Source of the DNA: a virus
Virus record (IMG/VR): IMGVR_UViG_3300020202_000707
Span: 1-49,609 of that record
DNA: 49,609 nucleotides
Direction: 5' to 3' (one strand)
The notes beneath the pieces were generated by a model that had not been told where the DNA came from, did no database searches, and saw only the letters and a list, made by a program, of their open reading frames with translations. Positions 1-49,609 of this stretch are shown piece by piece (the first letter of the stretch is position 1; each line of letters opens with the position of its first letter). The translations under genes and the position numbers were made by a program.

Positions 1-1
1 T

Positions 2-127
2 GGTGGGCGTACATGGCGGGACGACACGTTGGACACCAACAGTGGTACTGCGGAAAACGGTACTCTAGGCGCATAGCTCCTGCTTAGCGTTCTCGTAATC
101 CTCATCGGAAAGGTTCTTGTAGTGCCA
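2..127. repeat. Terminal repeat, left copy (identical to 49484-49609)
   Basis: These 126 bases recur exactly at the right end. The base before the repeat differs (t at 1, c at 49483). The simplest reading is that the contig is circular and was cut at an assembly node; a physical direct terminal repeat is less likely. The repeat falls inside the glycan operon, and the small gene at 49395-49556 is only complete because of it. Confidence 0.95.
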
Positions 128-829
128 CTCCAGCTTATTCTCCATGAACGAAACGCCCTTTCCCTTCGTTGTGTGGGCGATGATGATATGCGGCGAGAGG
201 TACCGACGATCGAGGGCGGCGTCGATCGCAGTAGGGTCGTGCCCGTCGATCTCTGAGACTCGCCAGTCGAAAGCGCGCCACTTATCAGCGAGGCTCCCGA
301 GCGCGAGTACCTGGTCCGTCGTGCCCGTCGCCTGGAGCTTGTTGTAGTCCACGATTGCAACGAGGTTGTTGAGCTGGTGGTGGGAGGCGACCTGGGCGGA
401 TTCCCACACCATGCCTGTGTTCATTTCACCATCGGACATGAGCACGTAGACCTGGCCTGGTCGGCGGGCGAGCTTGCGAGCCTTGGCAAACCCCACACCG
501 AACGAGAGGCCGTAGCCGACCGATCCGCCCGCTGCTCGAAGCCCAAAGACACCCTTCGGCTCTACTAGGCCGATCCACTCCTCCTCACCCTCTTTACAGT
601 AGCGATCGAGAGCATCTTCGGGGATGACGCCTTTTGAAGTGAGGTAGTAGTAGACGGTCGCAGCCACCCAACCCTTACTGCACACAAATTCGTCGATGAC
701 GGGATCAATGCGTTTGAACAGGGTATCGATGAGATCGATGCAACTGAAGTTTGATCCAATGTGTGATGATTGCGCTGCGTATATCATGTCGAGCACATTG
801 AGGCGGGCGGTTCGGGCACTTATTTCCAT
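65..829 (-). CDS. Transketolase, N-terminal (TPP-binding) subunit
   Basis: 254 residues, the length of stand-alone transketolase N-subunits. Visible features are an HIGSN motif (23-27), a glycine-rich segment near 94-115, and the TPP/Mg motif seen as SDGE (132-135) followed about 28 residues later by DYNK (161-164). Transketolases move two-carbon ketol units between sugar phosphates using thiamine diphosphate. Its partner domain is encoded at 48901-49404 once the circle is closed, with a 53-residue ORF between them. The start ATG overlaps the end of the sugar transferase gene by 10 bases, so the two are translationally coupled. Its place among DegT, CapD and methyltransferase genes suggests sugar precursor synthesis rather than central metabolism, but the substrate is unknown. 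Confidence 0.88.
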   Translation of the reverse strand: MEISARTARLNVLDMIYAAQSSHIGSNFSCIDLIDTLFKRIDPVIDEFVCSKGWVAATVYYYLTSKGVIPEDALDRYCKEGEEEWIGLVEPKGVFGLRAAGGSVGYGLSFGVGFAKARKLARRPGQVYVLMSDGEMNTGMVWESAQVASHHQLNNLVAIVDYNKLQATGTTDQVLALGSLADKWRAFDWRVSEIDGHDPTAIDAALDRRYLSPHIIIAHTTKGKGVSFMENKLEWHYKNLSDEDYENAKQELCA

Positions 830-1311
830 AGCGCAGTTTTAATGCGGCGTTTAAGGGCCTGGTAGATGATCCAGATGTCCAGCGATAGGCAACGGTTCTC
901 GATATAGAACATGTCGAGCGCCAATTTGATGGGGAGAATCTTTTCGTAATAGTCCTGTGTTGGGTCTTTCGAGAGTTTGAGCATTTGTTCTTCGTCCATG
1001 AAGTGGATGCCCGCGAGGCCGAATAAGCCAGGTCGTACCGAAGTGAGAATGTTCTGAATGTGGGGCGGGTAGAGGAAGTACGTTTGTCGATCCATCGGAC
1101 GCGGACCAACGAGATTCATGTCTCGTTTGAGCATGTTCCAGAGTTGCGGGAGCTCATCAATTCGGAACTTCCGCATGAACTTACCACCCCAGACGTACTC
1201 ATGTTCATGGGCAAACGATGAAGAACGGCCCGGCTTCAGGGTCCGTACCTTGTACATATGAAAGGGTTTGCCATTGAGCCCTACCCGTTCGGAGAGGTAG
1301 AAGATGGACAC
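820..1311 (-). CDS. Bacterial sugar-1-phosphate transferase core (WcaJ/PglC family), no membrane anchor
   Basis: 163 residues matching the catalytic core of polyprenol-phosphate sugar-1-phosphate transferases: ERVGLNGKPF (8-17), KVRTL (21-25), the Asp-Glu dyad in IDELPQLWNML (51-61, D52/E53), VGPRP (68-72) and VRPGLFGLAG (92-101). These enzymes start glycan assembly on undecaprenyl phosphate in the membrane. The usual N-terminal re-entrant helix (about 35 residues before the ERxG motif) is missing. The frame is closed by a stop at 1324-1326 only four codons upstream, and the GTG start sits 6 bases after a TGATACACT -10 box, so the short form looks genuine. It opens the glycan operon. Activity without an anchor is uncertain; it may need a host partner. 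Confidence 0.85.
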   Translation of the reverse strand: MSIFYLSERVGLNGKPFHMYKVRTLKPGRSSSFAHEHEYVWGGKFMRKFRIDELPQLWNMLKRDMNLVGPRPMDRQTYFLYPPHIQNILTSVRPGLFGLAGIHFMDEEQMLKLSKDPTQDYYEKILPIKLALDMFYIENRCLSLDIWIIYQALKRRIKTALWK

Positions 1312-1317
1312 AACCTC

Positions 1318-1326
1318 AGTGTATCA
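1318..1326 (-). promoter_or_regulatory. Extended -10 promoter for the glycan operon (leaderless)
   Basis: On the minus strand this reads TGATACACT, a TGN extended -10. Six bases separate it from the GTG start of the sugar transferase, so transcription would begin at or next to the start codon. No good -35 is seen. Confidence 0.5.
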
Positions 1327-1394
1327 CGCGATTACTTGCGTAAATAGCAAGTGGTAGTAGGATGGGGATATGTACGAGTTTGTTGCGTACTTCT

Positions 1395-3062
1395 TTATGG
1401 CAATGTTCGTCCTTCTGGTGGTGACGCCACTCCTGGTGTCTGTTCTCGAATGGCTTGAGTCGTTAGGAAGCGCGAAAGTTGCGCCGACGTCCGTGCAATA
1501 TCGCTGGCACTTCGGGTTACTCGACCCGCAAAGCGCGGGGAGAATAGAGGTGCGAGAATAATCAGCCACGGGTTCAATACCGAGGCTCCAACGGACACTG
1601 CCGCGCCACCGCCGAGCCCACGAATAAAGTCCGGGAGGATGCGCTGGAACTCTCCGCCAGCGAGGAGCGAGAGGTAGTCCACACCGCTGCGCTTTGAGAG
1701 CTCCTTCACGGCGTTGAAGTAAATGTCGCGGTTTTCTCGGAAAAGATTGTCGAGACGTGTAACCGATGCCTGGATAGAGACCGGGCTCTTTTTTGTTTCA
1801 TTGAGAATAACACCAATCTCGTCGAGGACTTTCTTGTTTTTTGCAAAGTTAGTGCGCAATTCGGCGAGTTCAGGCACGTAGGTTGGAATGAGTCCCTTCG
1901 TGCCTCCCGTGCCCGCGATACGGTTATAGACCTTTGAAATGATCATGCTTCGCGCAGTACCGCCGCCTTTATCGAAATCGCGGAGGTTACCCACGCGTTC
2001 AGCGAGATCTTGCAGGCCGCGTGCCGAGAAGTCGTCCCACGTCGATATAGTCGTGAATACCTCTTGGACGTTCCGCGCCTCACCGGGTGAGACGATCGGT
2101 GATTTCGAGAAGTCGAGCGTCACTCCGAGCGGAGTCTGTCGTGTGCCGATGCGAAATTCACGCGCGTACTCGCGACCATAGTTTGTCAAGAGACGCTTCA
2201 TTTCTGATGCGCTCTTCTGGAAGCCCTGCTTGTTGTAGACCATGCCGGTCTTCGTTTGCTTGGTGGTCTTTTCGATCTTTTCGAGACCGGACGCGAACTC
2301 GTCAGAGAGGGCGGTGCGGAGGGTTCTAAGGGAGCCCACAGCTTCTTCCCGCACGTCTTCCACTGGTCGCGAAAGACCGATACGTGCAGCTTCGGGGTTC
2401 ATACCAGCCTGTTTGATGGCGTTCTTCGGCACGCCGCTCGTGAAGCTGAGGATCGTTGGACCAGCCTTCTTCGTTACGGCAGAAGCGCCCTGGCCCAGTA
2501 GGTTGAAGACGCTCTGGGTGGCGGCGCCCTTCGCGCCTCCGGTTAGGGTGTCCGCTGCTGCCTGCCCGAGTGAGTTGCCCTGGGCGAGTGATTCCCCCCC
2601 GGAAGATATAGCTCCGAATGTCCCGCCTTGGACGGCGTTCTTGCCCGCCGTGGCGAGGACATTGCCGACCTTGCCAAGGCTCGCAACCTTCGTTGGCGTG
2701 GGAAGTGCGAGCGACGCGGGGAGTGCTGCGGACCGAGCGGCGTCACCGAAGAGTCGCTTTGGGCCAATCTGACCCACAGCATCGGCTGCTTCGTTGAACC
2801 CCTGTACATCGCCACGAACCAGGCGCGAGAGGCCGTAGAGGTTGTTGCCAACAGCTTGGCCTATTTGGGAACCGGGGAAATTCGAATTAATGAGCGCTTG
2901 TGATGCGCTATCAACGAACCCGCCGACTTTCTGTCCGAAGGACTTCGGAGCCTCGGGTGCCTTCGCGATACCGAGTTTCGTGGCAACCTCCTCAACATCC
3001 TGCGGTGTTGGATCGCCGTCGAACTCTACGACTTGGCCTGTTTCAAATTGGATTTTCGCCAT
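1395..3062 (-). CDS. Large virion or DNA-ejection protein candidate
   Basis: 555 residues. The N-terminus (MAKIQFETGQVVEF, then a DPTPQDVEEVATKLG segment) resembles a short N-terminal module common on phage internal virion proteins. Residues about 100-200 are rich in Gly, Ala and Ser. A hydrophobic stretch near 490-515 (GGGAAVSVGASVLNPWLIIL region) could enter a membrane. It is the last gene of the structural operon and overlaps the gene before it by 20 bases. Position after tailspike and two coiled-coil proteins, plus the amphipathic composition, suggest a protein injected with the DNA, like P22 gp16 or T7 gp14-16. That role is inference; there is no clear enzymatic motif. Confidence 0.6.
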   Translation of the reverse strand: MAKIQFETGQVVEFDGDPTPQDVEEVATKLGIAKAPEAPKSFGQKVGGFVDSASQALINSNFPGSQIGQAVGNNLYGLSRLVRGDVQGFNEAADAVGQIGPKRLFGDAARSAALPASLALPTPTKVASLGKVGNVLATAGKNAVQGGTFGAISSGGESLAQGNSLGQAAADTLTGGAKGAATQSVFNLLGQGASAVTKKAGPTILSFTSGVPKNAIKQAGMNPEAARIGLSRPVEDVREEAVGSLRTLRTALSDEFASGLEKIEKTTKQTKTGMVYNKQGFQKSASEMKRLLTNYGREYAREFRIGTRQTPLGVTLDFSKSPIVSPGEARNVQEVFTTISTWDDFSARGLQDLAERVGNLRDFDKGGGTARSMIISKVYNRIAGTGGTKGLIPTYVPELAELRTNFAKNKKVLDEIGVILNETKKSPVSIQASVTRLDNLFRENRDIYFNAVKELSKRSGVDYLSLLAGGEFQRILPDFIRGLGGGAAVSVGASVLNPWLIILAPLFSPRFAGRVTRSASDIARTSAQLSRFLTTQAIREQTPGVASPPEGRTLP

Positions 3063-4185
3063 GTTGTTTGATGATTTGGTATTTCAATCCGCTCGATGTA
3101 GTTCCCGATGTTCCACCAGTTGTCCCGCCTTGGTTCTCAACGAAGTTATCAATCGCGTCGAGCTGCGCTTGTGTACTAAGTTGGCTTATATTGAAACCGC
3201 CGCCTGGAATAATGCCTTCGATGAGCTTCTGTACACCCGCGTCGAGTGTACCGAGTTGCTGCTCTTTCTTGTAGATGGCGGTGATCTGATTTCGCAAACT
3301 ATTGAGCTGAGTCACCTTGTTCGGGTCGCCAATGCGAGAGAACGTGTTGGAACCGGCAAGGGCGGTGCGGTACTGACCGAGAAGGTTGAGAAGGTCTGAC
3401 TTTGCCTTTGTTTTTTCTTCAAGATCTTTTTGCTGAGAATAGGTCAACCCGCCGCTATCCGACGGGAGCTTGCCCTTTGCGATTGTCCGGATGATGTTGC
3501 CTTTGTTGTCCATCACCGCGATACGGTCGCCAAGGTCCACGGTAGCGTACGTCTTTTTGGACTCTTCCTCCTTCTTTTGCTGCGCCTTGGCCGACATAAT
3601 CAGTGTCTCTTCGTCGAGGCCTGCGATTTTGAATATGTTTGGGTTTTCCTTCTTGATGGAGTCGAGACCATCTGCGCCACCGAGCTGCACGGCGAGTAAA
3701 AGTGTCTGCCGAGCTTCCTGCTTCGATGCCGCCTGTTTCGCTTCGTAATCCTGTGAAAACTGCCGAGCCTGCTGGATTACGTCACCGAACGAGTTGAGCT
3801 GTTCGCGGAAGGTCTGTGCCGAGCTGTCTGCTGCCTGGATCGTCGGCTCGACTGCCCCGGCTGCTGCCGATCGCACCGAGTTCTGGAGGCCTGGTGCTGC
3901 ACCGATGAGGCCTGGGTCGGTCTGCTGAACACGTTGGTTCTGTGCCTGCTGCGCGTTGAGCGACTGCTGGACGAATGGCTTCGTGCCGAGTCCCTGGTAC
4001 TGCTTCAAGAGGCCCTGGATCGCCACGTTAAAGGCCTCCACACCCTGCGGCTGGGTCTGGGCTGGCTGATTGGTCTGAGCCACCTGTTGAGTCACCGCAG
4101 TCGCGCTCGGCGGCATCGCACTCAGGGTACGTTGCGCCCCGAGGAGCTGCTGTTTCATCGCTTCGAGGCGAGGGTCTGGGTTCAT
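3043..4185 (-). CDS. Gln-rich coiled-coil virion protein, ejection candidate
   Basis: 380 residues, unrecognised family. It is rich in Gln and Ala (for example TQQVAQTNQPAQTQPQ near 32-48) with long predicted helices around 120-170 and 255-310. No signal peptide or transmembrane helix is visible. It overlaps its neighbours (ATGA with 4182-5477 and 20 bases with 1395-3062), so the three are co-translated. High helix and Gln content next to the tail genes is typical of internal or ejected proteins of short-tailed phages. Confidence 0.55.
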   Translation of the reverse strand: MNPDPRLEAMKQQLLGAQRTLSAMPPSATAVTQQVAQTNQPAQTQPQGVEAFNVAIQGLLKQYQGLGTKPFVQQSLNAQQAQNQRVQQTDPGLIGAAPGLQNSVRSAAAGAVEPTIQAADSSAQTFREQLNSFGDVIQQARQFSQDYEAKQAASKQEARQTLLLAVQLGGADGLDSIKKENPNIFKIAGLDEETLIMSAKAQQKKEEESKKTYATVDLGDRIAVMDNKGNIIRTIAKGKLPSDSGGLTYSQQKDLEEKTKAKSDLLNLLGQYRTALAGSNTFSRIGDPNKVTQLNSLRNQITAIYKKEQQLGTLDAGVQKLIEGIIPGGGFNISQLSTQAQLDAIDNFVENQGGTTGGTSGTTSSGLKYQIIKQHGENPI

Positions 4186-5477
4186 AGGAGTAGTTGACGC
4201 TGCTGATTAAGGGCTTCGTTGGTGCGGTACGCACCTTCGAGCTGGGATGCACGACTCAAAACATCGGCACGATTTTGATACTCCTGGCTTCCTGTGAGGC
4301 CTGAATAGACTTCAGGAGAAAGTTGGTACATCGGAAGCTGGCGGGTGTTCGCCGCAAAGCGGTTCTCGCCCGCTCCGATGATCGGTGCGCCGTTGATGTT
4401 GAACTGGGGGAGTTTCGAGGCTCCGTACGTCTGCGCGAACGACCGGGAGAGGTCACCAACACCGCGTGCGAACGACCGTCGTGCGTCATCGAGGGTGTTT
4501 TGGGTGTTCGTGGCGAGGGTCTGTTCGTCGCGGTTGCGAAGGCCCGACTGAGCAAATCCTCGGTCCGCTGCGCTCTCTCCGAGCGTCCTGAGATTGTCCT
4601 GGTACGTCGTCTCGGCGCGGCCCTCGGTACGAACGAGATCCTCCTGGCCTTGCGAGACAGCCGTGCTCAGCGAATCGAGCGCGAGCTTCACCTGGTTCTG
4701 GTAGTAGGGATCGATTTCCGCTTTTGCCTGGTTCAGGAACTCCGCCGCTTTTGCGGGTGTGATCTCGATGGCGGGGTTGAGCACCTGTCCGCGCTTTTTC
4801 AGCTCTTCGAGGTAGGTCTGGAGCTGTGTGTAGAGGCCCTGGAACTCGGGCGGGAGATTCGAGAGGTCGGGTCCTTGTGCGGTGCCTCCAGGGGTCGATG
4901 ACGAGGTCCCCGACGTGCTCGAGCTCGGATTATACGGCGCGGCCGAGCTCGCCGTCTGGAATGCCTGGTTCGGATTGACTAACGGGAGGCCGCTCTGAGG
5001 ATCGATCTGGCCGCTCGGTTGGGTCGGTGGCGGCGAGTAGACCGATGAGCCCTGTGTTTGGAAATTCTGGTTTGGGTTCACGTGGCCTTGGATAGACGGA
5101 TCAGTGTTGATCTGGCTGGGTTGGAGTTGGGCTGGTTGCGCGGTGACAAAATCATTGATCGAGGCCACGTCGTAGCGGGCGACACCATTTGGCGCGATCT
5201 TGCCCGATGCCATTAAGCGCTGGTCAAGATCGGCACGGTTCACGGTCGGGAGAGATTGGACACTGAGGCCGTACTCCTGTTGGAGGCGCTGCCAGGCGAG
5301 CTGGACAGCACCAAGTGCACCTCCGGCCGATCGGTTGGCCTGCTCAATTTCCTGTGGCGAGAGGACGGACGTCACCGACATCTGTGCGATTGAGCCATCA
5401 GGTCGGGAGAGGTAGAGAACCTGCCGGTTCGTGTCGGTCGAGATGCCATTGACGGGGGTGTAGATAGTGGTCGGCAT
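4182..5477 (-). CDS. Virion-associated coiled-coil protein, ejection candidate
   Basis: 431 residues, unrecognised family. The middle (about 100-205) is a low-complexity Pro/Gln/Ser/Thr/Asn linker that repeats the phrase NPNQ(N/A)FQT. The C-terminal half is helical and charged. The gene starts 6 bases after a TATAAT box at 5484-5489, so a leaderless secondary transcript for the last three virion genes is likely. It probably forms a set with the two downstream genes. Confidence 0.55.
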   Translation of the reverse strand: MPTTIYTPVNGISTDTNRQVLYLSRPDGSIAQMSVTSVLSPQEIEQANRSAGGALGAVQLAWQRLQQEYGLSVQSLPTVNRADLDQRLMASGKIAPNGVARYDVASINDFVTAQPAQLQPSQINTDPSIQGHVNPNQNFQTQGSSVYSPPPTQPSGQIDPQSGLPLVNPNQAFQTASSAAPYNPSSSTSGTSSSTPGGTAQGPDLSNLPPEFQGLYTQLQTYLEELKKRGQVLNPAIEITPAKAAEFLNQAKAEIDPYYQNQVKLALDSLSTAVSQGQEDLVRTEGRAETTYQDNLRTLGESAADRGFAQSGLRNRDEQTLATNTQNTLDDARRSFARGVGDLSRSFAQTYGASKLPQFNINGAPIIGAGENRFAANTRQLPMYQLSPEVYSGLTGSQEYQNRADVLSRASQLEGAYRTNEALNQQRQLLL

Positions 5478-5483
5478 AGGGAA

Positions 5484-5489
5484 ATTATA
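5484..5489 (-). promoter_or_regulatory. -10 box TATAAT, leaderless start for 4182-5477
   Basis: Minus-strand TATAAT followed by TTCCCT and the ATG at 5477. The 6-base gap leaves no room for a ribosome binding site if transcription starts at the usual distance. It overlaps the 3' end of the CAP-domain gene. Confidence 0.45.
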
Positions 5490-6072
5490 TCGTATGGGGC
5501 GTGGTCGTTTTCATACGCATGTCCATAGATGGTTTGGGTTTTGTTGCTTTGTAGTTAAGGAGAACCCCGTCGCTCGACGGTCGTTTGGTCGGCTTCTTGG
5601 TTTCGGCCTTTGCTTGGTTGATTTTAATAGATGGTTTGATGGGGGTTGCGACCGGAGGCGTATTTGGTGATCCAAAGAATTGAACAACGTAGTACGTTTG
5701 CTTACCTCGGTACGTGCCAGGGACAACGGCAATACCAATGTCAGAGTACTTCTTATTAGTGATATTCGCGTTGTGTGAAGGCGAATTTCTCCAGGCAGAC
5801 ATAACATCGGACGCGTTATTGAATTCCACCGCAAGATTCTCTCCCAAGGTGGCTGCGGCTGGGTAGCCCGCCTTACGAATAAAGCCCCACCCCTCAGTCA
5901 TCCCAGGTGTTGTGGTGGCAATGCTATGCGAAAAGTTTTGCGTATGTGCCATATCTTTAGCCCGCTCAAGCGCCGCGTTAGTCAGCTCCGTATTCGGCTT
6001 TAATGGGGCAAGGCCCTGTTCAATCCGATACTTGTTCGTGTGCGTGATGATGTCGTCTGCTGAGTAAGGCAT
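5485..6072 (-). CDS. CAP/SCP-domain protein in the tail gene cluster
   Basis: 195 residues. Residues 1-135 match the CAP (cysteine-rich secretory protein, antigen 5, PR-1) fold of bacterial SCP-like proteins: NFSHS (45-49), GENLAV (77-82), the signature WRNSPSHNANI (94-104) with its His, and IGIAVV (113-118). The C-terminal 60 residues are a basic Pro/Lys tail. No signal peptide is seen, so it is not an ordinary secreted protein. It sits between the tailspike and the ejection-protein candidates, which suggests a virion component that contacts the cell surface. Function in phages is unknown. Confidence 0.82.
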   Translation of the reverse strand: MPYSADDIITHTNKYRIEQGLAPLKPNTELTNAALERAKDMAHTQNFSHSIATTTPGMTEGWGFIRKAGYPAAATLGENLAVEFNNASDVMSAWRNSPSHNANITNKKYSDIGIAVVPGTYRGKQTYYVVQFFGSPNTPPVATPIKPSIKINQAKAETKKPTKRPSSDGVLLNYKATKPKPSMDMRMKTTTPHTI

Positions 6073-6073
6073 A

Positions 6074-7633
6074 TTAGATCAGTCGAGGGCTTATAAGTTG
6101 GGCCGCGATCTGTGCAGTGCTGGTTGTCGGAGTGCTGAGTGCAATAGCGAACACGGTATCCCCCGTAGCTGCGCGTTTGGCGTAGTATGCACTCGACGAC
6201 ATTGAAAGGAAATCTCCAACGGCGATGGAAGCTGCGCCGTTATTGACGAGTAGGCCATACCCTGCCTCTAGCGAAGAAAAGACGCCACGAACTGCCACGT
6301 ACCCATATGCCCCACCTTGTATGGCCTCTGTTGCGACGCCAAAAACGCGGTTACTGCCCGAACCAGTGGAAGTCGTGAATGTAATTTGACCCCCAAATGT
6401 CGCGGTTCCGTACTGAACGGCCGAACCGATGGGGACCGATCCGCCACTGTTGTTATATGCAAAAAGAAAGGTTGTATCCGACGCAGCAGATCCTCCAGTA
6501 TTCGCAACCTTCTGTTGCTTAAAGTTCTTTTTGTTATTCGTGGAAGTGTCGATATGTTGATCTGCGACTGTGCCTGTGCCAGTGAAGTTGCCTACGAGGA
6601 TCGTTTCAGTGGCGAGTGGTACAAACGCGAGAGGAGAACCTGTTCCATGGCAAGCGACGAATATGTTGCGACCGGGGAGCCCTGTAAATGAAATTTCGTA
6701 AAAATCTATGCCAGTGTTCTGGTAGCCAAAACACGAGACAAAAGAGACGTTTGAACCAGATATGTAGAATCCGGCGAGATTGCCGCTCGCCGAGCACCCC
6801 ACGAGACCTCCAAAGAAGGGTGTATCACTGAGGGTGGCAAGAACGAACCCGTACGTCGTATTATTGCTCGCAGAGCAATTCAATATGGTAAAACGTGTGA
6901 TACTCGTCGGAGTGTACGACTGCGTTATACTGAGCCCATTGTCGTTGCTGTCACACACCGCTTGCGCGACGGTGAATTGTTCGGAGTTACGGTTTGTAGC
7001 CCCGGTTATAAAGATGCCGTCGTCTACGTTGGAGGAACACTCGACATTAAAAATCGAAAACTTTTTACATCCAGATACGACGATTCCGCTCTTGGAAGAG
7101 CCTGTGACGTAGACGTTCTCAATACGGAAGTTGTCCGCAAAAGTTGCGTAGATTGCCCCGAATGTTCCAGCAGCTGAGTAGCCGCTATTTACGATGGACA
7201 TATCGGAAATGGCCCAGTTTTGAATAGGGAGAGAGAGGGTACCTTCTATTTGAATGAGCGAGTTACTGCTACCGAAATTAATGACTGTAATTCCACGACC
7301 GGCTCCTCGAAGGGCGACGTTTGAACGGAGGGAAATTATACTCCGCACGAGGAAGGTACCCGACAAGAGCTGGACGGTCCCACCACCCTCACGAGAAACG
7401 GCATCGATTGCTGCTTGAATGTCGTCACCTGGCGCGACCTGACGTACGAGGCCGCCGATCGAAAGCGTTTTAAGGTTGAGATTACCTCCCGGTAGAATCT
7501 GCGAGGTGTTGATTCCTTCTTTTACAGAGTCATACACGACGCCCGATGAATCATTCGGGATCGCTTTGTTGAGGTTGACATCAAACCCCTGTGCGTAGAT
7601 GTCATCTCGTGAAAACGGCAGTGGTATTCCCAT
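6074..7633 (-). CDS. Tailspike, right-handed beta-helix (pectate-lyase-like)
   Basis: 519 residues. After a short N-terminal part come DDIQAAIDAVSREGGGTVQL (69-88) and then LRGAGRGITVINF, the classic opening of pectate-lyase-type beta-helices. Residues 110-330 show repeating short strands rich in Asn, Gly, Val and Ile. The C-terminal domain (about 380-519) is Gly/Ala/Ser rich and may trimerise. Such spikes bind and often cut surface polysaccharide of the host. It follows the nozzle gene by one base. It is the likely receptor-binding protein and a plausible target or counterpart of the phage glycan cassette. Confidence 0.8.
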   Translation of the reverse strand: MGIPLPFSRDDIYAQGFDVNLNKAIPNDSSGVVYDSVKEGINTSQILPGGNLNLKTLSIGGLVRQVAPGDDIQAAIDAVSREGGGTVQLLSGTFLVRSIISLRSNVALRGAGRGITVINFGSSNSLIQIEGTLSLPIQNWAISDMSIVNSGYSAAGTFGAIYATFADNFRIENVYVTGSSKSGIVVSGCKKFSIFNVECSSNVDDGIFITGATNRNSEQFTVAQAVCDSNDNGLSITQSYTPTSITRFTILNCSASNNTTYGFVLATLSDTPFFGGLVGCSASGNLAGFYISGSNVSFVSCFGYQNTGIDFYEISFTGLPGRNIFVACHGTGSPLAFVPLATETILVGNFTGTGTVADQHIDTSTNNKKNFKQQKVANTGGSAASDTTFLFAYNNSGGSVPIGSAVQYGTATFGGQITFTTSTGSGSNRVFGVATEAIQGGAYGYVAVRGVFSSLEAGYGLLVNNGAASIAVGDFLSMSSSAYYAKRAATGDTVFAIALSTPTTSTAQIAAQLISPRLI

Positions 7634-7634
7634 A

Positions 7635-9095
7635 CTACATGGTAAGGCCTTCGTTCGTGCCTTTGATAACCTCTAAGGATCGAAAGATTGGTGGCTCGTT
7701 GCGAGAGATGCCAGCTAGTTGGAAACGAATGCGATTGAACCGTATTTGCTGCTTCGTGAAATGATTGATCATCTTTTTGAGTTGACCGATCGAGAGCCAG
7801 GCGTACTTCTCATCGATCTGGTAGAAGAGCTCCGATCCTTGGGCCTTTTCACAGACGGTAATGAGTTCTTCGAGCACCTTCGTCGTTGCGATGTTCTCCC
7901 ACTCGTACCACTTCGTTCTGACCCGGTACTTGATCGGCTCGCCCATATCCGTTGTGCCGGAATTGTGTGTCGCGACAGAGCCCATATCAGTCCCGACTAC
8001 ACGGGTGAGAGTAGAGCCGGAATTGTACGCCATGCCTCTCGTAACCTCCGAGGCATAGGAGTACAGCGTCAGGACATCCGAGCTCTCGGTGTACCGGATT
8101 GTTGCGTTCTTAAATGTGGTCGGACCGGATGCCTCTTGGACTGTCACGTTCCCAACGGACCAGTACACGTGGTCTGCGTCATTCCATCCCGCGATACTAC
8201 TGTACTTTGTAAAGGGAATCGCTTCGACGATGTCGGATATTGGTCGGGAAATTTCGGTCGGGTAACCGCCGGAGTACCGGTAGAACCCCGAGTCGTGATG
8301 GAAATAGAGCCCACGTTTACCCTCGACAATGGACTCGTGAGAACGGGTACCGATTTTAATAAGCGGGTCCGGATCGACACCGGAAGTACGAAACCGGTAG
8401 ATGTAGTTCGGCTTGAAAAAGAGGAGCTCTAGCGAGTAGCGTTTCAGCCCGGTGTTATCCTCGCCGTCCCCGGGATTGATGTCCACATAGTCCACTGTTG
8501 GCGACCACGTGATGTTTCCCGTTGATGAGATGACCGATGAAAACCATAAGCGGGAGGGGTACGAGCGGTCACCAGAAACATAGACTTTGGATTTAAATAC
8601 GTCGCCAAATTGCGGATTGTAGCCCCACATGTTCTGCGGGTTAATTGGGTTTCCGGTGAAATGCCAATGCCTCGATGATCCGGCGTTCCAGAACCGCATC
8701 GAGGAGTAGGTGTTTTGCGCGAAATTCAGTGCAATCGTGTAGGACCCGAAGTCAACGAACCGAACGGCCACGCTCGCCGTGCCCCCGTCTAACGACAACG
8801 CCCATGCTCCACCACTAAACGTGTAGATGGCGGCTGAGCTGCCGTTTGAGAACACGGCGATGGCCGTACCAGACTGCGCGTTGTGCAAGCCCACACAGGG
8901 TCTTGAAGCGAGTACGGTACCGCCGAGAGCTGCCAGACCGCTCCGTACGGTGGCAGCCCCCTTGCGGTCAAAGTGGAAATTCACAGCCTCGGTTACAGCG
9001 CCTTCGGGGATGAGACTGTCATCAACCTCAGCCTGACGGATTACCCCGTTCAGGCCTATGTTTGCAATTTTGTGTGGCTTCATTGCCTCAGCCAT
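7635..9095 (-). CDS. Tail nozzle / DNA-stabilisation protein candidate (beta-propeller-like)
   Basis: 486 residues from the ATG at 9095, chosen because the previous gene stops at 9097; a longer frame to 9143 would overlap it. The N-terminus, with EGAVTEAVNFHFDRKGAATV and a following R-x-G, is typical of nozzle proteins of short-tailed phages (P22 gp10 and T7 gp12 type functions). The rest is rich in aromatic beta strands, as in propeller folds. The order adaptor, small membrane protein, nozzle, spike fits a podovirus tail. Assignment rests on sequence style and context. Confidence 0.6.
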   Translation of the reverse strand: MAEAMKPHKIANIGLNGVIRQAEVDDSLIPEGAVTEAVNFHFDRKGAATVRSGLAALGGTVLASRPCVGLHNAQSGTAIAVFSNGSSAAIYTFSGGAWALSLDGGTASVAVRFVDFGSYTIALNFAQNTYSSMRFWNAGSSRHWHFTGNPINPQNMWGYNPQFGDVFKSKVYVSGDRSYPSRLWFSSVISSTGNITWSPTVDYVDINPGDGEDNTGLKRYSLELLFFKPNYIYRFRTSGVDPDPLIKIGTRSHESIVEGKRGLYFHHDSGFYRYSGGYPTEISRPISDIVEAIPFTKYSSIAGWNDADHVYWSVGNVTVQEASGPTTFKNATIRYTESSDVLTLYSYASEVTRGMAYNSGSTLTRVVGTDMGSVATHNSGTTDMGEPIKYRVRTKWYEWENIATTKVLEELITVCEKAQGSELFYQIDEKYAWLSIGQLKKMINHFTKQQIRFNRIRFQLAGISRNEPPIFRSLEVIKGTNEGLTM

Positions 9096-9096
9096 A

Positions 9097-9318
9097 TCAG
9101 GATTTGAGAAACGCAAGAGCGAGGACGCCGATACCACCAGCAATACCCATCACGAGCCACTTGATCCATTTCAGGTCCAGTTTCATCTCGATAATGTCGT
9201 TACAGATGATCGGAATGCGTTTAATGAGTACGGCACGCTGTGCTTCGTTCCCAGCCTCTCCTTCAGAGAGGACCTTGCGGAACGCTTCTGCAAAAAGTTC
9301 TACTTGTGGGTCGGCCAT
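9097..9318 (-). CDS. Small tail-anchored membrane protein
   Basis: 73 residues. A charged, helical N-terminal half is followed by one membrane helix near the C-terminus (about 49-70, WIKWLVMGIAGGIGVLALAF). The gene lies between the adaptor and nozzle genes with 1-base gaps. Size and topology would fit a holin-like or lysis accessory protein, or a small virion membrane protein. No family is recognised. Confidence 0.6.
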   Translation of the reverse strand: MADPQVELFAEAFRKVLSEGEAGNEAQRAVLIKRIPIICNDIIEMKLDLKWIKWLVMGIAGGIGVLALAFLKS

Positions 9319-9319
9319 A

Positions 9320-10714
9320 CTAGTCGGGAAGTCGCAAGTGCCTGATGTCCGGAGCGATGCGCAGCTCGGCGGAAAGTATCTCTGTGGAGAGCGCGTTATT
9401 CTTTTTAAACTGCCAGACTTTAAAATCTGAGTCCCTCGTAAGGTCGCCCTCGCCCTTTGTTTTGCGGTTCTTGATCATCGCCTTGAGGTACGGAACGTAC
9501 ATGTCGTAGTCTGGTTCGTCGAGCGCATCGGCGTCCGAGTTGTACCCTGGAAGGGTTGTGTAGTAGTCGGCGTATATGTTTTGGCCGATGTAAGCTGTTT
9601 CGATGGGACGATTGAAGTAGATGTACGCGGAGCCCCCAGGTGAGGCGAATACGGTGTATTTTGTTGGGAACCCGTACGAGACGTTCTGCCACACGTCTGA
9701 TCCAGATGAGCACGACCAATCACCGTCCTCAGAGATGCGAAGTGTGCCGCCGCTGTTGCTCTTCGCAGAGTACGTGATGGTTGTTCCTTCAATAGTTACC
9801 GCACCTGCGTCATCGAGGTCTCTTGCAGAAGAGACGTAGAGGTCACGGGCGCCAGGCACGTAAGCGGAAGTAAGTACAGTATGGCCGACGCCATTATAGT
9901 CACGATCCAAATCCTTTTTGTCATAGTATTCAAGGTTATCTGACGTGCCGATCCGAACCCCGTACACGTTCTCCGAGCCGTACGGTTTCTCGACGTCAGT
10001 GGGGAGTTCGATCCGGTAGCTCCCCGTCAGAGCCGTCCCAATAACAACTCCATAACGACGCCGAAAGGGACGTTTTCCGGGCGCTTTGTGATACTCGCGT
10101 CGTGCCTCCCACAGCGTGTCGTTGAGGAACTCGTGTGTGATAACCCGGCCGTCGATCTCTTCGCCGAGCTCCGAGACGGCGCGCTGTTTGATCGAGAAGA
10201 CCATGTTGTCGTCGTAGCCCGCAAACGGGATTGGGTCAGACCAGTCCGATGACGTGTTGCCGATCGATTCATTGAAACGGATGAAGTAGAACCCGGATGA
10301 CTGCACGGTATCGGTGTAAACCGTCTCATTTTGTGCAGGGTCAATTTGGATAGGGTACGCCCGGAGGGTTGATTTCGAGCCTGTCGAGGTTGAGGCCCAC
10401 TGCGCTTCCACGCGGTTGAAGTCAACAATGTAGATCTTCGTGTCCTGCGGGTGATCGAAGGACATCGTGTCCCGCAACGTGATCCACTTATAGGCCGCAG
10501 AAGGGGCTGTCGCGTTTGAGGTGCGGAGTAGTTCGGTTCGTTCTGAGCCAATCTCTCCAATACAAATGATCTGACCTGATGATGTGTCGAGGTTTTCAAA
10601 ACCAAGAATGGACTGGACGGCGATTGTCGAGCCGCCTGCAACGACGTCCTCGGTAAGAAAGGTAAAGCGCTTCCCGCTAGTCAAATCCGTGTTGTTTACA
10701 AAAAGTGTTTTCAT
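9320..10714 (-). CDS. Head-tail adaptor-like virion protein
   Basis: 464 residues. The first 150 residues are beta-rich and resemble a small virion decoration domain. Residues about 165-250 (DPIPFAGYDDNMVF onward, then LNDTLWEARREYHKAPGKRPF) and the C-terminus (YDMYVPYLKAMIKNRKTKGEGD onward) look like the helical core of phage head-tail adaptor or connector proteins. It precedes the nozzle gene, where an adaptor is expected. Confidence in the exact role is moderate. Confidence 0.5.
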   Translation of the reverse strand: MKTLFVNNTDLTSGKRFTFLTEDVVAGGSTIAVQSILGFENLDTSSGQIICIGEIGSERTELLRTSNATAPSAAYKWITLRDTMSFDHPQDTKIYIVDFNRVEAQWASTSTGSKSTLRAYPIQIDPAQNETVYTDTVQSSGFYFIRFNESIGNTSSDWSDPIPFAGYDDNMVFSIKQRAVSELGEEIDGRVITHEFLNDTLWEARREYHKAPGKRPFRRRYGVVIGTALTGSYRIELPTDVEKPYGSENVYGVRIGTSDNLEYYDKKDLDRDYNGVGHTVLTSAYVPGARDLYVSSARDLDDAGAVTIEGTTITYSAKSNSGGTLRISEDGDWSCSSGSDVWQNVSYGFPTKYTVFASPGGSAYIYFNRPIETAYIGQNIYADYYTTLPGYNSDADALDEPDYDMYVPYLKAMIKNRKTKGEGDLTRDSDFKVWQFKKNNALSTEILSAELRIAPDIRHLRLPD

Positions 10715-10715
10715 A

Positions 10716-11375
10716 TTATGAGCCTATTCCCATACGCATGCGTCGTGAAAGGAGTGTTGTCGCTGCTGCTCCCCCGACCGGACCGATTTCGTCAAAATAA
10801 AACGATGTATTGGCTCCAGTTCCCTCTTGAGAGGCGGTCAAGATAAGTCGCGTGATGTCACCACTGTTCGCCAGGCTTACGTAACTGGTATACGCGCCAC
10901 CGTCGAGCTTTGCGCGCGCACGGCTGTTCGTGACGTCGATGTCAACGGTAACGAGATAGCACGTATTTGCAGAGAACGATGTTGCCAATGATTGTGATGT
11001 TGCACCAACAAGTTCGATGTCTCCACCCCCACCAACTCCCTCACCCATCTGAATTTCTATACGTGACGCGCTAGAGCTATTCGCAAACTGTACCTGTATG
11101 TTGTCCGTGGTTGCTGAACTTGCCGCGAGATAAAATTGGACCTCATTTGTTGTCCCGCTAAGAGCCGCAAAGTCTCGATAGATGCGACTGGTGGCGTCAC
11201 CCGAGGTTACCGTATCGACGGCGTTTTTCGACCCGCCACACACCGTCGTTGTCCCAACCTGCCAGTCGTCGTTCGACAGGCTAGTCCACGCACTAGTCCA
11301 GCCCGACCCGCCGTTGTTTCCCGCGAGGGCTCCTGCAGAGTAGCTTTCAAAGTTTTCTGTTGCTACCCATGCCAT
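10716..11375 (-). CDS. Jelly-roll (LamG/concanavalin-like) virion protein
   Basis: 219 residues, beta-rich. The start WVATENFESYSAGALAGNNG and the later TTDNIQVQFANSSSASRIEIQ pattern match concanavalin/LamG-like carbohydrate-binding sandwiches seen on phage fibres and capsid decorations. It sits in a row of small beta-rich virion genes. A glycan-binding decoration role is likely but inferred. Confidence 0.55.
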   Translation of the reverse strand: MAWVATENFESYSAGALAGNNGGSGWTSAWTSLSNDDWQVGTTTVCGGSKNAVDTVTSGDATSRIYRDFAALSGTTNEVQFYLAASSATTDNIQVQFANSSSASRIEIQMGEGVGGGGDIELVGATSQSLATSFSANTCYLVTVDIDVTNSRARAKLDGGAYTSYVSLANSGDITRLILTASQEGTGANTSFYFDEIGPVGGAAATTLLSRRMRMGIGS

Positions 11376-11376
11376 A

Positions 11377-12456
11377 TTACGCGGATTCCTTTGTGTAACT
11401 CACGGAGTAATGAACGAGAGTCGCGGTATCGAGGTGAAGTGCGAGGGTTGTGTTGACGCCGGTCGCAAAGAGCGGCTGGCCCGCCCCGCCGGTTGAAAGG
11501 TTCGCGCCGACCGGTGCTGATGAGGTTTGGTTTGATGTAACGAGTGCGCGCCAAAATTCGGTCGCTGACCCCGCGCCATTTGTGAAGCGAGCAACGCACG
11601 AGACAACACCTGTTGTTTGGATTGAGAAGGCATAGACTTTAAATGAGTAGCTTGCTGACGGGGCGACAAGCGTCACACCGGAAGCGGAAACACCAGACGT
11701 TGAACCAGAAACGGTGAAAATCGATGCGGTACTGTCAGTGTGGACCATTTGAATACGGTTGCCAGTCATACGAAGGACGCCAATATCTCCCTCGTCCACC
11801 GAGTCGGTAGCCGTATCGTCGAAAAAGCCCATCATGGGGGTGCCCATACCCGTTCCGGCGACAAACGCCACGTCGTCACGACCAATCCCAGCTGATGCGG
11901 GGTCGATCTTGACCTGAAGCGTGCCTCCAGTTGAGAGGACGTGTACGCCGATTGAGTTCGTGATGTTTGTGACGGCGCCGACGGTGCCAACATTCATCTG
12001 TGTGTAGCCAGGATCGAAGCGCACGGTGACCGTACCATCAACCTTGCCGATGTTTACTGCCATCGTTCCGTTGGTCGAAAGGATATGGGCTGCAACCGAA
12101 GAGCCGATTCCTGAGATAGCGCCGAGTGTCGTACCGGGATCGAGTGAAACAGCAAGTGTGCCCGGTTTTAATGCAACATTAATAGTCCCGCCCGTTGAGA
12201 GAACGTGCACCGCTACTGAATTTGTAATACCGGCAATTGTGGGGGAACCGATATTGACTGAAGGGTTGGACCGATCGAAGTACACCGCCATCGTCCCCCC
12301 TGATGCAGTGATCGGCATGGGGTTGGAACTCGACACGTCGGTCGCACTACCATCGGTGCCAACAGCGACTTTCACGCGTTGGTACATTGCTCCCCCGACG
12401 TCATCGGCGGCGACATTTTTGCCTGATCCCTCTGTGACGGCGATGTTATCTGCCAT
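11377..12456 (-). CDS. Repeat-containing beta-rich virion protein
   Basis: 359 residues. It contains at least three imperfect repeats of about 33-40 residues, each carrying a phrase like (V/I)HVLST(G/N)GT followed by an (I/M)xV(A/N/K)(L/I)-x-PG or related strand, between residues about 60 and 190. The N-terminus (MADNIAVTEGSGKNVAADDV) is typical of phage structural proteins. The C-terminal 120 residues form another Gly/Ser/Thr-rich beta domain. It is probably a fibre or decoration protein. Confidence 0.6.
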   Translation of the reverse strand: MADNIAVTEGSGKNVAADDVGGAMYQRVKVAVGTDGSATDVSSSNPMPITASGGTMAVYFDRSNPSVNIGSPTIAGITNSVAVHVLSTGGTINVALKPGTLAVSLDPGTTLGAISGIGSSVAAHILSTNGTMAVNIGKVDGTVTVRFDPGYTQMNVGTVGAVTNITNSIGVHVLSTGGTLQVKIDPASAGIGRDDVAFVAGTGMGTPMMGFFDDTATDSVDEGDIGVLRMTGNRIQMVHTDSTASIFTVSGSTSGVSASGVTLVAPSASYSFKVYAFSIQTTGVVSCVARFTNGAGSATEFWRALVTSNQTSSAPVGANLSTGGAGQPLFATGVNTTLALHLDTATLVHYSVSYTKESA

Positions 12457-12459
12457 ACG

Positions 12460-12672
12460 CTATGCAATACGGACATTAGGTACTAAAACACTGGTCGTGG
12501 AGCCTCCGCCTTGAGACGTGGCGTACGTAAGCGCAAGAAGCAGTCCGATGGGTGTTCCCGCGCTGATCGTCGCAGTTGATGTCGAGGTGAAGCCTTTCGA
12601 TGTTCGGACGTTCACCGTTGGTCGTCCTATTCCGGCACGAGCTACTTGGTTGCCGATACGGACGTTGGACAT
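12460..12672 (-). CDS. Small Thr/Ser-rich virion protein
   Basis: 70 residues, beta-rich, with near-matching ends (NVRIGNQVARAGIG at the start and VPNVRIA at the end). It lies 3 bases from both neighbours in the structural operon. No family is recognised; probably a minor capsid or tail component. Confidence 0.5.
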   Translation of the reverse strand: MSNVRIGNQVARAGIGRPTVNVRTSKGFTSTSTATISAGTPIGLLLALTYATSQGGGSTTSVLVPNVRIA

Positions 12673-12675
12673 ACG

Positions 12676-13026
12676 CTACGCGATTGGGATTTCGAATCCT
12701 TCGAGGGTAATACTGATACCGTCAGTTTGGATGGCTGACTTTGTTGCGAAAATGCGTCCACCTGCAACCGTGCTTTCCCAGGCACCAATCGTCGGGACCA
12801 GAGTCGCCGATGCGCCGAGCGCGTACTGTGCGATCCTGCTGTTGCCGTTGTCGAAGTAGAAGGCAATAGTGCCAGCGGCATCTATCGACGAGATAACAAC
12901 GTCAGTGACAACAACTTTGTGGCCGGATTTCGGTATCCAGACGGAATGTGTACCACCTCCCGACAAGACCACCGACTTGTTCGTCAGTGTGAATCCCTTG
13001 TTGAGGTAGAAGTCTGTGGCTGACAT
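12676..13026 (-). CDS. Small beta-rich virion protein
   Basis: 116 residues from the ATG at 13026 (MSATDFYLNKGF). A longer frame to 13200 is read through the upstream gene and lacks structural-protein composition, so the short start is preferred. The protein is beta-rich with a VWIPKSGHKVVVTDVVISS segment reminiscent of small phage decoration proteins. It overlaps none of its neighbours. Confidence 0.55.
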   Translation of the reverse strand: MSATDFYLNKGFTLTNKSVVLSGGGTHSVWIPKSGHKVVVTDVVISSIDAAGTIAFYFDNGNSRIAQYALGASATLVPTIGAWESTVAGGRIFATKSAIQTDGISITLEGFEIPIA

Positions 13027-13028
13027 AC

Positions 13029-13883
13029 CTATTTCATGAATGCGAACTTGTAATCTTTGCGTTCTTTTGCGAAGTGGGTGTCCTCGGCTGAGAGCTTGAC
13101 CGTTTCTAAGTCGAGTTCGCTGAGTACCCCGACGATGGCTTTCTTCAGTGACGAGTTGAGCCGGATGTACCAAGGAAGGAAGTAGCGGACGAGTGTCCAC
13201 GTGTCCTTCACCTCCTGGGTGGTCTCACGACTCTGCATCAAGGTGAGTAGCCGTGTGAGCTCCTTGCCGGGATTCTTGCGTAACGCCGCCTTGTCGAGTT
13301 CCACGATCACGTCCTGGAACCGGAATCGGTACGCATTATCGAACTCCAGCACCATGCAGACGAGGTCGCGAATCATGTAGCGAAGTTCACGCTCTTCAGC
13401 GGTCTCCTCGAATTGAATCGAACATGCTCGGTGGAGCTCTCGTATCGCATCGCTATACCGGAGTGTTTTAACCCGGAAGCGCTCGATGATTCGGTAGAAG
13501 GTGTAGATGTAGGCCCGTGCGAGCTCTTTGAAGAGCCACGGAACGAACAAGAGGCCGATTAGCGACAGTCGCCTCCCCTTAAATGAGTGGAAGAGCGATG
13601 ACAGCGTGGCTTTCTGCACCTTCTTGATGGTGTCGATCTTATCCACGAACTCAAAGAACGGAAAACCTTTGTACGGATGCGCGTGACCCCCCATGTAGGT
13701 CAGCACGCCTCCTTTCTCGGGGAACTCAACCTTTTCTAACGGATGCACATCTGTTGGTTTTTCAGAGGGTAGCTCGGGAATTTCTCTCATTTCCCGCACT
13801 ATCTGCTGCATGAGGCCCATGTTGTGCAGATATGCTTGCGTTTCGTTGAGTCCTTGTACCTGTTCAGACGGAGACTGAGACAT
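13029..13883 (-). CDS. Hypothetical helical protein in the head gene cluster
   Basis: 284 residues, mostly alpha-helical and charged, unlike the beta-rich proteins around it. A hydrophobic segment at about 107-128 (LSLIGLLFVPWLFKELARAY) may touch membrane or be a buried helix. No family is recognised. Its position between capsid and fibre genes makes a morphogenesis role likely. Confidence 0.5.
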   Translation of the reverse strand: MSQSPSEQVQGLNETQAYLHNMGLMQQIVREMREIPELPSEKPTDVHPLEKVEFPEKGGVLTYMGGHAHPYKGFPFFEFVDKIDTIKKVQKATLSSLFHSFKGRRLSLIGLLFVPWLFKELARAYIYTFYRIIERFRVKTLRYSDAIRELHRACSIQFEETAEERELRYMIRDLVCMVLEFDNAYRFRFQDVIVELDKAALRKNPGKELTRLLTLMQSRETTQEVKDTWTLVRYFLPWYIRLNSSLKKAIVGVLSELDLETVKLSAEDTHFAKERKDYKFAFMK

Positions 13884-13892
13884 GAGAAGTGT

Positions 13893-14225
13893 TTAGGCGG
13901 TCGCTGCGATGAACGTGTAGACGATGTCGGCAGCGTTCACTGCGGCTCCTGTATTTACGTACGTAAGGGTAGCTTGACCATCTTGCGGCTGCGCGGAGAA
14001 AAGGATTCTCGCCGTGCTTCCGGTGTTGTTGGCTGATGCACCGCTCACCACGCCCATGTTGAAAAAGGCAAGGGCGTGGCCTGCGGTTAAGCCTGGGATC
14101 GTCACAATGGTCGAGTACGTCGCCGTGGTCGCCGCGAGCGCTGGAAGGCTAACCAGAATGGTGCCTTGCACAGCAAGGGCTGCGGCGTTGCCCTGGTTTA
14201 CGAGATTTCTTCCTGAATGTGACAT
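13893..14225 (-). CDS. Small capsid decoration-like protein
   Basis: 110 residues, beta-rich and nearly uncharged, with many Ala, Thr and Gly residues. It lies 12 bases after the major capsid gene. Composition and place fit a head decoration or fibre-tip protein. No family is recognised. Confidence 0.5.
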   Translation of the reverse strand: MSHSGRNLVNQGNAAALAVQGTILVSLPALAATTATYSTIVTIPGLTAGHALAFFNMGVVSGASANNTGSTARILFSAQPQDGQATLTYVNTGAAVNAADIVYTFIAATA

Positions 14226-14237
14226 AGGCGAAAACGA

Positions 14238-15254
14238 TTACGCTGCGTTGGTATTCTTTGACCCAACCCAGCCACGTGGATCGTTGTGACCGATGTCGAA
14301 CATCATCGTAGCCTTGTACTGGATTTCGCCAGTCTTAAAGACCACGTTCGGACCTTCGAGTTGAATCGGCTGCGATTCCTTGTACTGGAGACCGTACTTC
14401 GAGTTTTTCATCGAAGAATCGAACATGAACCAGTACGAGGTGTTCGTCGTGATCCACGGGTTACGAATGATCTTGTACGTTGGTGCGCCACCCTGTGGGT
14501 TCTTGAATGAACCATCATGATCGAATGCGCCCGGGATTGCCCCCTTGCTGAGTGCGCCGAGGATCTCTGTTGCGCGGTTGTCCACCGAGTAGCCACGCGA
14601 AACCACGAGGGTGTCGAGGGCGATGTTGCTCGGCTTGCCAACTGGGTTTGGAACGAGGGCTGCGGTTCGATGAGCCGCCTTAAGCGCATCGTACTCGAAG
14701 TCCATGTTCACGGTCGTACCGTCAGTCACACGGTTGTTCCACGAGGTACCGCCGTCTTCACGGGTGTGCGTCGCAGAAATGAACGCGAGTCCATCACCGC
14801 CTGTTGTCGAGACTGAGTAGTTACCAGAGATGTCGTTTGCGGTGTACGAGGTCGCGAAGGCGTTATCCAAGCGATCCGCACAGCGGAGCTCACGAAGGTC
14901 TGTGCAGGCCTTCCGTGCTTCCGAAGTGAGGTTCTCAAGGTTGCGCTTCTTGATGCCGAATACCCACATGAACTTTGTGAACGAGAGGAGTACACCGAAT
15001 TGAACCTGGGTGTACGTCTTGTCGAAGCCCTGGACCGGCGACTGTGCAGTGACCGCAGCGTTCTCCACGATGCGACCTGCATAGCCGAGACCCGTCATCG
15101 ACGAATCTTTCATGTAGTAATCAGAGACGCCGGATTCGACGTTGTAGTACTGCTCGAAGATGCGACTCTCAGACTCTGAACCTTTCAGCCAGATGTCCTG
15201 AATCGAAACATCAATCAAATCGGCAGCATCAGAGAGGGAAAGAGGGTTTGCCAT
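14238..15254 (-). CDS. Major capsid protein
   Basis: 338 residues. It follows the scaffold and a decoration-type gene, the normal head order. The N-terminal part (SLSDAADLIDVSIQDIWLKG) and the SFTKFMWVFGIKKRNLENLT segment near 103-122 resemble HK97-fold capsid proteins of the Mu-like/P22-distant kind, with an N-terminal helix, a long spine helix (about 115-150) and beta-rich P and A domains after it. Assignment rests on length, context and fold-like pattern. Confidence 0.75.
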   Translation of the reverse strand: MANPLSLSDAADLIDVSIQDIWLKGSESESRIFEQYYNVESGVSDYYMKDSSMTGLGYAGRIVENAAVTAQSPVQGFDKTYTQVQFGVLLSFTKFMWVFGIKKRNLENLTSEARKACTDLRELRCADRLDNAFATSYTANDISGNYSVSTTGGDGLAFISATHTREDGGTSWNNRVTDGTTVNMDFEYDALKAAHRTAALVPNPVGKPSNIALDTLVVSRGYSVDNRATEILGALSKGAIPGAFDHDGSFKNPQGGAPTYKIIRNPWITTNTSYWFMFDSSMKNSKYGLQYKESQPIQLEGPNVVFKTGEIQYKATMMFDIGHNDPRGWVGSKNTNAA

Positions 15255-15255
15255 A

Positions 15256-15720
15256 TTAGTTCAATGTAGTCGAGTTCTGTGCCGACTTCGGAGCAGTCTC
15301 GAAGTAACCGATAAGTTTGCCTGAGCCGGTTGTGAGGCCGGTGATTGCGACTGCGCGGAAGACGCCAGCGCCCGTCGTAACGTCAGATGCTGTATTGCGG
15401 ATGGTCGCGAGGTCACCGTTGAGCGCGTGACGCAAGCCGACCTGTGCGGTCGTAACCGCATCGGTGCAGTCTGCAACCCAGAGCTGGCCTGCGACGAACG
15501 GGATCACGCGGGTGAATGAATCGGACGCACCCTGGACGTAGTCGAGAGCGACACCGAAGATCGCGGTGAACGTTGCGTTTGCGCCTGCTGGGGCAACGCC
15601 AAGACCTCCCGTGCGGGAGAACTCTACAACGCTGTTTGGGCGGATGACGCCAGACGCAGGCATGTTGATCGTTGCGGGTTCTGTGATAGAACCGGCAGAA
15701 CGAAGAAATGTGAATGCCAT
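15256..15720 (-). CDS. Head decoration-like protein upstream of the capsid gene
   Basis: 154 residues from the ATG at 15720 (MAFTFLRSAG). The longer frame to 15891 reads the scaffold gene out of frame and is rejected. The sequence resembles phage proteins with an AVTxAGxIxPNSVVEFS-type beta core and a hydrophobic Gly/Ala-rich middle, as in capsid cement or stabilising proteins. It lies 1 base from the major capsid gene. Confidence 0.6.
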   Translation of the reverse strand: MAFTFLRSAGSITEPATINMPASGVIRPNSVVEFSRTGGLGVAPAGANATFTAIFGVALDYVQGASDSFTRVIPFVAGQLWVADCTDAVTTAQVGLRHALNGDLATIRNTASDVTTGAGVFRAVAITGLTTGSGKLIGYFETAPKSAQNSTTLN

Positions 15721-15751
15721 GGTTTGTGTAATGTTGCTTAGGTAAGCCTCA

Positions 15752-16495
15752 CTACAGTCGTGCTTCCATTTGCTTGATGTCCTCGTCGGAGAAGCCTCCG
15801 GCCTTAAACATCGCAATCTTTTCTGGAGAGAACGATTTTTGTGAGGAAGTTTGCTGTACGCCTCCTCCGCCGACTGATGCGATTTCCACACGTCGTTTCT
15901 GTTCGGGGAGTGTACGGGTACCTACCTTAGGGACGGAGCGGTGCGCCCGTTCGAGAAGCTCACCGATCTGGCGAGGGTTCTCCGGCATCTTGTACAGACC
16001 AAACTCGCGTTGGAGGGTCTGCCAGTTGACGTCGTTCGGGTCGTTCTCCGGCTTGTATTCAGGGTACTTATCGAGGAATTTTGCCAACTCTTCCGTCTTG
16101 ACCGACTCGTAGAGCATTTTGCCCTGCTCCTCCTTGGTCAGGTACCCCTTTGAGCGCAGAACCTTTTCTATAAGGTTCAGGTCATCAGGATGCACATCCT
16201 TGAGTTCGTCGATCTGCGTTTCAACAGATTTAAGCTGCTCTTGCTTGATCTCACGCCTCGTCCCTCGGAGTTCTTGAATCTCCTTGAGGAGCTCGGTGCG
16301 CTGCTTCTGCAAGGCCTCGATTGCCCGTGCCTGTTCGTCCGTTTGTGAAGGTACTTCAGCACTTTCAGTGCCAGGTTTGTCCGCAGGAAGATCGGGAGTT
16401 TCCGTCTCTACGCTCTCAGGCGCTTCTTTTACTTCCTCTGGAGGGACTGCCGTGTCCTCCGTAAATTCCGGTATAGAACCGATTTGTTGTGCCAT
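15752..16495 (-). CDS. Capsid scaffold candidate
   Basis: 247 residues. Residues 9-60 are acidic and rich in Pro, Glu and Val; 60-125 is a coiled coil (QKQRTELLKEIQELRG and following); the end is helical with SPEKIAMFKAGGFSDEDIKQ. Acidic N-terminus, coiled coil and a small basic or helical C-terminus are typical of scaffolding proteins, and the gene lies just before the decoration and major capsid genes. Its promoter candidate is at 16558-16566. Confidence 0.65.
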   Translation of the reverse strand: MAQQIGSIPEFTEDTAVPPEEVKEAPESVETETPDLPADKPGTESAEVPSQTDEQARAIEALQKQRTELLKEIQELRGTRREIKQEQLKSVETQIDELKDVHPDDLNLIEKVLRSKGYLTKEEQGKMLYESVKTEELAKFLDKYPEYKPENDPNDVNWQTLQREFGLYKMPENPRQIGELLERAHRSVPKVGTRTLPEQKRRVEIASVGGGGVQQTSSQKSFSPEKIAMFKAGGFSDEDIKQMEARL

Positions 16496-16557
16496 GTTGT
16501 TTTACTTCTGTTGGTGACTCGGAAGAAGGACCGAGAACGTGCACGTATGTGTTAAGA

Positions 16558-16566
16558 ATAATAGCA
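16558..16566 (-). promoter_or_regulatory. Extended -10 promoter for the capsid genes
   Basis: Minus-strand TGCTATTAT, the TGN extended -10 pattern found at several other unit starts in this genome. It lies about 60 bases before the scaffold ATG, at the very end of the intergenic gap after 16571-16771, so it would drive an internal capsid transcript with a short leader. Confidence 0.45.
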
Positions 16567-16570
16567 CACT

Positions 16571-16771
16571 TTACCGAGACATTTTCATCTTCCCGTCCGA
16601 GGTTTGCATAAACTTCGGCGCGGTTGCTCGTTGAGCGCGCCGTTCCTTGACCTTTGCGATTTGATCGCTGTATCGCTTGGAACGACCCTCTTGTATTTGT
16701 TTTGTGTCTGAGAGGTTGTAGATGGCGTTTCCGAGCCCACCAACGACCTTACTCATAATTTTCTTCATCAT
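16571..16771 (-). CDS. Small basic protein in the head operon
   Basis: 66 residues, highly basic (Lys and Arg clusters), with a hydrophobic amphipathic N-terminus. It overlaps the upstream gene by 4 bases. No family is recognised. It could bind DNA or be a minor virion protein. Confidence 0.5.
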   Translation of the reverse strand: MMKKIMSKVVGGLGNAIYNLSDTKQIQEGRSKRYSDQIAKVKERRAQRATAPKFMQTSDGKMKMSR

Positions 16772-17241
16772 AAGGCTTGTCTATCCATGGTAATTGCTGC
16801 CTTGGTCTCCGCAGAGAAGTTCTCGTAGACCTTTGTGCACCATTCTCGCACACCGAGGAGGCCGAGCGCGTTTTGAATAACACGGGTACGGCGGTCGCAG
16901 CCGTACATATCCCAGTGTGGTTTACCTGCGTTGGAGTACTTCTCTGGTACGAAGATCGTGAACTCGAACGCGGCCTGGTCCGTTGGGTAGGTTAGCTCAA
17001 TCTTGAAGTGCTTATTGAGGATCGTATCCACCGCGTCCTGGTAATCCACTGGGATGGGGAACTTACTATCCACGACTGGCGCAACGACTTCCGGTGTCTT
17101 CGCCGGTTCAGGCTTCGCTTCGAGCGCTCCGACGCGGTCGCTCAGTGAAACGAGCGCATCTTTAATATCCTTCAGGAGGCTATCGTCCAGCGTAATGCGC
17201 GGAGCACTTGTTTCTAAAGCTTCTTCTTTCTTCTTCACCAT
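16768..17241 (-). CDS. Hypothetical protein with coiled-coil N-terminus
   Basis: 157 residues. The first 60 residues are charged and include an LLKDIKDALVSLSDRVGALE coiled coil; the remainder is a compact alpha/beta region with IPVDYQDAVDTILNKHF. No family is recognised. Flanked by head genes and translationally coupled to 16571-16771. Confidence 0.5.
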   Translation of the reverse strand: MVKKKEEALETSAPRITLDDSLLKDIKDALVSLSDRVGALEAKPEPAKTPEVVAPVVDSKFPIPVDYQDAVDTILNKHFKIELTYPTDQAAFEFTIFVPEKYSNAGKPHWDMYGCDRRTRVIQNALGLLGVREWCTKVYENFSAETKAAITMDRQAL

Positions 17242-17243
17242 AG

Positions 17244-17651
17244 CTAGTTAAAGTTTTTAAGGCCACTAATCCCCTGTTTTGCAAGCTCGGTCTTCATCTC
17301 TGCGACCACCTCCTGCTCCAGGGTTGGGAGCGAGAGTTTGAGTGGAAAAGTAATCTCCTCTCCTTGTCGAATATCCTTCTTCGCTTTCACAGAGATCGTT
17401 GTCTCGTACCACCGTGAGCGTTTCGTAGTTTGGGGAATGAGCTGCCGCTGCTGCTCCTCGGTACCGATCGAGAATAGGAAAGCGTGGAGATGCTCCTTCG
17501 CAATGGTCGCCATTGAGCCATCGGGATAGTGCACGCGGATCGCCTTACACTCGTTTGTACGAGGGTCTTTCTGGTTCCAATTCACCTCTAAAACGAGGTC
17601 GCGCTCACGGGCGATGTCAGGGATTCGAATCTTTTCGTGGGAGTGCAGCAT
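17244..17651 (-). CDS. Hypothetical head-operon protein
   Basis: 135 residues from the ATG at 17651, 2 bases after the GroES stop. A longer frame to 17768 would overlap GroES out of frame and is rejected. The protein is a mixed alpha/beta sequence with a basic central part (IPQTTKRSRWYETTISVKAK). No family is recognised. Confidence 0.5.
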   Translation of the reverse strand: MLHSHEKIRIPDIARERDLVLEVNWNQKDPRTNECKAIRVHYPDGSMATIAKEHLHAFLFSIGTEEQQRQLIPQTTKRSRWYETTISVKAKKDIRQGEEITFPLKLSLPTLEQEVVAEMKTELAKQGISGLKNFN

Positions 17652-17652
17652 A

Positions 17653-17937
17653 CTAGTCTTCGACAACGGCAATGACCTGGTCCTGTTTGCCGTAGAGTAG
17701 CTCCTTGCCCTCGAACCCGACTGGCTCGAAGAGCTCCGAGCGGAAGAGCACTTTATCCCCTTCGACAAGGGGATTCATAAAGAAGGGACTCGAAACGCTC
17801 TTCGGCAGGGCGCGAATGAATCCGATATTCGGAGGTGGAACATCGGCGCTCTCTGGTATCAAAATGCCGGTACTCTCCTGGTTTGGGTTCATCAGGGGCT
17901 CAATAAGCACGTAATCCCTGAGCGGAATCAACTTCAT
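17653..17937 (-). CDS. GroES-like co-chaperonin (Cpn10)
   Basis: 94 residues, the family's normal length. It shows the GroES start (MKLIPLRDYVLIEPL), the STGILIPESA motif before the mobile loop region, VEGDKVLFRS and the C-terminal KELLYGKQDQVIAVVED strand. GroES caps GroEL and drives folding in the cytoplasm; phage versions such as T4 gp31 replace the host cap to fold capsid proteins. Its place between the portal and capsid genes supports that use. No GroEL is encoded, so it must work with the host chaperonin. Confidence 0.88.
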   Translation of the reverse strand: MKLIPLRDYVLIEPLMNPNQESTGILIPESADVPPPNIGFIRALPKSVSSPFFMNPLVEGDKVLFRSELFEPVGFEGKELLYGKQDQVIAVVED

Positions 17938-18077
17938 ATCTTCAAGTAGATAGCTACGAGTAATCCCGTCACAATGAGACCGAACACGAGTTTTGCGAGC
18001 TGGATGACAAGCTCGGTCTTCGACATCTCAAATGTCGTGTACTGAAGCGTGATGCTGCTTTCCTCAGTTTCCGGCAT
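17934..18077 (-). CDS. Single-helix membrane protein, 47 aa
   Basis: A 47-residue frame from the ATG at 18077. An acidic, polar N-terminus is followed by one membrane helix (about 25-45, LVIQLAKLVFGLIVTGLLVAIYL). It overlaps the next gene by 4 bases and the previous one by 14. Longer upstream extension would run through 18064-18285 and is rejected. Could be a lysis accessory (holin-type) protein; unproven. Confidence 0.55.
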   Translation of the reverse strand: MPETEESSITLQYTTFEMSKTELVIQLAKLVFGLIVTGLLVAIYLKI

Positions 18078-18285
18078 AATTATAAATTTCTTGTAACAGG
18101 TGGCGGATGCCCCGTACCTTGCCTTCTTTGAGGAGAGTTGCTTTGAGTGTCTCCCACTCAGAATCGTGGACGGAGCTTTCACCTTCGAGTTTAACACACA
18201 CTTCATTGGCTAAGTGCTCGATAACTGACCACTGCGGGCTCTGGACGAGTTGCTTGAGGATCGATTTATCTTGGTTGCCGATCAT
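18064..18285 (-). CDS. Small helical protein after the portal
   Basis: 73 residues, charged and helical. It overlaps the portal stop by 4 bases (ATGA) and so is coupled to it. No family is recognised; similar small ORFs after portal genes occur in many podoviruses. Confidence 0.55.
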   Translation of the reverse strand: MIGNQDKSILKQLVQSPQWSVIEHLANEVCVKLEGESSVHDSEWETLKATLLKEGKVRGIRHLLQEIYNYAGN

Positions 18286-20411
18286 ACACCGCTCGGCGCA
18301 ACCTCATTCGACAGCTTCTGTGAGATGCCTGCGGGAGATGTTGGTTGATCGGTCGAGGGGACAACTGTCTGCGCACCTGGCATGGGCGCTTGCTGTTGGA
18401 TACCAGCCTGCATTTGCGCGGGGACAAAGAGCGATTGCGAGCCATCCACGAACCAACCGTCAGGGATGATGTCGCGCGGGTCTTTATCGTAGAGCGAAAT
18501 AATCTCCTTGATGGTCTTGCCTGCGGTGAGGTGATCGAGGGAATTCGGCATGCCGGTCTGCTGGAGCACCATGCGCTCCTGTGCGGCTTGCGCCATTACA
18601 GGGATCAAGAGATTGTACATTTCGAGCTCCTGAGCCTTTTGAATCTGTTTCGACGGGGAGAGGAGCGACTGGGACTTGACGGTGATGACCCCTTCCCATG
18701 GCAGACAGTCGGGTTTAATGCGGAAAAACTGTGTGTCCTCGGTCTCCATGAGGTTTCCCTTCTCGTCCTTGTCGAGGTTGAGGGGAAATTCGCGGTACAC
18801 CTTGGCTGTGAAGGTTTCTTGAGGCATGCCCGTTGTCTCGTCGAGGACCGCTTCCTCACCATTCATCGCGGGCGTACGCTCATAGAGCTGCGGATCACCC
18901 TGAATTTCCTTTAAATAATCGTCGATAAGGCGGGAATCAGTGATTTCGTACGTTTCTGGTATGGAATAGAGGATCTGCATCAGCGAAATGGTGATGTAGC
19001 CCTCGTTATTGAGCGCTTCGAGGATGTTATCGAGGGGATTTTTCATGCGCTTGAGCGCGCTTTCCTTCGCCTGGGCGATTTCAAAGGCAGTCTTACCCGT
19101 CACTTGGCCTAAAAGCGGGTCGGTGATGCCAGACGCTTCGTCCACATCCTTGCGGAACATGTCGATGCCAAGGAACGCCTCCTGACCGGGGCCTGGCACT
19201 TCGAGCCAGTTGACGTTCTTCGGGTCGAGCACCTGCTTTCCAACACCCGGTGCAATGGAAATGCTGCCCGTATCAGTGAGTGACTGGGTGCCTTGGTAGA
19301 AGAACATCTTGTAGATCGAGAGGGTGAGCTGATCGACCGTCATGTTGCGAATGCGATCGAGCATGGACTGGTCGTAACGGATGCTCTCGTAGATACCGAT
19401 ACCGTACGGTGACTCTGCGTGCCGCAGATTCCAGTAGGTTTGCCAGAGCGAGAGGCGCTTTACACCCTTCGTGTCAGCGATCGGGAGTGGTTCGATGATA
19501 ATCGGCACCCCGTTCGCAATGACCATGAAGAGGTCTTTCTGTTTGCTTTCATAAAAATACACCTCAACGAGCTGCTCGTTTTCGATGCGCTTCGTGGCGC
19601 CTCGCGCATTGTGTGAGACCGTTTCGTCGGTGTTTCCGCCTGGTATGACGTAGGCTGTGCGCTTGTACTTACTGTACTCTGCCTTGAACGTATCGAAATC
19701 GTATACCTTGCGCCAGCACCAGTCCTTGACGGAGTACTCGTTGTTCGGCTTCGCCATGTCGTCGATCCAGACGTTCCGTGGATCGAGGTTCTCACGCATG
19801 ATGTCGTTGTACTCGACAACATCTTTCTCTTCGTACTCGGAGTTCTCGGGGTTCTCTGCGTTGTAGCGTTTCAGAACCTTCACCTTTCGCGTGAGGTGGA
19901 GCGGGTACGTACGCGCACAGGCCCAACCGTACTTTGCGAGGTTAAACACAAACAACCGCAGCTGCGGCTTCGATTTCGCATACTCCCACGATCGCTCGTA
20001 GAGCTGTTTGATGATCTCGTTTGTTGCCTGGTATTTCTTCGTTGTTGGCGTGAGAACTGCTGAGGGGTTCTGATCGACGAGGATGGATAGGGCGGTCTGG
20101 ATTTTGATGTACGGATTGGACTGCGATATATCGGACTGCCAATCCGACGAACCGAGCTGCACGAGCGAGCCGCGCCACCCCTTCGTCTCATCAGTTGCAA
20201 CAACCTTCTTGCCTTTGGATTTGAGGCGGTGGGGAATGTAGTCCCGGTCTGCTTCCGCCCAGAGCGCATCGAGGTCGAACCCGTAGTGGTCCTTGCGCAC
20301 TTCCTGGAGTTGCGCAATGCGCTTTACGACAAACTCAAAGTCAGCTTTCTGTGTGTCGTTGAGTTGGTCTTTGGAGAATGAGCCTTCTTTGGCCTTCTTA
20401 GACTTTGCCAC
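18282..20411 (-). CDS. Portal protein
   Basis: 709 residues, the size of P22- or podovirus-type portals. Typical features are the N-terminal charged helix, the DYIPHRLKSKGKKVVATDE region, a W-rich SLVQLGSSDWQSDISQSNPYIKIQ wing entry, the long stem and crown-like helices (about 440-500, KTAFEIAQAKESALKRMKNP), and a Gln/Pro-rich tail. The portal forms the dodecameric ring through which DNA is packaged. It lies after the terminase genes. GTG start, 6 bases after a TGCTAGAAT box. Confidence 0.75.
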   Translation of the reverse strand: MAKSKKAKEGSFSKDQLNDTQKADFEFVVKRIAQLQEVRKDHYGFDLDALWAEADRDYIPHRLKSKGKKVVATDETKGWRGSLVQLGSSDWQSDISQSNPYIKIQTALSILVDQNPSAVLTPTTKKYQATNEIIKQLYERSWEYAKSKPQLRLFVFNLAKYGWACARTYPLHLTRKVKVLKRYNAENPENSEYEEKDVVEYNDIMRENLDPRNVWIDDMAKPNNEYSVKDWCWRKVYDFDTFKAEYSKYKRTAYVIPGGNTDETVSHNARGATKRIENEQLVEVYFYESKQKDLFMVIANGVPIIIEPLPIADTKGVKRLSLWQTYWNLRHAESPYGIGIYESIRYDQSMLDRIRNMTVDQLTLSIYKMFFYQGTQSLTDTGSISIAPGVGKQVLDPKNVNWLEVPGPGQEAFLGIDMFRKDVDEASGITDPLLGQVTGKTAFEIAQAKESALKRMKNPLDNILEALNNEGYITISLMQILYSIPETYEITDSRLIDDYLKEIQGDPQLYERTPAMNGEEAVLDETTGMPQETFTAKVYREFPLNLDKDEKGNLMETEDTQFFRIKPDCLPWEGVITVKSQSLLSPSKQIQKAQELEMYNLLIPVMAQAAQERMVLQQTGMPNSLDHLTAGKTIKEIISLYDKDPRDIIPDGWFVDGSQSLFVPAQMQAGIQQQAPMPGAQTVVPSTDQPTSPAGISQKLSNEVAPSGV

Positions 20412-20417
20412 GCAAGA

Positions 20418-20426
20418 ATTCTAGCA
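20418..20426 (-). promoter_or_regulatory. Extended -10 promoter, leaderless portal start
   Basis: Minus-strand TGCTAGAAT, then TTCTTGC with the GTG following 6 bases after the box. There is no room for a Shine-Dalgarno sequence in a transcript starting at the usual distance. Same arrangement as several other unit starts in this genome. Confidence 0.5.
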
Positions 20427-20432
20427 CGCGTT

Positions 20433-20972
20433 TTAGCTCGTCAACTGCTTGATGCGGTCTACTTGCATTTGGAGGTTGTGTTTGCGACTACAGTTCACCC
20501 AGTCCCGTGCCACTCCAGCATCTGTTTGGAAGATCACGTACTCAGCAAGCGTGCGTGCCTTATCTGGGGTAAGTGCGAGGATGATCGCATCGCGGCCATT
20601 GATTGGTTGGCCGGTCATTTTCTCGTAATAGAACTGCACGGACGATTTCTGCCACTGAAACGTGCCGTACGAACCCTTGTTGTTGCTATCGAGGATCGCA
20701 ATACCGTCCTCTTCGCGCTTCCCGCCACTCTCACACTTCGCGAGGGTATCAAGAACCTCTTCCTTCCACGCGGTGACCTTACCCTCCACAGGGTTCAGTT
20801 CTTCAGCGAAGGCTACTGGAATAATCTTCATTGGGTTGTTGGCGGTTAGTTTGTTTTGCTCCCCAGCCCACTTGTACGTGGCGAGAGCCACGAGTACACC
20901 GAGTACCGCAAAAATGAAGTAATAGCGCCAATCTGCTTTCGCAGAGAACAAACCTTTAGTACCACGATTCAT
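20433..20972 (-). CDS. Membrane-anchored lysozyme-like / transglycosylase protein
   Basis: 179 residues. An N-terminal signal-anchor helix (about 17-36, YYFIFAVLGVLVALATYKWA) precedes a domain with LAKCESGGK (about 77-85, Glu likely catalytic), NKGSYGTFQW (about 98-107) and a C-terminal Cys, the pattern of lytic transglycosylase or Rpf-like folds. Cys80 and the late Cys could bridge. It would act on peptidoglycan from the outer face of the membrane. Placed between terminase and portal, it may be a lysin (signal-arrest-release type) or a virion muralytic enzyme. Confidence 0.7.
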   Translation of the reverse strand: MNRGTKGLFSAKADWRYYFIFAVLGVLVALATYKWAGEQNKLTANNPMKIIPVAFAEELNPVEGKVTAWKEEVLDTLAKCESGGKREEDGIAILDSNNKGSYGTFQWQKSSVQFYYEKMTGQPINGRDAIILALTPDKARTLAEYVIFQTDAGVARDWVNCSRKHNLQMQVDRIKQLTS

Positions 20973-21068
20973 AGTGTTTCAACTTAGCTTCTAAAGGCTC
21001 CTCCGCGCCTTGCATATAGTATGACCCGCTCATATGACGGGTGCAAACACGGGCTGGGGATAAATGGG

Positions 21069-21254
21069 TTATATGGCTCTACCAAGCCCTTTTTTGCTCC
21101 CCTGCATACGACCGGTTTTCTTGTCTTGAATGAAAAGTTTGCGGACTAGAGTCTCAGTCTTAGAAGGCAGGGTCGGTTGAACATCCTGCGACACACTGAG
21201 TGCTATCTGTGTGTCGTTTATAAACAGCGGCTGATTGGTGTTAAGTCTGGGCAT
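21069..21254 (-). CDS. Small hypothetical protein after the large terminase
   Basis: 61 residues, basic at the C-terminus. It overlaps the terminase stop by 14 bases, which suggests coupling. No family is recognised. The stretch from 20973 to 21068 has a short cccg...cggg hairpin near 21031 and no gene. Confidence 0.45.
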   Translation of the reverse strand: MPRLNTNQPLFINDTQIALSVSQDVQPTLPSKTETLVRKLFIQDKKTGRMQGSKKGLGRAI

Positions 21255-22668
21255 ACATCTTCCAGGGTTCTCTACTGTCTTGTTCCTGATTTTGTCGGAG
21301 TTTCTTCTCTATCTCGTTGAGCGGACGGGTTGACTGACGCTCGTGCAGTGACATGAGGAGGTAGCGGTCAGTGTCTGCGGCGTGGTCTTCGCCATCTGTA
21401 TCAATGTCCTCCGGTTTGAGCTCGTCGTGTACGAGAGCCGGAATGGTACGAATCGAGTCATGGCACGTGTTGAAGTAGAGCAATCTCGGAGGGGTTTGCT
21501 CATCCCAGCGAAGGTACTGATGCATGAGGTTCCACCCATCGACCCGCCGATTGGAGGCAGGTAGGAACATTATACCTTGGCGCGCAAAGCTCTCGGCGAT
21601 TGTCTGTCCCCCGTACTTATCGGTAAACCCGATGTTCGCGAAGATGGCAGGATCAGCCATGGAGTACTCGTACTCTTCCCCTGCGGAGAGGCGGTTGATC
21701 TCGGCGCCAAGTTGGTCCACGTCCAACCCTGCGGCATAGAGCTCGCGGTACACCCAAACACGACCATCGTAGTCCACCGCGTACCATTTACAGCACGCAG
21801 GGTTCTTTCGGCCATGGTCGTAGGCTCTGAACTTCTTCCAGGATGATGGAATGGGAAAGGGGATAACGACATGCCGGGCGTGTCTCCATTCCTGGAAGTA
21901 CTGGCCTGCGAAGAGATCGAAGTCTCCCTCTCGCCACGCCTTCCCTAAGTCTCCTTCGAGCGATTCGAGGTAATCGATGTACTCCCGGTTGAGGTTCGGG
22001 TTCTGTTTGTAGGTCGAAGGAACAAAGCGGGTCTCTTTTTCTGTCCGCTCTCTATTCGGAATGACGTAGCGCTCTTTAACGAAGAGGTGTCCCTTTCCCC
22101 CTGGATTGAACGAGGTGTACATCCTCGGTCGCCAGTTCGGTTTTGATGTTCGAAGAGAGCCTCTGAGCTTGTCGTATTTCTCCTTGGTGAGCTGGTTGAG
22201 CTCCTCAACAACAATGAAGTCGTACTCAATACCGACGTACTTATCGATGTCGTCTTCGTGGTGGAAACCCCCGAGCACGATCCGGGAACCATTCGGGAAG
22301 CGCAGCATGTTCGCAGAGCGCTCGTACTCCACGTGCCCTGCTACCACCTTCGTAATGAGGTCGTCGAAGCTCTCCTTGGCGGCGTTGCCTGTCTGGCGGA
22401 GGAAGAGCCCCTTGAGGCCTGGCACGCGCTGGCAGTCGTCCAGGGCCGCTTGGGACATGACGGCGTGGGACTTGCCTGGTCCACGAGCACCACCAAGCCC
22501 AATGTCCACCGGACCACCGGGGTGGTCGGCTGCCCGTGCTGCCGCGTGGAAGTTCCACTGCCATGGGTATGGGACGTAGCCCCGCTCTAGAAAGAGCTTG
22601 ACCTGGTCCTTCGGCGACCCTGCCTGCTTAGCTGTCCGTAGACACGCCTCCAGGAGCGTCTGATCCAT
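21241..22668 (-). CDS. Terminase large subunit
   Basis: 475 residues. Walker A GGARGPGKSH (59-68), Walker B FIVVEE (151-156, catalytic Glu 156), coupling motif SFNPGG (186-191), and a C-terminal RNase H-like nuclease with Asp284 in RAYDHGRK, a second acid in the MADPAIF segment and an Asp-rich DTDGEDHAAD stretch near the end. The enzyme cuts the concatemer and pumps DNA into the prohead through the portal. The small subunit gene overlaps its start by 41 bases. Confidence 0.92.
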   Translation of the reverse strand: MDQTLLEACLRTAKQAGSPKDQVKLFLERGYVPYPWQWNFHAAARAADHPGGPVDIGLGGARGPGKSHAVMSQAALDDCQRVPGLKGLFLRQTGNAAKESFDDLITKVVAGHVEYERSANMLRFPNGSRIVLGGFHHEDDIDKYVGIEYDFIVVEELNQLTKEKYDKLRGSLRTSKPNWRPRMYTSFNPGGKGHLFVKERYVIPNRERTEKETRFVPSTYKQNPNLNREYIDYLESLEGDLGKAWREGDFDLFAGQYFQEWRHARHVVIPFPIPSSWKKFRAYDHGRKNPACCKWYAVDYDGRVWVYRELYAAGLDVDQLGAEINRLSAGEEYEYSMADPAIFANIGFTDKYGGQTIAESFARQGIMFLPASNRRVDGWNLMHQYLRWDEQTPPRLLYFNTCHDSIRTIPALVHDELKPEDIDTDGEDHAADTDRYLLMSLHERQSTRPLNEIEKKLRQNQEQDSREPWKMYAQT

Positions 22669-22924
22669 ATATCTTGGAGAGCGATTTATTTATATCGATT
22701 TGGATAGCGCCGCCCTCTTCGCCCGTATGTTCAAGCTTCTGAGTCGCTTTGCCAGAGAGCTGTTCACCGCACCAAACAGCAATACGTGGGTCTTTCTCAG
22801 CGCGTTCGTAGAGGTTGATGAAGAAGGTTTGGATTTGCTCCTCTGACCAGTAATCCGAAATATGTGGCTTTCTCACTGAGCCCTTTGGTCTACCTGCGCC
22901 TGGTCGTGCTCCTCCTAATGCCAT
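22628..22924 (-). CDS. Terminase small subunit candidate
   Basis: 98 residues from the ATG at 22924 (MALGGARPGAGRPKG); a TTG at 22957 would add 11 residues and overlap the glycosyltransferase stop. The GARPGAGRPKGS start is typical of small terminase and related DNA-binding phage proteins, which use it as an AT-hook-like basic arm. It lies directly upstream of, and overlaps, the large subunit gene. It probably recognises the packaging site. Confidence 0.7.
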   Translation of the reverse strand: MALGGARPGAGRPKGSVRKPHISDYWSEEQIQTFFINLYERAEKDPRIAVWCGEQLSGKATQKLEHTGEEGGAIQIDINKSLSKIYGSDAPGGVSTDS

Positions 22925-22946
22925 AGTGAATAACTTTGAATCTAAA

Positions 22947-23828
22947 TCAGATTCCAAATGAACGGAGTATTTCCTGTTTCTCCAGTATATCAGTGATCTC
23001 TCGTCCCTTGAAGGGGTGGTTGAAGGTTGTTGAGATGTGGTACTTCGGATCTCGGGTGGTAACGCAGTAGAGATGAGTTTGGTAGACCAAGCATGGTGCC
23101 AGATTGATGATGTCCTCGTGCGACCTAAAGCCCTCGTACGCCGCTATGTGTTTCGCGGCATCCAGGAACTCTTTTTGAGAAAAGCTGATGGTGTAAAACG
23201 GTGGGTTGGTCGTAGGCTCGTACTCAGCAAGTTGTCCTGTATCGGTGTTGTAAATGTACCCACAGGTCATCCGCTGTGCTCGGTATTGCCCCCCGGGATG
23301 CGTGCGACGCTCTTGAATGAGCCCGATTACAGCCATGTGGAACATGTCATCGCTGTCGATACGCGTCAGGAGCACATCCCCTGTTACGGAGGGCTCCAGC
23401 GCCTTGAGCATCTTACCCAGTCGTGATTCGAGGCTCGCGTTCTTGTCCTGAAGAGTTTCTTTGATGCTCGGTATAAGATCGCGCCACGTCTTGTTTCGGT
23501 AGCACGAGCGAACAATACGAGCTGCATTCAGAAGCCGCTGGCTGAGAGACCCACCGAACTTGTCGTCATAAAAGGGCGGGCCGTTGTAGGTGAAGACACA
23601 GGTCAGCCCCGCATCATAGATCGCCTGGCGTATCTGTGCCACGTACGGGTTCGTCATCTCCTGGGGCCTGAACGTACACCAGATAATGAAGTCTTTATTC
23701 GTTTGGTTCCCGAGAGACTTGAGGGTGTAGGCCTTAAATATCTCAATACGCTTCTTGAACCACTCATCTCCTCGGTAGCCGCCGTGGAGTCCAATACCAG
23801 TGAATGGAATGAGTACGATGTGTGTCAT
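22947..23828 (-). CDS. Putative rhamnosyltransferase-type glycosyltransferase
   Basis: 293 residues. Start chosen at the ATG 23828, which overlaps the previous stop as ATGA. It resembles the putative rhamnosyl transferase family (PF11316 type): YTLKSLGNQTNKDFIIW near 35-51, an acidic RIDSDDMFH (about 161-169, DxD-like nucleotide-sugar site) and SFSQKEFL further on. Such enzymes transfer sugars in the cytoplasm. It is separated from the glycan cassette and sits just before the terminase genes. The substrate is unknown. Confidence 0.72.
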   Translation of the reverse strand: MTHIVLIPFTGIGLHGGYRGDEWFKKRIEIFKAYTLKSLGNQTNKDFIIWCTFRPQEMTNPYVAQIRQAIYDAGLTCVFTYNGPPFYDDKFGGSLSQRLLNAARIVRSCYRNKTWRDLIPSIKETLQDKNASLESRLGKMLKALEPSVTGDVLLTRIDSDDMFHMAVIGLIQERRTHPGGQYRAQRMTCGYIYNTDTGQLAEYEPTTNPPFYTISFSQKEFLDAAKHIAAYEGFRSHEDIINLAPCLVYQTHLYCVTTRDPKYHISTTFNHPFKGREITDILEKQEILRSFGI

Positions 23829-23944
23829 ACCATCTTCTGGCGCCATGGATGCCAGTAGTTACGAGCGCGGTACTCAGGGTCCTGCCAGAGCCTACGCATC
23901 GCTTCGCTCTTTCTTTTAATGCGGTCGGCGGTCCATCTTCTCAC
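23825..23944 (-). CDS. Small basic protein, NUMOD3-like motif
   Basis: 39 residues from a GTG at 23944, inside the end of the zinc-ribbon gene below and in another frame, with GAGG just upstream. The segment IKRKSEAMRRLWQDPEYRAR resembles the NUMOD3 DNA-binding motif of homing endonucleases (a short basic repeat ending in W.DPE.R). It ends in ATGA overlap with the glycosyltransferase. Either a small DNA-binding protein or the frame-shifted tail of the zinc-ribbon gene. Confidence 0.4.
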   Translation of the reverse strand: MRRWTADRIKRKSEAMRRLWQDPEYRARNYWHPWRQKMV

Positions 23945-24053
23945 GCCTCGGTTCGCAGACTTCGCAGAGGCAGAGACCCTTTTCACAGTGGATGAGCTTG
24001 ACGATCCTCTTACACCCTTTGCATTCATACCTGATTGGTTTGACTGAGAGCAT
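23916..24053 (-). CDS. Zinc-ribbon miniprotein, 45 aa
   Basis: 45 residues with five cysteines arranged CKGC (11-14), HC (22-23) and CLCEVC (28-33), a zinc-binding pattern. Its ATG lies 7 bases after a TACAAT box (24061-24066), so it is probably leaderless and opens the unit that leads to the terminase genes. Too short to assign a role. Confidence 0.5.
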   Translation of the reverse strand: MLSVKPIRYECKGCKRIVKLIHCEKGLCLCEVCEPRREKMDRRPH

Positions 24054-24060
24054 TGGCCTT

Positions 24061-24066
24061 ATTGTA
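24061..24066 (-). promoter_or_regulatory. -10 box TACAAT before the zinc-ribbon gene (leaderless)
   Basis: Minus-strand TACAAT, 7 bases from the ATG at 24053. It could drive the zinc-ribbon, glycosyltransferase and terminase genes. No -35 is evident. Confidence 0.4.
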
Positions 24067-24068
24067 TC

Positions 24069-24317
24069 TCAGACGCTCTCGACTTTTCCGCCAAGCGCAT
24101 CTGCCAGGAGGATCACGATACCAGGGGCGTATCCCACGCTCGTGTCGTACGGTTCCTCATAAATCTTATGTGCAGCGTCGAACTCGTCCCAGTCCTCAAT
24201 CTCAGTGTCATCAACGAATGTATTGTATATAGCCCATGCACCTGGGTCACTGTCATGGAAATAGATCGTGAAGTTTCCCGTTCTCAGTATCTTTAAAATC
24301 TCCTCACGTGTCTTCAT
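24069..24317 (-). CDS. Acidic hypothetical protein
   Basis: 82 residues, acidic, with a REEILKILRTG helical start and a hydrophobic end (GIVILLADALGG). It overlaps the NinG-like gene by 4 bases. No family is recognised. Confidence 0.5.
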   Translation of the reverse strand: MKTREEILKILRTGNFTIYFHDSDPGAWAIYNTFVDDTEIEDWDEFDAAHKIYEEPYDTSVGYAPGIVILLADALGGKVESV

Positions 24318-24691
24318 ACCTCCATTGTGTACTTCGCTTCGATAGCGAGCAAGTCTGCCACTGTGTATTTCTTTGGAGTGCGGAATTTCTTGTAAAGGGA
24401 TGGGATGATGTCAGGGCCGTATTTCTCGATCAGCTTCACGCTGTAAATGCCGAGATTGCCTGACTTAAACAGATTGCACTGAGAGCACTGGCCGTGGACG
24501 TTTTGTTCGTCGTACCAGAGCTCGTTTCCACCTAATTGCTTGTTTTTTTTATCTGAGTTGTGGAGGAAGTGACCCGCCTGTGTTGCTGGGTTCCCGCATG
24601 TAATACAGAGAGGGTCTCTGTTTCTTATAAAACGGGAGAACGCGGCCCAGGCCTTTTTCTTCGCACCTTCATTGGAGAGTGTACGAGCCAA
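24314..24691 (-). CDS. NinG-like (HNH-type) recombination nuclease
   Basis: 125 residues. CITCG near 29-33 then GHFLH (42-46), NELWYDEQNVHGQCSQCN (55-72) and a basic C-terminus match lambda NinG/Rap, a Zn-bearing Holliday-junction and D-loop resolvase. It would act with the ERF and SSB proteins in phage recombination. The start is a TTG 7 bases after a TGATATAAT box, so it appears leaderless. Confidence 0.82.
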   Translation of the reverse strand: MARTLSNEGAKKKAWAAFSRFIRNRDPLCITCGNPATQAGHFLHNSDKKNKQLGGNELWYDEQNVHGQCSQCNLFKSGNLGIYSVKLIEKYGPDIIPSLYKKFRTPKKYTVADLLAIEAKYTMEV

Positions 24692-24698
24692 TACACCT

Positions 24699-24707
24699 AT
24701 TATATCA
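24699..24707 (-). promoter_or_regulatory. Extended -10 promoter before the NinG-like gene
   Basis: Minus-strand TGATATAAT, a consensus extended -10, 7 bases before the TTG start at 24691. It follows the terminator-like hairpin at 24711-24740. Confidence 0.5.
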
Positions 24708-24710
24708 AAG

Positions 24711-24740
24711 TTTTAAGCCCCCGAATCGCTCCGGAGGCTT
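24711..24740 (-). terminator. Terminator-like hairpin
   Basis: On the minus strand an AAGCCTCC / GGGGGCTT stem is followed by AAAACTTT. The T-tract is broken, so it is a weak intrinsic terminator at best. It follows the stop at 24745. Confidence 0.4.
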
Positions 24741-24744
24741 GTTG

Positions 24745-25083
24745 TCAGTTCACGACCTTCATGCCGCGAGCTTCGAGCTGTTCCGGAGTAAATGGCTCCG
24801 GGTTTTTCTTATGAGCTCTACGGTCGTGAGGAGGGTCGGTCTTCACGCCACAGATCGGACAAGCCTCGCCTTTGCTTTGCCGTTTGGCACCAGTGCCGAC
24901 AGCGCGGGGGAGACGTGCTCCCTCGGTGCCGTCCACCAGGCGGTAGTTGAAGCCCAGCGCATTAAGGTCGGCAACCGCGTCCTGCGCCTTCTGTAAGGCC
25001 TCGGTCTTGGCGGTTTCGACCAAGGTAGCCCGTTCTTCGTCGAGCTTCTTGAGCCGATCGAGAATGCCTAGTCTCTCAGCCAT
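24745..25083 (-). CDS. Coiled-coil plus zinc-finger protein (H-NS-like layout)
   Basis: 112 residues. An N-terminal coiled coil (LDRLKKLDEERATLVETAKT, about 8-27) leads to a linker and a C-terminal CPICG with HDRRAH, a possible single CxxC...HxxxxH zinc site. It has a strong AAAGGAGA ribosome site and a TACGAT box at about 25105. Oligomerising coil plus DNA-binding tail resembles nucleoid-type silencers, but this is only a layout similarity. Confidence 0.5.
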   Translation of the reverse strand: MAERLGILDRLKKLDEERATLVETAKTEALQKAQDAVADLNALGFNYRLVDGTEGARLPRAVGTGAKRQSKGEACPICGVKTDPPHDRRAHKKNPEPFTPEQLEARGMKVVN

Positions 25084-25114
25084 GATTCTCTCCTTTGGCT
25101 ACAAGAATCGTACT

Positions 25115-25414
25115 CTATGTACGTACCTGGAGCCATAGGGCCGTCAATGCTTTTTCCGCTGTTTTGTATGGGGGAGAACAGATTGTTCGTGTCTCAGTCA
25201 CGAGGATTGCTTCCCACTGTCCGCCGACCCTCGTTACCGAGAGTTCGCCCTTTAACTCTTTCTGCAATTCCTCGAAGGTCGGGACTGCAATGGCGTTGTC
25301 CTCGCGGTGTGGCATGAGCTCCCACGGGAGCCCGTCGCAACTCACGTAGTACCACTGAGTGTTCTGGGGAAAGCCCGCTTTCTTGAGCCGTCGTGCCTCG
25401 GTGATGGTCAGCAT
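25115..25414 (-). CDS. Hypothetical protein
   Basis: 99 residues from the ATG at 25414, which has AGGAGG 6 bases upstream; a TTG frame to 25444 would start inside a terminator. Sequence begins MLTITEARRLKKAG and contains several Trp residues. No family is recognised. Confidence 0.5.
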   Translation of the reverse strand: MLTITEARRLKKAGFPQNTQWYYVSCDGLPWELMPHREDNAIAVPTFEELQKELKGELSVTRVGGQWEAILVTETRTICSPPYKTAEKALTALWLQVRT

Positions 25415-25442
25415 CTGCGCCTCCTGCCGCACGAGTCTAGCC

Positions 25443-25477
25443 AAAAGAAAAGGCCCTCGGAAACTCCGAAGGGCCTT
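25443..25477 (-). terminator. Intrinsic terminator after the DUF932 gene
   Basis: Minus strand: AAGGCCCTTCGGAG stem with a perfect-looking CGAGGGCCTT partner, then TTCTTTT. It ends the transcript from 26304. Confidence 0.75.
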
Positions 25478-25581
25478 GAGACCATTCCGACCTTGCGGCT
25501 CATTAGGTCGTGCCGCCCATTAAGCCCAGGCGCGGCCCGGTGGCCCTCGCCGCTGCCCGTGGGTTCGGTTTGCCGTTACGG

Positions 25582-26304
25582 TCAATGCACGAGACGACCT
25601 TCAACGGTCGCATCGATCACCGCGTGAAGCCGACGAGTAATGTCCGGCTTTTCAGCGACTTTCCCTGCGAGCGTGAACGTCGCGGCGTTGAATAAACGCC
25701 ACGCACTTGGGGAACCCCAGTCGTGAGGCGGTTCCTGGTAATGCTTGAGCACCTGGCCGACACCGTGGACGCCGATGATGTCCTGCCGGAGCATGTTCAT
25801 GATCGCGTGATCGAGCTCGCCCACCGTCAGTTCCTTGGCCTGGTAGCCGAGGAGCTTCTGGTTCTGCGCGATGCGCTGGGCCTGAAGCGGCTGCACGATG
25901 TCTGCGAGGAGCATGGGGAGCTCGCGCCGGGCCTTGACCGTGTGTTTGCGTTTGATGACGTGCTCGCCGATGAAGGCGAGGTTGTCACACACGAACACGC
26001 GAGAGCCGAACGCGAGGCCGACCGGGAAGCTCTTATCGTGGCTGTTGCGCAGACCAACGATGTCCGAGTAGTCACCGTACGGCGATCGGAGCGTCAGCGC
26101 GCCGAAATAGCGCGCGCCGTCACTCGCAAGAGCGTGGTGCTCTTCGACGATCTCGTGATTATAAAAGCCGAGCGTATACCGCACGAGCTCCACAATCTCA
26201 TGGTGCGGCACTGGCACATGCGTGTCGGTGCCGTCCGGCGTTTTGACCGCACGTAGATCCTCATAGCTGACGGGTTCACCGCCCGCATGCAACATCAGTG
26301 TCAT
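25582..26304 (-). CDS. DUF932 phage/plasmid protein
   Basis: 240 residues from the ATG at 26304 (AAAGG ribosome site upstream); a frame to 26388 is rejected. It resembles the DUF932 (TIGR03299-type) phage and plasmid proteins: RYFGALTL (about 65-72), IVGLRNSHDKSFPVGLAFGS (82-101), VFVCDNLAF (103-111) and a helical C-terminus. The family is common on plasmids and phages near replication genes; its biochemical role is not known. Confidence 0.78.
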   Translation of the reverse strand: MTLMLHAGGEPVSYEDLRAVKTPDGTDTHVPVPHHEIVELVRYTLGFYNHEIVEEHHALASDGARYFGALTLRSPYGDYSDIVGLRNSHDKSFPVGLAFGSRVFVCDNLAFIGEHVIKRKHTVKARRELPMLLADIVQPLQAQRIAQNQKLLGYQAKELTVGELDHAIMNMLRQDIIGVHGVGQVLKHYQEPPHDWGSPSAWRLFNAATFTLAGKVAEKPDITRRLHAVIDATVEGRLVH

Positions 26305-26443
26305 GGGGCACCTTTCTGGGTGTGAAGGAACTGGTTGGGCAGTCGAGGTTGATTCCCCGACAACAGGCCTCCGCGTTACGCGTGGCAAAAAGTGGGATCA
26401 AACCTGCTGCGCGGGATGCGCTGCCCGCTTCATTTTACCTTGA

Positions 26444-26472
26444 AATAGAAACCCCCGCCTTTTGAGCGGGGG
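26444..26472 (-). terminator. Intrinsic terminator after the primase-like gene
   Basis: Minus strand: CCCCCGC / GCGGGGG stem with loop TCAAAAG followed by TTTCTATTT. A second small hairpin (CCCCA / TGGGG) lies between it and the stop at 26499. Confidence 0.75.
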
Positions 26473-26498
26473 CCACCCCCAGTGACTGTGGGGTAATT

Positions 26499-27059
26499 CT
26501 ACACTACCCGGAACAACTTCCGTAACGCGTCGGGATCAGCGCGTTCAACCGGCTTGTGTTCGCTGAAGAGCAGCAGAGGTTCCTGATCTGCCTTGGTCGC
26601 TAAACCAAGGGTGCAAATCAGCGATCCATCCGATGCCCTGAGCGGGAACATGACGCGTTCCTTCTCAGAATCGAAGCCGCCCTGGATTGCCGCAAGTGTG
26701 CTCGCGATACCTAGCATCTCAATGACCGGGTGATCGAGCGCTAGTGACTGCGCTTTTTCCTGCCGGGGCTGGGGGGAACTGCGAGTGAGGAACTGCGCAG
26801 CCAGTTTGTCTGCGGCCTCACGTTGTTTGATTCCCAAACAGTGTGCGACTAACGCCGTTGCATCGTCGCCCCGTTTGCTGCTCGCGAAGCACTGGAATCC
26901 CTTCTGGAGATTCACACTCAGCGCACGGTCATCGCCCGAGGTGCAGTACGGGCATTTGAACCGGAGCTGATCGCCCTTTCTTTCAGAGGGTTTGAGCTTC
27001 AGGTAGCTGATGGCGTCTGCGAGAGAGACGCCGTTTCTCACGTCATCGAATACGGACAC
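26499..27059 (-). CDS. CHC2-type zinc-finger primase-like protein
   Basis: 186 residues. SLADAISYLKLK (12-23) then CPYC (about 36-39) and GFQCFASSKRGDDATALVAH (53-72) match the CHC2 zinc domain of DnaG-type primases. The C-terminal part, with VMFPLRASDGSLICTLGLA, resembles the start of a primase catalytic region but no full TOPRIM motif is seen, so it is a short or partial primase. GTG start with AAGGAG. It probably recruits or primes at the phage origin with host enzymes. Confidence 0.7.
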   Translation of the reverse strand: MSVFDDVRNGVSLADAISYLKLKPSERKGDQLRFKCPYCTSGDDRALSVNLQKGFQCFASSKRGDDATALVAHCLGIKQREAADKLAAQFLTRSSPQPRQEKAQSLALDHPVIEMLGIASTLAAIQGGFDSEKERVMFPLRASDGSLICTLGLATKADQEPLLLFSEHKPVERADPDALRKLFRVV

Positions 27060-27089
27060 GGTAGGTCTCCTTCGGTTGAGCCTACCGTA

Positions 27090-27095
27090 ATTGTA
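27090..27095 (-). promoter_or_regulatory. -10 box TACAAT before the primase-like gene
   Basis: Minus-strand TACAAT about 30 bases before the GTG start, leaving a leader with AAGGAG. The leader also holds a GGTAGG...CCTACC inverted repeat (27061-27086 region) that could be an operator. Confidence 0.4.
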
Positions 27096-27134
27096 CCGCT
27101 GAAAAGAGAAGGCCCCGGATAGGGACGGAGCGTG

Positions 27135-27143
27135 TGCTATGAT
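27135..27143 (+). promoter_or_regulatory. Extended -10 promoter for the plus-strand HNH gene (leaderless)
   Basis: Plus-strand TGCTATGAT, 8 bases before the ATG at 27152. It is the same TGCTAxxAT pattern used before minus-strand genes, so the inserted gene carries its own promoter. Confidence 0.5.
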
Positions 27144-27151
27144 AATGATCT

Positions 27152-27712
27152 ATGGAGGTCACAGCCGATTTATTACGCGAGACATTCAGTTTCGATCCTT
27201 TAACAGGTAGCTTAACTTGGAGAGAAGTTCGCGGTCTTCGTCGCACGACGCCATTCGACTCGCCTGACGCATCTGGTTATTTGAGAGTTTGCTTCAAAGG
27301 TAAAACACTGTATGTACATCGCATCGCATGGATGATATGTAACGGGGCAATTCCAGAAGGGATGTTAATTGATCATATAGATCACAACAGAACGAATAAT
27401 CGTCAGATCAACCTCCGTCTCGTTACTCGCACAGAGAGCAACCGCAACGTCTCAAAGCGCCGCACAAACACCTCTGGTGTAACGGGCGTGAGTTGGTATA
27501 AACGGAAGAAAAAATGGTGCGCTGAAATCTCTGTTCGAGGCGAGAGGATTTCTCTGGGCTACTTCAATAAGAAGCAAGCGGCTATTGCCGTTCGCAAGGC
27601 CGCTGAGAAGCAATACGAATACCATCCAAACCACGGTAAGGATAAGGCCACACCCGTAGGTGTGGCTCATGAATCACGCCTGGTTCGCGATGAACTCTTC
27701 GGCTCGCTGTAA
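27152..27712 (+). CDS. HNH homing endonuclease with AP2 domain
   Basis: 186 residues. An N-terminal NUMOD-like region is followed by the HNH core (IDHIDHNRTNNRQINLRLVT, about 74-93), then NTSGVTGVSWYKRKKKWCAEI, the AP2 DNA-binding opening, and KQAAIAVRKAAEKQYE. It is one of two plus-strand genes in an otherwise minus-strand genome, so it looks like a mobile insertion between the primase-like gene and the 72-aa gene. It overlaps the convergent gene by 39 bases at its 3' end. Confidence 0.88.
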   Translation: MEVTADLLRETFSFDPLTGSLTWREVRGLRRTTPFDSPDASGYLRVCFKGKTLYVHRIAWMICNGAIPEGMLIDHIDHNRTNNRQINLRLVTRTESNRNVSKRRTNTSGVTGVSWYKRKKKWCAEISVRGERISLGYFNKKQAAIAVRKAAEKQYEYHPNHGKDKATPVGVAHESRLVRDELFGSL

Positions 27713-27892
27713 CACCTTTGCGGCGTTCAGGAGGTCACCCGAGTTGAGGGAGTGACCGTCGCGCCATTCCCCGTCGTTGTCCTTATAGGACCGCGTCAAC
27801 TCGACGCTGAAGAACTCGGAGTTGCGCCACACTGTGGCCGTCACGAAACCAAGCCGAAACTTAGCGGCTGGAGGCTGCTTCTCTTTTGCCAT
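27674..27892 (-). CDS. Small hypothetical protein
   Basis: 72 residues with a strong AGGAG site. It contains RLGFVTATVWRNS and a C-terminal LLNAAKVLQRAEEFI helix, a pattern seen in small actinobacterial and phage proteins of unknown role. Convergent with the HNH-AP2 gene. Confidence 0.6.
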   Translation of the reverse strand: MAKEKQPPAAKFRLGFVTATVWRNSEFFSVELTRSYKDNDGEWRDGHSLNSGDLLNAAKVLQRAEEFIANQA

Positions 27893-27919
27893 TGAAGGCT
27901 CCTGTGGTTAGAACCATCC

Positions 27920-28855
27920 CTATTGTACTCCCTCCTGGTTCAAGTAGAGGGGTTTATGCCCAACACGTTCCCACGGTTCATCATACACGTGGGGACCTGC
28001 GGGTTTTGGGTTCTCGTCATACGCTGTGTAGATCGGCGTGTGTTTGACGAGAATGTGTGCAGCGAGTTTTGGATCGAAGTTGTACTCTTCGACGACGCGT
28101 TGGATCGTACGTTTAATGCGAACGACGCGGTCACTGCCAACGGTATGAAACAGCACATAGAACGTGCTTGTGCCAAAGTGCTGTTCGTAAAGCCGATCAC
28201 GGAGAATGCTCAAATACGCGAGTACCTTGAACTTGATCGTGTTCTTGGCGTCCGACCAATCCGACTCGGTATCGCAATCATCTTCACGCACGTAGAAGCG
28301 GAACGATTTGGGGTAGCCAATGAGGAAGAGGTCGTCAGGCGTGATCGAGTACCGCGCGCCGTCGTGGGTAAAGAGGATCGTTTCCGGATTGGGGTTGTGC
28401 CGCGTTTGATCCGGTAAATTCGGACTCGACAGCATCTCGTTCCAGGAGACGAGCTCGGCATCCGCGATCAACATGGAGAGGCGAAAGACGCACCCGAGCG
28501 TTTTATGCTCCATGTTCTTGAAGCGCTTCAGTTTCGGGACAGTGAAGCCACGATCTTCGAGGTACTTGGCACCTTTTTCGTCAAGCGCGGCAATGCGGAA
28601 GTTGTAGTTGGCCCGCTGAGAACGTGTCTGCCCACTCGGAAAGTCGATATAGCCGTTCAGGTAGAGGCGGCTGGCTCGCTTCGAGAACGATTGGAGGTCT
28701 TTGCCGCCGACGAGCTTCCAGGCGTAGTCGAGGGGGACGTACTTGATGTCCGAGAGGAGCTTGAAAAACTCTAGGTCGCGAGTCGTTATTGAAATAGGCG
28801 TGACCTTCCGGCCTTTCACCATCTTCCGACTAAAGCGATACCGAAAGTCAGCCAT
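27920..28855 (-). CDS. Replication-relaxation (Replic_Relax) family protein
   Basis: 311 residues. Residues 25-105 form the winged-helix part: ITTRDLEFFKLLSDIKYVPL, KRASRLYLNGYIDF, YNFRIAALDEKGAKYLEDRG. Then comes KRFKNMEHKTLGCVFRLSMLI, the conserved middle, and a C-terminal alpha/beta region with VLFHTVGSDRVVRIKR. The family is named from plasmid replication genes and often sits beside TraG/DUF87-type ATPases in actinobacterial and Firmicute plasmids and conjugative elements, as here. It may act as initiator or relaxosome partner. Confidence 0.8.
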   Translation of the reverse strand: MADFRYRFSRKMVKGRKVTPISITTRDLEFFKLLSDIKYVPLDYAWKLVGGKDLQSFSKRASRLYLNGYIDFPSGQTRSQRANYNFRIAALDEKGAKYLEDRGFTVPKLKRFKNMEHKTLGCVFRLSMLIADAELVSWNEMLSSPNLPDQTRHNPNPETILFTHDGARYSITPDDLFLIGYPKSFRFYVREDDCDTESDWSDAKNTIKFKVLAYLSILRDRLYEQHFGTSTFYVLFHTVGSDRVVRIKRTIQRVVEEYNFDPKLAAHILVKHTPIYTAYDENPKPAGPHVYDEPWERVGHKPLYLNQEGVQ

Positions 28856-28957
28856 ACGCGCGACATAGCGATCCCGCGTAGCAGCGCAAGTGACTGAAGA
28901 TTCTGAGAAACGCTATGAAACGCTACGCACGAATGGATATGTGTTTGTACCTATATG

Positions 28958-31057
28958 TTACCACCTCCTGCCGGGCTTCTCGGGCGGCTTCGGCGGTTCT
29001 TCTGCCTCTGCAACAGGCGGTGGCGCGGTCGGTGCTGGTTTCGGCTCTGGTGCAACAACAGGTGCCGGTTCTGGCTCATTCCGAGCTGCGAGACGGAATG
29101 CGTTCACCCCTAAGAGCTGGGCGTGCTGGACATCGGTCATCTTCGGTGTGTTATCCAAGATACCGAGCGGGAATTTAACGGAGATGGGTTTCTTTGTGAC
29201 GCCACGAATAGAGACGGCAAACTCGCCCTTGCCTTGCTCCCGTATGAAGTCAGGGTCACAGTGAATCTCCTGCGCGAGCTTCCGGGCGTCGTCGTAGCCA
29301 ACACCACCGACGTACTTTGACGAAGTGTTGTTCGCAAGGGTCGCGCGGAGCTTCGGCGTTAGGTCGTCGAGTTTCTGATGCGCGAGTGTCACGCCGACAT
29401 TGAACTCACGGGCCTGTTGCAGGAGAGGCTGCGTGCGTTCTTCATCGACGAACATTTGCGCTTCATCGACGAGGACGTAGGAGCTACGCCAACTTGCACG
29501 AGAGACATTGATACGTGCTCTCGCGCTCGCGAGCGTGAGTGCCAGGATGTAGCGCCCGAATGTCTGCGCGGCCTTCTCGCTGAGTGCACCGGGGGAGCTA
29601 TCAATGATAACGATCTTCCCCGACTGCAACACATCGAACATGTCCAAGCGGTTTTCTTTCTGCTTGAACATCGCGGCAAACGGCTTCGAGCTGATGAGGT
29701 TGTAGATGCGGTTCTGAATTTGCCGTCGCGTCTCCATGTACTCGCTCGCGTGGTAGAACATGTCCGTCATGAACTGACGGTCAGTCTCATCGAGCGCCAT
29801 GATGTACGGGTAGAAAGGTGAGTCGCGTCGAATGCCACCCATTTTGGGATCGGCAACGGGGTCTTGCATCAACGCGCGTAACGTCTCGATGCTCCCGCCA
29901 GGCATCGCGAACACGATCCGTGCAGCATAGGAAAACGCTGTGTCTTGTTTTGCAGAAAGATCGAACTCCCTGCTGCCAAACACGTACGAGAGGTTTTCCG
30001 CAATTGCATCCCGCATCACTTCCTTGGATTTTTCAGGGATGCTCTGCGGCAGCGCAAACATGTTGAGCGCAGCGGGGTAGTCCAAGTCCTGCGGATTGAT
30101 GACAAGCAGGCGATCATCACCCACGAACATTTTGAACCGTTGTAGCTCCTTGGCCCACGTACCCTTGCCGTCGATCACGATAACGGCGGGTTGTTCGAGG
30201 TCTTGGACGTGTTCGATGAATCTTGCGGTGAGTGCCGTCGTTTTGCCGTGCCCTGATCCCGCGAGAATGTGCGTGTGCTCGAACGTCACGTTTCGCGGAA
30301 CAACGAGCGGTACAGGAATCTCGTAAATGTCTTCAAATCCCGTATTCCCCATGTAGGTTTTGATAAATGCGTCGTCGTCACCCTTAAATGTCGTCGGGTC
30401 AGCGTCCTTGCACTGCTCTTTCATAAACGTATGAAATTCACGGAACAGTCCCCACTCGATGATCTCAGGCGCGTAGAGCGGCCGGAGCATGTCGAGAAAC
30501 ATCTGGCGGACGTTCACGACACTTTTGAGCGGGATCGTGATCTGCGCCTTTGTTTCTTCCCCGTATAGCGATTCAGGGATGTGCTTCAACATGCCTTCGT
30601 AGGACTTCGTGAAGGCGTCGGTGATGCGCTTGAGAGTTTCTTCCCGATGCTGAAACTGTTTGACGCGTAGATCGAGCGCCAGGCTGTCGTGCTGCTCTGC
30701 GGTTGGATCGTGAAGATTCTCCACGTCGTAAATGGGACCGAGTGCGCCCATCAGGTCCGCAAAAATATCGGGCCTCGGAGTCCGGTACGACTTCACGAGA
30801 CCTCGTGCGACGTTCACCATGAACGACTCGGTGTCAGGAAAGGGCTCAGCGTACTTGAGTTTTTCGAGCGCGGTGGGCCTTAGGTATGCCTCCCATTCAC
30901 GCTCCTCTTGCGCTCGTTTCCGCTTGTCCTTCGCGGCGTCAGCAGCCAAGCCGATCAAGGCACCGCCAATGGTGAAGGGAGCCGAGACGAGCTCCCACAT
31001 GGACCGCATGAATAGGAGGTCGTAGTCGCGTTCTTTTTCCGGATCGCGGTCAAACAT
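28958..31057 (-). CDS. TraG/HerA-type (DUF87) DNA-translocating ATPase
   Basis: 699 residues. N-terminal hydrophobic segment (about 20-42), then a linker, then Walker A GSGHGKTT (267-274), Walker B YVLVDEAQMF (about 530-540), a following AHQKLDDL sensor-like motif, and a Pro-rich tail (PAPVVAPEPKPAPTAP). This is the VirD4/TraG-HerA-FtsK ATPase class that drives DNA through pores or along DNA. The translocase coexists with a terminase, so a second DNA-moving system is present. It overlaps the next gene by 8 bases. Roles could be plasmid-like replication, segregation or transfer. Confidence 0.82.
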   Translation of the reverse strand: MFDRDPEKERDYDLLFMRSMWELVSAPFTIGGALIGLAADAAKDKRKRAQEEREWEAYLRPTALEKLKYAEPFPDTESFMVNVARGLVKSYRTPRPDIFADLMGALGPIYDVENLHDPTAEQHDSLALDLRVKQFQHREETLKRITDAFTKSYEGMLKHIPESLYGEETKAQITIPLKSVVNVRQMFLDMLRPLYAPEIIEWGLFREFHTFMKEQCKDADPTTFKGDDDAFIKTYMGNTGFEDIYEIPVPLVVPRNVTFEHTHILAGSGHGKTTALTARFIEHVQDLEQPAVIVIDGKGTWAKELQRFKMFVGDDRLLVINPQDLDYPAALNMFALPQSIPEKSKEVMRDAIAENLSYVFGSREFDLSAKQDTAFSYAARIVFAMPGGSIETLRALMQDPVADPKMGGIRRDSPFYPYIMALDETDRQFMTDMFYHASEYMETRRQIQNRIYNLISSKPFAAMFKQKENRLDMFDVLQSGKIVIIDSSPGALSEKAAQTFGRYILALTLASARARINVSRASWRSSYVLVDEAQMFVDEERTQPLLQQAREFNVGVTLAHQKLDDLTPKLRATLANNTSSKYVGGVGYDDARKLAQEIHCDPDFIREQGKGEFAVSIRGVTKKPISVKFPLGILDNTPKMTDVQHAQLLGVNAFRLAARNEPEPAPVVAPEPKPAPTAPPPVAEAEEPPKPPEKPGRRW

Positions 31058-31475
31058 CGAACGACCGTTTCTGCGGCTGGCTGATTTGCTGGGATGCCTC
31101 GATGTACCGTTTGATGTTCGGCAAATGCTCGTTTTGGAGCTCGTTGGCGAACCGTTGTGCGGCCACGGGTGTTGAGAATTGAAACCGCATCTGGTTGCCC
31201 TGGTTCACGAGGGCTTTGATGCTGAATGCGAGCGGTTCCCAATTCGCCATCGATGCCCGTAGCTCAGGACCATACGTTGCCGCATCTTGTTTGTGCTGGA
31301 ACACGATGTGATCCCACAACTCGTACCGTGTGAGGATGTCTTTCTCTTGTTGCGTCAGTTCGATCTTGGAGAATACGACGTAGGCGGTGACGCGCTCGGT
31401 TTTCTGAAACATGCCGAGCATGCCGCCTGTCTTGTACTCCGTCACCTGTTCCTGGATGTCGATGTCAACGCGCAT
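31050..31475 (-). CDS. Hypothetical protein coupled to the TraG-type ATPase
   Basis: 141 residues with GGGGGAAG ribosome site. Sequence MRVDIDIQEQVTEYKTGGMLGMFQKTERVTAYVVFSK fragment style, beta-rich at first and helical at the end. It precedes and overlaps the ATPase, as accessory subunits of TraG-type ATPases often do. No family is recognised. Confidence 0.55.
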   Translation of the reverse strand: MRVDIDIQEQVTEYKTGGMLGMFQKTERVTAYVVFSKIELTQQEKDILTRYELWDHIVFQHKQDAATYGPELRASMANWEPLAFSIKALVNQGNQMRFQFSTPVAAQRFANELQNEHLPNIKRYIEASQQISQPQKRSFDV

Positions 31476-31492
31476 GGCTTCCCCCGTGTGTG

Positions 31493-31524
31493 AAAGGGGC
31501 CAGGGCTTGGACCTCCTGGCCCCC
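31493..31524 (-). terminator. Terminator-like hairpin after the excisionase candidate
   Basis: Minus strand: GGGGCCAGG / CCTGGCCCC stem followed by TTTCAC. The stem is strong and the T-tract weak. Confidence 0.5.
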
Positions 31525-31529
31525 CGCTC

Positions 31530-31820
31530 TTAGTCAGAGCCGTACCAGTCGTCAGTGACGGCTAGTCCGTGGGCTTCGAGCCAGGCGAGCACGTCCTTCA
31601 CGCGCCAGTAGGGAGGAGATTGCCGACTCCGCGTCATCTTGAAGGATTGAGGGAAAGGTGCGGGATTTGGGATCACCATCGCCACGCGACCTTTCTGACC
31701 AGCAACCCTCCGAGTGACGGTCAGCGTCGGCTGCATCAACCTCCACAGTTGGCTCTTCGAATAGCGCACGCCAATTCTCAGCAGCCCGTCGTAGTCAACG
31801 ACCAGGGGTCTGATCGACAT
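31530..31820 (-). CDS. AlpA-like excisionase / DNA-binding candidate
   Basis: 96 residues. RYSKSQLWRLM (about 19-29) and WRVKDVLAWLEAHGLAV near the end resemble the winged helix of AlpA/Xis-type excisionases (S.xx.WR...P.P....SYRW..DV..WL). GGAG site upstream. It sits next to the integrase, where an excisionase belongs. Confidence 0.6.
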   Translation of the reverse strand: MSIRPLVVDYDGLLRIGVRYSKSQLWRLMQPTLTVTRRVAGQKGRVAMVIPNPAPFPQSFKMTRSRQSPPYWRVKDVLAWLEAHGLAVTDDWYGSD

Positions 31821-31946
31821 CGCACTTGCTCCGATTGGAGCGTCGCGCGACGCCGAGGGACACCTAGGCGATAGCCGGATGGCTACGACGAAAGGCTATG
31901 CGACGGCTGTTCTAGTGACAAGGCTCTAACGGATTCGGGGAAGTCG

Positions 31947-33011
31947 TTACTTCAAAACCGTAACCAGGTGCTGCTCATACGCGTCCGTTGCATCGAGCAT
32001 TTCCTGATAGCGATCATAGAGATCGTACACCCGTTGAATGGGCGACCTGGTGCCCGACACGTGGTGGAGCATGGCTTCGGTCGTCACGATGTCGGTCTTC
32101 AAGCGTGCGTGAGTGGATGAGAAATAACGTCTAATGTCGTGGAGCACCCAGTCCGTGACGCCAGAGCGCTCGTCGATCTGTCGCTTGCGTTTGCCTTGGT
32201 AGGTATGACGTTCCAAACGTGGAAGCACTTGCTCGGCCATCTTCGGCAGAGGGATGCGGTGCTCGCTGTCGCCTTTCATGACGCCAGCCGGGAACACGAT
32301 AGAGCCATCCTTGACCCACGCATGATCCCAGACGACGAACTGGCCGACACGCTGACCTGTGAGGATGAGCATTTGGACGAGCGCCCCGTACCAATCCAGA
32401 TCGTCACACGCCCGCCAAATCAGTTTGATCTCGGCGTCCGTCAACAGACGCTCGCGAGGCCGGTACGGTGCCCCTTTGATGCCGTTGGCAGGGCTGTGCG
32501 CGACGAGGCGCGGGACGCACCAATTAAAAAACGTCTTGATGTCTTTGAGTGCATGCGAGCGCTCGGACTTCGCCTTGATGCGGTCGATGGCCTTAGCCAC
32601 GTCCTCGTGCGTGATGTCGCCCAGACGGGTGTTCCAGTGAAAGTACTTCGTGAGCGTCCGGTTGATCTGATACGCGCTTCGCGGCCGGAGCGTCGGCAGG
32701 TGCGCTTCGAGGAAACGCTGTCGCGCTTCGGTGAACAGGATCGTCTTGCGCTCGTCCTGCTTGCCAAGCTCGGTGAAGGCACGTTTGCGGGCTTCAGCGA
32801 GCGACAGGGCAGGGTAGTGCCCGAGACGCACCTTGGTGCGATTCGGCTCTCTCAGTACGATCCAGGTTTTGCGGTTCTTGCCCACTCGGATGCCAAAGGA
32901 TGGCGTCTTCGCGTCCATGTAGAGGCCAGGCGGCAGCGAGCGAACCGTGATGTCAGTGAGGTTTAAAATCGGCACGGTTTTGGCACGCCTTTCATCGGTG
33001 TTGGTGTGCAA
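31947..33011 (-). CDS. Tyrosine integrase
   Basis: 354 residues. N-terminal DUF4102-like arm (PILNLTDITVRSLPPG and FGIRVGKNRKTW), a core-binding SAM-like helix region (about 95-170), and the catalytic domain with Arg221 (TGQRVGQF), HDIRR (291-295), LHHVSG (His316/317) and Tyr332 or 335 (YDLYDRYQEM). It integrates the circular genome at attB. The track start is TTG; GTG at 32975 (VPILNL) is possible. The attP candidate lies just upstream. Confidence 0.9.
   Translation of the reverse strand: MHTNTDERRAKTVPILNLTDITVRSLPPGLYMDAKTPSFGIRVGKNRKTWIVLREPNRTKVRLGHYPALSLAEARKRAFTELGKQDERKTILFTEARQRFLEAHLPTLRPRSAYQINRTLTKYFHWNTRLGDITHEDVAKAIDRIKAKSERSHALKDIKTFFNWCVPRLVAHSPANGIKGAPYRPRERLLTDAEIKLIWRACDDLDWYGALVQMLILTGQRVGQFVVWDHAWVKDGSIVFPAGVMKGDSEHRIPLPKMAEQVLPRLERHTYQGKRKRQIDERSGVTDWVLHDIRRYFSSTHARLKTDIVTTEAMLHHVSGTRSPIQRVYDLYDRYQEMLDATDAYEQHLVTVLK
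32971..32987. repeat. attP arm-type repeat, integrase side
   Basis: 17 bases made of two GGCACG units 11 bases apart (GGCACGGTTTTGGCACG). It matches 33184-33200 at 16 of 17 positions. It lies within the first codons of the integrase. Confidence 0.6.
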
Positions 33012-33022
33012 CGGTGTGCAAC
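33003..33022. repeat. Tandem 10-bp repeat near attP
   Basis: GGTGTGCAAC occurs twice in tandem, and a related TGTGCAAG lies at about 33088, near the tRNA-like core. These are extra candidate arm-binding sites. Confidence 0.5.
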
Positions 33023-33104
33023 ACCATACACGAACAACCGGCTGAGATGAATCGGGTTTTTCGACTTGGTGAGAGCCTATGCAATGCTGTGCAAGACCCA
33101 GAAA

Positions 33105-33146
33105 ACAGCTTGGGAAGCTGCGGCTCTACCATTGAGCTACACCCGC
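33105..33146 (-). other. attP core candidate: 5' half of tRNA-Gly(CCC)
   Basis: On the minus strand these 42 bases fold as the 5' half of a glycine tRNA: acceptor strand GCGGGTG, D-arm GCTC / GAGC around AATGGTA, and anticodon arm GCAGC TTCCCAA GCTGT with anticodon CCC. No T-arm and no CACCCGC partner strand follow. It lies between the integrase and the HNH gene, so it is probably the att identity segment. Confidence 0.7.
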
Positions 33147-33158
33147 GAAATCAAAGGG

Positions 33159-33527
33159 TTAGGCGACTTCGCTTGATACGTTTGGCACGCTTTTGGCACG
33201 GCGGGCCTGTGTTCGTATTCGATGGCAGTTAGAGCAAACCACGTCGCACTTTGCAATCTCGGCTTCGAGGATCGCCAGCGACTTGAAGCGGTGCAGTTGG
33301 GCAACGCCATAGAGCTTCGTTTCGCCCTCGCGGTGGTCGAAATCCATCACGTAGTACGGGTAGCTCTGAGCACAGTCCGCACAAGGCACCGACTTGTAAT
33401 GACGCACCAGATCGCGGTATTTTTCTTGGCTCTTACGAGCATACGCAAGATACTTCGAGCGATTTCTTTCGTAATATCGTCTCTTCGCTTCCTTTGCCCG
33501 AGAATCGTTCGGGTCTTTGTAGGCCAT
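33159..33527 (-). CDS. HNH endonuclease-like protein
   Basis: 122 residues. A basic helical start (RAKEAKRRYYERNRSKYLAY) then CADC (about 50-53), FDHRE (about 63-67) and CSNCHR (about 98-103), the zinc-HNH pattern of small phage nucleases. Start ATG lies 8 bases after a TGCTATAAT box, so it is probably leaderless. Its 3' end overlaps the far attP arm repeat. Confidence 0.8.
   Translation of the reverse strand: MAYKDPNDSRAKEAKRRYYERNRSKYLAYARKSQEKYRDLVRHYKSVPCADCAQSYPYYVMDFDHREGETKLYGVAQLHRFKSLAILEAEIAKCDVVCSNCHRIRTQARRAKSVPNVSSEVA
33184..33200. repeat. attP arm-type repeat, far side
   Basis: GGCACGCTTTTGGCACG, near-identical to the 32971-32987 repeat. It lies inside the 3' end of the HNH gene, about 38 bases from the tRNA-like segment. 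Confidence 0.6.
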
Positions 33528-33536
33528 ATACTAGAA

Positions 33537-33545
33537 TTATAGCAT
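33537..33545 (-). promoter_or_regulatory. Consensus extended -10 promoter (leaderless HNH)
   Basis: Minus-strand TGCTATAAT, a perfect extended -10, with 8 bases to the ATG at 33527. Confidence 0.6.
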
Positions 33546-33588
33546 ACCAACTCGCCCGAGCACTAAGTATGCCATCGTGCTCCCTACC

Positions 33589-33633
33589 GACAAGTCCGCC
33601 GCTTCGCGGCCCTTCGGCTTCGGGGCTTGTCGT
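33589..33633. other. Branched hairpin with TTCG loops
   Basis: Outer stem CGACAAG (33589-33595) / CTTGTCG (33627-33633). Inside it, on the plus strand, are CCGC-TTCG-CGG type hairpins and a CC-TTCG-GG repeat. It may be a small folded RNA, a cruciform or a REP-like element. No gene covers it. Confidence 0.4.
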
Positions 33634-33727
33634 CCGGTGCGCGCGACGGCCACCTGATGGGTGATTGGGACGGGGAAAATTTGGGCTTCGATTGAACTGG
33701 GAAAATTTGCAAGGAGTGGGCCAGAAG

Positions 33728-33791
33728 TGTCAAAACGCCGTCGAAAACTCGTATTTTCTGTCAAAACCCTGTCAAAACGCTGTAAAAAAGC
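33728..33791. repeat. 11-bp phased repeats (TGTCAAAACnC)
   Basis: Array 1: TGTCAAAACGC then CGTCGAAAACT at 33728 and 33739. Array 2: TGTCAAAACCC, TGTCAAAACGC, TGTAAAAAAGC at 33759, 33770 and 33781. The period is one helical turn. Two GGGAAAATTTG copies lie just before, at about 33673 and 33699. This could be bent DNA, an operator or an iteron-type site. Confidence 0.55.
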
Positions 33792-33813
33792 CGCCACCTG
33801 GTGAGAGGTGGCG
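33784..33813 (-). terminator. Intrinsic terminator after the LuxR-type gene
   Basis: Minus strand: CGCCACCT / AGGTGGCG stem with loop CTCACC followed by GCTTTTTTAC. It overlaps the last phased repeat. Confidence 0.75.
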
Positions 33814-33852
33814 TAGTTTGTGCGCAGGTCCAGGGAGGACTACCCGCGCGAT

Positions 33853-34134
33853 TCAATGGCCTTCAGCGGCGAAGGTCGCGAGCTCGGGACCAGTGAGGCC
33901 CATGACGGCGAGCGGCTGCTCGTCGGCTTCCTTGAAGATCATGGTCGTGCACGCGAGCCGGACGATCTCAAGGCTGTTCTTGAGGCCGAGCTTTTCGCGG
34001 ATGTGGCTGAGGTGGACCTCGACGGTGCGAGGGCTGCAACCGATCTTGCGGGCGATCTGCTTGGCTTCGAGACATTCGCCACGAAGCCTGCCCACTTGTC
34101 GCTCACGCGGCGTGAGAGGTGCGAGAGGAAACAT
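33853..34134 (-). CDS. LuxR-type HTH regulator, HTH only
   Basis: 93 residues. LTPRERQVGRLR (about 7-18) and CSPRTVEVHLSHIREKLGLKN (about 32-52) are the GerE/LuxR helix-turn-helix. There is no receiver or ligand domain, as in small phage-borne regulators. GGGGAGAGG site before the ATG at 34134. Facing the phased repeats and near the integrase, it may control lysogeny. Confidence 0.82.
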   Translation of the reverse strand: MFPLAPLTPRERQVGRLRGECLEAKQIARKIGCSPRTVEVHLSHIREKLGLKNSLEIVRLACTTMIFKEADEQPLAVMGLTGPELATFAAEGH

Positions 34135-34146
34135 ATGACCTCTCCC

Positions 34147-34221
34147 CTAATCACGTACGCGGCGAAATCGGGCGTAGAGAATCAGGAAGCTGCACGTGAT
34201 CCAGAAATCGAAGAACTTCAT
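34147..34221 (-). CDS. 24-aa membrane peptide
   Basis: 24 residues, MKFFDFWITCSFLILYARFR with a short basic end, one short membrane helix. GAGGAGG ribosome site. The promoter candidate TGCTACAAT is at 34298-34306. It is coupled to the LuxR-type gene by position only. Confidence 0.45.
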   Translation of the reverse strand: MKFFDFWITCSFLILYARFRRVRD

Positions 34222-34297
34222 GTGGGCCGCCTCCTCTGCGGTGTGGCTGCGCGAGGGTTCGTGCAGTCACGTCCGCAGGGGAGTTGTTCTGCTTTTT

Positions 34298-34306
34298 ATT
34301 GTAGCA
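34298..34306 (-). promoter_or_regulatory. Extended -10 promoter TGCTACAAT
   Basis: Minus-strand extended -10 with leader of about 75 bases before the 24-aa peptide, then the LuxR-type gene. It has a normal leader and SD, unlike the leaderless sites. Confidence 0.5.
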
Positions 34307-34312
34307 GGGAGT

Positions 34313-34519
34313 TCATGGGGCCTTGGGATTGATGTGTACTTCTCCAAGTTTAAATGTCCCATAAACCCGAATCGCGCACTTACAACGGCCGCAACTGACC
34401 AAGAAATGTTTCGGTCGTACTTCTTCCTCCACTTCCTTGTGGCCGAATAGCGTACAAAAGAACCGAGGTCGAACTCCAGTCTTCATTGGTTCGCCTACGG
34501 GACCGTAAGAAGGTGACAT
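34313..34519 (-). CDS. Small zinc-ribbon-like protein
   Basis: 68 residues (57 if started at the ATG 34486). FFCTLFGHKE and VSCGRCKCAIRVYG give a CxLxGH...CGRC pattern seen in small phage zinc proteins. No role is known. Confidence 0.5.
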   Translation of the reverse strand: MSPSYGPVGEPMKTGVRPRFFCTLFGHKEVEEEVRPKHFLVSCGRCKCAIRVYGTFKLGEVHINPKAP

Positions 34520-34531
34520 ATGCTGTCTACG

Positions 34532-34822
34532 TTACTGGATAAACTTAGCTCGCTCCTCAGCACGAGCACGGGCGATCTCGTCACGGATGAAGGATTTGAT
34601 CTTCTCTTCAACAGCTCTTGTTTGGCTCGGGGTCTTTGAAAGTGCGATTTCGAGTCCCCACATCGGCCAAAGAATGCGCCAATTCTTCTCCCACCCCTCT
34701 GATGTGTGGCTCGCCTGGTGGCACTCGCAGCCACCCTTCTTCGTGCAGTACGATTGCGGCGGATGCGACATGAGTACGGGTCCGCTATCGCACTTCTCGC
34801 AGCAGTTCCCTTTGGTGTTCAT
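34532..34822 (-). CDS. Cys-rich N-terminus, helical C-terminus protein
   Basis: 96 residues. CCEKCDSGPV at 7-16 and CTKKGGCECH at about 26-35 suggest a zinc site; the last 35 residues are a charged helix. No family is recognised. 34823-34956 holds no convincing gene. Confidence 0.5.
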   Translation of the reverse strand: MNTKGNCCEKCDSGPVLMSHPPQSYCTKKGGCECHQASHTSEGWEKNWRILWPMWGLEIALSKTPSQTRAVEEKIKSFIRDEIARARAEERAKFIQ

Positions 34823-34956
34823 ATGGTTTTTGGTTTAGATGGTAAGGAGGAGGCTCCCATGAGACGCCGCATCAGACACGCGTGGAAGTTCCAGAGAGCG
34901 TTGCGGTGGATGCGGTGGTGTCGTTCGCGACAGATGCGGGTGCGGTGGGTGCGCGG

Positions 34957-35157
34957 CTAGAGGCCGCTGTTGAATTGATTGGTAAGGGTTGCGCCACACG
35001 TACGACACTTCTGAACCCAGGTGAGTTGAAGCCAAGTGCCTGGCGATTCAAACTCGTCTCCGACGAGCTTTTGTCGGTAGGTGATAATCCTGTGCTGCTT
35101 CTCAAGATCGTGCTCGTGAAGGAAGTACTCCAGAGCACGCTTTATGATCGATCTCAT
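34957..35157 (-). CDS. Small CxxC protein
   Basis: 66 residues ending WVQKCRTCGATLTNQFNSGL, with a CRTC zinc-like pair. Basic N-terminal helix. No family is recognised. Confidence 0.45.
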   Translation of the reverse strand: MRSIIKRALEYFLHEHDLEKQHRIITYRQKLVGDEFESPGTWLQLTWVQKCRTCGATLTNQFNSGL

Positions 35158-35207
35158 GATCTTGACATGAATCTAATAATGTCGCGTAACGCGTATTTTG
35201 CGACGTG

Positions 35208-35567
35208 TCACCCGTTGCGGATGATCCCACCTCTGATAGGACCGCGTGGCTTTTTGCCCAATAACTCGTCGATGAACATGTCGCGTGTCTCCTTCCACAT
35301 GTCGTCAAGCATCGCTTCGAGTGTATAGCGAGGCATGATGCCAACCTGATGGGTTGTGAGACTAAAGTGGTGCTCCGCTTTGCGCCCTTCGAACTCGCCA
35401 ATCATCAGTTTAAATCGACGCCACCGCTCGGGTTCATTGGCCATTATCCGTTCTTCTTTTGGCGTGAGGCCGTTTGCCTGAACGTGGTCATCGTGGTGCT
35501 GATTTTGACAGTCGAGGTTCATACAGCGGCAATGGATGCCTTTGCATTCTTCTTCGGTGTGTTTCAT
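35208..35567 (-). CDS. Hypothetical protein with Cys/His-rich N-terminus
   Basis: 119 residues. CKGIHCRCMNLDCQNQHHDDH (residues 8-28) could bind zinc; the rest is helical. A TATAAA box lies about 16 bases before the ATG (35577-35583 region). The stop is followed by the CACGTCGC octamer also found after two other small genes. Confidence 0.5.
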   Translation of the reverse strand: MKHTEEECKGIHCRCMNLDCQNQHHDDHVQANGLTPKEERIMANEPERWRRFKLMIGEFEGRKAEHHFSLTTHQVGIMPRYTLEAMLDDMWKETRDMFIDELLGKKPRGPIRGGIIRNG

Positions 35568-35613
35568 GTTGAGTTGATTAATTTATAGGTCGGAGAAGCT
35601 GCATTTTGCGAGG

Positions 35614-35793
35614 TCAAGCTCGGTCTCGTTCTCGGAACAGATCGAGCAGCCGCTGCCTAAATGCCTCGAAGCCTTGGGCGTAGTCGCCCTGGATAGTTGG
35701 GTGGTCTGAGTAAAGCTGCGCTTCCCATTGTTTAACCAGCTTCTGTATCTCGTGGCGTTCCCATCGGCGACCCGTCGTGATGTCGTGGGTCAT
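35614..35793 (-). CDS. Small helical protein, 59 aa
   Basis: 59 residues from the ATG at 35793, which overlaps the previous stop as ATGA. Sequence starts MTHDITTGRRW and has an Arg-rich end (FRQRLLDLFRERDRA). No family is recognised. Confidence 0.5.
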   Translation of the reverse strand: MTHDITTGRRWERHEIQKLVKQWEAQLYSDHPTIQGDYAQGFEAFRQRLLDLFRERDRA

Positions 35794-35927
35794 ATGCCCC
35801 TGCGCTCCATGCTGTTGAGAGCGTCATGTGCTTCATCGAAGGTTTCCAGCTCCGCGACCGTATCTCCACTCCATTCGAGGCCCTTGGTATCGTCGTCGTT
35901 GCTAAATGCCTGGATTACTATTCTCAT
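35790..35927 (-). CDS. Small acidic protein, 45 aa
   Basis: 45 residues, MRIVIQAFSNDDDTKGLEWS with a helical acidic end. Coupled by ATGA to the gene at 35614. A TGTTATATT box lies at 35956-35964. Confidence 0.5.
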   Translation of the reverse strand: MRIVIQAFSNDDDTKGLEWSGDTVAELETFDEAHDALNSMERRGI

Positions 35928-35955
35928 AATGATGATTTAAATTTTAATGACGGAG

Positions 35956-35964
35956 AATATAACA
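35956..35964 (-). promoter_or_regulatory. Extended -10 promoter TGTTATATT
   Basis: TGN plus TATATT, about 28 bases before the ATG at 35927. It also overlaps the CACGTCGC motif downstream of the gene at 35977. Confidence 0.4.
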
Positions 35965-35976
35965 TTGTGCGACGTG

Positions 35977-36189
35977 TCAGGTGAGGCGGTAAGAGTGCAG
36001 CCGCTTCCGTTCAAGCGCTCTCTCTTTTGCTCGTCTCTCGCGGTGTTTGGCGTGGATACGCATTTCATTATTCGCCTGAATGCATAATGCCCACTTCTTT
36101 GCCTCTTCATCGTTGCCGGAGGCTAGCGCTTCATGGAGCCTCTTGGCGGCGTACTCGTTCGTGACGGGCTCCTGTTGTTCGAGGTTCAT
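35977..36189 (-). CDS. Basic helical protein, 70 aa
   Basis: 70 residues from the ATG at 36189 (MNLEQQEPVTNEYAAKRLHE). Longer frames read other genes out of frame. The C-terminal half is an Arg/Lys-rich helix, so nucleic-acid binding is possible. ATGA overlap with the membrane gene at 36186. Confidence 0.55.
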   Translation of the reverse strand: MNLEQQEPVTNEYAAKRLHEALASGNDEEAKKWALCIQANNEMRIHAKHRERRAKERALERKRLHSYRLT

Positions 36190-36389
36190 ACGCTGAATGG
36201 CGGGGCCATTTTGAGATGCACTAGAACTCCGACGAGGACCGCAATGTTCGCCATGATGGCGGCGATGCTGGTCATGAATAGCCAGAGAAAGAATGGGAAC
36301 GAAGGTTGCGGCATGTTGCCTACAACCCATGCTCCCCAACCTGTAAGTGCCCACGTAACTAGCGGGAGTAAAAGTAAAAGATATTTCAT
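36186..36389 (-). CDS. Two-helix membrane protein
   Basis: 67 residues from the ATG at 36389 (MKYLLLLLPLVTWALTGWG). Two hydrophobic helices (about 2-20 and 30-55) joined by a short polar loop. Could be a holin-like or superinfection-type protein; family unknown. Confidence 0.5.
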   Translation of the reverse strand: MKYLLLLLPLVTWALTGWGAWVVGNMPQPSFPFFLWLFMTSIAAIMANIAVLVGVLVHLKMAPPFSV

Positions 36390-36439
36390 GGTGACTTGGA
36401 TTAGTTGGTAACGTCGCACAACTCGGAGTGCGCGACGTG

Positions 36440-36658
36440 CTAGTAGATGCCGAGGCGGGGGATGAGCGTCCGGCCATCAATTATGAAGTGATCGTCCGTC
36501 CCTTTAATGACCAGACGATACCCCTTCCAGTTTCCCGTGATGGGATCACGCCAAACTTCGTATCCCTCGTTAACACGGTTTTGTAATTTCGCTTCGTACC
36601 AACCTGGTACTGACCGCGCTACGTCGCGTAGCTCGTCCTCAAAAGTGTCCTCTCTCAT
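36440..36658 (-). CDS. Hypothetical protein
   Basis: 72 residues with TGNWKGYRLVIKGTDDHFII, a beta-hairpin style core. The stop is followed by CACGTCGC and an inverted repeat (36413-36440). No family is recognised. Confidence 0.5.
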   Translation of the reverse strand: MREDTFEDELRDVARSVPGWYEAKLQNRVNEGYEVWRDPITGNWKGYRLVIKGTDDHFIIDGRTLIPRLGIY

Positions 36659-36689
36659 ACCCTAATTCGGTCTAGTGCTTGTAATGTGG

Positions 36690-36908
36690 TTATATCTTCT
36701 GCCAGCCTGCCGCATCGTACACGCTCGTGTGTGCAAGCATGTTATGATCTTCGGTCCTAAGATAAGTACCCAAGAGCAGCTTCGTTCGGCCCTCGATCTC
36801 GAATACGCGGTTGACTATACGCTTTTGATAGCCCCACCAGCGTTTGCGAACTAGGATGTCTCCGCGTGCAAACTTCGATTTGTCTGATGTGTTGTTTAGT
36901 GTCGCCAT
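36690..36908 (-). CDS. Hypothetical protein
   Basis: 72 residues, basic and beta-rich (KFARGDILVRKRWWGYQKRI). Reads like small phage proteins of the SH3-like or YopX-adjacent type, but not assignable. Confidence 0.5.
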   Translation of the reverse strand: MATLNNTSDKSKFARGDILVRKRWWGYQKRIVNRVFEIEGRTKLLLGTYLRTEDHNMLAHTSVYDAAGWQKI

Positions 36909-36909
36909 A

Positions 36910-37170
36910 CTAATTCGGCTTATGCACCCGCTTCACCTCCTTTGCGACCGGGGTGTCTGCGAAACGGTAGCGGACGTAGCGGCCCTGCTTTTCACACTGG
37001 AGGACGTCCATGGCTTTTAAGATCATGAGCTGGTGGCCGATGGCCGAGTGGGTCATGCGGAGTTCTGAGGCGATGTCCTCTACAGCCAATTCTTTTCCTT
37101 TTAAGGTGTTGATGATGCGGTAACGGGTCTCTGATGCGAGAGCCTGGATAGCGTTTTGATTCGTGGTCAT
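36910..37170 (-). CDS. ArsR-type winged-helix regulator
   Basis: 86 residues. IQALASETRYRIINTLKGKEL (8-28), VEDIASELRMTHSAIGHQLMIL and the wing CEKQGRYVRYRF are a compact ArsR/HTH_20 fold. It lacks obvious metal cysteines. Coupled by 4-base overlap to the upstream HTH gene. Probably controls early genes. Confidence 0.8.
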   Translation of the reverse strand: MTTNQNAIQALASETRYRIINTLKGKELAVEDIASELRMTHSAIGHQLMILKAMDVLQCEKQGRYVRYRFADTPVAKEVKRVHKPN

Positions 37171-37385
37171 ATAAGTGTGAGTTGTTTCGGTGCGGGTGAT
37201 TTGATGAGCGTGTAGCAGTAGTCACCGTGAATGTTCTTGCCTTCAAATTCGTAACCTTCCTGTTCAAGGTCGTTGATACGTGCGCTCAAACGCGTGATGG
37301 CGGGGAAACTGCGAAGGCACCAGTTGCGGGTTACACACCCGTGTTTGGCGAGCATGTCTTTAATGCGTTCGTTCTGCGTCTTCAT
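37167..37385 (-). CDS. Small winged-helix domain protein (HTH_39-like)
   Basis: 72 residues, starting MKTQNERIKDMLAKHGCVTR and containing ARINDLEQEGYEFEGKNIHG, the helix-turn-helix_39 pattern of small phage proteins. Overlaps the ArsR-type gene by 4 bases. Confidence 0.6.
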   Translation of the reverse strand: MKTQNERIKDMLAKHGCVTRNWCLRSFPAITRLSARINDLEQEGYEFEGKNIHGDYCYTLIKSPAPKQLTLI

Positions 37386-37710
37386 GCATCGGTGCGTTAT
37401 TCCAATAATTTAGTTCGTGGCTGGGAAGGTCGATGCCTTCAAGCCCGAACCGCTCCGCGAAGAAGCGGTTCAAGTGGTTCACCATGTCGTCGATCTCTCC
37501 AACCTTTTCGAGGTCCCTCGTGCTCGCTTTGGCGTACAGCGCTTTCATGATGGTGCGGAAAATCTCCTTCATCATCTCCGGCGTCATGTCGAGGTCGGCT
37601 GTTTGGTTGAAGGCGAGCTGTACCGTCACCCCCGCATCCCTGCACTGTTGGCTCTTGAGTTCAAACCACTTATGCAGGGCGCGGTTCTGTTGGCCGGATC
37701 GCTGGGTCAT
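37360..37710 (-). CDS. Conserved phage replication-region protein, QQNRALHKWF-type
   Basis: 116 residues from the ATG at 37710; the longer frame reads the upstream gene. SGQQNRALHKWFELKSQQCR (5-24), MTPEMMKEIFRTIMKALYAK and HLNRFFAERFGL match a widespread phage family near recombination genes. Its function is not known to me; it lies just downstream of SSB and ERF. Confidence 0.6.
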   Translation of the reverse strand: MTQRSGQQNRALHKWFELKSQQCRDAGVTVQLAFNQTADLDMTPEMMKEIFRTIMKALYAKASTRDLEKVGEIDDMVNHLNRFFAERFGLEGIDLPSHELNYWNNAPMHEDAERTH

Positions 37711-37853
37711 AGTCCGAGTCGTCGTCGTGCTATGTTTCTTGACCAGTTGATGAAGAAAACGGCAAGGGCAATCCGCCAATCAACCCAGATGAGTAGTGCG
37801 TATCCGGATAAATCAAGTGCAAGCGCACCGGCCATGAGTAAGATGCGATCCAT
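37707..37853 (-). CDS. Small membrane protein, 48 aa
   Basis: 48 residues (MDRILLMAGALALDLSGYA and ALLIWVDWRIALAVFFI), two hydrophobic stretches. Coupled by ATGA to the downstream gene. No family is recognised. Confidence 0.5.
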   Translation of the reverse strand: MDRILLMAGALALDLSGYALLIWVDWRIALAVFFINWSRNIARRRLGL

Positions 37854-37856
37854 ACG

Positions 37857-38267
37857 CTAGAACGGAAGTGAACTCGGGTCTTCCGCATCAATCCCCTTCG
37901 GTTCCTCGTCATGCTCTACAGCAACCTCTACCGGATCGGTGGACTTGCGAGGGCCAAACTGCACCGTCTCTGCGACCACCTCGGTGCGGTACTTCTTCTC
38001 CCCGTTCTGCTCCCAGCTGCGTGTTTGCATGCGGCCCTCGACGTATACCGTGCTTCCTTTTTTGAGAAAGGTTGAGCATGTATCAGCCTGACGACCGAAC
38101 ACGACAATGGCATGAAACTCGGTTTCTTCCTGCTTCACTCCGTCACGGTCCTTGTACGTCCTATTGGTTGCTACAGAGAAGTTGCAGACGTTTACTCCTG
38201 ATGGGGTTGAGCGGAGTTCTGGGTCGCGGGTAAGGTTGCCGTAGAGCATTGCTTTGTTGATGTACAT
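37857..38267 (-). CDS. ssb: Single-stranded DNA-binding protein
   Basis: 136 residues. OB-fold with YINKAMLYGNLTRDPELRST (2-21), VNVCNFSVATNR (25-36), FHAIVVFGRQADTC (52-65) and YVEGRMQTRSWE. The acidic tail ends DPSSLPF, an intact protein-interaction tip. It coats ssDNA for replication and ERF-mediated annealing, and the ERF gene lies just upstream. Confidence 0.95.
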   Translation of the reverse strand: MYINKAMLYGNLTRDPELRSTPSGVNVCNFSVATNRTYKDRDGVKQEETEFHAIVVFGRQADTCSTFLKKGSTVYVEGRMQTRSWEQNGEKKYRTEVVAETVQFGPRKSTDPVEVAVEHDEEPKGIDAEDPSSLPF

Positions 38268-38268
38268 G

Positions 38269-38901
38269 TTATGCGTTCTTAGCTTCTATTTTTTCCTCCA
38301 ATGTGAACACCGCCTTCGGGAAGTCACCTGGTTCTTTCCTCAGATCGTAGCTCGTCTCCTTCGCGATGAGGTCGTACATCTCCCCTAATGTTTGGGGTTT
38401 GAGGCCGAGTTTGACGACGAGCATTTTAAGCACGTCTACATCCGCTTTTGGGAGCTGGGACCTTGGGTCATCTTTCGGCGTTTCGTTCGTCCTGGGCTGT
38501 TTTAAGGCCTTTGGCGGGGTGTCTACAGCCGAGTTATCTTCGCTATCGGCATCCTTCGTATCGTCGATCAAGAAGAGACCGTTTAAGGCGTACTTTCTCG
38601 CGTAGCTTGATGCAGCTCCGGTAATCTGCGCCCCGTCCATACCCTTCTTGGTTTCCTCCTCTCGGGCGTAGGCGGTGACATGGAATGGGTCATGTTCCTT
38701 AGTACAAAACTCCGCTGTCGCCTTCACGTAGTACCGATCTCCAATGTTCACCACTTCATCCGTGAGTGTGAGAACACTGTCTCCGAGAAGGGGTTTAACC
38801 GCTTCGAGAATGTCCTCTGCGTTTCGGTAGTTGTAACCGCCAAAACTGTTTTTGTGATTTTTCGGCACCTTGAGTGCCTGTTGTATTTCGTTGAGTTTCA
38901 T
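38269..38901 (-). CDS. ERF family single-strand annealing protein
   Basis: 210 residues. KLNEIQQALKVPKNHKNSFG (2-21), YNYRNAEDILEAVKPLL (23-39), FHVTAYAREEETKKGMDGAQ and TGAASSYARKYALNGLFLIDD (96-116) are the ERF hallmarks. The C-terminal half is a variable linker and helix. It anneals homologous single strands during phage recombination and circularisation. Its ATG overlaps the previous stop. Confidence 0.92.
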   Translation of the reverse strand: MKLNEIQQALKVPKNHKNSFGGYNYRNAEDILEAVKPLLGDSVLTLTDEVVNIGDRYYVKATAEFCTKEHDPFHVTAYAREEETKKGMDGAQITGAASSYARKYALNGLFLIDDTKDADSEDNSAVDTPPKALKQPRTNETPKDDPRSQLPKADVDVLKMLVVKLGLKPQTLGEMYDLIAKETSYDLRKEPGDFPKAVFTLEEKIEAKNA

Positions 38902-39071
38902 ACTGCTTTTGAGGAGACGTCTAATGGATCTCCAAAAACGTACACGATGCGGTCGGTAAGCACGCTCTTGTCTAGCAGCTTTCTTGTAGCGAAGGCGTTA
39001 AGTAGACTTTGTGCTACATATTCTGTTGGACTATCAACAGAGGGGCGGTAGTTGATTATCAAGTGGGTCAT
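38898..39071 (-). CDS. Small hypothetical protein, 57 aa
   Basis: 57 residues, MTHLIINYRPSVDSPTEYVA then a helix and strand. ATGA overlaps on both sides. No family is recognised. Confidence 0.5.
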   Translation of the reverse strand: MTHLIINYRPSVDSPTEYVAQSLLNAFATRKLLDKSVLTDRIVYVFGDPLDVSSKAV

Positions 39072-39250
39072 ACGAAGTTAGGCGCTCCCCGCTCCGCATC
39101 TGCCTCCTCGCCATACACGTAGTCGTCGAGGTCGGTTTGCGGGTTGCCGCCGATTAGTCTGACAATGGCAGACCAGTTTCCTTTGGTCGCGTACTCAATG
39201 ACGAGTTCAGATTTCCGCTTGAGATTCGCCGGGGTTGGCTGTGCCTTCAT
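39068..39250 (-). CDS. Small hypothetical protein, 60 aa
   Basis: 60 residues from the ATG at 39250 (MKAQPTPANLKRKS). Helical first, acidic at the end. Overlaps the upstream gene by 44 bases, so the start is not certain. Confidence 0.45.
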   Translation of the reverse strand: MKAQPTPANLKRKSELVIEYATKGNWSAIVRLIGGNPQTDLDDYVYGEEADAERGAPNFV

Positions 39251-39413
39251 ACTTGTGAAATTGAGCTCGTAATTGATTGCGGTGTGACAGGGCCTTCTTG
39301 AACTGGAATACGGCGGTGGCATGAACGTCGTAGCTGTCGATCATGTTCTGTGTCGCGTCTACGAGGTCTTGTTCTGCGATGGTGAGATGCTTTTGTGTTA
39401 CTTGTTCATCCAT
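39207..39413 (-). CDS. Small helical protein, 68 aa
   Basis: 68 residues (MDEQVTQKHLTIAEQDLVDA), mostly helical with HRNQLRAQFHKYE near the end. No family is recognised. Confidence 0.45.
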   Translation of the reverse strand: MDEQVTQKHLTIAEQDLVDATQNMIDSYDVHATAVFQFKKALSHRNQLRAQFHKYEGTANPGESQAEI

Positions 39414-39487
39414 AGGATTACAGCGAAGAGTGATAATGACAGCCCGAGGCAGATTGCAGCGAGTGTCGCTAGGCAATCAGTCTGCAT
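39398..39487 (-). CDS. Single-helix membrane peptide, 29 aa
   Basis: 29 residues, MQTDCLATLAAICLGLSLSL and a short rest, one membrane helix. Overlaps both neighbours. Evidence is hydrophobicity and coupling only. Confidence 0.35.
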   Translation of the reverse strand: MQTDCLATLAAICLGLSLSLFAVILWMNK

Positions 39488-39561
39488 GGCTTCGGATTGA
39501 GTCGGTTAAAGCGACGCCTCAGGTATTCAATGCGCCAGGTCTTGCGTGCGTAGAAGTTCAT
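39469..39561 (-). CDS. Basic peptide, 30 aa
   Basis: 30 residues, Arg-rich (MNFYARKTWRIEYLRRRFNR). Its ATG overlaps the preceding stop as ATGA, the main support for it. Confidence 0.35.
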   Translation of the reverse strand: MNFYARKTWRIEYLRRRFNRLNPKPCRLIA

Positions 39562-39689
39562 ATTCTGCAAAGTTTTTTAAGAAGCGTGAGTAATTCTTCG
39601 TCCCCGCCCGCAATGATCTCGAACGCGGTATCAGTGAAGAGGTTCTTGTCAGGCATGCGAGGGGGATCAACGTGATGCAGTTCGATCAT
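39558..39689 (-). CDS. Small acidic protein, 43 aa
   Basis: 43 residues from the ATG at 39689 (MIELHHVDPPRMPDKNLFTD). The longer frame upstream is unsupported. A helical, acidic end follows. Confidence 0.4.
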   Translation of the reverse strand: MIELHHVDPPRMPDKNLFTDTAFEIIAGGDEELLTLLKKLCRI

Positions 39690-39709
39690 AGTGTTTTGTT
39701 GATTGCTAA

Positions 39710-39820
39710 TTAGATAAGGTTCCTCTTCTTGAGCACACGGTACAGGAGTTCGAGCGCATGGCCGTAGCTCCAAAACATAACGAACGCTCCGAGGGAAAAT
39801 CCTAAAACGAATATTTCCAT
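39710..39820 (-). CDS. Single-helix membrane peptide, 36 aa
   Basis: 36 residues, MEIFVLGFSLGAFVMFWSYG then a charged helix. First gene of the ERF/SSB cluster after the structured intergenic region. Confidence 0.45.
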   Translation of the reverse strand: MEIFVLGFSLGAFVMFWSYGHALELLYRVLKKRNLI

Positions 39821-39959
39821 ACATGTAAGTGATTGGTAATTTGATGAGCGGGCGGCTGGAGGCAGAGAATGACTCTGCTAGGCAGTGGAATGTTTGCACC
39901 AGTCTTGCGTCTCTAACCCGCCGGAAGAGAACCTACGCGCTCCAGCAGTCCACTCACCA

Positions 39960-40105
39960 ATGAAATCCCTATATGTTCGCAGGAGGGAGGGAGAAACGGG
40001 GGTTTCGCACCCTTTGAAAGGACTGATAGCGGCCTTAGTGCACCTATCTCCACATGCCTAGCCTGTTTCCCCCTCTCTCATGCGAACGCTGTCAACGAAC
40101 CTCCT
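39960..40105 (-). ncRNA. Candidate structured RNA with 26-bp stem
   Basis: The gene-free stretch 39821-40125 holds a 26-base imperfect inverted repeat (39975-40000 with 40062-40087; about 21 of 26 pairs). Inside, GATAG and CTATC pair (40025-40029 with 40044-40048) and CCTT-AAGG forms a mini-hairpin (40011-40021). TGCTAGTAT at 40112-40120 on the minus strand would start a transcript at about 40105. No ORF with a ribosome site fits. Function unknown; a 6S-like, antisense or regulatory role is possible. Confidence 0.5.
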
Positions 40106-40111
40106 ATTCGC

Positions 40112-40120
40112 ATACTAGCA
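40112..40120 (-). promoter_or_regulatory. Extended -10 promoter for the 40-kb RNA candidate
   Basis: Minus-strand TGCTAGTAT, the same TGCTAxxAT form used before genes elsewhere. It lies between the stop of 40126-40902 and the stem. Confidence 0.4.
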
Positions 40121-40125
40121 TCCGT

Positions 40126-40902
40126 TCATATATTTGCACGTGAAGGCTGTGGAAAACTCATCGCCGTTTCAATGAAGTCATGAAACCCCACGGTGTTGGG
40201 AATGTACCCGGCGTACCGCGCAAGAACGGCGGCGTCTTCATACGTGCATCCCCGGCCCTCTTTCTCCATGAGGAGACAGCGGTTGCGGAGTTTCGGTTCC
40301 AATTCTGACAGCGTGTACACGCCAGCCATTAAACGGTTGTCGAGCACGAGGAGATCGTGAAAGGGACGGGCGTAATATCCAAAGTCCGGAACGATCACCT
40401 GGTCCTTCGCCTGCATGATGAGGAGGGCTCCTAAGATACGGGCATCACGTCCGAGCTCGGCGCGGTTGAGCCTGGCAACAGTCGAGCTGTGTTTGCGGAA
40501 GGAGAAGTTGGTGGGCTTGGTCAGGACGTCTCGCATTAAGGGAGACAAGAGCAAGCCATTAATGACAGCGGTCGCATCCTCCTCACCTCGTGGGCCGTAG
40601 GGACTAACGGGGAGCTTATCAATCGACCTGCCGTGCATGAGCTTCCAGGTCAGGGCGACCATGCCGTCTCGGGCTGCTAGCGTGGTTTCCCCTTTTCCAT
40701 CGTAGAGGACGGTGGCGAAGTCCCACGCCCCTTGAAATGACATGGGAAGGGGATTGAAGCTGTGTGTGAAGGGGGAGAACGCGGTGGCGCGGTCGTACTG
40801 CTTTAAAAAGGTCTCAGCGATTGGCCCATCATCAATTAAAAGAAATCCCGGTTTCCCCGGGTCAAGGGTTTTATCTGCAAATCCGATCTGGAGGAGATTC
40901 AT
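40126..40902 (-). CDS. Unrecognised protein, distant ATPase-core-like pattern without Walker A
   Basis: 258 residues, no signal or membrane helix. The start PGFLLIDDGPIAETFLKQYD (18-37) then FSPFTHSFNPL (about 41-51) resembles the part after Walker A of TraG/HerA-type ATPases, and LLVLDN (about 189-194) could correspond to Walker B. The TraG-type protein at 28958 has the matching VIVIDGKGTWAKEL and INPQDL...LNMF pattern. If related, this is a truncated or degenerate ATPase; low certainty. Confidence 0.4.
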   Translation of the reverse strand: MNLLQIGFADKTLDPGKPGFLLIDDGPIAETFLKQYDRATAFSPFTHSFNPLPMSFQGAWDFATVLYDGKGETTLAARDGMVALTWKLMHGRSIDKLPVSPYGPRGEEDATAVINGLLLSPLMRDVLTKPTNFSFRKHSSTVARLNRAELGRDARILGALLIMQAKDQVIVPDFGYYARPFHDLLVLDNRLMAGVYTLSELEPKLRNRCLLMEKEGRGCTYEDAAVLARYAGYIPNTVGFHDFIETAMSFPQPSRANI

Positions 40903-40983
40903 GGTCGGGCATCACGGTTCACAGTACCCGTGTCTTGCAGGATGCGAACGGGAACCCGACCGGAAAAGAGAGCTACCCACCCT

Positions 40984-41109
40984 TCATTGTAACCCCCGGC
41001 GTACGTTAGGAGGGAACGGCAGGAAGAGGGAGCACGAGCAGTGTTGGCAGCGCCAACACGCGTCCCATTCATGAACGGCGCGATCATGTCCGCACGTGAG
41101 GCACGGCAT
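40984..41109 (-). CDS. Zinc-ribbon miniprotein, 41 aa
   Basis: 41 residues. CLTCGHDRAVHEW (3-15) and CWRCQHCSCSLF (18-29) form a clear zinc site of the CxxCGHxxxxH...CxxCxxCxC type. The ATG lies 6 bases after TGGTACACT (41116-41124), so it is likely leaderless. It borders the structured RNA candidate. No role is known. Confidence 0.55.
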   Translation of the reverse strand: MPCLTCGHDRAVHEWDACWRCQHCSCSLFLPFPPNVRRGLQ

Positions 41110-41115
41110 CGCGGG

Positions 41116-41124
41116 AGTGTACCA
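41116..41124 (-). promoter_or_regulatory. Extended -10 promoter for the zinc-ribbon gene
   Basis: Minus-strand TGGTACACT then CCCGCG and the ATG at 41109. Confidence 0.45.
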
Positions 41125-41546
41125 GAAGGAGGAGAAGATGCCCGCCCTTCCGTGAATGAGCCCGCGACTTCCATGCTTGTGGGAAGTGTCCTGAATAGGA
41201 CAAATCCCGGAGGGAAACGGACACACACAAGGCGAGGACTATCGGACGCGACCGGAGGGAGTGTCCGACTAGCCCGCAGGCTTGGGGGTGTCCGAGGTGC
41301 ATGGAATGGAATGGAATGCGGAAAGGGCAGGAACAAGTAACCCACAGAAAAAGCATGGAAGTCGCGGGCGGAGGCCCACACGGAAATGAGCGGAAATGCT
41401 TGGAGAACAAGGGTTTTTGGCGAACTGAAAAATACACCGACAGAGAGTAATGCGACGGAAGAGGCGACGGTGTAGAACGGGGAGAGAACAAAACCGCGAG
41501 GGAACTGCTTCCAGGAAGGTCGGTAACGTACCGTAAGCAGGGACGC

Positions 41547-41574
41547 AAAAACCCCTCCAGTGAAGGAAGGGTTT
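41547..41574 (-). terminator. Intrinsic terminator inside the structured region
   Basis: Minus strand: AAACCCTTCC / GGAGGGGTTT stem with loop TTCACT, then TTTTTGCG. It would stop transcripts coming from the HNH gene at 41704 or from the TATAAT at 41617. Confidence 0.6.
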
Positions 41575-41616
41575 CGGCGTAGTTAGGTCGGACCAGCATT
41601 ACTGCTGATGTCTCGA

Positions 41617-41622
41617 ATTATA
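41617..41622 (-). promoter_or_regulatory. -10 box TATAAT (short minus-strand transcript)
   Basis: Perfect -10 with TTGGCC about 15 bases upstream. A transcript from about 41610 would carry the CAGCA/TGCTG hairpin and end at the 41547 terminator, giving an RNA of about 65 bases, or extend if read through. Confidence 0.35.
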
Positions 41623-41703
41623 CACGGAAACGAACAAGGCCAATCTCTAGGCGCTGGCCGTACCAGGGTTCCCTAGCGCACTGTATGGGGAACTGAGTGA
41701 AGA

Positions 41704-42402
41704 TCAGGTGAGTTGCATGTTCGACCTAACGCTTTGAATGAACAATGCAGTTTCTCGAATCATGTGTTTCTTAGTCCCATATCGTTCGTGAAATTCGAGA
41801 TGGTGTGGACCGCAGAGCGGAATAAGGTGCTCGTCTGGTTCTCTACCAATCTTCGAATAGTCCATATGATGGAGTTGTATATGCGCGGCAGTCGAACACG
41901 CGGCACACCTTCTTGAATGTTTCTGGTAGTACTGGTTCTTGCGGGTCTCCCACATCGGGGAATTGATGTACGTGTCGTACTGAAGCCGTCGAGGAGACGG
42001 CGCGAGTTTATTCTTCTTCTGCCGATTCAGCTTGCGTTGATGACGTAGAGCCCTGCGGCACGAATTCACATAGTTCATGAACGCATGGCGGGCTTCTCCC
42101 TCGTATTGCTCTGAAACCGTACGGCACTGCTTCTTGGAAAGAGCGGTGATCTTTTCGTGTGGCCAAACAACCCGTATTTGTTGAACGAGTTCGCGCAGCC
42201 GCTTTTTTCGAGCCTTCTTGGCGGAAAGAGCGGACGGATTACTCACATTAAGAAATGTTCGCGCGCCGCCAGTTTGTTTCGCTTTGTAGGGTTTGGAGAG
42301 AGGACTGTTCTCGTTGAGAGAGGAGAATACATCACTAGGCTTTCTATTCTTAGCTAACTTCAATGCCTTAGCTTCTATGTATGCATTTGTTTCTTTTACC
42401 AT
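41704..42402 (-). CDS. HNH endonuclease with basic N-terminal region
   Basis: 232 residues. Lys/Arg-rich helices up to about 140 (RRALRHQRKLNRQKKNKLAP), then YINSPMWETRKNQYY, CAAC (about 171-174), IQLHHMDYS, EDHLIPLCGPHHLEFHERYG-like core with ELIPLCGPHH (about 196-205). This is a zinc-bearing HNH. It lies between two structured non-coding blocks (42403-42568 and 41125-41703). Probably a mobile or packaging-linked nuclease. Confidence 0.82.
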   Translation of the reverse strand: MVKETNAYIEAKALKLAKNRKPSDVFSSLNENSPLSKPYKAKQTGGARTFLNVSNPSALSAKKARKKRLRELVQQIRVVWPHEKITALSKKQCRTVSEQYEGEARHAFMNYVNSCRRALRHQRKLNRQKKNKLAPSPRRLQYDTYINSPMWETRKNQYYQKHSRRCAACSTAAHIQLHHMDYSKIGREPDEHLIPLCGPHHLEFHERYGTKKHMIRETALFIQSVRSNMQLT

Positions 42403-42568
42403 ATGCTTGGGGGTGAGGATTCAAGTGCCCCCAAACCCCAAACGTGATGTTTGAGGTTGGGGACGCTCATGCTCAGGGTATGAGTCATCCAAGTGACAGG
42501 TCTTAAGGTTTAAAGTCGCCCCGTCGAAGCCGCGACTGCCGCTAAACGGCTATTCTGTTGTTAAACGC
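42403..42568 (-). other. Folded leader before the HNH gene
   Basis: Minus strand. Strong hairpin 42429-42443 with 42449-42462 (14 pairs, one bulge). A competing GGGGG / CCCCC helix joins 42428-42432 to 42409-42413, next to the ATG at 42402. Upstream AGTCGC / GCGACT (42515-42538 region) and GCCG / CGGC (42540-42557 region) hairpins. The two G/C helices cannot form together, so a switch-like control of the start is possible. Confidence 0.4.
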
Positions 42569-42593
42569 AAAAAGCTCGCAGTGAAGCGAGCTT
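42569..42593 (-). terminator. Intrinsic terminator after the 30-aa gene
   Basis: Minus strand: AAGCTCGC / GCGAGCTT stem with loop TTCACT, then TTTTTGCG. Confidence 0.8.
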
Positions 42594-42684
42594 AGAGCGA
42601 TGCGTCGATTATGACGTTATTACTCACGCGGACGATACAGACCGCACGAACAATAACCTCATTATCATAATCGAAGAAACGCAT
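42592..42684 (-). CDS. Small protein, 30 aa, leaderless unit
   Basis: 30 residues (MRFFDYDNEVIVRAVCIVRV), beta-rich. The ATG lies 6 bases after TGCTACACT (42691-42699) and the stop sits on the terminator at 42569. A promoter, a start and a terminator fit together, so this is a tight one-gene unit. Confidence 0.55.
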   Translation of the reverse strand: MRFFDYDNEVIVRAVCIVRVSNNVIIDASL

Positions 42685-42690
42685 ATAGCT

Positions 42691-42699
42691 AGTGTAGCA
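42691..42699 (-). promoter_or_regulatory. Extended -10 promoter for the 30-aa gene (leaderless)
   Basis: Minus-strand TGCTACACT, 6 bases to the ATG. No near-consensus -35. Confidence 0.5.
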
Positions 42700-42763
42700 T
42701 GTCGATTTCGTGAACTCACAAGTTCTTCATTATGGGGATAACTGCATTGACGGACATCTGAAC

Positions 42764-42772
42764 TGCTACAAT
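42764..42772 (+). promoter_or_regulatory. Extended -10 TGCTACAAT overlapping the plus-strand start
   Basis: The plus-strand box contains the first two bases of the ATG at 42771, so it would promote a transcript that begins inside the frame. TTGACG lies 14 bases upstream. Either the true start is an internal ATG or another promoter is used. Confidence 0.35.
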
Positions 42773-43061
42773 GTCAACAGCACCCCAGAGGAAAAGACCC
42801 CCGCAATCCTCAGCTCAATCAAGCAATGAAAACTTCTCCTCTCTTTTTATGCGATTGCTCGCCTTTGGGGTGCCAATTTCAATGAAGTACGCAATCAGCA
42901 ATGCTATTTGTATGTCGTGTAGCTACGTGTTCGCCACAGTGGACATGTACTACATCAAACCGCAGGACGCGAAAAATTATCCCCCTTCGATTTGCAAGAA
43001 ATGTAAGGAAGTGCAGTGGGCTATTGCTGACTTGGAGAAATCGGGGATTCCGCCGTTCTAG
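42771..43061 (+). CDS. Small CxxC protein on the plus strand
   Basis: 96 residues if started here; internal ATGs at residues 27 and 38 are possible. MSCSY and ICKKCKEVQW give two Cys pairs, like a zinc ribbon. It overlaps the convergent gene at 43021 by 41 bases. Start uncertain because the promoter box overlaps it. Confidence 0.5.
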   Translation: MSTAPQRKRPPQSSAQSSNENFSSLFMRLLAFGVPISMKYAISNAICMSCSYVFATVDMYYIKPQDAKNYPPSICKKCKEVQWAIADLEKSGIPPF

Positions 43062-43365
43062 CCTCCTCGTTCATAAGTGCCTGGGAATTGAAGATTATGG
43101 CGGCCAGGTGATCCTCACCGTCTGGCCCTACAGTGGCTCCCAGACGCTCTAAATTGGCCCAGGCTGCAAGTAAGTGGCGCATCGTGCTCTCTAGGTATTC
43201 AAGCGGCGGGTAGCCGCCTTTTTGGAAGTTTGCGCGCCCGTGTTTGATCTCGCCAATTTTCATGTGGCGGGCGTACCGATCGAGTGCGAGCGGAGTCCAG
43301 TACGAGAGGTGGTTGAGCTTCTGCCCCTTGTCCTCTCGTTTCATTCCTTGTGGTGTTTCGTTCAT
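43021..43365 (-). CDS. dATP/dGTP diphosphohydrolase-like protein (DUF5664 type)
   Basis: 114 residues from the ATG at 43365. LSYWTPLALDRYARHMKIGEIKHG then YLESTMRHLLAAWANLERLG and GEDHLAAIIFNSQALM match the all-helical nucleotide pyrophosphohydrolase-like phage family that cleaves dATP and dGTP. Acidic residues needed for metal are at least partly present (E, E, D in ExxxD-like spacing). No PurZ or polymerase gene is here, so pool control or host-DNA recycling is more likely than Z-DNA. Confidence 0.7.
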   Translation of the reverse strand: MNETPQGMKREDKGQKLNHLSYWTPLALDRYARHMKIGEIKHGRANFQKGGYPPLEYLESTMRHLLAAWANLERLGATVGPDGEDHLAAIIFNSQALMNEEARTAESPISPSQQ

Positions 43366-43366
43366 A

Positions 43367-43450
43367 TCAGTCGTCCGTGAATGGAAATAAATCATCCCCG
43401 TAATCTGGCGGTGCGGGGCCGACGCTAGCCTTGGTAGACCTTTCCGCCAT
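43367..43450 (-). CDS. 27-aa acidic peptide with SSB-tip-like end
   Basis: 27 residues between the metallophosphoesterase (which it overlaps by 26 bases) and the hydrolase start (1 base gap). It ends PDYGDDLFPFTDD. The DDLFPF run resembles the acidic C-terminal tip of SSB. Coupling is the main support. Confidence 0.4.
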   Translation of the reverse strand: MAERSTKASVGPAPPDYGDDLFPFTDD

Positions 43451-44183
43451 ACGAGAAGCGGTGCTTGAAAAGCCTAATGACGTGGTACTGGAAGAAACCG
43501 TCCGGGAAGAACTCGAATATGGCAAAGGCCTGTTGCCATTTGTCGGGGCCGCCGCGCATGTAGCCCTGCGGAAGGCAGAGGCATCCGAGGGACTGCCCGA
43601 CGAGGGTGTTGTCCTTGCCGAGCATTTCAGCGGAATAGCACTGCACGTCGTGGATGTGGCCGTAGAAGATATTGCAGCCGAACTTCTGGACGTGCTTTTT
43701 AGCATGGTGCTCACCGCCGTACTTGCCATGGATGAAGGTGGCCTTCCCAATGCGGAAGACCGTGCCCCTGCTCCAGTACGGCACCCATTTGATTTTTCGA
43801 CGCCCGAACTCTAGGGCGGTGGGCACCTCTACCATTCCCTCTAGCGCAGGGTTGGCGTCGATGTAGCGTTCAATACGGTTTTCGTGGTTCCCTTCCAGCA
43901 CGACAAACTCCGCGTCCTTGTTGTTGGCGCGGATGAGTTTCTGGTGGCGGTCGAGAATAGTCCCGGCGTGATCGTAATCGAGCTGGAGGCGTTTCGCTTC
44001 GACCGCACGGAGGTTGTTTTTGTTGTGGTGGGAAATGCAGTCGAGATCGATGAAATCCCCGAGATTCAGATACCAATCAAACCGAAGGTCGGCCATCAGT
44101 TTTTCAACAGCGGCCAGAGAGCGCTTGTCTTCGTACGGAGCGTGAATGTCGGTAAGGACGATTGCCCTTTTTACCTTTTCCAC
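43425..44183 (-). CDS. Calcineurin-like metallophosphoesterase
   Basis: 252 residues. TDIHAPYED (11-19, D-x-H), NLGDFIDLD (about 40-48, GD), LEGNHENR (about 96-103, GNHE), FIHGKYG, and GHIHD (about 171-175). The metal-binding set is complete. Phage members trim nucleic-acid ends or nucleotides. GTG start. A host-DNA or ADP-ribose type substrate is not predictable. Confidence 0.88.
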   Translation of the reverse strand: MEKVKRAIVLTDIHAPYEDKRSLAAVEKLMADLRFDWYLNLGDFIDLDCISHHNKNNLRAVEAKRLQLDYDHAGTILDRHQKLIRANNKDAEFVVLEGNHENRIERYIDANPALEGMVEVPTALEFGRRKIKWVPYWSRGTVFRIGKATFIHGKYGGEHHAKKHVQKFGCNIFYGHIHDVQCYSAEMLGKDNTLVGQSLGCLCLPQGYMRGGPDKWQQAFAIFEFFPDGFFQYHVIRLFKHRFSYGGKVYQG

Positions 44184-44223
44184 TTCGTTTCATTGTTACC
44201 GCGCACGCGGCGAATAAACGGAG

Positions 44224-44373
44224 TTAGAGAGCCCTACGGAGACCAAAGAGACCGATGCCGTTCATGATGATTGCCTGATTCACCTGGGCATCACCGAGAT
44301 TGAATACGAGACCGACAACGCCGTACGCAATCATCGCTGCTGCGGTGAGGTACGTGAGTTTTCCTTTCAACAT
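44224..44373 (-). CDS. Small membrane protein, 49 aa
   Basis: 49 residues (MLKGKLTYLTAAAMIAYGVV and GLVFNLG, then NGIGLFGLRRAL). Two short hydrophobic stretches. It lies directly after the M23 peptidase gene, so a holin role is possible. Confidence 0.5.
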   Translation of the reverse strand: MLKGKLTYLTAAAMIAYGVVGLVFNLGDAQVNQAIIMNGIGLFGLRRAL

Positions 44374-44376
44374 AGA

Positions 44377-45006
44377 TTATGAAATTGGAGTGCTAACCGA
44401 CCTTTTAGAACGGAGCTCGTTGAGCTTCTTTTGCAGGAGTTCGATGATATAGCGCATCAAGCGCTCCTGCGTCGCACGGAGTCCTGAAATATTGTCGTTG
44501 AATTTCTGCTCTGCGGAAATGCCGACCAGGTACGGCTCGGGGTCGATTGAGCCTTTGTAGCCGTTGTCCTGTTCGATGTTCCACCACTCCCACTCCTTCT
44601 CGCCTTGGTAGACCGGCTTGAGACTGAAGTGGAGATGCGTGCCGGTTGAGTAGCCTGTGTTGTCGGCGAGTGCGATCGGGTCCCCCGCATACACCTTCTG
44701 GCCTGCTTTCACGAGGAAGCCGCCCTTGGCAATGTGCCAGTAGACCGTCTTGAAGTAGCTCTGTGAGCCGTTGTAGTCGAATTGCTCGTCGGTGCGGATG
44801 ACGACACCGAGGCCGCCTGATCCATCCTCGCCCGTGAACGTGACGGTTCCGTCATGGGCTGCGCGGATGAGCTGACGATCAGCGGCACGGAGGTCGATGC
44901 CGTTGTGCCCCTTGAGGCCGATGGATTGGTAGAAGGAGTTGAGGTTCTCACCAAACGACTGTGTCACGATCCACGGTGTGATCGGATAGTACAGCCTGAG
45001 TTTCAT
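44377..45006 (-). CDS. M23 (LytM) zinc endopeptidase
   Basis: 209 residues. GHNGIDLRAADRQLIRAAHDG (about 32-52, H-x-x-x-D), then GLGVVIRT, HIAKGG and GTHLHFSLKP (about 124-133, HxH). No signal peptide. It cleaves peptidoglycan cross-bridges; a lysin or virion entry enzyme. The ATG lies 7 bases after a TGATACAAT box, so it is probably leaderless and separate from the glycan operon. Confidence 0.85.
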   Translation of the reverse strand: MKLRLYYPITPWIVTQSFGENLNSFYQSIGLKGHNGIDLRAADRQLIRAAHDGTVTFTGEDGSGGLGVVIRTDEQFDYNGSQSYFKTVYWHIAKGGFLVKAGQKVYAGDPIALADNTGYSTGTHLHFSLKPVYQGEKEWEWWNIEQDNGYKGSIDPEPYLVGISAEQKFNDNISGLRATQERLMRYIIELLQKKLNELRSKRSVSTPIS

Positions 45007-45013
45007 ATGAAGA

Positions 45014-45022
45014 ATTGTATCA
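45014..45022 (-). promoter_or_regulatory. Extended -10 promoter before the M23 gene
   Basis: Minus-strand TGATACAAT. Its first three bases are the stop codon of the glycosyltransferase gene. 7 bases to the ATG at 45006. Confidence 0.5.
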
Positions 45023-45700
45023 CAGGGGTTTTGACAATTCGGTCAACCAGTAACGCTGTCCGTCGTAGTTCGGAGTGAGTTTTTGGTCGAGTGTCCAGAG
45101 GCCGGAAATTGGTTCCATGTGCGGGTACGGAATGATTGAGTACTGGTACTGGCCCATCAGTGCAGATCGCGCCAGGATTTCTGAAAAGCCATCAAATTCG
45201 TTGAGTCGGAGTGCCGCCTGGTACCCCTCTATTTCGCGTTTAAACGCCTCAGGAGCGACGTTTCCGTGATAGATGAGGTTTGCCGTCGAGTCTCCTGAGA
45301 TCCCGTACACATGGAACGTTATGTGCGGGAGGGCTGAGGCGAGAATCTTGACCATCGGCACCCCATACTCAACCTCGCGGCCGGGGTGCGCGTTCATGTA
45401 CACGTGTGGATGATCGGTGGGTGTAAAGTGGGTTATTGCTTCTGGAATGTCGAAGAGCGACGGTCGGATGTCGGCGTGGATGCCGCGCCAGCGGAGGGCT
45501 TCATACTCCACGGTGTTTTCGCAGTAGTGGATCGTGTTTGGAAATCTCCAGGACGGGCGAATGTTGAGAATGTCTGCCCCACACCAAAAGATCGCCTTCT
45601 TCCCCCAGTGCATCCGGTAGCGGAGGTAGTCAAACCAGTGGTACATGCCGAAGAAGATGGTTGCCTCGTTCAGGCACCAGTACCAGTCCGGCAACTGCAT
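45020..45700 (-). CDS. Glycosyltransferase-like protein, end of the glycan operon
   Basis: 226 residues from the ATG at 45700, 8 bases after the methyltransferase stop; a frame to 45787 would overlap it by 79 bases. FWCGADILN (about 39-47), CENTVEYEALRWRG (about 60-73), and the C-terminal IEGYQAALRLNEFDGFSEIL resemble a GT4-type nucleotide-sugar domain. No signal peptide. Donor and acceptor unknown. Confidence 0.5.
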   Translation of the reverse strand: MQLPDWYWCLNEATIFFGMYHWFDYLRYRMHWGKKAIFWCGADILNIRPSWRFPNTIHYCENTVEYEALRWRGIHADIRPSLFDIPEAITHFTPTDHPHVYMNAHPGREVEYGVPMVKILASALPHITFHVYGISGDSTANLIYHGNVAPEAFKREIEGYQAALRLNEFDGFSEILARSALMGQYQYSIIPYPHMEPISGLWTLDQKLTPNYDGQRYWLTELSKPL

Positions 45701-45708
45701 CTTCCGAG

Positions 45709-46395
45709 CTAATCCGTCTTTGAAGTTGGAGATCGACGAACTGACGCGAAAACTTTGCCATGGCTGGCCCACTTCTCGTTCGGCCATGTTTCGGGGGTGA
45801 GGTTGGTAATGTCGTACACATCGAAACCATAGGACTCCATGAGGGCCTCGTAATCACGCGCCCAGTGATGGTCAATGATCCCTTCTTTCGTGGCGTGCCA
45901 TTCAACGAAGATGAGTCCCTTGCGGACGACCCGATTAAGCTCATCCATGGCCTTTTTCATGAGGGTCTTATCAGCGTAGAGGAAGACGGCGTCTGCAATC
46001 CCGACGTCGAATGACTGGTCCTCAAAGGGGAGGGCATCAAGAGTGCCGACTTTGAGGAGAGCTTTCGGGAGGAGCTGTTGCGCACGCTCGATTGCGTCCG
46101 GGTTGATGTCCACGCCCGCGAGCTGTGTTTCTGGGTATACCTCATTGATCCTGAGAAGGTTCGGGCCTGCATTGCAGCCGACTTCTAAAACCCCCGCAAA
46201 GGGGCTTAAACGCCTCAGCACAGTGAGAATGAGGTCTCGGTGAGGGTGCGAGGCACTGTCGACGTATTCTTCGATCCACGAGCCTCCTGTGCGCCAATCC
46301 TTGCGCTCGTCATCACTGGGTCGGTTCTGCCAGTACGCGGGACCTTCCGATGATGTAGAAGGGGCCTTCTTTGATGCTGTTTTCTTTTTCGTCAT
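45709..46395 (-). CDS. SAM-dependent methyltransferase (class I)
   Basis: 228 residues. Basic Ser/Lys-rich start, then VLEVGCNAGPNLLRI (about 68-82, motif I), GVDINPDAIERAQ (about 92-104), FDVGIADAVFLYAD (about 127-140) and ELNRVVRKGLIFVEWHA. It methylates a small molecule or sugar in the cytoplasm. It overlaps the dehydratase by 83 bases, the longest overlap in the operon. Confidence 0.8.
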   Translation of the reverse strand: MTKKKTASKKAPSTSSEGPAYWQNRPSDDERKDWRTGGSWIEEYVDSASHPHRDLILTVLRRLSPFAGVLEVGCNAGPNLLRINEVYPETQLAGVDINPDAIERAQQLLPKALLKVGTLDALPFEDQSFDVGIADAVFLYADKTLMKKAMDELNRVVRKGLIFVEWHATKEGIIDHHWARDYEALMESYGFDVYDITNLTPETWPNEKWASHGKVFASVRRSPTSKTD

Positions 46396-47152
46396 ACGTC
46401 ATTAAAAATTCCGATAATGCTTCGCCTGGCCGCGCACCAATGATTTGAATGGTGCTGTTCGTGCCGCTGATAATTTGTTTCGCCAACTCTAGAACGTTGA
46501 TCCGGCGCTGGTCGAGATCGAGGATAAACAACTCTCCGGGATTCCCCGTCTCTGCCGCCTGGATGACGAGTGATACCGCCTCCTCGATTGACATCATGTA
46601 GCGGGTCATTCGCGGGTCCGTGACGGTCACCGGCTTGCCGTCCTCGATCTGCTTCTGCCAGAGGGGGATGACCGATCCACGAGAGCCGAGGACGTTGCCG
46701 AAACGCACCGAGATACCCCCGGCAATTTTCGTGAACATTTCGGTCCCCTTCTTTGTCCACCCCATAACGTTCTCTGACGTCACCGCTTTGTCAGTCGAGA
46801 TGTTGATGAACTTCGCCCCGACGGCTGCCGCCCCTTCAATGACATTAAGGGTGCCTAAGAGGTTTGTTTTTACGTACTCGCGCGGCATCTGCATCGATGG
46901 CGTAACGTGCTTGAGTGCCGCTGCGTGGAAGACGATGTCGGGCTTGAAATCCACTATGAGGTTCGTGATGAGGCGCTGATCGCGGATGTCGCAGAGGCGC
47001 CCCTGGATACCGAGCTCCTCCACGAGGCCGAACCACTCGGTTTCATTGATGTCCACGCCGAAGATTATGTTGTCTTTGTGAAGCTGGCGCGCGAGCTCGG
47101 ACCCGATCGATCCCCCGACGCCGGTAATGAGGACACGCTTATTCTGAATCAT
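46313..47152 (-). CDS. UDP-HexNAc 4,6-dehydratase (CapD/FlaA1/PseB family)
   Basis: 279 residues. Rossmann GVGGSIGSE (11-19), HAAALKHV (76-83), STDKAV (119-124) with Met130 and Lys134 in the MxxxK place of the FlaA1/PseB (inverting) group, and GNVLGSRGSVIPLWQKQI. These enzymes make a 4-keto-6-deoxy sugar nucleotide, the substrate of DegT-type aminotransferases, and the DegT gene overlaps it. Strong hint that the cassette makes an amino-deoxysugar. Confidence 0.85.
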   Translation of the reverse strand: MIQNKRVLITGVGGSIGSELARQLHKDNIIFGVDINETEWFGLVEELGIQGRLCDIRDQRLITNLIVDFKPDIVFHAAALKHVTPSMQMPREYVKTNLLGTLNVIEGAAAVGAKFINISTDKAVTSENVMGWTKKGTEMFTKIAGGISVRFGNVLGSRGSVIPLWQKQIEDGKPVTVTDPRMTRYMMSIEEAVSLVIQAAETGNPGELFILDLDQRRINVLELAKQIISGTNSTIQIIGARPGEALSEFLMTYDEKENSIKEGPFYIIGRSRVLAEPTQ

Positions 47153-48278
47153 AAAACTCGCGAATGGCGCTGATAATGTACCTGACTTCTTCGTTCGTGA
47201 GTTCGGGGTAAGCGGGAAGACGGACCGCGTCCTTCGAAATGTTCTCGGTCACCGGAAGGTTGAAGTGATCGAGTCCAAGGAGCTTGACTTTGTGATTTGG
47301 TGTCGTTTCGCGAATGAGTAACTCAACTCCCTTGTAATCCATAAAGGCCTTGAACTTCTGTCGAATCTCGTCCGAACCAATACGGATGATGAACTCCTGA
47401 ACAACGTCCTCTTGTCGGTACTCCGGCAACCGCAGCGGTAAGCCCCTGAGTCCGTTGCAGTACATGTCTGCAATTTCGCGCCTGCGAGAAAGGAACTGGT
47501 CGTAGTACCTGAATTTCACGTTGAGCAGTGCGGCTTGGATGTTGTCGAGGCGAGACTTGTACGCCCATCGGACGACTTCCGGCGTTGGGAAGTCGTCCAT
47601 ACGAACCGACGTCTGCGCCATGTTGTAGTGGTTTCGGAGGAGGTATAGCTTCTCGGTGAGTTCGCGATTGTTCGTCACGATGCCACCTCCGTCGCCGAAG
47701 CCGCCGAGGAGTTTCGGGGTATTGAAGCTGAAGCACCCCAGATCACCGAACGACCCAGCCATCTTACCCTTGTATTTAGACCCGAGCGCCTGGCACGCAT
47801 CCTCGATGACGTACAGGCCGTACTTCTTCGCGAGGGCCATGATTGAGTCCATATCACAAACCTTCCCGTGGAAGTGAACGGGGATGATCGCCTTGGTGCG
47901 TGGCGTGATTGCGGCTTCGATCTGGCTGACGTCCATGAGCTCGTCCTTGCCGACGTCGATGAGGATCGGCGTCGCGCCGCAGTGAACGATGCACTGGATA
48001 GATGCGATGAAGGTGTGCGCGACAGTGATCACCTCGTCACCTGGTCCGATGCCGAGTGCTTTGCACGCGAGAAAGAGCGCGTCGGTCCCCGAGGCAACAC
48101 CAATGCCGTGGTTCGTGCCGGTGTACTGGGCGAGTGTGTCTTCGAATTTCGACACATCCTCTCGGAGGATGAGGCGACCATCGGACACACAGTCCCAGAA
48201 CGCACCAATCAGCTCGTCTTTGTGCTGTTCGGCGAAACGCGTGTACGAATTGCGGATAAAGTTGATCTTGTAGTCCAT
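47139..48278 (-). CDS. DegT/DnrJ/EryC1 sugar aminotransferase
   Basis: 379 residues. GVASGTDALFLACKALG (60-76), VITVAHTFIASIQCI (83-97), VIEDACQALGSKYKG (157-171, Asp160) and FSFNTPKLLGGFGDGG (183-198, PLP Lys189). It transfers an amino group to a keto sugar nucleotide. It lies between a methyltransferase and the dehydratase in one operon. Confidence 0.9.
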   Translation of the reverse strand: MDYKINFIRNSYTRFAEQHKDELIGAFWDCVSDGRLILREDVSKFEDTLAQYTGTNHGIGVASGTDALFLACKALGIGPGDEVITVAHTFIASIQCIVHCGATPILIDVGKDELMDVSQIEAAITPRTKAIIPVHFHGKVCDMDSIMALAKKYGLYVIEDACQALGSKYKGKMAGSFGDLGCFSFNTPKLLGGFGDGGGIVTNNRELTEKLYLLRNHYNMAQTSVRMDDFPTPEVVRWAYKSRLDNIQAALLNVKFRYYDQFLSRRREIADMYCNGLRGLPLRLPEYRQEDVVQEFIIRIGSDEIRQKFKAFMDYKGVELLIRETTPNHKVKLLGLDHFNLPVTENISKDAVRLPAYPELTNEEVRYIISAIREFYDSE

Positions 48279-48280
48279 AC

Positions 48281-48904
48281 CTAGTCTTTACGCACGAACA
48301 TGAGGATGTTCGGCCACGAATAAATGTAGTACGGGAGGTACTGTGACCCCATAGTCGAGGTCTTTATAACGGTTCCGTACAGTGACACTAGCGCTTTTAA
48401 ATCTTCGGTGTCGTAGGACCAGACGTGTCGCTCTGCGTCCTTTGCCCCTGGTTCGATCGCCTCGTTCTCAGGAACCGAGATGGCGAATATGCCGCCATGT
48501 TTGAGAATGCGGAAACTCTCCCTGACGAATGCATTCGGGTCGTCGAGGTGCTCCAGAATCTCCCCGGCGACGGCGTAGTCGAAGTAATTTGAGGGAAAGC
48601 CAGTCTGGTAGGCGTCTTGGACTTTGTAGATAACTCGTGGGTCTTCCTGCTGGAGGTCTTTGATCGCTTCCGAGGCAACATCGATACCCCAGACTTCTGC
48701 GCGTGGGTACCATTCGAGCGCGAGCTGTGGTACGAGCGAATCGAGACAGCCGATGTCGATGAGCTTCCCCCCCTTGTAGTACTTGAGGAGACGCTTCCAG
48801 CGCTTGAGGTCCATGGGATCAACCCCCGCCGCTTTGCGTGCCTGAAAGATCGCATCGTATTCGGACGGGGAGTTCTTACCGAGGCCTTCAATGAGCCGTT
48901 TCAT
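48281..48904 (-). CDS. SAM-dependent methyltransferase (Methyltransf_11-like)
   Basis: 207 residues. LIDIGCLDSLVPQLALEW (motif I, about 53-70), VWGIDVASEAIKDL, FDYAVAGEILEHLDDP (about 108-123) and ILKHGGIFAISVPENEAI. O-, N- or C-methylation of a sugar is likely in this operon. ATGA overlap with the transketolase subunit. Confidence 0.82.
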   Translation of the reverse strand: MKRLIEGLGKNSPSEYDAIFQARKAAGVDPMDLKRWKRLLKYYKGGKLIDIGCLDSLVPQLALEWYPRAEVWGIDVASEAIKDLQQEDPRVIYKVQDAYQTGFPSNYFDYAVAGEILEHLDDPNAFVRESFRILKHGGIFAISVPENEAIEPGAKDAERHVWSYDTEDLKALVSLYGTVIKTSTMGSQYLPYYIYSWPNILMFVRKD

Positions 48905-49404
48905 AGACGAACGTACGCTGGCTTAGGTGAGTAATAGGAAGATATAAAGACTTCGCGTGTTTCTTCGACCGTTTTCGGGGTATGAGTATCGATCGGTAAT
49001 CCAGCGAAGGTGTGTATGTCTTCGTCAGGCTGTACTACGTTGTGCGAGAAGCCAAGGAATGAGTACTTTGATGATCCCTCAACGCCGAGGATCTTGACGT
49101 TCGCCTTGTGTAAGGCGACGGCGTTTCGCACCTGTTCGTGCACGCGGAATGTCATGAACGGCATCATGGAGTAGACGTACGGTTTGTACCCTTCGAGCGC
49201 GAGGGCAGCGGCGGTGACGAGGCCGGATGGCTCGGTAATACCGAGATTAATGTAGCGCTCTCCGAGCATTTCTTGTACGGGTTCGAGGAATGAAAAGCCA
49301 ACATCAAACGTAATAAAGATGAGCTTGTTGTCTGTTTCAGCGACCTTGAGGAACTCGTCGATAAATGGCTTACGGAGGTCAACTCCCTTGGATTTTAGAT
49401 ACAT
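48901..49404 (-). CDS. Transketolase pyrimidine-domain subunit, truncated
   Basis: 167 residues from the ATG at 49404; a frame to 49458 overlaps the small ORF below. FITFDVGFSF (30-39), YINLGITEPSGLVTAAALAL (51-70, catalytic Glu in ITEP), and FLGFSHNVVQPDEDI match the Transket_pyr domain. A normal C-subunit is about 300 residues and has a further C-terminal domain, absent here. It pairs with the N-subunit at 65-829. Confidence 0.82.
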   Translation of the reverse strand: MYLKSKGVDLRKPFIDEFLKVAETDNKLIFITFDVGFSFLEPVQEMLGERYINLGITEPSGLVTAAALALEGYKPYVYSMMPFMTFRVHEQVRNAVALHKANVKILGVEGSSKYSFLGFSHNVVQPDEDIHTFAGLPIDTHTPKTVEETREVFISSYYSPKPAYVRL

Positions 49405-49556
49405 AGAAATTTGCGGAGCATGTGCCAGTAGAGAGTGAGCCGCCGTTTCACCGGCCATTTATACTCGGACAAAACGAAGGACCGGTGGGCGTACATGGCG
49501 GGACGACACGTTGGACACCAACAGTGGTACTGCGGAAAACGGTACTCTAGGCGCAT
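49395..49556 (-). CDS. Small Cys-rich protein spanning the circle junction, 53 aa
   Basis: 53 residues from an ATG inside the transketolase N-subunit end (10-base overlap, copy in the right-hand repeat) to a stop overlapping the next ATG by 8 bases. Contains HCWCPTC (about 11-17) and a basic, aromatic C-terminal helix (KWPVKRRLTLYWHMLRKFL). Coupled to both transketolase genes. Could be a zinc-binding or membrane-touching accessory protein; no family is recognised. Confidence 0.5.
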   Translation of the reverse strand: MRLEYRFPQYHCWCPTCRPAMYAHRSFVLSEYKWPVKRRLTLYWHMLRKFLCI

Positions 49557-49609
49557 AGCTCCTGCTTAGCGTTCTCGTAATCCTCATCGGAAAGGTTCTT
49601 GTAGTGCCA
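49484..49609. repeat. Terminal repeat, right copy (identical to 2-127)
   Basis: Second copy of the 126-base overlap. It includes the last 21 codons, counting the stop, of the transketolase N-subunit gene that is complete at 65-829. When the ends are joined, that gene is followed directly by the small ORF at 49395-49556 and the transketolase pyrimidine-domain subunit. Confidence 0.95.

Follow-up and report, generated by a model that had tools for sequence, protein, structure and literature searches.

Results

We found that the gene-free block at positions 41110-41703 of the viral record IMGVR_UViG_3300020202_000707, analysed over its whole 49,609 bases (the window), contains one compact fold, about 240 nt long, set within a purine-rich noncoding stretch. 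The observations support a real structured noncoding element and, as far as sequence searches can tell, it is a singleton, unlike any catalogued RNA. Beyond its fold, rarity, composition and lack of known relatives, which were observed directly, we infer its transcription, strand, ends and role. In the reading that we prefer, at a probability of about 0.35, it is a lineage-specific structured element that would be expressed as a stand-alone plus-strand RNA of about 440 nt (about 41110-41550) and would serve in early-region control. Such a transcript would be antisense to the surrounding operons and would act by itself or with a bound protein.

A rare inverted repeat frames a compact fold

An earlier note on this DNA had described a perfect 17-bp inverted repeat with 174 bases between its arms. 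The repeat was present, but it proved to be perfect over 19 bp with 172 nt between the arms. Across the whole window no other perfect inverted repeat within 500 bp reaches 13 bp, and the chance expectation for a perfect 19-bp pair at a spacing of up to 200 is about 4 × 10^-5 (3.7 × 10^-5), in agreement with the view that it exceeds chance. The collinear helices that had been noticed outside (TTCCGTG/CACGGAA) and inside (GTGGG/CCCAC) the repeat were both part of the minimum-energy fold. The resulting rod would comprise about 31 base pairs in three stretches, displaying a head of three hairpins with A-rich loops. Long perfect repeats were also seen in two relatives: one of 20 bp around a short ORF, with structured flanks (L111:9531-9908, genome G021), and one of 16 bp with 146 nt between its arms (L117:3228-3405, genome G009).

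The region was folded on both strands, as had been suggested. For 41140-41390 the values were far below those of shuffled sequences (plus strand z -6.2, minus strand z -7.2), and none of 150 dinucleotide shuffles was as good. The head without the rod (41178-41351) still folded well, with z-scores of -5.3 (plus) and -4.65 (minus) against 150 dinucleotide shuffles, and the core ranked first in a fold scan of the whole window that was done at reduced depth. With DNA parameters the fold was strong as well (z -8.2). Next after the block in fold strength came 26451-26680 (z -5.1), where the minus strand has a terminator-like hairpin of 9 bp near 26465.

Ornate structure had been proposed across all 594 nt, and this did not hold. 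The segment 41383-41545, which contains the proposed CTGCTT...AAGCAG junction, folded like its shuffles (z -0.4 on plus and -0.8 on minus; 50 and 32 of 150 shuffles as good), and 41580-41735 was modestly folded (z -2.9 on plus). Since structure outside the core of about 240 nt is weak, the block is not a 600-nt ornate RNA. The hairpin at 41553-41571 carries a T5 tail on minus and reads as a minus-strand terminator. The purine richness of the plus strand was borne out: on that strand no other 440 nt of the genome are as rich in purines as the block (65.8%, z 5.2), the bias continues to about 41550, and about 50% of its unpaired bases are A on plus. A-rich unpaired bases are usual in structured RNAs. 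The features are collected in Table 1.

Table 1. Features of the block and of its immediate neighbours
Feature	Position	Strand	Basis or remark
Small Zn-ribbon-like ORF	40984..41109	-	Begins at the end of the block; sequence
Purine-rich noncoding block that a plus-strand RNA is proposed to span	41110..41550	+	Composition; predicted ends
Significantly folded core (outer helix, rod, head), about 240 nt	41147..41386		Shuffle z and window scan
Left arm of perfect 19-bp inverted repeat (rod)	41160..41178		Sequence comparison within the window
Head inside rod: three hairpins, A-rich loops on plus	41179..41350		Fold
Right arm of perfect 19-bp inverted repeat (rod)	41351..41369		172 nt between arms
Terminator-like hairpin, T5 tail, end of the HNH transcription unit	41553..41571	-	Loop TTCACT and tail as at 42585
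Exact TATAAT box, possible weak promoter	41617..41622	-	Sequence; no standard -35 box at 16-18 nt
HNH endonuclease-like gene	41704..42402	-	Adjoins block; matches to PHROG 8060 and 8048

The block lies between late and early genes

The window codes for terminase, portal, capsid, integrase, ERF, SSB, an M23 endolysin and sugar genes. Its ends carry a direct repeat of 126 bases (1-127 versus 49484-49609, shifted by one base, so that the last 126 equal bases 2-127), and therefore the genome is probably circular and complete at about 49.5 kb; the record is classed as linear despite this repeat. In cellular genomes, the closest relatives of its terminase come for the most part from Chloroflexota and from bacteria with small genomes, Shapirobacteria among them, and thus the host probably belongs to the Patescibacteria or the Chloroflexota. 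Shine-Dalgarno sequences are absent before the start codons of all genes of the window, which may point to the host group.

The block most likely sits where the late (lysis) genes of a temperate phage meet its early region. Phages often place regulatory elements between lysis genes and early genes. The description of 41110-41703 as gene-free was correct: a search for proteins that would fill it gave no family or protein match for the long minus-strand ORFs inside, and the Zn-ribbon-like ORF, itself without a match in a family search, starts just beyond. A search for close viral relatives of the HNH protein and of the neighbour protein at 40126-40902 found none. The neighbouring genes, described as all on the minus strand, nearly are; the exception is a plus-strand ORF at 42771-43061 that bears CxxC and is probably a gene, because the closest early-region relative, L211 (ERF 67% identical), has a Zn-ribbon-type ORF at the same convergent place. 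A consensus promoter scan of the region returned no promoter, including none at the minus-strand TATAAT box, and neither a promoter nor a terminator was found for the block on the plus strand.

Known families and homologues

Rfam scans gave no family for the window at gathering scores and chance-level matches only for the block at E up to 5, with GOLLD, ROOL and introns included; a tRNA search of the window found none. The statement that the block matches neither GOLLD nor ROOL thus stood. The Intron_gpI model had no match in the block, and the same scan did find a group I intron in the capsid gene of relative L118. Inserts of about 0.2-0.9 kb interrupt the capsid genes of G004, G012, G021 and G018 (L107, L104, L112 and L118, respectively), of which only that of L118 fits the group I intron model, the others being without an Rfam family.

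No homologue of the block was found by blastn in phages and plasmids, in 50 viral records reached via terminase, or in 16 whole genomes. A covariance-model search in phages had been proposed, and it returned no homologue either: model R1, built on the head as a single plus-strand sequence, found none in 380 + 400 bacterial genomes of two phyla, in the viral records or in about 1.8 Mb of loci, a result of limited force, since the model rests on one sequence and the large sets were strictly filtered. In IMG/VR, three exact-pattern scans yielded 24 stretches, all chance matches without further similarity; the best of them, L299, lies inside a protein gene and was rejected.

Structured blocks and leaders in related phages

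Genome G008 has structural genes in common with the window (terminase 62% and capsid 76% identical). Directly after its endolysin and holin genes it carries a gene-free block of 572 bases (L101:9310-9881), in the order of a terminator, a TATAAT box, a 20-bp rod with a T tail and further structure; the block also has a possible pseudoknot. The more distant relative G039 has 534 noncoding nt after a TATAAT box (L209:5632-6165; z -9.0; no Rfam family), in which the 5' segment has two alternative pairing partners around a terminator hairpin. Both follow one layout in gene sense: a TATAAT box comes first, then a rod or hairpin bearing a T tail, then another 350-430 nt of structure, and finally a gene. 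G037 has a short leader that contains a rod and a T6 tail, and it shares the TTATCAACT repeats and the promoter with G039. In L211 a short leader precedes the first early gene and a second gene-free block lies further on. A structured gap of G008 at 18706-19274 was rejected since it contains an HNH-like ORF, and L211:4146-4553 was rejected as a counterpart of the block because it has no common sequence and only a modest fold.

The window itself has a leader at 42572-42700 on the minus strand, a long rod followed by a terminator (z -5.5 to -5.9); its G-U pairs number 5 on minus, whereas plus has 0. It probably leads the early operon and lies behind a TTATCCCCA box (42733-42741), which L211 has as well. 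None of the blocks or leaders of the relatives showed sequence similarity to the window block. As a yardstick we took four leaders marked by a promoter or a T tail: they have 4-5 G-U pairs in gene sense versus 0-2 on the opposite strand, and their gene-sense energy is lower by 4-13 kcal/mol.

Strand and nature of the block

The earlier note had likened the purine-rich plus strand to structured RNAs, and composition indeed favours the plus strand for the block, by its purine content and by its share of unpaired A, which compares with 44-47% on the gene sense of the G008 and G039 blocks. The energy is lower on plus as well, at -189.5 kcal/mol versus -179.8 kcal/mol on minus (lower by 8 for the core). 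The strength of the core and of the rod-less head, first in the window, the lack of a protein match for internal ORFs, and the presence in relatives of other large structured noncoding blocks beside early promoters are further support for a plus-strand RNA. Against it, no plus-strand signal for starting or ending transcription was found, the strands are equal once composition is corrected for (core z -7.67 on plus and -7.87 on minus), the unpaired-A rule misjudges the strand of the 42572-42700 leader, and the lack of homologues means that there is no covariation. Whole-block G-U counts (12 versus 11) do not separate the strands. The minus strand is indicated instead by the terminator at 41553-41571, by the TATAAT box, by gene order and by the gene-sense leaders of relatives. 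They would fit a structured leader on that strand, a somewhat unlikely reading in which the block would be a piece of a long early-operon 5' region (promoter, leader rod, terminator, distal structured domain, first gene) split by the HNH gene, and would use attenuation or antitermination to tune how often transcription reads through into the Zn-ribbon operon. The core would then lie downstream of a terminator and the HNH gene would be a cassette between two terminators, which in fact flank it and share the loop TTCACT and similar tails; the layout of G008 and G039, the leader at 42572-42700, the upstream TATAAT box and the Zn-ribbon ORF beginning downstream all agree with this. Yet the minus strand is 66% pyrimidine, whereas the blocks of G008, G039 and L211, read in gene sense, are about 50% purine, a terminator stands between the TATAAT box and the core, and sequence similarity to the relatives' blocks is lacking. 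Purine content and energy likewise weaken the block as a plain minus-strand counterpart of that of G008.

G-U pairs make up only 1 of 79 pairs of the core on plus and 3 of 75 on minus, compared with 11-13% in shuffles, and for the plus-strand RNA this count, below both the shuffles (11%) and the four leader rods (4-5), hints at DNA. Near-pure Watson-Crick pairing would suit a DNA role, which is possible because G-U pairs are nearly absent from both strands of the core, unlike in the four leader rods. The block might thus be a hairpin element acting as single-stranded or cruciform DNA, for example as a replication or priming site; the DNA-parameter fold and the asymmetric base composition of the strands agree with it, but we consider it unlikely. 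DnaA-box-like sites are no more frequent than chance predicts and none falls inside the block, the octamer GTGTCCGA, repeated in the head, occurs in the window at chance level, and the only skew change around the block is its own. An origin of the type marked by a DnaA-box cluster or iterons was sought at the block and not found. It is more doubtful still that the block is functionless, the outcome of an inverted duplication that arose recently within a noncoding gap and folds well by accident. Perfect arms are the expected trace of such an event, and the element is confined to a single genome, the search of related viral records having given no homologue; a single duplication is nevertheless insufficient, because it explains neither the significant fold of the rod-less head, made of several different hairpins, nor the purine bias reaching to about 41550. 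We regard the three functional readings as close together, the plus-strand RNA appearing, with modest confidence, slightly ahead.

Discussion

ROOL is a homo-oligomeric RNA complex. GOLLD is often found close to tRNA genes (PMC12286853). Like GOLLD and ROOL (PMC12286853), the window block is noncoding, phage-borne, intergenic and strongly folded, but it differs from them in having no Rfam match (E up to 5), no tRNA nearby and no homologues found, and in that only about 240 nt are significantly folded. The G008 and G039 blocks resemble it in size, strong folds, lack of an Rfam match and a place beside early-region promoters, and G008 also in its structural genes and its position after the lysis genes. 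They differ in sequence and in being gene-sense; their -10 box is clear, their G-U content is normal and their purines are balanced. One could suppose that the early-region start of this lineage bears large structured RNAs of constant size and build whose sequence is fully replaced, in other words an unrecognised class that evolves very fast, to which the window block would belong as a member that has diverged or switched strand; we consider this improbable.

Put-like leaders are stem-loops on the transcript just 3' of an early promoter, and suppress termination in cis. At the block there is a minus-strand TATAAT box but no consensus promoter, and a terminator intervenes; 42572-42700 fits better, and put-like leaders do seem to be present there and in relatives. 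The block shares with the HK022 put RNA and other early-leader antitermination elements its stem-loops in noncoding DNA and possibly a location where the early region begins, but is much larger and lacks a mapped promoter (PMC9378689).

Fold strength by itself settles neither the strand nor the choice between RNA and DNA; sharper guides are the G-U content and those relatives in which a promoter can be seen. As a DNA site, the block would be a candidate control or replication site. As an RNA, it would be a large structured phage RNA beyond all Rfam families, from phages whose hosts are hardly cultured, with promoter-bearing counterparts in relatives that can be tested.
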